From: a virus
Direction: 5' to 3' (one strand)
IMG/VR virus record: IMGVR_UViG_3300009412_000036
Span: 1-24,128 of that record
Length of the DNA stretch: 24,128 bases
Shown: one piece after another, positions 1 through 24,128 of the stretch
How positions within the stretch are numbered: position 1 is the first letter of the stretch
Layout: each line of letters starts with the position of its first letter
Position numbers and translations under genes: made by a program
Notes under the pieces: generated by a model
Seen by the model: only the letters and a program-made list of their open reading frames with translations
Databases searched by the model: none
What the model was told of the DNA's origin: nothing

Positions 1-290
1 ATAGACGAGCTGGGCTACCTGCCGTTCAGCGCCCCGGGCGGCGCGCTGCTCTTCCATCCGGCTCGAGCAAGCTCTACGAGCGCACCAGTGTCGTCATCAC
101 CACCAATCTCAGCTTTAGCGAATGGGCCACGGTCTTTGGCGACGCCAAGATGACCACCGCCTTTTTCGACCGCCTGACCCACCGCCGCCACATCCTTGAG
201 GCCGGAAACGACAGCTTCCGCTTCAAAGCCAGCTCAGCAGCCGCAGCCCGGAAAAAGAAGGAGACAAACCCGCCCGTGACCCCCGCATAA
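1..290 (+). pseudogene. istB: IS21-type IstB helper ATPase, 3' fragment, frameshifted
   Basis: This is the C-terminal part of the ATP-binding transposition helper of an IS21-family element; the 5' part lies outside the window. Frame 1 begins [10 protein letters not shown], followed by GGALLFH, which is the IstB Walker B region. From about position 66 the homology continues in frame 3 as [17 protein letters not shown], then [12 protein letters not shown] and [13 protein letters not shown], and ends at TAA 288-290. A single-base deletion near 58-65 explains the frame change, so the gene is dead as written unless there is a sequencing error. It sits directly before the repeat-rich terminus of the same element. 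The family call rests on recognised motifs, not a database search. Confidence 0.85.
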
Positions 291-312
291 CCCGAAATCC
301 ATAGTTGGACGT

Positions 313-362
313 GGCTCACTTCTCGATGGAAAACCAGGCTCAGCTCTGGGTGAAAATCGACA
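313..362 (+). repeat. IS21-type terminal direct repeats / right end
   Basis: Two imperfect direct copies start with GGCTCA at 313 and 337, each followed after a short gap by TCTC or TCTG and then a TGGAAAA or TGAAAAT block. The second copy ends GAAAATCGACA at 362. IS21-family ends usually carry several copies of such repeats, and the outer tip typically reads TGTCGATTTTC on the opposite strand. That tip is present here as the complement of 352-362. The element boundary is therefore probably at 362. Inferred from pattern only. Confidence 0.55.
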
Positions 363-611
363 ATCAAGAACGCTGCCGACCACTCAGGCTGCGCGCATGA
401 AGTTCTATTTGCTGCGCTCAGGCCGAGCGAAAATTGTCGATCGTATCGGCCGAGAGCGAAACCATCCACGGCCGCAGATATCAGCCGCGGTCCGGGAGCG
501 GACGACTTCCCGATTAGCCTCGAAGGTCGCCTAAGTGCCGCGTACGACAACGGGACCAATGGCGACTGATCACCCGTATTGCACGGCGGCATAGACTTTG
601 CTTCATGATCA

Positions 612-1006
612 TCAAAAGTTGGTGCGGTGCTGTCTCTGGAAGGACATATAGGCAAGCAAGTCGTGCTCATCGGCTTCCATTGGGTCAGCTAGCTTCAGCC
701 ATCGCGGACGCAACTGCTCGGCCACCCTGCGCCAGGTCTCGCAAGCAAGGGTTCGCGCGGGGTGACTGAAGCCCTGCCGGATCGCGCCGGCACCGACTCT
801 ATGCTGTCCACACGAGACGTGGGCCAAAGCGTTCCTTATCCAGCGGACGGGCAGCGCCGCCAAGTTGCTTCGAACACCAAAGCGATGGCGACCTTGATAC
901 CGGCGCGGGCTGCGCTGATCATCGGCCTGATCCCACCCAGTCCGCGGGCGCGCAGGGATCTCAAGAACTCAATCCCGAAGGTCTCGGCTTCCGAGGGCCG
1001 ATTTCC
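612..1006 (-). pseudogene. IS256/Mutator-type transposase remnant
   Basis: The decayed middle of an IS256-family DDE transposase is spread over two reading frames. From about 1006 one frame gives SEAETFGIEFLRSLRARGLG, then MISAARAGIKVAIALVFEAT and WRRC, ending at a stop near 836. This matches the family pattern around the second catalytic Asp (the ISDAHEG motif), but here the Asp is replaced (ISAARAG). The next frame continues with IRNALAHVS, then AEQLRPRW, and DEHDLLAYMSFQRQHRTNF up to the stop at 612, just before the expected STNPIERLN motif. Both ends of the gene are missing. The frameshift, truncations and lost Asp mark it as non-functional. No terminal inverted repeats were recognised. 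Confidence 0.75.
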
Positions 1007-1508
1007 TGAAACGTAATTTCTAACAGGGGCTTATAAGCATCACTTCCGGCGCGCAGAAATCTCTTGACCGGGGTGCGCACGAATGACCGCCGTTGTGCGC
1101 ACTCATATGCCCCCACGGCAACCTGAAATCTGGCGATCCCTCGAGGACAGCGCGTTTCGGGCATTTTCAACACCTTGCGCCGTAAACCGAACGGTTGGCC
1201 GTTCAATGTTTTCCAATGGCTTACGCCTGCCCCTGTAAACCACCGCCCTCCTATGGACATGAACCTAAAGAGGCCGGCTTTGCTAGCTCTGCCCCCGATA
1301 CCTAGTCTTTTCGTAGCCGGAGAAGCTTATGAATTGCCTCGACATCCTCGCCGTGACGGCAGCCATGGGTGTTTATGAAGACACTGTGCGCACGTCGGGC
1401 AAAAACATTCGTCTGACCGGTGTGGGTGACCACGGCTTTTCACTTTGATCACCGGTGAACTTCGTATACCATCACTGAACGATTTTATTTCCTAGATATA
1501 TCAATGAC
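1007..1508. other. Decayed accessory DNA without a supported large gene
   Basis: This 500-base stretch between the IS256 remnant and the 55-aa ORF shows no convincing gene. Open frames on both strands have low-complexity or arginine/proline-rich translations without recognisable motifs. The only candidate is the 39-codon ORF at 1329-1448, listed separately. Composition is lower in GC than the phage block. It is probably mobile-element debris, by inference. Confidence 0.4.
1329..1448 (+). CDS. Possible 39-aa small protein
   Basis: A 39-codon frame beginning MNCLDILAVTAAMGVYEDTV is preceded by GGAGAAGCTT, which puts a good Shine-Dalgarno sequence (GGAG) six bases before the ATG. It ends at TGA 1446-1448. 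It has a mildly hydrophobic N-terminus but no clear membrane segment and no recognised family. The surroundings are decayed, so it may equally be a chance frame or the N-terminal stub of a broken gene. The ribosome binding site is the only positive evidence. Confidence 0.25.
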   Translation: MNCLDILAVTAAMGVYEDTVRTSGKNIRLTGVGDHGFSL

Positions 1509-1676
1509 ATGGAAAACGAAAAGGAAGCACTTCGCGCCCGCATTAGAGACTTGGAGGCCTGCGTTGCCGAGTATGCGGGCGCATACGGTTTTACCGACAG
1601 CGCCCGCGCTTTACTCGTGGGCGAAAGAGCGCATGACCACCCGGCCGTCCAGCCTCCCAAGGACCGGTCGGGCTAA
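1509..1676 (+). CDS. Small coiled-coil-like hypothetical protein (55 aa)
   Basis: This frame starts MENEKEALRARIRDLEACVA and continues with AEYAGAYGFTDSARALL before a short proline-containing tail. Residues 2-25 show a heptad-like helix (LRARIRDLEACVAEY), followed by a probable short second helix. The composition (Glu, Arg, Leu, Ala) looks like a real protein rather than a shadow frame, and small proteins with a similar LE-x-VAEYA-x-x-YG-x-T pattern seem familiar from Rhodobacterales, though I cannot confirm this. There is no clear Shine-Dalgarno sequence before ATG 1509, and no in-frame alternative start was found nearby. It lies alone between mobile-element debris and the 1857 gene. Function unknown. 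Confidence 0.4.
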   Translation: MENEKEALRARIRDLEACVAEYAGAYGFTDSARALLVGERAHDHPAVQPPKDRSG

Positions 1677-1817
1677 GCCGATGCGGTCAGTCCGTTGGCG
1701 CTACAGCACTATTCGGCTCGCCCGAAACGTGTGGCGCACCACGGCAACACACTTCTGTTTGGCAGATAGCCGCCTACCAATGGCGAATTTTTGCTGACAC
1801 TATTCTGTGGATAACAA

Positions 1818-1833
1818 CGTGGCTACAGCCACG
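1818..1833. repeat. Short perfect inverted repeat upstream of the 1857 gene
   Basis: CGTGGC-TACA-GCCACG forms a six-base-pair hairpin with a four-base loop, 23 bases before the start codon at 1857. It could be an operator half-site pair or a 5' UTR hairpin. No T-run follows, so a terminator is unlikely. Confidence 0.3.
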
Positions 1834-1856
1834 CTGAGCCATAGAAGGTTTGCCGA

Positions 1857-2360
1857 ATGATCTACAGCGAGCACATTCCAGAGCTGGATATGTTCTACCT
1901 GCGCTATGCTGGTAGCCTCGGACAAAAAGAACTCCTCCAGGAGTTGGATCGAATTGACAGACATGAATCCGTGAGCCCTGGGGCCGTTCCGCTACTCCTT
2001 CACGACTTCCGCCACGCCGACCTTTCAAGGATCAACGCGAACAGCATGCAAACGTTCATCAGTCAAAGGGCGAAGCTCGTGAATAGCACCGGCGGACCCT
2101 GTATTCTCTTGGTTGGGAATCTCATGAGCTTTGGCATGATGCGCATGTATGGCGCCTTGGGAGAAATTGCAGGAGTCAGGAACGAAGGGGACACTTTAGT
2201 CACTACAAGTCCGAGGGAAGTACTTGAACGGATTGTCGTCCATACTGCTCGAATGGATGAAATCGACGAATTGCTTCTAGGCGCAGCGAACCGGAGCGCT
2301 AGAGCTTTAGGCATCCGGCTCGATACTGAATTCGCGGCAAAACTCATAGGAAATCCATAG
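1857..2360 (+). CDS. Hypothetical protein (167 aa)
   Basis: An intact gene on the plus strand, opposite to the prophage block. The ATG at 1857 follows AGAAGG with eight bases of spacing, a good ribosome binding site. The protein starts MIYSEHIPELDMFYLRYAGS and has alternating strand/helix segments with a glycine-rich turn at GGPCILLVGN. There is no signal peptide, membrane segment or catalytic motif. The general look (an N-terminal IPE-x-D strand pair, then a helix and a DFR-x-AD strand) resembles small SpoIIAA/STAS-like single-domain proteins common in Alphaproteobacteria. That is a structural guess only. Its GC content appears lower than that of the phage genes. It may be a host accessory gene stranded between IS debris and the prophage end. 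Good as a gene, unknown in function. Confidence 0.7.
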   Translation: MIYSEHIPELDMFYLRYAGSLGQKELLQELDRIDRHESVSPGAVPLLLHDFRHADLSRINANSMQTFISQRAKLVNSTGGPCILLVGNLMSFGMMRMYGALGEIAGVRNEGDTLVTTSPREVLERIVVHTARMDEIDELLLGAANRSARALGIRLDTEFAAKLIGNP

Positions 2361-2430
2361 GGAGGATGGCGAGGACAACCTGCTTTGGCCCTTGGGAACG
2401 CGTTCAAAGCCTTGCCGCCATCGTAGCGAT

Positions 2431-2609
2431 TCACCATGCCTGCCCCTGGCACTCCGACCAAATCTTTCGTTCCGGGCGTTCCACACCCGCCGCGTTCATC
2501 CAGTCGACGACCTCGTCCAGACTTTCATGGGCCCGGCGTTGCGCGCGGACATGGCACTCTGCAGGCGGGCACGGAGATCGGGCGGGAGGTTGTAGGACCA
2601 TCGGGGCAT
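2431..2609 (-). pseudogene. Small hypothetical gene with an apparent frameshift
   Basis: On the minus strand, ATG 2609 opens a frame reading MPRWSYNLPPDLRARLQSAM. Around 2545-2555 the sensible reading moves to another frame that gives HVRAQRRAHESLDEVVDWMN and then AAGVERPERKIWSECQ, ending GQAW at TGA 2431-2433. Together they make a compact protein of about 59 residues with amphipathic helices. The unshifted frame instead runs into a poor-looking tail. One missing base would account for this. It could be a small DNA-binding or adaptor protein; I do not recognise the family. No strong Shine-Dalgarno sequence is visible. It could be a decayed phage or host gene at the prophage edge, or a sequencing error in a live gene. 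Confidence 0.4.
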
Positions 2610-2716
2610 GGACAGTGAGAGACCGGCTACAATACGGAAAGCCGCCGGAGCGGTCATAGTTGCGGGAACCCGACGAACGCTACTTCGTTTTCGCTGCGTT
2701 CGCATGTAACGAGTTC

Positions 2717-2749
2717 ACGCCGCCGGGGTACGGCAATCCCCGGCGGTGT
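2717..2749 (-). terminator. Strong GC hairpin downstream of the 85-aa gene
   Basis: An 11-12 bp stem (left arm ACGCCGCCGGGG, right arm CCCCGGCGGTGT, one G-U pair, nine-base loop) starts just after the stop codon at 2753-2755 of the minus-strand gene. There is no real T-run on the minus strand and only GTTTG on the plus strand, so it is not a textbook intrinsic terminator. Its position after the last phage gene still favours transcription stopping or mRNA end protection. Confidence 0.5.
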
Positions 2750-2752
2750 TTG

Positions 2753-3010
2753 TCATCGGGCAGCATTTCCGATAGGCCAGATCGCCCTGCCCTTCGAATG
2801 GGATTCAATCAAATCTTTCGCACGTGAAATGAGCTCCTCAACCAGGTGCCGGTCGCTTTCGTTGTCGAGAAGTTCAGCAGCCGAAGACGCCCGCATCAAA
2901 GCACTTTCTCTTTGCTCGCGCGGGACCTCTTCGGACATTGCGACCGATAGCTCGGTAATGATGCCCCGGAAACGCTGTATGGTTGCCAGTTCTTGGGCAG
3001 TGCTTAACAT
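2753..3010 (-). CDS. Hypothetical helical protein (85 aa), last gene of the phage block
   Basis: The protein is almost entirely helical and charged (begins MLSTAQELATIQRFRGIITE; later ASSAAELLDNESDRHLVEEL). It has no membrane segment, signal peptide or known motif. The ATG at 3010 follows GAGG with about eleven bases of spacing. It is separated from the lysis genes by about 100 bases containing a promoter-like TTGACA and TGTACG palindromes, so it is probably transcribed separately. A strong hairpin follows the stop. Its size, helical content and position at the end of the late region would suit a prophage moron or a small regulatory protein. The function is unknown. Confidence 0.6.
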   Translation of the reverse strand: MLSTAQELATIQRFRGIITELSVAMSEEVPREQRESALMRASSAAELLDNESDRHLVEELISRAKDLIESHSKGRAIWPIGNAAR

Positions 3011-3042
3011 GGTTCATGCCTCGCATCGACTCATGTACGTCA

Positions 3043-3071
3043 AATGGACAACCCGTAGCCGAATATGTCAA
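3043..3071 (-). promoter_or_regulatory. Candidate sigma-70-like promoter for the 85-aa gene
   Basis: On the minus strand TTGACA (3071-3066) is followed, after 17 bases, by TCCATT (3048-3043), a perfect -35 and a weak -10. It lies about 35 bases before the start codon at 3010. A TGTACG palindrome lies just upstream and another half-site just downstream. Confidence 0.35.
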
Positions 3072-3086
3072 CGCACTTGTGATGCG

Positions 3087-3102
3087 TGTACGCAGACGTA
3101 CA
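3087..3102. promoter_or_regulatory. TGTACG palindrome, candidate operator
   Basis: TGTACG-CAGA-CGTACA is a perfect inverted repeat with six-base arms and a four-base spacer. A further TGTACG occurs at 3034-3039, on the other side of the candidate -35 box. Three copies of the same six-mer within 70 bases around a promoter-like sequence suggest a binding site for a dimeric regulator. It has no T-run and the loop is small, so an RNA terminator is less likely. Confidence 0.4.
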
Positions 3103-3113
3103 AGCACCTGTTT

Positions 3114-3170
3114 CTACAGCCCGAGAATAGCAAGTCCTATCAGGCAGAGTATGATCATCCACCAGATCAT
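3114..3170 (-). CDS. 18-aa hydrophobic peptide
   Basis: The ATG at 3170 overlaps the stop of the upstream lipoprotein gene in a TGATG arrangement, typical of translational coupling. The frame encodes MIWWMIILCLIGLAILGL and then TAG at 3116-3114. That is one short membrane-spanning helix with almost no polar residues. Tiny hydrophobic frames at the end of lysis cassettes are plausible holin or antiholin accessories, but such a short peptide could also be chance. The coupling and the uniformly hydrophobic sequence are the evidence. Confidence 0.35.
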   Translation of the reverse strand: MIWWMIILCLIGLAILGL

Positions 3171-3370
3171 CGACACGCCCCGACCATCGCGGCGTCCGTC
3201 CCGTTGACCCAGCGCAGCCAAGCCCCAGCCAGACCTCCGGGATCCGGCATCTCTGCCCGGCGCTGGCCGTAGACCAGGCACCCGGCGTCACCACTCTCGA
3301 CGAAGCAGCCGGTCGCGAACAGCGTCATCGTCAAGGCCGCGAGTAGCCCGCTCCTCTGCATTCGCCGCAT
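3167..3370 (-). CDS. Rz1-like outer-membrane spanin lipoprotein (67 aa)
   Basis: Start chosen at ATG 3370 because AGGAGG lies six bases upstream; a longer frame from 3394 lacks this. The protein has a basic N-terminus (MRRMQR), a hydrophobic stretch at residues 8-20, and a lipobox-like ATGC with the acylated Cys expected at 22. A short, glycine- and proline-containing periplasmic part follows. Its first 83 bases overlap the end of the neighbouring TM gene in another reading frame, the nested layout typical of Rz/Rz1. In such pairs the lipoprotein sits in the outer membrane and, with the inner-membrane spanin, fuses the two membranes in the last step of lysis. The spanin role is inferred from architecture and position; sequence similarity to lambda Rz1 is not evident. 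Confidence 0.65.
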   Translation of the reverse strand: MRRMQRSGLLAALTMTLFATGCFVESGDAGCLVYGQRRAEMPDPGGLAGAWLRWVNGTDAAMVGACR

Positions 3371-3518
3371 CGGTTCCCTCCTCGATCGCGTCAATGGTGT
3401 CGCGGGCCTGGTCGCCCTCGGCCGCGTCTCGTCCTGCCTGCCGGCTCAACAGCGCCAACGCGGCGATCAGCGCCACGATGACCGCCAAGCCGACTCCGGC
3501 CGTCACCATCCTGTTCAC
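3288..3518 (-). CDS. Rz-like inner-membrane spanin (76 aa)
   Basis: Starts at GTG 3518, overlapping the lysozyme stop as GTGA (an in-frame ATG at 3509 is an alternative). Residues 7-25 form one membrane helix (AGVGLAVIVALIAALALL). The remainder is a charged helical tail rich in Asp, Glu and Arg (RDTIDAIEEGTDAANAEERA), ending in RREW. A single N-terminal anchor plus a coiled-coil-like periplasmic domain, immediately after an endolysin and overlapped out of frame by a lipoprotein gene, is the i-spanin pattern. It is shorter than lambda Rz. Small proteins of this type are common in alphaproteobacterial prophages, usually annotated as hypothetical. Confidence 0.65.
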   Translation of the reverse strand: MNRMVTAGVGLAVIVALIAALALLSRQAGRDAAEGDQARDTIDAIEEGTDAANAEERATRGLDDDAVRDRLLRREW

Positions 3519-4267
3519 CGCAACGCCTCCAGGCAGAGGGACTGTTCCGCAGCGCGACGGTTCGTCAGCCCTCGCACCACACGGCCGCCTGCCTTGTTCC
3601 AGCGCGGAAGTTCGTTGCAGGCCCCGACCAGGTCGCCCGCCTTGGCCTTGCGGACCAGCGTTGAGCCGCAGGCCGCCCCGGCGCCGACGTTGTAGGTCCA
3701 GCTGACGAACGCAATCTGCACGCCCTCGGGATAGGTCCCGAGGTTAGGCAGGCACGCGGTCAGGTCGTCGCGATACTCGTCGACGGCGCGGGCGAGCTGC
3801 GTGTCGCACTCGGCGGCCGTGTAGGCGTCCCCGGGCCCGACGCCGCGGGTCTCGCCGTAACAGACCGTCCAGACCCCGACGATATCCTGGTAGGCGGTCG
3901 TGCGCAGTCCCTCCCAGGGACCGACGAACCCCGCGATCGCAGCGGCCGCCACGGCGCCTGCGACCCCGCCCGCAGCGCCTGCCCTTTTCCGCCCCTGTTT
4001 TCGCCGGAACAGCCGGGCGATCCACGCGAACAGGTTGATCCCGCCATCTTCCGACCGCAGGAATTCGGTGACGCCCTGGTCGATTACGCGCGCCAGTGCC
4101 GTCAGGGCCAGCATCAGCCCCATCAGCGCGGCATAGAGGTTCGTCGGCAGATGCAGCTCGAACACCGGCAAGGCGACTTCGGCCGCGGTCAGCGCGGCCA
4201 TGACATAGAGGCCCCACATGGACCAGGCGTGCGCCGCGATACGGCGCCATTCGGGGATCAGTTTCAT
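3515..4267 (-). CDS. Holin-like domain fused to GH24 lysozyme (endolysin), SAR-like linker
   Basis: Two modules are joined in one 250-aa protein. Residues 1-65 resemble the small holin-associated membrane domain of Rhodobacterales prophages (MKLIPEWRRIAAHAWSMWGL) with two hydrophobic helices at about 17-37 and 43-63. After a basic segment, residues 98-116 form a weakly hydrophobic Ala/Gly-rich helix like a signal-arrest-release domain. The lysozyme domain follows. It has the T4-type catalytic triad spacing E-8-D-5-T at Glu119, Asp128 and Thr134 (WEGLRTTAYQD, then IVGVWTVCYGET). C-terminal segments such as SWTYNVGAGAACGSTL and RWNKAGGRVVRGLTNRR also match GH24. Start ATG 4267 is eight bases after AGGAG; an upstream GTG at 4276 overlaps that site. 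It should cleave peptidoglycan between MurNAc and GlcNAc. The fusion makes membrane tethering likely. Confidence 0.85.
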   Translation of the reverse strand: MKLIPEWRRIAAHAWSMWGLYVMAALTAAEVALPVFELHLPTNLYAALMGLMLALTALARVIDQGVTEFLRSEDGGINLFAWIARLFRRKQGRKRAGAAGGVAGAVAAAAIAGFVGPWEGLRTTAYQDIVGVWTVCYGETRGVGPGDAYTAAECDTQLARAVDEYRDDLTACLPNLGTYPEGVQIAFVSWTYNVGAGAACGSTLVRKAKAGDLVGACNELPRWNKAGGRVVRGLTNRRAAEQSLCLEALR

Positions 4268-4290
4268 TGCAGTCACTCCTTTCGGGCATG

Positions 4291-4312
4291 AAAAAACCCG
4301 CCTGCGGCGGGT
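4291..4312 (-). terminator. Intrinsic terminator before the lysozyme gene
   Basis: On the minus strand ACCCGCC-GCA-GGCGGGT forms a perfect seven-base-pair GC stem with a three-base loop, followed at once by T6. This is the best intrinsic terminator in the window. It lies between the small coiled-coil gene and the lysozyme gene, inside the lysis module. Confidence 0.85.
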
Positions 4313-4338
4313 CGAGATCGAACGGATTGTCGTGGGGG

Positions 4339-4614
4339 TCAGCGAGAGGCGTCGAACTTGGCTTCAACCCGGACGATCTTGTCGCGGATTTCAGTTTGCC
4401 CGTCGCGTATCTCTTTGTTGCTCGCCCGCACTTCGGCGTGCAGCTGGCGAATTTCGCCGCGGGTGTCAGCGTGGAGCCTGTCGGCCTCTTCGAGGGTCAG
4501 CAGGCGGGTCGGGGCGGATTTCCCCCTCTTGCCCTGCCACCAAGCCGCGCCACCAAGGGCGCCGATCAGGGCGGCAATGGCCGTCAGGACCGCAGCGAGT
4601 TCAGTAGGCGTCAC
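4339..4614 (-). CDS. Single-TM coiled-coil phage membrane protein (91 aa)
   Basis: Start chosen at GTG 4614, nine bases after GAGG; a longer frame from a TTG at 4629 would destroy that spacing. Residues 5-26 form a membrane helix (LAAVLTAIAALIGALGGAAW), followed by a basic patch (QGKRGK). A long charged helix follows from about 40 to the end (LEEADRLHADTRGEIRQLHA), probably a coiled coil. It overlaps the upstream gene by 14 bases and is followed by an intrinsic terminator. Such small proteins between tail fibre and endolysin often turn out to be holins, antiholins or lysis accessories. No family was recognised with certainty. Confidence 0.65.
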   Translation of the reverse strand: MTPTELAAVLTAIAALIGALGGAAWWQGKRGKSAPTRLLTLEEADRLHADTRGEIRQLHAEVRASNKEIRDGQTEIRDKIVRVEAKFDASR

Positions 4615-5023
4615 GACGGCGGACCTCAAAAATCGCCGCGGTATCGACTGTAGCCCGGAAAAAGCAGATCGCTGCGGCCGTCGCGATCAGGACCATGTAC
4701 GAATAGACCGCCGTGGACAGCGGATCGATGAGCAGGAAACCCAGCCCGAAGAAGATATAGACGGCGCAGTTCAGCGCCGTGGTGCAGGATCGAATGATTG
4801 GGGTCCACCAGCGCCGGCCGTTGATCAGAAGCGCGACGAGATGGGCGAAGCCGGTCCAGAAGAAGAATCCCGCCCATGCCCATTCCGGGAGCCAGCCGGT
4901 CAGATGATCGTAGGCGGTGCTATCCATGCTTCGCCCCGGCATCGCGAGGAAAAGGCCGAAGCCTGTCGTGTTGGCCGCCAGCCACCATTCGAAGATGCGG
5001 TCTTTGAAGTGAACCCTCATCAT
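4601..5023 (-). CDS. Four-helix phage membrane protein (140 aa), holin candidate
   Basis: Hydrophobic segments lie at about 12-28, 48-68, 78-99 and 104-122, with short polar loops and a basic C-terminus (EVRRRDAY). There is no enzymatic motif. The gene begins seven bases after the tail fibre stop, with GGGCGG shortly before ATG 5023 (a second ATG follows at once). Its position directly upstream of the lysis genes suggests a holin or a membrane-topology factor for release. Four helices is on the high side for a holin, and a superinfection-exclusion protein is another option. Unknown family. Confidence 0.6.
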   Translation of the reverse strand: MMRVHFKDRIFEWWLAANTTGFGLFLAMPGRSMDSTAYDHLTGWLPEWAWAGFFFWTGFAHLVALLINGRRWWTPIIRSCTTALNCAVYIFFGLGFLLIDPLSTAVYSYMVLIATAAAICFFRATVDTAAIFEVRRRDAY

Positions 5024-5030
5024 AGCCGCC

Positions 5031-7892
5031 CTATATTTCCGCCTGGTTCGGCGGCGCCGCGCGCTGGAAGAAATTCAGCGCCTGCCCCGGCAGGGACGCA
5101 CGGGACGGATCGGTGATCGTGATCGTGTCCGCCGCGGTATCGATCGCGGTGATCGTCGTGTCATCCGTCAGCCAGAACGGGCGGCGCGGCAGCGTGATTG
5201 CGGCCAGCGCATCGCCCACCGCCAGGCCGAAACTTGGCTTATCGCCATAAACCCCGTCTGTCCTTACGTTGGTGATAACGTTGGACCCCGCGGTGAAGTC
5301 GCCATAGAGGGCGATCGGCGGCGTGTAGATGCCGGCCGCGATCACGCGCCAGTTGCCCGCCGCCGGGTTCCAGTCCGGATCGAACAACGACACGGCCCCG
5401 GCCTCGTCCTCATACCAGTTGGTCACCAGCGTCGCGACGACCTCCCCCGAGGCCGGGTCGACGGACCGGATCGCCATCGTCGTGCCGGTCGTGTCGTCGA
5501 TCAGCGCCGACCCGTTCACGACGCCTTCATTGCGCAGCTGCGCCGCGTTGCGATCGGCATGCGTGAAACGCACCGTCCTGCCGTCGACGGCATGAGCCGA
5601 CCTTTGCGACGCGGCGATCACGTTCTGAATTTGCGGCAGCTCCCAACGCACGTTGATCTGGGCGTCCCGTTCGTCCTCGTGCAGCCCGGACACCGCGTAA
5701 GGGCTCAAGGTGAAGTCTCGGGAATTCCGTCGATCGTTGTGGTCGACCGGCGCAGCGACCTGGGCCTGGCCGTTCGATATCTTGACGGCTGACCGCGACG
5801 GAATACCGGGCGCCGTCGCGCGCGCCAGCGAAACCGCGCCCATCGTCGCCATGTAGAACAGCCGTAGATATTCGCTCGCCATCGGCTCGGCACGCGCGAC
5901 CGAAAAATCATCCATGCGCACATTGCGGCCGGTCAGGCTCAAGGCATGATGCGCCCTGATACTACCCCCCAGGAACTTCACGGATCCACCGTCGCCACCC
6001 CTGGCGTCGAGCATGGCCGGCGGCACGCACTTTTCCTGTTGCGGCTTCCACTCGCATTGAATGAACAGCGTCGGGGTGTTGGCACTGCCGCTGCCATAGA
6101 CTTCTCCGAACCGGCCGAAATTCTCGACCTGGCATTCCTCGAACGTCATCATCCGCATGCGCGACGAACTGGTCAGGCTGACCAGGTTGATGAAGAACCC
6201 GCCGCCCAGGTTGACCACCTTCCCGAGCATCGCCCCGATCGCATCGCCAGTCCGGTTATTGGTGAAGACCGCCCAGCATTTCGAGACCTCGCAATGGTCC
6301 CAGGTGTTGTTGCGGTGATTGGCATGGCTGACGGCGAAGGCGATGAAACAGCGCGAGACGTCGACGTTAAAGAACCGCATGAAATCGGTATTGGACCCCT
6401 GCGTCGACCCGCCCAGGATGGCGCCGTATTCGTAACCGCTGATTTCCAGGTCCGAAAAGAACCCCTCGGAACTGCGCTTCTTCTCGGCATCGGGGTCCGC
6501 GTCGAACCCGGCGTCGATATACCATTGCGGATAGACCACCGGCGGGCGCCCGGGTTGGGTCACATAGCCGATTGCCCCCAGCCCGCCCCCCGCGACAGGC
6601 GTCCAGTCCAGGTTGTAGATCGCAAATTCCGTGTCGCTCACATATTGCGCATAGTAGGTCCCGTCCGAAAGGCCCGCGACGCCAGTGATCTCCACGGCCT
6701 CGCCCAAACCCTCGGACAGGAACCCATGCTTGCCGGACGTGGTCGCGACTGCCGGGCTGGCCCCGGTGATCCCCGTGATCGCACGCGGCGACGGCGCGTC
6801 ACCGCCCCCGGGATCGACGTTCAGCCCCGCGCAGGCACCGTGACGACGCCGCGGCGTGACACCGGCCGACAGGACGTCGAGGTTCCACTTCTTTTCGTCG
6901 TAGAATTCCGGCGCGAACATCTCGACCGTGCCATGCGGCCCGATATCGTAATCCAGAGCGTCGTGACATGGCCCGACCAGCTTCAGCTTGCCGATCTTGA
7001 TCCCGCGCCCGCCATTGGTGACGATCCCGTCACGATCGGGCACGGTCATGATAAGCGTCGTCCCGGCCGACGCGGCGGTCCCGTAGGGCGCGCCAAGCCC
7101 CTCGACCTCGATCGTGCGGAACGCGTCGCCATACCCGATCCGAAGGCTGTCGTCGTGATAGGCCAACGAGACGTCGATCAGCGCCCCGCGGGTCCCGACC
7201 AGCGATTGATGACCGGGACCCCCATACATCGCGAAATTGACCGCGGCCTGCATCGCTGCGGTGCAATCCGTCCCGTCGACGGCGCCAAACATGCGCGCGG
7301 TGATCCAGCCGCCTTGCGAGAACGGGAAAAACTTGGTCCCGCCCGCCGATGCCGGTCCCCATGCAGCCGCCCAGGCCGACACGACGCGGAAAGAAAACCC
7401 CTCTTCGATCGTCCGCACCAGCGTGCCGGGCAACAGCTCGCCATCGAAGGCCAGCATGGCGGCGACGTTGTCGAACCGCACGTCCAGAAGATACCCGTGA
7501 AATACGGGCTCGCCGGAGTCGTTGGTGTAGATCGCGGTCCCCGGGCCGGTCTGCAGCAGGAACACGTCCCCCGGATCCGTCTTCAGGATCGCGTCTTCCG
7601 GCGTCCCGACGAAGACCTTGGCCCCCTCCGCCATCAGGGCCGCGGCGATCTGGTCGCGGACGACGGCGGCCGCGGCCTCGTGCTGCGCCGCGGCCGCGCG
7701 GTGACCGTCCGCAATGGCGGCCTGTTGGCCGGCCGTGACGACACTTTGCGCGACCCCGTCGGTCGCCCTGGCCAGTGACGCGAACGCTTGCCGCACTTGC
7801 TTCTTGGAAGGGTGGTGCTGGCCGCTGGACGGATCCCCGTCGACCCGAAAATCGCGCATAACATTGTTGACGGAGTCTTCGTGGACGCCCAT
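5031..7892 (-). CDS. Tail fibre / tailspike with beta-helix-type domain (953 aa)
   Basis: The largest gene in the window and the last tail gene. The N-terminus (MGVHEDSVNNVMRDFRVDGD) and an Ala-rich helix at about 35-95 probably attach it to the tail tip. Residues 198-220 (ARMFGAVDGTDCTAAMQAAV) match the start of pectate-lyase-like right-handed beta-helix tailspikes. Around 360-430 lies a segment of the ITG-x-SPAV-x-T-x-x-HGF type with VEITGVAGLSDGTYYAQ, a common tail-fibre repeat fold. The C-terminal third contains Gly/Asp-rich strand segments and further beta domains. Likely role: receptor binding or polysaccharide degradation. AGAGG with good spacing supports ATG 7892. No enzymatic residues could be assigned, and the receptor cannot be predicted. 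Confidence 0.85.
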   Translation of the reverse strand: MGVHEDSVNNVMRDFRVDGDPSSGQHHPSKKQVRQAFASLARATDGVAQSVVTAGQQAAIADGHRAAAAQHEAAAAVVRDQIAAALMAEGAKVFVGTPEDAILKTDPGDVFLLQTGPGTAIYTNDSGEPVFHGYLLDVRFDNVAAMLAFDGELLPGTLVRTIEEGFSFRVVSAWAAAWGPASAGGTKFFPFSQGGWITARMFGAVDGTDCTAAMQAAVNFAMYGGPGHQSLVGTRGALIDVSLAYHDDSLRIGYGDAFRTIEVEGLGAPYGTAASAGTTLIMTVPDRDGIVTNGGRGIKIGKLKLVGPCHDALDYDIGPHGTVEMFAPEFYDEKKWNLDVLSAGVTPRRRHGACAGLNVDPGGGDAPSPRAITGITGASPAVATTSGKHGFLSEGLGEAVEITGVAGLSDGTYYAQYVSDTEFAIYNLDWTPVAGGGLGAIGYVTQPGRPPVVYPQWYIDAGFDADPDAEKKRSSEGFFSDLEISGYEYGAILGGSTQGSNTDFMRFFNVDVSRCFIAFAVSHANHRNNTWDHCEVSKCWAVFTNNRTGDAIGAMLGKVVNLGGGFFINLVSLTSSSRMRMMTFEECQVENFGRFGEVYGSGSANTPTLFIQCEWKPQQEKCVPPAMLDARGGDGGSVKFLGGSIRAHHALSLTGRNVRMDDFSVARAEPMASEYLRLFYMATMGAVSLARATAPGIPSRSAVKISNGQAQVAAPVDHNDRRNSRDFTLSPYAVSGLHEDERDAQINVRWELPQIQNVIAASQRSAHAVDGRTVRFTHADRNAAQLRNEGVVNGSALIDDTTGTTMAIRSVDPASGEVVATLVTNWYEDEAGAVSLFDPDWNPAAGNWRVIAAGIYTPPIALYGDFTAGSNVITNVRTDGVYGDKPSFGLAVGDALAAITLPRRPFWLTDDTTITAIDTAADTITITDPSRASLPGQALNFFQRAAPPNQAEI

Positions 7893-7926
7893 GGCATTAC
7901 CTCTTGTGAAATTTGTAGGTGGGTCG

Positions 7927-9939
7927 TCAGCTCAGCGTGACGCTGATCGGTCCGACTTCATTGGAGGGCACGAGGCTGGGGTTCTGGACGTCGACCCAGT
8001 AATGCCAGGTGCCTACGCCGGGCTGATCTTCGTGGGTGCCAATTTCTCCGGAAACTCCTTCGCGCACCGAAACCTGCACGGAGTCCCCGAATACGTTCGT
8101 CGCGCTCCGATAGACGCGCGTGCGGTAGTAATCCGACCCGGGGTTGCGCCACGATATCGTGACAGTGTTGTCGATCAGCGTCGTGGAGAACTCGGTCGGC
8201 GCAGGTGGGGACGTCGGGTTGGAGAGGAGCGTGATCGCCGTGTTCGGGTAATCGACCGTCGCTACGCCCTGCCCTGCCCACCAGACGCGGACGCTATAGT
8301 CGCCCTCGGCGAGGACGCCGGACAGTGCCTTTCTCGCGCCCGACGCGACGCTCATCGCCCGCCAGTCGTTGGATCCGGCAAGACTATATTCAGCGCGCAG
8401 GACAAGGTCCTCCCGATCCGGGTCATCGACCTGCGCCACGATCTGCGCGCCCCGCGTTCCGGCTTGGTCGATCTGGATCGTCTCGACCGCAAGGGTCAGG
8501 CCTTGAGGGAAAGCGCCGCCCGCGACAACGGCCGGATCGTCCGGAAGCGCTGGGGCCAGGTCCTGTTCTTCGTCCTCGCCCCATGCCCAGACATCTTCAA
8601 GCGAGTGCACCGCGATGGTGCAGGTGCCGTCCGCGATGGAATAGGCATGGTCCAGGACTTCGTACACGCCCGACAGGGCCCCGGCCTCGATGCGGATTGC
8701 GTGAACCCCATCCCCTTTCGGAAAGCGCGCCTTGATGCCGACCAGGTTCGTAGTGATCGTCGCCGTCCGCGGCGGCTGCGCGCGATACATGTGGCTTTTC
8801 ATCAGCCGCTGCATCTGGTGGCCGTCCGGGCACCAGGGCACGTCCAGCGTATCGGTGCGCTCGCCCTGCGTGGCCAGCAGCATCTCGTCCCGCAACTCAG
8901 GGGCCTCGGTATCCGTAAAATCGTGATCCGAACTGAAGTACATCCCCTTGAGCACGTTGAACGCGGTCATCGGATTGCGGCCGGTGCCCCATTCGATTTC
9001 GAGGATATCGTCCTCGGTGATCGTGACATCCGGTTCGGAATACTTGCCGCCGTGCGGCGCCAGCTTGCCCTCCGTGGTCAGGTAAATGCCGCCATCGCAG
9101 GTCGCCAGCATTTCCGACAGGACGGTCGCTGGCTTGTCCTCGAGGCTATAGGCACCGGCCAGCCGGTAGCGCTTCTGGGTACCGCCGCCCTTGCGGGGCA
9201 CGGCCTCGTCGCAGATGCTGGCAAAGACGCCCCACTGTGCATCATCCATCGCCGCTGCGGGCACCCGCATGCCATCGGCGGCGACCATATAATCGCGAAT
9301 GCATAGCGCAGGATTGTCCGAATAGCGCGTCACGCCATCCCGGGTATCAAGCACCTCGACCGCCTCGACATCCATCTGGATGGAGGTCTGCGCTGCGCGG
9401 GGGAAAATCTTGCTGAAGTCCTCCGGCTTTGGCTTGCGAAACCTCGTGAAGGCCGTCACGAGGCCGCGCAGTTCGTGGTCCGAGGTCCACATGCTGTAGT
9501 CATTTCTCAGCCGCGAATAATTGGCTGTCGTGCCGTTTCTCCAATCGGCATAGATTCTCTCGTCGAGATCCACGCTGCCGATCTCGAGATTGCCGCCACC
9601 GTTTTCTTCGGCGACCTCACCGTCGACCACCCAGTTCAGCAGCCGGTGGACCGGCCCTTGGTGGTAGATGATCACCGAACTGAGGATGCCATCTTTCGCC
9701 TCGAAGAACGCGCGCACTCCGCCAAGTCGGTTCTTGCCGTAGGCGCGCTTGCGCGGTGCGTCCGCCTGGCTGACGACGGCCTGCACTTCCCGGCGTGGTA
9801 GGGATTGGTTGTCCCCCGTGATCGCCCGTGACACAGCGGTCAGCGCAAGACCGACGCCGACCTGCGTGACGGCAGAGGCGGCGGCGGCGGTCAGGCCCCA
9901 CGAGACGAGCGTGGAAGTGATCCCAGTGAAAACAGCCAT
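7927..9939 (-). CDS. Tail tip protein, lambda J / GTA gp15-like, with FN3-like C-terminus (670 aa)
   Basis: A hydrophobic N-terminus (residues 6-40) resembles that of tip attachment proteins. The central part (for example VLSEMLATCDGGIYLTTEGK and the following DVTITEDDILEIEW) follows the pattern of the TipJ hub domains. Residues about 580-670 (PPAPTEFSTTLIDNTVTISW, ending EVGPISVTL) form a fibronectin-type-III-like module. The protein should build the tail tip and carry or contact the fibre encoded next. Its ATG overlaps the GNAT stop by one base (TGATG). At 670 residues it is about half the length of lambda J, close to the compact J-like proteins of many alphaproteobacterial siphophages. Confidence 0.85.
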   Translation of the reverse strand: MAVFTGITSTLVSWGLTAAAASAVTQVGVGLALTAVSRAITGDNQSLPRREVQAVVSQADAPRKRAYGKNRLGGVRAFFEAKDGILSSVIIYHQGPVHRLLNWVVDGEVAEENGGGNLEIGSVDLDERIYADWRNGTTANYSRLRNDYSMWTSDHELRGLVTAFTRFRKPKPEDFSKIFPRAAQTSIQMDVEAVEVLDTRDGVTRYSDNPALCIRDYMVAADGMRVPAAAMDDAQWGVFASICDEAVPRKGGGTQKRYRLAGAYSLEDKPATVLSEMLATCDGGIYLTTEGKLAPHGGKYSEPDVTITEDDILEIEWGTGRNPMTAFNVLKGMYFSSDHDFTDTEAPELRDEMLLATQGERTDTLDVPWCPDGHQMQRLMKSHMYRAQPPRTATITTNLVGIKARFPKGDGVHAIRIEAGALSGVYEVLDHAYSIADGTCTIAVHSLEDVWAWGEDEEQDLAPALPDDPAVVAGGAFPQGLTLAVETIQIDQAGTRGAQIVAQVDDPDREDLVLRAEYSLAGSNDWRAMSVASGARKALSGVLAEGDYSVRVWWAGQGVATVDYPNTAITLLSNPTSPPAPTEFSTTLIDNTVTISWRNPGSDYYRTRVYRSATNVFGDSVQVSVREGVSGEIGTHEDQPGVGTWHYWVDVQNPSLVPSNEVGPISVTLS

Positions 9940-10328
9940 CAGCGCACCCAGGCAAGTTCTACGGGCCGGTAGCCCAGCCGTGATAGGTCTGGGCCGTTCG
10001 CGCCGGTGCTGAGCCGCACCCGTGCGCCGTGCTGGTCTGCCCAGCTCTCGAATGCCCGCAGGAGCCGCAACCCGCTTCGGTCAGTGGCCCGCCACCCAAG
10101 TTCGTGGGCCCAGAGATCGGATGCGACTGGCAACGCGGACAGCATACCGGCAATGAAGCCGCCCGGCGTGACGAACACGACGCCCATTGGCGAGGCGATC
10201 AGCGACAGCACGGTCGCGCGGGTCGCGGCTTCATCCACGGCCTGCGGCCCGCCGACGGTCTCCACCAGATCACGGATCAGGGCGACAACATGGTCCACGT
10301 CGGCGGCCGTCGCCTCCCTCAGAACCAT
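9939..10328 (-). CDS. GNAT family N-acetyltransferase in the tail cassette (129 aa)
   Basis: The fold signature is clear: N-terminal LREATAADVDHVVALIRDLV, then the strand pair GVVFVTPGGFIAGML, the ELGWRATDRSGLRLLRAFES acetyl-CoA segment, and C-terminal ANGPDLSRLGYRPVELAW. The usual R/Q-x-x-G-x-G/A loop is degenerate (DRSGLR), which fits other phage members but leaves activity open. GNAT enzymes transfer acetyl from acetyl-CoA to amines. Here the gene is coupled to the J-like gene downstream and overlaps the tail-tip gene upstream by ten bases. It lies where lambda and GTA clusters carry the NlpC/P60 tail peptidase. Possible substrates are tail proteins or host surface amines; none is indicated by the sequence. 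Confidence 0.85.
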   Translation of the reverse strand: MVLREATAADVDHVVALIRDLVETVGGPQAVDEAATRATVLSLIASPMGVVFVTPGGFIAGMLSALPVASDLWAHELGWRATDRSGLRLLRAFESWADQHGARVRLSTGANGPDLSRLGYRPVELAWVR

Positions 10329-10888
10329 CGGGTCTCGTAGTCCTCGTATTTCCCGATGTATTCGAGACCCTTGTCGCCCGGATGGCGCGCCATCTGATCG
10401 GCATAAGTCAGACGCCCACGCGGCGGTGCGACGCGGCGATAGAGCCAGCCTTCACAGGTCAATTCGATCCGGGCCTGGTCCACGCCGCGCTGGCGAAAGC
10501 GCAGCTTTTCCATCGTCCCGGCAAAATGCGCGTATGGTGCCCCGATGGGCGTGAATGGCTGCAGCGAGAACAGATGCCCGAAAAGCGTAACCTTCCGCCC
10601 GATAACATCGGCCTCGGCGTTGACGACGCGATCGATCATCTCGGCCGTTGCCGCCATCTGGAACGTGAGCGGCTGCGCGACAGGCGTGTAGGCCGCCTGC
10701 ACGGCCCCGATCTCGATCACGTCGCCCGTGCCTTGCCATGTATGGCCCGCCGTCACGAGGTTGCCAGTGCCGGTCCACCAGCGCCGGGCACCACTGGCGA
10801 AATCCATGAACACCAGCCCGGCCTCGGCAATTTTTCCGGTGCGCAGCAGCTCGTCGGGGATCGCGAGGATGTCGTCGCGGGCCGTCAT
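10319..10888 (-). CDS. Minor tail / tail hub protein (189 aa)
   Basis: Start set at ATG 10888, which overlaps the upstream stop as ATGA. The longer open frame is Arg/Gly-rich out-of-frame sequence. The protein contains GLVFMDFASGARRWWTGTGN, then an H-x-W-x-GTGDVIEIG strand, and ends KGLEYIGKYEDYETRWF. This layout is common in alphaproteobacterial siphophage tail tips between the distal tail protein and J. By position it corresponds to lambda L or GTA gp13-type hub proteins, and it is probably related to the DUF2163-like group. No catalytic residues. The assignment rests on sequence feel and synteny. Confidence 0.75.
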   Translation of the reverse strand: MTARDDILAIPDELLRTGKIAEAGLVFMDFASGARRWWTGTGNLVTAGHTWQGTGDVIEIGAVQAAYTPVAQPLTFQMAATAEMIDRVVNAEADVIGRKVTLFGHLFSLQPFTPIGAPYAHFAGTMEKLRFRQRGVDQARIELTCEGWLYRRVAPPRGRLTYADQMARHPGDKGLEYIGKYEDYETRWF

Positions 10889-11550
10889 AGGGCTTCCACC
10901 AATCGCACCGTGAACCGCTGGACCGCCCCGGGCACGTCCTCGATCTCGCCCTCGCCCTCGTCGGCAAGCCGCATAAGGCACGTGATCTGATCCACATCTA
11001 CGGGAGTACCCGCGGAGTGCGCGGACCGGAGTGGCGGATCGACCCGCACCATGATGGCGCCGCCGTCCGTTTCCCAGGAGAGGGCGACCCGGTGCATTCT
11101 GTCCGCGATCGAGAGACGGTGACCCGGCCGGGGGCGTTCCGCGTTCCCCAGATCTAGGGGAAGATCGGTTGCGCGTAAGGCGGCACTCTGCGCCAGCGTT
11201 ATCCGATCCTCAGACGATGTATCGAAGATCCAGTGCTCGTGCGAGGTGAACTCAGCGACGCCTTGGCCGGCCTCGCCATCGCGAGAAAGATAGCCCACGC
11301 GGTCGCTCATGTGCATGGGGACGGCGCAGGTAGCGAGCCCGCCGCGCATCCCGGCAAGCCACGCCTCCCATTCGAGACGTGCGTCCTCTTCGACCACCGC
11401 AACCGACAGATTGACCTCCCACCATGAGGTCAACGAAGGGACCAGCGTTTCCGCGCCAGAGATCGCCCGAGACCGAGAGCGCACTCGGCCTAGTAAGCGC
11501 GCCGGAGATGCTGAGATGCGGACGCGTTTCGGCCAGATCACGTCACCCAC
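10885..11550 (-). CDS. Distal tail / minor tail protein (221 aa)
   Basis: The GTG at 11550 follows GAGGA with six bases of spacing and overlaps the tape measure stop by eight bases. The protein is mostly beta and small loops: SLTSWWEVNLSVAVVEEDAR and EWEAWLAGMRGG in the N-terminal half, then a strand-rich C-terminal half with RHRVALSWETDGG-type segments. Directly after the tape measure, siphophages encode lambda M-like or Dit-like proteins that join tail tube and tip, and this product fits that slot. I do not recognise a precise family. Confidence 0.7.
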   Translation of the reverse strand: MGDVIWPKRVRISASPARLLGRVRSRSRAISGAETLVPSLTSWWEVNLSVAVVEEDARLEWEAWLAGMRGGLATCAVPMHMSDRVGYLSRDGEAGQGVAEFTSHEHWIFDTSSEDRITLAQSAALRATDLPLDLGNAERPRPGHRLSIADRMHRVALSWETDGGAIMVRVDPPLRSAHSAGTPVDVDQITCLMRLADEGEGEIEDVPGAVQRFTVRLVEAL

Positions 11551-13633
11551 GGCTGGTCCTCAGACGTTGTTCATCCAGGTAAGCCGGGGTTCTGGCGAGC
11601 GTTTCAGATGACGCTCGGTCAATCCGGGCCGAGATGGTCGTCATGATCTGGCCCCCGTCGCCCAGCACAAGATCCCCGCCAACAAGGCGCACAGGAAGTT
11701 CCCGCTGGGATGACGACAACTTGTGGTTTGGAATGACCTGCGAACCCCGCGGAAGATTCACCAGTTCTCGACCGCGTTCACCCACCCATGCCAGACCACC
11801 CGGTGCGTTGTCCGTGCCGTTGGCGAACCCGGGAATGCCCGCGAAAGCTGGGGCCATGCTCGCGGAAATTCCGCTGAACATCCAATTTCCGACATTCGTC
11901 AGGAGCATGTCGCTCAGCTGCGATAGGACGCCTGACACTGCGTCCCTCATTGAGGACGCCCCTGTGACGATGCCCTTGAACGCGTCGGTCAGGCTTCCCC
12001 TGATCGTGTCCGCCGTCTGCTCAGTTTTCTGTTTCGCTTCATCCATCGCCTGCACAAGGGCGTCGCGGATTGCGGATCCGGCCCCCTCCGCAGCCGTCGC
12101 AATTCCATCGAGCTTACCCTTCGTGCCGCCTCCCCCGCCAACGCCCGAACCTCCCCCGCCACCGGTACCGGTACCCTCATCACCCAGTGCTTCGTTCATC
12201 GCCTCGACGCTCGACGTGGTCGACGCGGTCTCGGCCTTGACGCCCGCCATAGTGTCACGCAACCGGGCGACCGCCTCACGGGCGGGTCCGAAGGCACCTT
12301 TTATGATGCCGGCCGCTTCGGCATAGGACGTTGAGGCGGCTCCATCCGCATCGTGGCCTGCGGTCATCAGGCTGCCGGAAAGACCGCTTGCGGTCTCGGC
12401 CAGCCCCATCAAGCTATCCCCCAGACCTGCTGTCAGCGGGTTTGACTGCATACCACTGGCGAGCGTCCAAACGAAATCGTGAAACTTGCTGGCCATCGCC
12501 GAAAGAGCTTTCAGGAAGCCTGCCTGCATGCTGTTCCACACGCCCTGCAAGCCCGGTGGGATCGCCTCGGCCGAGCCGATGATCCCCTGCCAGACCGCGC
12601 CGGCGACGTCTCCCAGGAGGGCCAGCGCATCACCCCATCCACCGGTGGCGGTGACCAACCGTCCGAACCAGAGAACCATCTCACCCGCGGCTACGATCAG
12701 GGCTCCGATGCCGGTCCGGATCAGGGCAGTGCGAAGCAACGCAAGCGATCCCGCAAGGGTCAAGGTCGAGAGCCGTGCCAAGGCAAGGGCGCCGACATAG
12801 CGCACGCCAAATGCCGCTACGGCGACCGACACGTAGGCAGTGAGGCGATCGAGATTGCCGACCAGTCCGTCGATCACGGAGCGCAGCATGCCACCCTCGC
12901 GCAGGCTGTCGGTCATGACCTGTGCGAGACGCCCCATCGCGGGTACCAGCGCGAGAGCGAGCTGCTGGCCCGCATATTGCGAAATCAGGCCGAGCCGGCC
13001 CAAACGGTCATTCGCCTGCTCGATCCTGGCAGCATCCACGGCGTCGAGTGCGAGGCCATATTCATCGACATCAGCCCGGGCCGCTCGAATGGCATCGCCA
13101 CCTTGGATCATCAGCAGGGCCATTTCTCGATTGCGGACCCCGAGGTCGCGCAGCACGGCCGTGGCTGCACCTGCGCTCAAGCCGAGCGCTTTCACGCGGT
13201 CCGCGATCAGCGCGACCCTCTGGTCGGCGTCGAGTCCGGTAAGATCCGACACCGCGATGCCGAGCCTTTTCAGCGCCCGATCAGCGTTTCCCGAGGTGCC
13301 GATATTCGCGATCTCGCGCGCCATGTTCTGCACATCGTTCGTCAGCCCCGAGAGGCTGACACCGGCCTCGCTCGCGGCCAACTCGAGCGCCCGGAATCCT
13401 CCGATCGAGGCATCCAGACGCCGGGCCGCCTTTGCCGCGCGATCGATCTCCTGAGCGCCTTTCAACGCGGCTGCACCAATGGCCGTACCGAGCGCCGCTG
13501 CGGTGCCAGCCACAGCCATGAAGTGCTTGCGCATCCTCTGCAAAGATTTGCCCGCGCGCTTGGAGCCGCTGTCGAACTTGGCGCTGTCGAGCCCCAGATT
13601 GACCCGGAGCGCACCGATGACGGATTGTGCCAT
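11543..13633 (-). CDS. Tail tape measure protein (696 aa)
   Basis: A long, mainly helical protein that sets tail length. The N-terminus (MAQSVIGALRVNLGLDSAKF then DSGSKRAGKSLQRMRKHF) is typical of phage tape measure proteins. Long Ala-rich helices follow, with hydrophobic segments at about 38-58 and 275-330. A Gly-rich stretch (residues about 480-500) separates the helical body from the C-terminal part, which carries FANGTDNAPGGLAWVGERGR and ELVNLPRGSQVIP, a motif shared by many tape measures. AGGAGG lies upstream of ATG 13633. It is preceded by the frameshifted chaperone pair, as in lambda. Confidence 0.9.
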   Translation of the reverse strand: MAQSVIGALRVNLGLDSAKFDSGSKRAGKSLQRMRKHFMAVAGTAAALGTAIGAAALKGAQEIDRAAKAARRLDASIGGFRALELAASEAGVSLSGLTNDVQNMAREIANIGTSGNADRALKRLGIAVSDLTGLDADQRVALIADRVKALGLSAGAATAVLRDLGVRNREMALLMIQGGDAIRAARADVDEYGLALDAVDAARIEQANDRLGRLGLISQYAGQQLALALVPAMGRLAQVMTDSLREGGMLRSVIDGLVGNLDRLTAYVSVAVAAFGVRYVGALALARLSTLTLAGSLALLRTALIRTGIGALIVAAGEMVLWFGRLVTATGGWGDALALLGDVAGAVWQGIIGSAEAIPPGLQGVWNSMQAGFLKALSAMASKFHDFVWTLASGMQSNPLTAGLGDSLMGLAETASGLSGSLMTAGHDADGAASTSYAEAAGIIKGAFGPAREAVARLRDTMAGVKAETASTTSSVEAMNEALGDEGTGTGGGGGSGVGGGGGTKGKLDGIATAAEGAGSAIRDALVQAMDEAKQKTEQTADTIRGSLTDAFKGIVTGASSMRDAVSGVLSQLSDMLLTNVGNWMFSGISASMAPAFAGIPGFANGTDNAPGGLAWVGERGRELVNLPRGSQVIPNHKLSSSQRELPVRLVGGDLVLGDGGQIMTTISARIDRASSETLARTPAYLDEQRLRTSRG

Positions 13634-13647
13634 TTACCTTCGCCCTC

Positions 13648-13974
13648 CTAGGATGGACTCGCGCCCCATGCGCCTGCCACCAGGTCGAACATTGCCTGTA
13701 TTTCGTCAGGGTTCTGGGGCGACCGATCCGATTTTGGCCGCATGAACTCACGCAACGACATCAGTTTCTTGGAGCGATGCAGAGCCTCGATATGCCACGC
13801 CAGCCAGGCGCGATCTTGTTGCTCGCCCTCCAGGCGATCCCGCGCCCCCATCATGTGGCAATAGAATTCGCGGTGGCTCAGCTCCCAGAACGCCGCGGGG
13901 TCGAAACCGGCGGCGACATAGGCCCTTTGCAGGCCTTCGAGCGTTACCGCTTTGCCGCCGCCTTGCGCTTTCCC
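13648..13974 (-). CDS. Tail assembly chaperone, T-like extension made by -1 frameshift
   Basis: This frame is read after a -1 shift at 13968-13974 and gives a fusion of the 110 N-terminal residues of the upstream chaperone with 106 more (AQGGGKAVTLEGLQRAYVAA through GAWGASPS). The segment GFDPAAFWELSHREFYCHMM and the WLAWHIEALHRSKKLM that follows look like the C-terminal tail-assembly-chaperone domain of alphaproteobacterial phages and GTAs. The frame has no ATG, GTG or TTG between the shift site and residue 37 of the domain, so independent initiation is unlikely. In lambda the equivalent gpGT binds the tape measure protein and recruits tail tube subunits. Confidence 0.8.
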   Translation of the reverse strand, partial: GKAQGGGKAVTLEGLQRAYVAAGFDPAAFWELSHREFYCHMMGARDRLEGEQQDRAWLAWHIEALHRSKKLMSLREFMRPKSDRSPQNPDEIQAMFDLVAGAWGASPS

Positions 13975-14297
13975 TTGGTCGTATTCCCGGCGTTTTGATC
14001 TGCTGGCAGATCGGGTGCGGCCGCGCTGATCAGCCGGATCAACACATCGCTGTCTTCGGAAAGAATATCCCCGGCAACAACACGATCCGCCTCTGGGTGA
14101 TGCCGCGACAGTGCGCAATGGATCATCGTGATCATCTCGCTGATCTTGGCGGCGCCACTTTCCGCCCTCTCCGCCCAGGCAAGCGCGTCCTCGCCGGTCT
14201 CGGTCTCGAAGGCGGCGAGCGCATTCATGTCCATACGCAACGTGTAGGTCTTGCCCTCGGATGCGGCGGCGATCTCGCCTCGGAACTTGTTCGCCAT
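13944..14297 (-). CDS. Tail assembly chaperone, G-like / GTA gp10-type (117 aa)
   Basis: Begins MANKFRGEIAAASEGKTYTL, followed by RMDMNALAAFETETGEDAL, the layout of the GTA gp10-like tail assembly family. A short helical core (ISEMITMIHCALSRHHPEAD) and a Lys/Ala-rich C-terminus (TTKGKRKAAAKR) follow. The zero-frame product stops at TAA 13946-13944. About seven codons before that stop lies G GGA AAG in the correct phase for -1 slippage into the next frame. The gene sits between tail tube and tape measure as in lambda. It should act as a chaperone and is not expected in the mature virion. Confidence 0.85.
   Translation of the reverse strand: MANKFRGEIAAASEGKTYTLRMDMNALAAFETETGEDALAWAERAESGAAKISEMITMIHCALSRHHPEADRVVAGDILSEDSDVLIRLISAAAPDLPADQNAGNTTKGKRKAAAKR
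13968..13974 (-). promoter_or_regulatory. Programmed -1 frameshift slippery site GGGAAAG
   Basis: The minus strand reads GGGAAAG, phased as G GGA AAG in the frame of the upstream chaperone (the codons GGA 13973-13971 and AAG 13970-13968 are 108 and 109 codons after the start). Slipping back by one base repairs the tRNAs on GGG AAA and continues with GCG in the downstream frame. This is the same heptamer as in the lambda G/T overlap. The zero-frame stop follows 22 bases later. Confidence 0.85.
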
Positions 14298-14301
14298 CCG
14301 C

Positions 14302-14724
14302 TTAGACCCCCGATGCCGCCAGGAGAACGGGTTTTGCGGTCGGCCGGATCGTGACGGTCGCCGTCATGGTCCCGGTCGACAGGTCACCGGGTTCATAGGA
14401 GGTCACGAACCCCGGAAACTGCATACGGACCCCGTTCGGGGCCGTGATCTGGAACGTATTCGACTTCTTCTCGAAGGCCGCAAGGACCGGGTCGGTCTGG
14501 CTCGGCTTCCAGTTGATGTCGAACTCACAAGGGGTGGCCTCTTTCATCCCTGCGATGAATTCCTTGAACCCGTCCGGGCTTTGAAGGTGCGTGACCTCTT
14601 CCTCGTCCCGGCTCCACCCGACCGGCTTGATCCGTGTGATTTCCACCCCGAGGTCCGGGAACTCGCCCGGTGTTTCGCCCTCGATTCCCAGTTTGGCCAG
14701 GTAGCCGATATCCGCGTCGCTCAT
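14302..14724 (-). CDS. Major tail tube protein (140 aa)
   Basis: A beta-rich protein starting MSDADIGYLAKLGIEGETPG. The segments VGWSRDEEEVTHLQSPDGFKE and FIAGMKEATPCEFDINWKPS, and later TFQITAPNGVRMQFPGFVTS, are characteristic of phage lambda-V/TP901-type tail tube subunits. Start ATG 14724 overlaps the stop of the upstream gene as ATGA. Many copies polymerise around the tape measure to form the non-contractile tail. Position between the DUF3168-type completion protein and the chaperone pair agrees. Confidence 0.85.
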   Translation of the reverse strand: MSDADIGYLAKLGIEGETPGEFPDLGVEITRIKPVGWSRDEEEVTHLQSPDGFKEFIAGMKEATPCEFDINWKPSQTDPVLAAFEKKSNTFQITAPNGVRMQFPGFVTSYEPGDLSTGTMTATVTIRPTAKPVLLAASGV

Positions 14725-15110
14725 TGCGCTCTCCAGTTTGTCACGAAATCCAAGCTGACCCGGTAAGGTCGGGTCGCCTCGTTGGTGCCGCCCTCGCGGC
14801 TTGTCCGTCGCCCGTCCTGCCAGACGCCGCGAAAGCCTCCGCCTGCATGGCCGTGAAGGAGGTTGGTGACGGCCCGCCCCAGGCGGATCGCGTCATCGAT
14901 GCTCGACAGTGCGTAGGCGTCGATCTGAACGCGCCCCTGGAAGAGGCCGGTCGGTCCTGACAGCGAAAGGCCCGGCAAATCGCTGACTACATTCAGGACC
15001 AGCGCCGGATAGGCGGCGCCCTGCGGGTGCAGGGTCCAGTTCACGCGCCCGTCAGTCTGCGCGGCGATATCGGGATCACCGCGCAGAAGGTTCCGCAGTT
15101 CCTGCTCCAC
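14721..15110 (-). CDS. Tail completion protein, DUF3168-like (129 aa)
   Basis: The protein begins MEQELRNLLRGDPDIAAQTD, followed by GRVNWTLHPQGAAYPALVLN and later GLFQGRVQIDAYALSSIDDA. This is the usual pattern of the DUF3168 family (HK97 gp10-neighbour, lambda U-like). Start is GTG 15110, one base after the upstream stop. It likely terminates or joins the tail tube at the head-proximal end. Confidence 0.8.
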   Translation of the reverse strand: MEQELRNLLRGDPDIAAQTDGRVNWTLHPQGAAYPALVLNVVSDLPGLSLSGPTGLFQGRVQIDAYALSSIDDAIRLGRAVTNLLHGHAGGGFRGVWQDGRRTSREGGTNEATRPYRVSLDFVTNWRAQ

Positions 15111-15111
15111 G

Positions 15112-15573
15112 TCACGCCTTCTGTGCCGCCCGCGCGGCCTTGCGCTCTGCCCGGCCGACCGCCTTCTGGATTTCGGTCCAGAGTTCAGTCTTCAAGCGGT
15201 CCAGCATCGCCGTCTTGTCACTGTCCCACGCCGGACGCGCCCAAGGTTGTGGCGCGTGGTGGATCGTGCCGAACTCCTGAAGGTGAGCCTGCGGCAGCGG
15301 ACCCGCGCCGACGAACATCTCGACCGAGGCTTTGTCATCGCGGACCATCTTGCGATGCTGCCCGCGCTGCCGCGGGGAGAGTTTTGTCGACACCGCGATG
15401 CTGTCCACGAGGTCGCTGTCGTCCGTCGGCGCGCCTCCTCGCATTTTTTCCGCCAGCGGCTCGGCCGACGTCCGCAGTGCGCGGCGGAGCGCACCCTTGC
15501 CCGCCGCCTTCGTCAGCTTCTCAAGCTCACGATCCAGCTCCGCAAAGCCCTCCAGCTTCATGGTCACGCTCAT
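15112..15573 (-). CDS. HK97 gp10-like tail/neck protein (153 aa)
   Basis: Start set at ATG 15573, six bases after GAGGAG, with an ATGA overlap of the upstream stop. The longer frame upstream is noise. The sequence MSVTMKLEGFAELDRELEKL, then APTDDSDLVDSIAVS, and the segment PQAHLQEFGTIHHAPQPWAR match the HK97 gp10 family, whose EFGT-x-x-x-x-PQPW motif is diagnostic. It takes part in head-tail joining. The C-terminus is a basic helix (AERKAARAAQKA). Confidence 0.88.
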   Translation of the reverse strand: MSVTMKLEGFAELDRELEKLTKAAGKGALRRALRTSAEPLAEKMRGGAPTDDSDLVDSIAVSTKLSPRQRGQHRKMVRDDKASVEMFVGAGPLPQAHLQEFGTIHHAPQPWARPAWDSDKTAMLDRLKTELWTEIQKAVGRAERKAARAAQKA

Positions 15574-15914
15574 TGCGCGCTCCTCGTTGTACAGCTGATT
15601 TCCAACCACCGCCGCCGACCCTGCACCTCGCGCGGGCCGCCGGTAATCTCGTAAGTGGTGCCGTCGCATTGGAGGCGGTCACGGACGCCGATCCCGGCCA
15701 CGAAACTGCTCCATCGGAACACGAACCGCACCGTGACGGTGGCGCCCACCGTAGACGCACGCCACGTTTCCGCATCGCTCGCATCAGCTTTGCGCGCGCG
15801 CAGCGCAGGTCCTTCCGGCAACCAGGCCTCCGACTCGGACATCCCCTTGTCGACGATGTAGCTGCGGAAGAGCTGCACCCGTCGATCGAGGCCCCCGTGT
15901 TTCGGCACCGACAT
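15570..15914 (-). CDS. Head closure protein, SPP1 gp16 / head-tail adaptor-like (114 aa)
   Basis: Start ATG 15914 overlaps the upstream stop in TGATG, with GAGG seven bases away, which decides against the longer frame. The product is short and beta-rich: LDRRVQLFRSYIVDK in the N-terminal part, TVTVRFVFRWSSFVAGIGVR in the middle, and CDGTTYEITGGPREVQGRRR near the end. This layout of an N-terminal strand (R-x-x-LF), a W-x-RFVFRW-type strand and the ITG turn is typical of the phage head-tail joining family. It should close the head portal channel and receive the tail. Confidence 0.8.
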   Translation of the reverse strand: MSVPKHGGLDRRVQLFRSYIVDKGMSESEAWLPEGPALRARKADASDAETWRASTVGATVTVRFVFRWSSFVAGIGVRDRLQCDGTTYEITGGPREVQGRRRWLEISCTTRSAQ

Positions 15915-16477
15915 CAGAACGCCTCGCGAGGTCGGAGATACCGCTTTTGACGGATGAGCCGCCATGCCGCTTGCGGTATGTCGCCCGTCTCGCCACCCTC
16001 AATTGCCAGGTCTCGCTCGAAGAACGTTTTGGCGACCAGCTTGACCGCCTCCAGCAGAACCGGATCCACCTCTTCGACCAATGCGCCGACAGTCGCGGCA
16101 ACACGAACCGCTTTCACGTCCGACCCGACGGGATCGATCATGATCAGGCGCGGCTCCTGGGCGGGGTTGGCAACGGCATAGCCCGTGCCGGGAACCTCGT
16201 CCCACGTGATCCAGTCTGCCGTCGTTTCGACCTTGGTGACGGCCTGGACAGAGACGACCGGGAACCACCAGCACGACCACTGGCATCGTTCGACGATGAA
16301 TGCGACGTCGCGCTGCCCGATCGGCCGTGCGGCAGCTGTCTCGACCATGTCGGTCGCCGAGCGGATATGTGCCGTCATCGTCGAGACGTGGTCGGCATCG
16401 GGCACGTCCAATCCGATCTCACCGAGCAGAGCTGCAGCAGAGATCGGGATCCCCGGGCGCGCGCCGATCAGTTGCAT
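15914..16477 (-). CDS. Head-tail connector, HK97 gp6-like (187 aa)
   Basis: Helical N-terminal part (MQLIGARPGIPISAAALLGE and the LDVPDADHVSTMTAHIRSAT that follows) with the MVETAAARPI segment typical of gp6/phiE125 gp8-like connectors. A strand-rich middle (CQWSCWWFPVVSVQAVTKVE) and a C-terminal helix (VLLEAVKLVAKTFFERDLAI) complete the family layout. Starts at ATG 16477, six bases after the preceding stop. It forms the ring under the portal. Confidence 0.82.
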   Translation of the reverse strand: MQLIGARPGIPISAAALLGEIGLDVPDADHVSTMTAHIRSATDMVETAAARPIGQRDVAFIVERCQWSCWWFPVVSVQAVTKVETTADWITWDEVPGTGYAVANPAQEPRLIMIDPVGSDVKAVRVAATVGALVEEVDPVLLEAVKLVAKTFFERDLAIEGGETGDIPQAAWRLIRQKRYLRPREAF

Positions 16478-16483
16478 GATGGA

Positions 16484-16795
16484 TCAGCCCTTCGTACCCT
16501 GCGACGGCAGCGCCGGCGAAGCCTTGGAGGTGGTCGCGCCGCCGTCGCTCTTGCCCGCCCCGTCATTCTTCTTCGCCGTGCTTTCGCCTGAACCCGACTG
16601 GTCTGTGGGCGTTCCGCCTGTCTTGCCCGTGCCCTGTCCCGCGGGTTCCGCCGGCACACCATCGGCTTCAGGCTTGTAGCGCTCGGCGATGCCGTGAGCT
16701 TCGAGATTGGTGGCGGTGGTTCCGTCGAAACCGGCGATCTCGCCCTTGTTGTAGAGGCCGTGCGATTTGCGCAGGCGCATGATGACCTTTTCCAT
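16484..16795 (-). CDS. Small head-region protein, DUF7302-like N-terminus with low-complexity tail (103 aa)
   Basis: Residues 1-42 (MEKVIMRLRKSHGLYNKGEI, then AGFDGTTATNLEAHGIAERY) match a small beta/helix unit often found between capsid and connector genes in siphophages. Residues 43-103 are a disordered stretch rich in Gly, Ser, Thr, Pro and Lys (for example GTGKTGGTPTDQSGSGEST). ATG 16795 has GGAG eight bases upstream. The function is unknown; decoration or assembly is possible from its position. The disordered tail is unusually long for a protein of this size. Confidence 0.7.
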   Translation of the reverse strand: MEKVIMRLRKSHGLYNKGEIAGFDGTTATNLEAHGIAERYKPEADGVPAEPAGQGTGKTGGTPTDQSGSGESTAKKNDGAGKSDGGATTSKASPALPSQGTKG

Positions 16796-16832
16796 GAAAT
16801 GTTCTCCGTATGGATGATGAAGGGAAAGAGAT

Positions 16833-16853
16833 CAGGCCGCCGAATGCGGCCTG
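16833..16853 (-). terminator. Hairpin after the capsid gene
   Basis: CAGGCCGC-ATTCG-GCGGCCTG is a perfect eight-base-pair stem just after the capsid stop (16864), followed on the minus strand by ATCTCTTTCCCTT. The T content is modest, so it is likely a weak or leaky terminator or an mRNA 3' end protecting the capsid message. Confidence 0.5.
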
Positions 16854-16863
16854 TCCTCAGCGA

Positions 16864-18186
16864 TCAGAGGGTCCAGTCCACGCCACGAGCGGAGGCGAGC
16901 GCCAGGTCATGGCGCGGCGCCAGGTCATGTTCGGAGATCGCGCGCATCAGCGTTTCATCGCGCTGAAACGCGTTCTGCTGCGTTCCACCATCGTCGATGT
17001 AGCCGGCCTCGGTGGACGTCGCGATCGTGATCTCCATCGTGTCCCCGATCATCACCTGGTTGAAGTCGCCGAACACAATCTCGCCCTCGTTACCTTCGAC
17101 CCCGAGATTGGTCGGGGACTGCGACGTGGTCAGGATGGTGTAGCCCAGGAGCGTTCCGTTGATCTCGATCGAGGGGAACATTCGCGCGCCGCCGACCGGT
17201 TCGCGAAGAGCCGCGAGGAAGTGCTTCACGCTCGGGTGCATGATCCAGCCACAGCTGATCATACCGACATTCGCACTCTCCACCCGGCTGATCATGCCGC
17301 GCAGGGCGCGTTCGACCACGTCCGCGCCATTGGCGACCGCTCCCAGCTGGTTCGCCGCCGGAACCCAGTTCACCACGCCGCGCGGCGTGTCAGCGCCACC
17401 GGCGCCCCGCATGAAGGCCAGGTCACGGCGCAGCGACATCACGTCGAGCATGTCATCCCGGACAAGCTGAGCCATGGGGACCGACGAATGCCGCAGAAGC
17501 GAGTTCGAGACCGGCACCAGTGCGGTCAGCTTCTTGAACGTCATGTCGACATTGTCGAAGCCGGGCTGGCTGACGGGAATATTCTGCAGCTCGGCAGTGT
17601 AGCTGGCACTTGCCGAACTGTTCTGCCGGGCATGACGCAGTTCTCCGGCCGGCATCGGGATCATCCGGGCACCGGCCCGCATCACGGCCACGCGCGGGCG
17701 CAGCATCTCGATCAGTTCGCTGGACTGCGCCTGCGGGATGGTGATGCCTCCGGCCGCATCGTCGGAACGGCGCAGCGCGGCCGACAAGCCGCTATGGCCG
17801 CCCGCATCGAGCCGGTCAGCGGCCCGGGTCGCATCGCCACGCGCGGCGGCCATGGCCTGGAAGATCAGGGCAGCGCCCACTCCGCGCATCGCCGGATCGG
17901 CCGCTTGCGCCGGAGCAGGATCGGCGGAATTGCCGCGCGTCGCGCCATCGTCACCGGTGGCAACCGCGGCCTGCGCACGCTCGTTGGCCTCTGCCCGGGC
18001 AATGGCCCGTTCGGCCTTATCGAAATCCGACTGAGCGGTGCTGAAGGCGGTCTCGGCTTCCGTCATCGCGTCGGCGTCGATTTCACCGTCGGCCGCTTCC
18101 AGTGCTGCAATGGTATCCGCAGCCTTTTGCATGGCCTCGGCCGCGGCTTTGCGGTCGCGGCGCAGATCGTTGATATCCTTCGGCAT
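16864..18186 (-). CDS. HK97-fold major capsid protein with delta domain (440 aa)
   Basis: Start set at ATG 18186, eight bases after AGGAGA. Residues 1-75 form a coiled-coil scaffolding delta domain (MPKDINDLRRDRKAAAEAMQ; then ADTIAALEAADGEIDADAMT). A Gly/Ala linker follows, and the mature core starts around 140 with DDAAGGITIPQAQSSELIEM. Further HK97-fold signs are MTFKKLTALVPVSNSLLRHS and the FGDFNQVMIGDTMEITIATS segment near the end. The delta domain is expected to be cut off by the S49-type protease encoded upstream. No separate scaffold gene is present, in keeping with an N-terminal scaffold. Confidence 0.93.
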   Translation of the reverse strand: MPKDINDLRRDRKAAAEAMQKAADTIAALEAADGEIDADAMTEAETAFSTAQSDFDKAERAIARAEANERAQAAVATGDDGATRGNSADPAPAQAADPAMRGVGAALIFQAMAAARGDATRAADRLDAGGHSGLSAALRRSDDAAGGITIPQAQSSELIEMLRPRVAVMRAGARMIPMPAGELRHARQNSSASASYTAELQNIPVSQPGFDNVDMTFKKLTALVPVSNSLLRHSSVPMAQLVRDDMLDVMSLRRDLAFMRGAGGADTPRGVVNWVPAANQLGAVANGADVVERALRGMISRVESANVGMISCGWIMHPSVKHFLAALREPVGGARMFPSIEINGTLLGYTILTTSQSPTNLGVEGNEGEIVFGDFNQVMIGDTMEITIATSTEAGYIDDGGTQQNAFQRDETLMRAISEHDLAPRHDLALASARGVDWTL

Positions 18187-18296
18187 CGTTCTCTCCTGTG
18201 GTGGATACCTGCCACGCTCGCGCGCAGCCAAACGACCCCGCCGCGATTGGCAGGGCATCGGGTCGCCGCGCAGTGTGCGCGGCAATGTCGTAGATG
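18187..18296 (-). other. Structured intergenic leader before capsid gene
   Basis: The longest gap in the head cluster. On the minus strand it contains GCCGCGC-ACACT-GCGCGGC (18265-18283, a perfect seven-base-pair hairpin) and, overlapping its edge by one base, CGACCC paired with GGGTCG (18260-18265 and 18233-18238). No T-run follows. It may shape the 5' end of the capsid mRNA or hold an internal promoter; no good -35/-10 pair was seen. Confidence 0.4.
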
Positions 18297-19217
18297 TCAG
18301 AAACTGGCGCGCGCCTGTGCGGCCCGGGCCTGCGCGACGACCGCCTGCGCGCGACGGCGGCGCGGCGACGTTGTCCCGGTCGTGCCGGATCCGTAAAGGT
18401 CGATGATCCGGGCATCGAAGGCGGCCCGGGTTTCAATCTGATCAGCCAAACCCCGCGCCACGGCGTCCTCGGGTTCGTGCATCGCACCACCCCAAGCCGG
18501 GTCGCCGTTGACGCTCAACCGGTCAGGCAGGTCCGAGAGCGGGATACCCCGGCCAGCGGCGACCACGGCGTGAAACCGCGCCTCGCTTTCGTCGAGCGAG
18601 CGCTTCCACTCCGCGCGCCCCTCTTCCGTCGAGGCGTCCGGCCGCTTTGCCATCGCGTGGCTTGAGACCAGCTCGAACATCTGGACGCCCCAGCTCTGCC
18701 CGGGCTGTACGAAGGACTCCGTCAGCACCGCGCAGCCGATCGACCCTACCATCGAGCCGGGCGTCACGGACAATTCCGTTGCCTGCGATGCCAGAGCGTA
18801 GGCCGCCGAGGCAGCGAGCGGATGTGCGACGGCGTGAACAGGTTTCGCAGACGCCGCTCCGGCGATCGCCTGGACCGCCCCGTCGAGACCCAGCACCAGG
18901 CCGCCCGGCGAGTCGATGATCAACACGATCGCCGCCACGTCCTCGTGCGCGACGAGGTCCGACATTGTCTCTTCTAGTCCGCGATAGGTGGTCCAGCCGA
19001 GATAGCGTTCCAGCAACTCGGAGTTCGGCGTCAACAGGCCGGTGATCGGCACGTACGCGATCCGGCGCGAGATCATGTAGCGCTCGCCTCGATCCATCGC
19101 CATGACGGCCTGCACGTTGGCTACCGGCCACGCCGAGTTGAGAAGCCCGCGGCCCATCTGGTCGCTGAGAGCCACCAACTGGCCCGACATCCGGGCCCCG
19201 ATCGTGTCAGGTATCAT
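18297..19217 (-). CDS. S49 family head maturation protease (306 aa)
   Basis: A SppA-like/lambda C-like serine peptidase. The region AAIVLIIDSPGGLVLGLDGA (about 95-114) carries the DSPGG motif. The nucleophile is probably Ser137 in LAASAAYALASQ, and GSMVGSIGCAV (about 154-164) forms the next conserved strand. ATG 19217 overlaps the portal stop by 11 bases and has GAGG nine bases upstream. It should process the capsid delta domain and itself. The C-terminal end is very basic (SPRRRRAQAVVAQARAAQAR), perhaps for binding the portal or DNA. Adjacency to the capsid gene supports the role. Confidence 0.88.
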   Translation of the reverse strand: MIPDTIGARMSGQLVALSDQMGRGLLNSAWPVANVQAVMAMDRGERYMISRRIAYVPITGLLTPNSELLERYLGWTTYRGLEETMSDLVAHEDVAAIVLIIDSPGGLVLGLDGAVQAIAGAASAKPVHAVAHPLAASAAYALASQATELSVTPGSMVGSIGCAVLTESFVQPGQSWGVQMFELVSSHAMAKRPDASTEEGRAEWKRSLDESEARFHAVVAAGRGIPLSDLPDRLSVNGDPAWGGAMHEPEDAVARGLADQIETRAAFDARIIDLYGSGTTGTTSPRRRRAQAVVAQARAAQARASF

Positions 19218-20484
19218 CGTCGTCGTCCTCGCTGCTGGCGCTGTCGTCGCGCGTCATGTTGGGAGCCGGGTTCAGTCGATCACCGCCAGGCAACGGGGCC
19301 ATACCCTCGATCCGGCGTCCTTCGTTCGGCACCATGAACGGGCCACCGATGGCTTTGGCCAAAGCCTCGTAACGATCTTTCGTGGTCGGTCGCAGAAGCG
19401 CGTCGAAGTCGTGGCGCAGAAACAAGCCCCGTCGCCGCTCGTCCTCGGTCAGGAGCGACAGGTTCATCTGCCCCTCCATCAGCCCTGCCCAGTGCATGAG
19501 GCAGTCGGTCAGGTAGTCGATCGCCTGCTGCTCGCCGTTGGCCTTCACGCCGTTCTCGAGCATCTGCAATTTCGACGGGGGGACGCGATAGAGCTGCGCG
19601 ATCTGCTCGCGGTCGAACTTCCGGCTTTCGAGAAGCTGCTGGTCGGCGGCCGACAGATCGAGCTTCTTGATGTCCTCGCCGAGGGACAGGATCGGCCATT
19701 CGGATGAATCGGGATCCTGCAGGGATTGGCGTACCCGGGTTCCCTTGCGTCCCCGATCCTCATCCGCCTCGTAATCGTCATTCAGGATAATGGCGCCCTT
19801 CGTCGTGCCACCGGCGGCGGTACGCGCCGCCGCTTCCTGCCCGGCCAGCGCGAGGCCCATGCTTTCGCCCGCCACCTCGATCGGCGAGCGGCCCGTCCAT
19901 CCATCCTCGGCCATGTACCGCATGTGCATCATCGACCGGACCGGCACCCGGCGCTGAACCCCTGCCCCGTCCTCGAACTCGTAAAACCGATCCCGGCCGG
20001 ACCGAAGCACTCCGCAGAGATCCGGGTGGATCAGGTCGATCAGCTGCATCTCACCGGCGCCGTCTCGCGGGGTGTAGGCATAGGACCGCCCGCGCAGGCA
20101 GAAGGCATAGGCAATGGCAAAGCGGGCGGTCGCAGCGGGGACACCGGGCGACGCCTCGACATTCATCAGGTACGGCACCGCGTGGTCGCGGACCCGCACT
20201 TCCGTCCCGTTCGTCTGCCGCTGGTAGAGCTTCAGGGGCACCTTGGCCGTGTCGCCCGCGATCACGCTGCAGATCGCCACGACCGTGGCATGACGCTGCG
20301 CCGCCAGGGCGGAGACGGGCGGCAGGCCGCGCAGACGGCTCCGGCCGTGCCAGCCCCCGGCTGTGGTTGTAAGCCACCCTTGCGGATCGCGGGTTCCGCT
20401 TGAAAGGGTCGCACTGGCGCTGACGACAGGCTCACGGCGCTGGTGAACGGCCCGGCGGCCGACGATCTTTTCGATGATGCTCAT
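19207..20484 (-). CDS. Portal protein, HK97 family (425 aa)
   Basis: Start set at ATG 20484, which overlaps the terminase stop as ATGA; the upstream extension is arginine-rich shadow sequence. Motifs typical of HK97 gp3-type portals are RHATVVAICSVIAGDTAKVP near residue 70, LKLYQRQTNG, then IEVAGESMGLALAGQEAAAR, and RKFDREQIAQLYRVPPSKLQ, followed by LTDCLMHWAGLMEGQMNLSL. The C-terminus is acidic (SSEDDDDDT). The protein forms the dodecameric gate for DNA at one capsid vertex and docks the terminase. Confidence 0.93.
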   Translation of the reverse strand: MSIIEKIVGRRAVHQRREPVVSASATLSSGTRDPQGWLTTTAGGWHGRSRLRGLPPVSALAAQRHATVVAICSVIAGDTAKVPLKLYQRQTNGTEVRVRDHAVPYLMNVEASPGVPAATARFAIAYAFCLRGRSYAYTPRDGAGEMQLIDLIHPDLCGVLRSGRDRFYEFEDGAGVQRRVPVRSMMHMRYMAEDGWTGRSPIEVAGESMGLALAGQEAAARTAAGGTTKGAIILNDDYEADEDRGRKGTRVRQSLQDPDSSEWPILSLGEDIKKLDLSAADQQLLESRKFDREQIAQLYRVPPSKLQMLENGVKANGEQQAIDYLTDCLMHWAGLMEGQMNLSLLTEDERRRGLFLRHDFDALLRPTTKDRYEALAKAIGGPFMVPNEGRRIEGMAPLPGGDRLNPAPNMTRDDSASSEDDDDDT

Positions 20485-22154
20485 GCCGTGACCGTTTCCC
20501 ATGTCCGCTTGCGTCCCTCGTTGGCCTCCGCGCGGCCCACGGCCATGATCGCGGCCACCGCGCAGTCGATCCGGCCCGAGGACTTCTTCTTGTTCGGCTT
20601 GATATTCTCGGAGGCATCCTCGTCGCGAAACACGTTGCCGACGTTCCAGGCGAGCACCGGATTGCCGCCGTGGCGCAGCTCGTTGCGGGCGACCTTTTCC
20701 TCGAACCGCTTCATCGGGTTCGACATGCTGGCATAGCCCTGCCTGTGCTCGATCATCGGGAAGCGGCGCTGCTCGAGGCGCTTCGCCAGGTACTTCATGC
20801 CCCACGGGTCATAGGCGACCTCCTGGACGTCGAAGAACCCGCGGATCGCCTCGAGGCGCTCGCACACGGCGTCCTCGTCAATCGTTCCGCCCGGATGTAC
20901 TTCCAGCCACCCGGCATCGCGCCAGCCGATATACTCTTTCTTCTCGTTCTGCGCCCGGTGGATGAAGCCCTTTGGGCCGCTCGGCATGAAGGCGTAGCAG
21001 ATCAAGTTGGTGATCCGCTCTTCCGGTACCGCGACTACAATCGAGGTCAGGTCCACCTTGGACGAGAGATCGAGGGCCACCCAGGCGCGCTTTCCGCGCA
21101 GGCGCTCCATCTCGATCGGCGCGACGGCGAGGCCCTTGTCCCAGACGTCACGCGCGATCCAGCTTTGTGTGCCCTCGGTCCAGAGATTGAGATGGAAACG
21201 CCGGAACGCGGGCATCTGCGCCGAGATCGCTTGCGCGCGCTTCACCGCGTGGCGCATTTCCGAGGCCGGTTTCGAGACGTCGAGGTTCGGATTGCCCATG
21301 GCCCAGGCGACCGGGTCCTCCGGATCGCAGTCCTCCGGCGGCTCGGCTACGTACGCGAACATCCGGTCATCGGTGATGTCCCCCCGCAGGACCGATTCAG
21401 AGTAGGTCCGCAGATCACCGCAAAGGGAGCTTCGGTCGGTCCCGGCGGTCGTGATGACCCAGTCGATCGGCTGACTGCGCGCGATCATCGATTCGACCAC
21501 GGTCTCGGCCAGTTCGCGGTCGGTCCAGCGGTGCATCTCGTCCCGCGCCACGAAATGCGGGTTGATCCCGTCTGCCGAGTTGCCGTCGCGGCTCAGGCAC
21601 TTGATCTCGCCCTGTGTCTTTCGCGACTCGATGCTGTCGCGCCAGACGGTCAGCAGCTGAGACAACGCCGGCGACTTTTGCACCATGCGCTTCACTTCCT
21701 TGAAGAGGAGGCCCGCCTGGTCGCGTGTCGTCGCGGTGCAGAACCCCTGCGGCGCGCCCTCGCCGTCGAAGAGCTGGGTGAAGAGCATCGGCACGGCGGT
21801 GTCGGTCGTCTTGCCGTTCTTCTTGCCCACCTGGTTGTAGGTGTACTTGAACCGGCGCAGGTTCGTTTCCTGCCACTTCCACCCAAAGACGCTGCCGTGC
21901 CGGAACATCTGCCACGGTTCGAGCTGGAACGACGCGCCGGCATACTTGCCGGTCGTATGCTTCAGCATCCCCGCGAACCGGATGATCATGTCAGCCGCCT
22001 CGCAGTCGAACACGAGACCACGCTCATGGCCGGTCTCCAAGTCCAGCAGGTGGCGCTCGCAGGCCATCCGGACGAGGTCTCCGGCAATGACATCCCCTTC
22101 CACCACGCTGCTGGCGTAGACGGAGACCGGGTGGTCAAGCGGATGCTGCGCCAT
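20481..22154 (-). CDS. terL: Terminase large subunit (557 aa)
   Basis: ATPase and nuclease of the DNA packaging motor. The Walker A is at residues 110-117 (GKKNGKTT) after QLEPWQMFRHGSVFGW. The Walker B with catalytic Glu is HFVARDEMH at 200-208, and TAGTD near 236-240 is the coupling region. The C-terminal nuclease acids are probably Asp362 (WVALDLSSKVDLTS), Asp449 (EVAYDPWGMKYLAKRL) and Asp530 (GRIDCAVAAIMA). Length and motifs match the HK97/phiE125-type Terminase_1 family. It overlaps the small subunit gene by 20 bases and the portal gene by four, indicating tight coupling. The nearby HNH gene and likely cos region suggest cos packaging. Confidence 0.95.
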   Translation of the reverse strand: MAQHPLDHPVSVYASSVVEGDVIAGDLVRMACERHLLDLETGHERGLVFDCEAADMIIRFAGMLKHTTGKYAGASFQLEPWQMFRHGSVFGWKWQETNLRRFKYTYNQVGKKNGKTTDTAVPMLFTQLFDGEGAPQGFCTATTRDQAGLLFKEVKRMVQKSPALSQLLTVWRDSIESRKTQGEIKCLSRDGNSADGINPHFVARDEMHRWTDRELAETVVESMIARSQPIDWVITTAGTDRSSLCGDLRTYSESVLRGDITDDRMFAYVAEPPEDCDPEDPVAWAMGNPNLDVSKPASEMRHAVKRAQAISAQMPAFRRFHLNLWTEGTQSWIARDVWDKGLAVAPIEMERLRGKRAWVALDLSSKVDLTSIVVAVPEERITNLICYAFMPSGPKGFIHRAQNEKKEYIGWRDAGWLEVHPGGTIDEDAVCERLEAIRGFFDVQEVAYDPWGMKYLAKRLEQRRFPMIEHRQGYASMSNPMKRFEEKVARNELRHGGNPVLAWNVGNVFRDEDASENIKPNKKKSSGRIDCAVAAIMAVGRAEANEGRKRTWETVTA

Positions 22155-22584
22155 GGCCCTTCAGCTGCCCGAGAATGTCTTCGAACAGGTTGCCTTGGTT
22201 GCCCGAACTCATGCGCAACTCGTCCACCGGCGACAGGCCGAAAAGCGCGCTGTCGCGGCGCATGGCGTTCATCGCTTCCTGCTGTTGGCCCCAGGCGGCG
22301 GTCTTCTTCTGCTGGGCGCCGTTGCGGGTCTCGACCGTGTACCACATGCCCTCCATGGCGATGCAGGCCGTGGCCGCGACGAAGTTGGCGACGCTCTCGC
22401 AGTAGCTGGCCAGCTGGTAGGTGTGCAGCGGCTCCAGCCGCTCGCGGATGACCAGGTACGGGGCGAGTTCGTCCCAGACGCGTCGCGCCTCGTCGGACAT
22501 GAACTCGGGTGCGGCGGGCACGGGACGCGTCATGTCCTCGCGCATCGGCACCACGTTCTTCATCTGAGGCTTGGCGCCCTTCAT
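22135..22584 (-). CDS. terS: Terminase small subunit, P27 family (149 aa)
   Basis: The protein begins MKGAKPQMKNVVPMREDMTR and has the P27-type layout: a short basic N-terminus, PAAPEFMSDEARRVWDELAP, YLVIRERLEPLHTYQLASYC, and a Gln-rich stretch (NGAQQKKTAAWGQQQEAM) ending LFEDILGQLKGHG. The AGGAGG in the leader before ATG 22584 gives a strong ribosome binding site. It recognises the packaging site and activates the large subunit. The leader between it and the HNH gene is the expected place for the recognition site. Confidence 0.9.
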   Translation of the reverse strand: MKGAKPQMKNVVPMREDMTRPVPAAPEFMSDEARRVWDELAPYLVIRERLEPLHTYQLASYCESVANFVAATACIAMEGMWYTVETRNGAQQKKTAAWGQQQEAMNAMRRDSALFGLSPVDELRMSSGNQGNLFEDILGQLKGHGAASA

Positions 22585-22670
22585 GTCCTAAGCCCCTCCT
22601 GATGTGGCTTTTTTCTCCAATTCGCCGCGCACGAAAAAAGAGGTACTCCCGCCGGTTAACGCGGTGCGCC
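22585..22670. other. Candidate cos / packaging-site region with A/T inverted repeat
   Basis: The only intergenic stretch between HNH and terminase small subunit, the position of cos in HK97-type phages. It contains an inverted repeat with eight-base arms CTTTTTTC and GAAAAAAG (22608-22615 and 22633-22640) around a GC-rich 17-base centre with CGCCGCGC. It also holds the small-subunit ribosome binding site near the left end. The packaging role is inference from gene order. Confidence 0.4.
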
Positions 22671-23060
22671 TCAGATTTCCGACCCACCCCCGGTCTGTCC
22701 GTGCCAGACCTCGCCAGCCGTCTTTCGCGCGTGGCAGGCATGGCAGAGCGGCTGCCAGTTCGAGGTTTTCCAGAACAGGGTCCGATCCCCGCGATGCGGC
22801 TCGATGTGATCGACGTCCGTTGCCGCGACCGTCAGCCCCAACTCGGCGCAGTGACGGCAAAGAGGGTGGCGGGCGAGGTACGCTTCCCGCGCCTTTCGCC
22901 ACTTCCGGTCGTAGAGCTTTGAGCCCTTCCGTGCGATCGCGCTGCCCTTGGCCTCTTGGCTCGATACCTTTCGCCGCGCCGCGCGCTCGACCGTACAGTC
23001 GGGACAGAGATGCCCCTCGACGGCGACCTCGTCGCAGCCGGGTGCTGAGCAGAGTTTCAT
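22671..23060 (-). CDS. HNH endonuclease, HK97 gp74-like (129 aa)
   Basis: The N-terminal zinc-binding part has Cys4, Cys9, Cys19 and Cys22 (MKLCSAPGCDEVAVEGHLCP, then DC). The HNH core carries paired cysteines at 68/71 (LCRHC), DVDHIEPHRGDRTLFWKTSN with the catalytic His85 and Asn101, and LCHACHARKT with Cys106, Cys109 and His110. The second cysteine set should form a structural zinc site. Such proteins next to terminase cooperate with it at cos to cut concatemeric DNA in HK97-like phages. Start ATG 23060 leaves a non-coding region with a strong hairpin upstream. Confidence 0.93.
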   Translation of the reverse strand: MKLCSAPGCDEVAVEGHLCPDCTVERAARRKVSSQEAKGSAIARKGSKLYDRKWRKAREAYLARHPLCRHCAELGLTVAATDVDHIEPHRGDRTLFWKTSNWQPLCHACHARKTAGEVWHGQTGGGSEI

Positions 23061-23081
23061 GCGGGATGGACTACCTGAACG

Positions 23082-23120
23082 ACAAGAGCGCCCAAGGCGG
23101 GTGCCGCCGGGCGCTCTTGT
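23082..23120 (-). terminator. Large perfect hairpin between the regulator and HNH genes
   Basis: ACAAGAGCGCCC pairs perfectly with GGGCGCTCTTGT (12 base pairs). Inside it GGCGG pairs with CCGCC around a GTG loop, with AA unpaired on one side. This gives 17 paired bases, the most stable structure I see in this part. No T-run follows on the minus strand, so it may be a factor-dependent terminator, an RNA processing site or a late-operon leader structure. Confidence 0.5.
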
Positions 23121-23144
23121 GGATGATGCAGATAGAGATGCAGT

Positions 23145-23159
23145 CCGTTTAACAAACGG
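23145..23159. repeat. Small inverted repeat CCGTTT-AAC-AAACGG
   Basis: A six-base-pair perfect inverted repeat with a three-base loop, close to the stop codon at 23173 of the upstream gene. On the minus strand TTGACC lies next to it. It may be part of a regulatory region for the late genes or a weak hairpin. Confidence 0.3.
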
Positions 23160-23172
23160 TCAAGCCCCTTTC

Positions 23173-23961
23173 TTACATCTCACCGATGAAGCGGGTACAG
23201 AAGCGTCGCTGACGAGGCCTGGGACCCTGCATCCGTTCGAGTGCCTGAGATAGCGACACGGAAAGCTTCGCCACGTTCCGACCCGCTGACCAGCCGTGCG
23301 CCTTCAAGACATCGGCAACCGACGCATCCTCCAGGCAGACCATGTCCACCAGCCGCCGATCCGTGATCGGGGCAGCGCCGACACCGCCGCGCCGCGATGG
23401 CCTGACCTTGCGCAGCGCGACACCGTCTCCGACCCGTTTGCGCAGCCGGGCCAGCTTCTCCCGATCGGCAAGCACGGCATCGATGAAGCTGCCGCCGCCG
23501 GAACTGCCACCACGCTGGGCCGTCGCTTCAAGGGACGAACACTGGACGCCCGCAGTCGCATGCCGCTCGTAGAGGGAACGGTAGTCCCGGCCCATGGCCA
23601 CCTGCCCCGGTGTCAGGATCGGATCGGATGACTTGGCAGTAGCGGCCCGCGCCATGCGATCGAAGACGTCGGACCGGCGAGCACCCGTCCGCCCGTGCCA
23701 CATGGCCGATTGCGTATGCTGCGTTCCATCCGCCTTCGTGACGCACTCATCGGCGATCCACGTCTCCACCGGGCCACGTGCCGGAGCCACCTGCACGATC
23801 TCCGGACCGCATGCTTCGGGCACGACCGACGAGGATCGCAATCTCGCCAACCGCTCCGCCTCGGACGACAGGCGTGATCGGGCCGCGTCGGTCCTGGCCA
23901 TGCGCTCATGCGCCTCCACGCGGGCGACACCGGCGCGGTCCACCATGATGATCTCAGGCAT
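23173..23961 (-). CDS. Hypothetical phage protein with HTH-like C-terminus, possible late regulator (262 aa)
   Basis: The N-terminal half is helical and charged (residues 10-50). A central segment reads DPILTPGQVAMGRDYRSLYE, then RHATAGVQCSSLEATAQRGG, followed by a Gly/Ser linker and FIDAVLADREKLARLRKRVG. The C-terminus (ITDRRLVDMVCLEDASVADV, then LKAHGWSAGRNVAKLSVSLS) looks like a helix-turn-helix of the sigma-region-4 type. I recall a similar layout in Rhodobacterales phage proteins related to DUF6456, but cannot check. Position just before HNH and terminase fits a late-gene activator. The function is not proven. ATG 23961 overlaps the stop of the upstream gene by eight bases. Confidence 0.7.
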   Translation of the reverse strand: MPEIIMVDRAGVARVEAHERMARTDAARSRLSSEAERLARLRSSSVVPEACGPEIVQVAPARGPVETWIADECVTKADGTQHTQSAMWHGRTGARRSDVFDRMARAATAKSSDPILTPGQVAMGRDYRSLYERHATAGVQCSSLEATAQRGGSSGGGSFIDAVLADREKLARLRKRVGDGVALRKVRPSRRGGVGAAPITDRRLVDMVCLEDASVADVLKAHGWSAGRNVAKLSVSLSQALERMQGPRPRQRRFCTRFIGEM

Positions 23962-24128
23962 CGGCGCGCACTTCTTCCCCGTTTGCCACCAAGGCTTCCG
24001 CGTGGCGCAGCTGGTCGTAGTAGGCTGCGATCATCTCGGGATCGCCGGGATACGGTCTCCCCGCCTCGATGCGCCGCGTCGCAGCCGCGCGTGCGCCGCG
24101 CGCCTCGATCGACTGCGCGCGCAGCAGC
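23954..24128 (-). CDS. C-terminal part of an unknown phage gene (partial)
   Basis: An open frame enters from the right edge of the window and gives LLRAQSIEARGARAAATRRI, then PGDPEMIAAYYDQLRHAEAL and VANGEEVRADA, ending at TGA 23956-23954. It overlaps the start of the next gene by eight bases, so it is in the same operon. It is helical and Ala/Arg-rich; the family is not recognisable from 57 residues. Confidence 0.6.
   Translation of the reverse strand, partial: LLRAQSIEARGARAAATRRIEAGRPYPGDPEMIAAYYDQLRHAEALVANGEEVRADA

Follow-up and report, generated by a model that had tools for sequence, protein, structure and literature searches.

Tail genes and reading frames at the locus

The virus record IMGVR_UViG_3300009412_000036 is a contig of 24,128 bases, which was analyzed over its full length and is called the window below. 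It carries the head and tail module of an HK97-type siphophage. The head and connector genes encode the small and large terminase, portal, protease, major capsid and connector proteins. The tail series comprises the tail tube (PF16461), ORF1 (PF11836, Phage_TAC_11), ORF2, the tape measure, the distal tail protein and a J-like central tail fiber. The phage is kin to phages that infect alphaproteobacteria.

Several further features were seen on the minus strand of the contig. An acetyltransferase-like gene (phrog_1249; 9939-10328) lies amid the tail tip genes, before and adjoining the central tail fiber gene. A single protein encoded at 3515-4276 combines a phage lysozyme domain (PF00959, E 1.4e-38) with an N-terminal DUF7940 stretch (PF25612, E 4.7e-12). 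Beyond the tail fiber gene, positions 5031-7892 encode a protein of 953 amino acids (aa) without a PHROGs match, whose position would suit a receptor-binding or spike protein. This ORF is overlain by a long antisense ORF (5946-7778, plus strand) and contains the most stable RNA folds found in the window on either strand (7627-7722).

The locus under study covers 13648-14297 on the minus strand, the range correctly given in a first-pass annotation of this DNA. It is located between the gene for the major tail tube protein upstream (14302-14724, minus strand; PF16461, E 1.5e-12) and the tape measure gene downstream (11543-13633, minus strand; phrog_8462, E 3.9e-49). ORF1 (13944-14297, minus strand) starts with an ATG at 14297, ends with a TAA at 13946-13944 and encodes a gpG-like tail assembly chaperone of 117 aa. 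This protein belongs to the Phage_TAC_11/GTA-gp10 family, as it matches PF11836 with 35.5 bits (curated cut-off, 27.8; E 1.1e-8) and the tail protein family phrog_2115 (E 3.4e-10).

Near the end of ORF1, a GGGAAAG heptamer is present at 13974-13968 (minus strand). Since (14297-13974) mod 3 = 2, it is read in the ORF1 frame as G_GGA_AAG, which is the X_XXY_YYZ phase that the first-pass annotation had assigned to it. The distance from the heptamer to the ORF1 stop, estimated there at about 22 bases, was counted as 21 nt. After a −1 shift the frame (GGG AAA GCG CAA ...) stays open for 106 codons past the slip, up to a TAG at 13650-13648, and the product of the shift is a 217-aa fusion. When the codons of ORF1 were shuffled, 1.1% of the shuffles had an in-phase X_XX(A/T) heptamer within the last 12 codons, and 0.2% had GGGAAAG there.

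The extension, ORF2 (13648-13968, minus strand; 106 codons plus TAG), had been described as lacking a start codon nearby, and this was confirmed. The starts in the −1 frame are a TTG at 14118, deep in ORF1, a CTG at 13932, and ATGs at 13854 and 13851, within the conserved domain. Translation from the TTG would read about 48 codons of ORF1 in the wrong frame. No ATG, GTG or TTG was found in the stretch that separates the slip site from the conserved domain in the window, and the same was true for most relatives. In the −1 frame, the GC content of the extension by codon position is 0.67/0.46/0.73, as in the neighboring genes, and its base composition resembles that of real genes in this frame only.

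ORF2 would encode the T-like domain of the fusion, related to Phage_TAC_6. The profile of this tail assembly chaperone family (PF09550) was matched by 20 of 23 sampled members of the ORF2 family at E<=0.1 (best, 6.9e-6); the ORF2 of the window does not itself reach E 0.1, and its membership is by family. It matched phrog_19318 with E 1.1e-22, and ORF2 alone matches just PHROGs of unknown function. AlphaFold predicted a helical core with confidence, at a mean pLDDT of approximately 95 over residues 11-60. No relative of the domain was found in the PDB by sequence or by fold, BFVD gave weak matches only (none at E<=0.001), and in NCBIfam neither ORF1, ORF2 nor the tail tube protein had a match. 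Judged by the profile matches and the gene order, ORF1 (PF11836) and the ORF2 family (PF09550) are a predicted tail chaperone pair between the tail tube and tape measure genes.

Conserved −1 relation and changing slip sites

To collect relatives, viral and genome contigs were scanned with ORF2 and its alignment. The scan yielded 131 loci with a conserved AWLAWHI-type motif, of which 70, including the window, were non-redundant at the junction. ORF2 lies in the −1 frame, overlaps ORF1 and is open across the ORF1 stop in all 69 non-redundant loci with a complete ORF1. The same layout is present in the isolate phages Paracoccus Shpa, Pben1 and Pthi1 and Caulobacter Kronos, and also in Agrobacterium phage Rivra. 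In the annotation of all five, the second gene is a separate "hypothetical protein"; splitting or mis-starting by annotators had been predicted for this gene and is what is seen in these Paracoccus, Caulobacter and Agrobacterium phages. At the junction of Rivra, whose second gene has been given a late start in the annotation, the sequence is CGC_CCC_AAG, a C_CCC variant. With the frameshift reading, the gene model of the second tail chaperone is put right for a large phage group in which it has been split off and mis-started.

Clustering at 70% protein identity gave 40 clusters, and a recognized in-phase slip motif was found at the junction in 39 of them. The sole exception (locus L090, 2468-2525) has weak candidates (C_CCG). 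Of the 40 clusters, 10 have an in-phase X_XX(A/T) heptamer within the final 66 nt, compared with 0.95 expected from codon shuffling, and 23 have C_CCU_C there (expected, 0.70). For CCCTC in the same 66 nt, the slip phase was counted 25 times and the two other phases 0 times each. The enrichment of in-phase slip sites was 10- to 33-fold.

G_GGA_AAG/C is present in the window, in its nearest relatives L001 (Puniceibacterium) and L002, and in several others. GGGAAAG directly abuts the stop in L001 (GGGAAAG TAG), and adenine-type sites are flush with or adjoin the ORF1 stop in several loci. C_CCA_AAC/U adjoins the stop in one group, and CCCAAAC is at or beside it in L099 and L115. Other sites are A_AAA_AAC/G in L123, L133 and Shpa (A_AAA_AAR also occurs in the family), C_CCC_CCG in Kronos, L091 and L127, and C_CCU_UUG in L106. 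The commonest site among the relatives is C_CCU_C, often inside A_AAC_CCU. The codon preceding CCU is CGC, CAC, UCC, GGC or AGC in about 15 clusters; in most of these the tRNA on that codon could hardly pair again after a −1 shift, suggesting that only the proline tRNA slips. By eye, a GGAGG was seen approximately 15-20 nt upstream in some loci, a Shine-Dalgarno-like candidate stimulator.

Conservation of heptamer and phase in relatives was one check named in the first-pass annotation. The −1 relation was conserved in 69/69 loci and an in-phase slip motif in 39/40 clusters; the exact heptamer is limited to the nearest relatives and a number of other loci. The first-pass annotation also named heptamer loss among close relatives as an argument against a frameshift. 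This does not apply as worded, since the nearest relatives keep the heptamer and other in-phase sites are present elsewhere.

In Brucella-type loci, an upstream GGGAAA-like site is mutated (L006, L009 and L052) or meets a TGA in the −1 frame (L007 and L008), and GGGAAAT was dropped as a slip site in these loci for this reason. In L006 and L007, a 28-nt box is left, with CGC_CCU_CCG as its only plausible site. These loci may be viewed as a natural experiment for the CCU site, strong and not conclusive, because a two-frame protein constraint could also favor CCCUC.

Slip sites are kept as a phenomenon and not as a sequence, the site having been swapped repeatedly among relatives. Around 40 diverged clusters with one frameshift and swapped slip sites are a natural series in which the rules of bacterial −1 frameshifting can be tested outside E. 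coli. They also make it testable whether a second lysine tRNA disfavors AAG-type sites.

Predicted RNA structure, proposed mechanism and alternatives

Downstream of the heptamer, a spacer of 5 nt (CGCAA; 13963-13967, minus strand) precedes a predicted three-way junction (13909-13962, minus strand), which is the candidate stimulator in view of its fold energy, a synonymous-codon null and its positional rank. An outer stem of 10 bp (GGCGGCGGCA/UGUCGCCGCC), in which 13962-13953 pairs with 13918-13909, encloses two hairpins at 13951-13940 and 13936-13920. In the predicted fold, the first of these hairpins has the ORF1 stop UAA (13944-13946, minus strand) in its loop. The fold has a predicted energy of −34.6 kcal/mol in 55 nt, and only 5 of 16,050 sequence windows from both strands were equally stable. 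When the stretch was recoded synonymously, 0 of 200 recodings were as stable (z −3.5). Dinucleotide shuffling gave z −4.2 for a 55-nt stretch and a milder z −2.15 for an 86-nt stretch (8/200 as stable). The positional rank of the fold was 0.015 in the window and 0.031 in the nearest relative, L001.

In the C_CCU class of relatives, a hairpin often starts approximately 5-8 nt past the CCU, with the ORF1 stop in its loop in many loci. The sequences of the hairpin arms vary between groups and complementarity is retained. The positional test gave p 8e-5 for this class; taken together, loci of the heptamer class showed no significant placement of downstream structure (KS p 0.45). Pooled over 37 cluster representatives, which are not fully independent, the synonymous-codon test gave p ~1e-10. 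These two nulls were used because the hairpin sequences aligned with MAFFT were too heterogeneous to count covariation formally. A search of Rfam over the junction returned just one match, antisense and subthreshold (22.7 vs 56.8 bits).

The lambda-type −1 frameshift put forward in the first-pass annotation is supported by the phase of the heptamer, the gene position, the absent start and the −1 relation in 69/69 loci. Together with the conserved slip motifs and the predicted RNA structure, these observations are the basis of the mechanism that we propose. That ribosomes slip here, how often they do so, that the structure stimulates the shift and that the products serve tail assembly are inferences from them. 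The second tail chaperone is very probably made by programmed −1 ribosomal frameshifting at GGGAAAG, so that two chaperones would be produced from one start. Most ribosomes would translate ORF1 to the UAA and release the 117-aa chaperone. A minority would pause at the three-way-junction RNA 5 nt beyond G_GGA_AAG, the Gly and Lys tRNAs would move back by one base to GGG AAA, and ORF2 would be read, giving the 217-aa fusion. Following the model of lambda gpG/gpGT, the 117-aa form may bind the tape measure protein, and the C-terminal domain of the fusion may recruit tail tube subunits.

The shift could also take place at G_GGA_AAG with the heptamer being sufficient and the downstream structure having no part in it. 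This would agree with the nonsignificant placement of structure in the heptamer class as a group, in view of which GC-rich coding could in part account for the fold in the window. The synonymous-codon null speaks against such an account. The fold is exceptionally stable and starts 5 nt past the heptamer, with a similar rank in L001; we consider a shift without the structure unlikely. Much less probable still is that ORF2 is a separate gene, translated from its own start by coupling or by reinitiation after the ORF1 stop. Isolate-phage annotators treated it in this way, and the homologous chaperone of Rhodobacter-type gene transfer agents has its own start (see below). Neither the enriched in-phase slip sites nor the fixed −1 frame would be needed for reinitiation, and an own start was rejected for the window, in which the −1 frame has no usable start codon.

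Two other explanations are so improbable that we give them hardly any weight. In a lone sequence, two abutting frames would look the same if a single gene had been broken by a frameshift mutation, as in a pseudogene, or by a sequencing error; this is refuted by the recurrence of the layout, with a conserved extension protein, across 69 non-redundant loci and the isolate genomes. The shift could instead arise from slippage of RNA polymerase, which certain bacterial genes containing long runs of A or T employ (PMC3711429), but the longest run is 3 in GGGAAAG and also in C_CCU_C. Moreover, the phase of the slip sites is tied to the codon frame, which slippage at the RNA level does not require.

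Gene transfer agents, lysine tRNAs and known systems

PF11836 corresponds to g10 of the Rhodobacter gene transfer agent, RcGTA (PMC11409702). In the Rhodobacter-type family of Puniceibacterium (L278-L305), the second chaperone has its own ATG or GTG, often with an ATGA overlap, in 11 of 11 analyzable agents, suggesting that these agents either lost the frameshift or never had it. In the rhizobial family around L053, g10 and the next chaperone gene are in the −1 relation in 25/25 automatically analyzed loci. The rhizobial agent loci (L219-L248 and L335-L348) mostly have AAC CCU or AAC CCC at or near the first stop, and most further loci agree. Many contain a TTG, GTG or ATG overlapping the first stop, so that reinitiation is possible in those. 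No stop-overlapping start is present in at least eight (L219, L220, L223, L236, L240, L241, L244 and L248), and these agents probably need the frameshift too. Should the shift be required in rhizobial agents as well, the models of their chaperone genes would be wrong too.

A second lysine tRNA is thought to affect slippage on AAG, E. coli being contrasted with Thermus (PMC5009743). We found tRNA-Lys(CUU) in 27 of 31 rhizobial-family genomes vs 1 of 31 Rhodobacter-type genomes (L205-L209, L249-L277 and L306-L334), a tally in which a diverged tRNA could be missed. This distribution parallels that of C_CCU vs AAG-type slip sites, in a comparison of few lineages uncorrected for phylogeny. In the rhizobial genome G017, tRNA-Lys(UUU) was the only one found, and A_AAA_AAG precedes the stop. 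It is conceivable that the choice of slip site among these phages and gene transfer agents follows the lysine tRNAs of the host; this link is a tentative hypothesis that rests on few lineages. With tRNA-Lys(UUU) alone, AAG/AAC heptamers such as G_GGA_AAG might work. With tRNA-Lys(CUU), reading AAG tightly, C_CCU (often A_AAC_CCU) plus a hairpin might have taken the place of such a site, and rhizobial agents might still depend on the shift for the second chaperone.

Tail chaperone frameshifting is already known, and the heptamer of the window is the textbook one; slip-site turnover and the predicted stimulator appear to be new aspects of a known mechanism. The literature search, with most subscription papers outside its reach, returned no C_CCU-plus-hairpin class in tail genes, no three-way junction in a tail chaperone gene and no frameshift in gene transfer agent chaperones, which is weak evidence that these three are new.

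The slip heptamer of lambda is G_GGA_AAG. The window has an in-phase heptamer near the gene end, an overlapping −1 frame without a start, the position between tail tube and tape measure genes and a conserved layout, as expected for a lambda-type frameshift. With lambda gpG/gpGT it shares the heptamer, the −1 direction, the place before the tape measure gene, and the predicted short product plus C-terminally extended fusion. It differs from lambda in that the pair is assigned to other Pfam families (Phage_TAC_11/Phage_TAC_6), a strong three-way junction is predicted 5 nt downstream, and other slip sites occur among its relatives. Frameshifting has been established for the tail chaperone genes of lambda (PMC5009743), and with a stimulator G_GGA_AAG ranks among the most efficient heptamers in E. 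coli (PMC4066793, Sharma et al. 2014).

RcGTA-like g10/g10.5 resembles the window in its homologous first protein, in gene position and in a second protein with an FW.LTP.E motif. The agents themselves differ in the second gene, which has its own start in the sampled Rhodobacter-type family and is in the −1 frame behind A_AAC_CCY in the sampled rhizobial family. The IS911 stimulator is a three-way junction (PMC5009743), and as in IS911/IS3, where an elaborate structure follows the slip site within a few bases, the predicted junction of the window lies 5 nt downstream. The IS signals belong to transposase genes and were tested in E. coli, whereas that of the window belongs to tail genes and is predicted from sequence. 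Among the Z_ZZN tetramers, C_CCU shifts to −1 in E. coli only with a stimulator (PMC4066793), and the hairpins of the C_CCU-class relatives fit this need. C_CCU was a weak site in the same study and was not named among the main IS-element tetramers (PMC4066793), yet it is the commonest site in this phage family.
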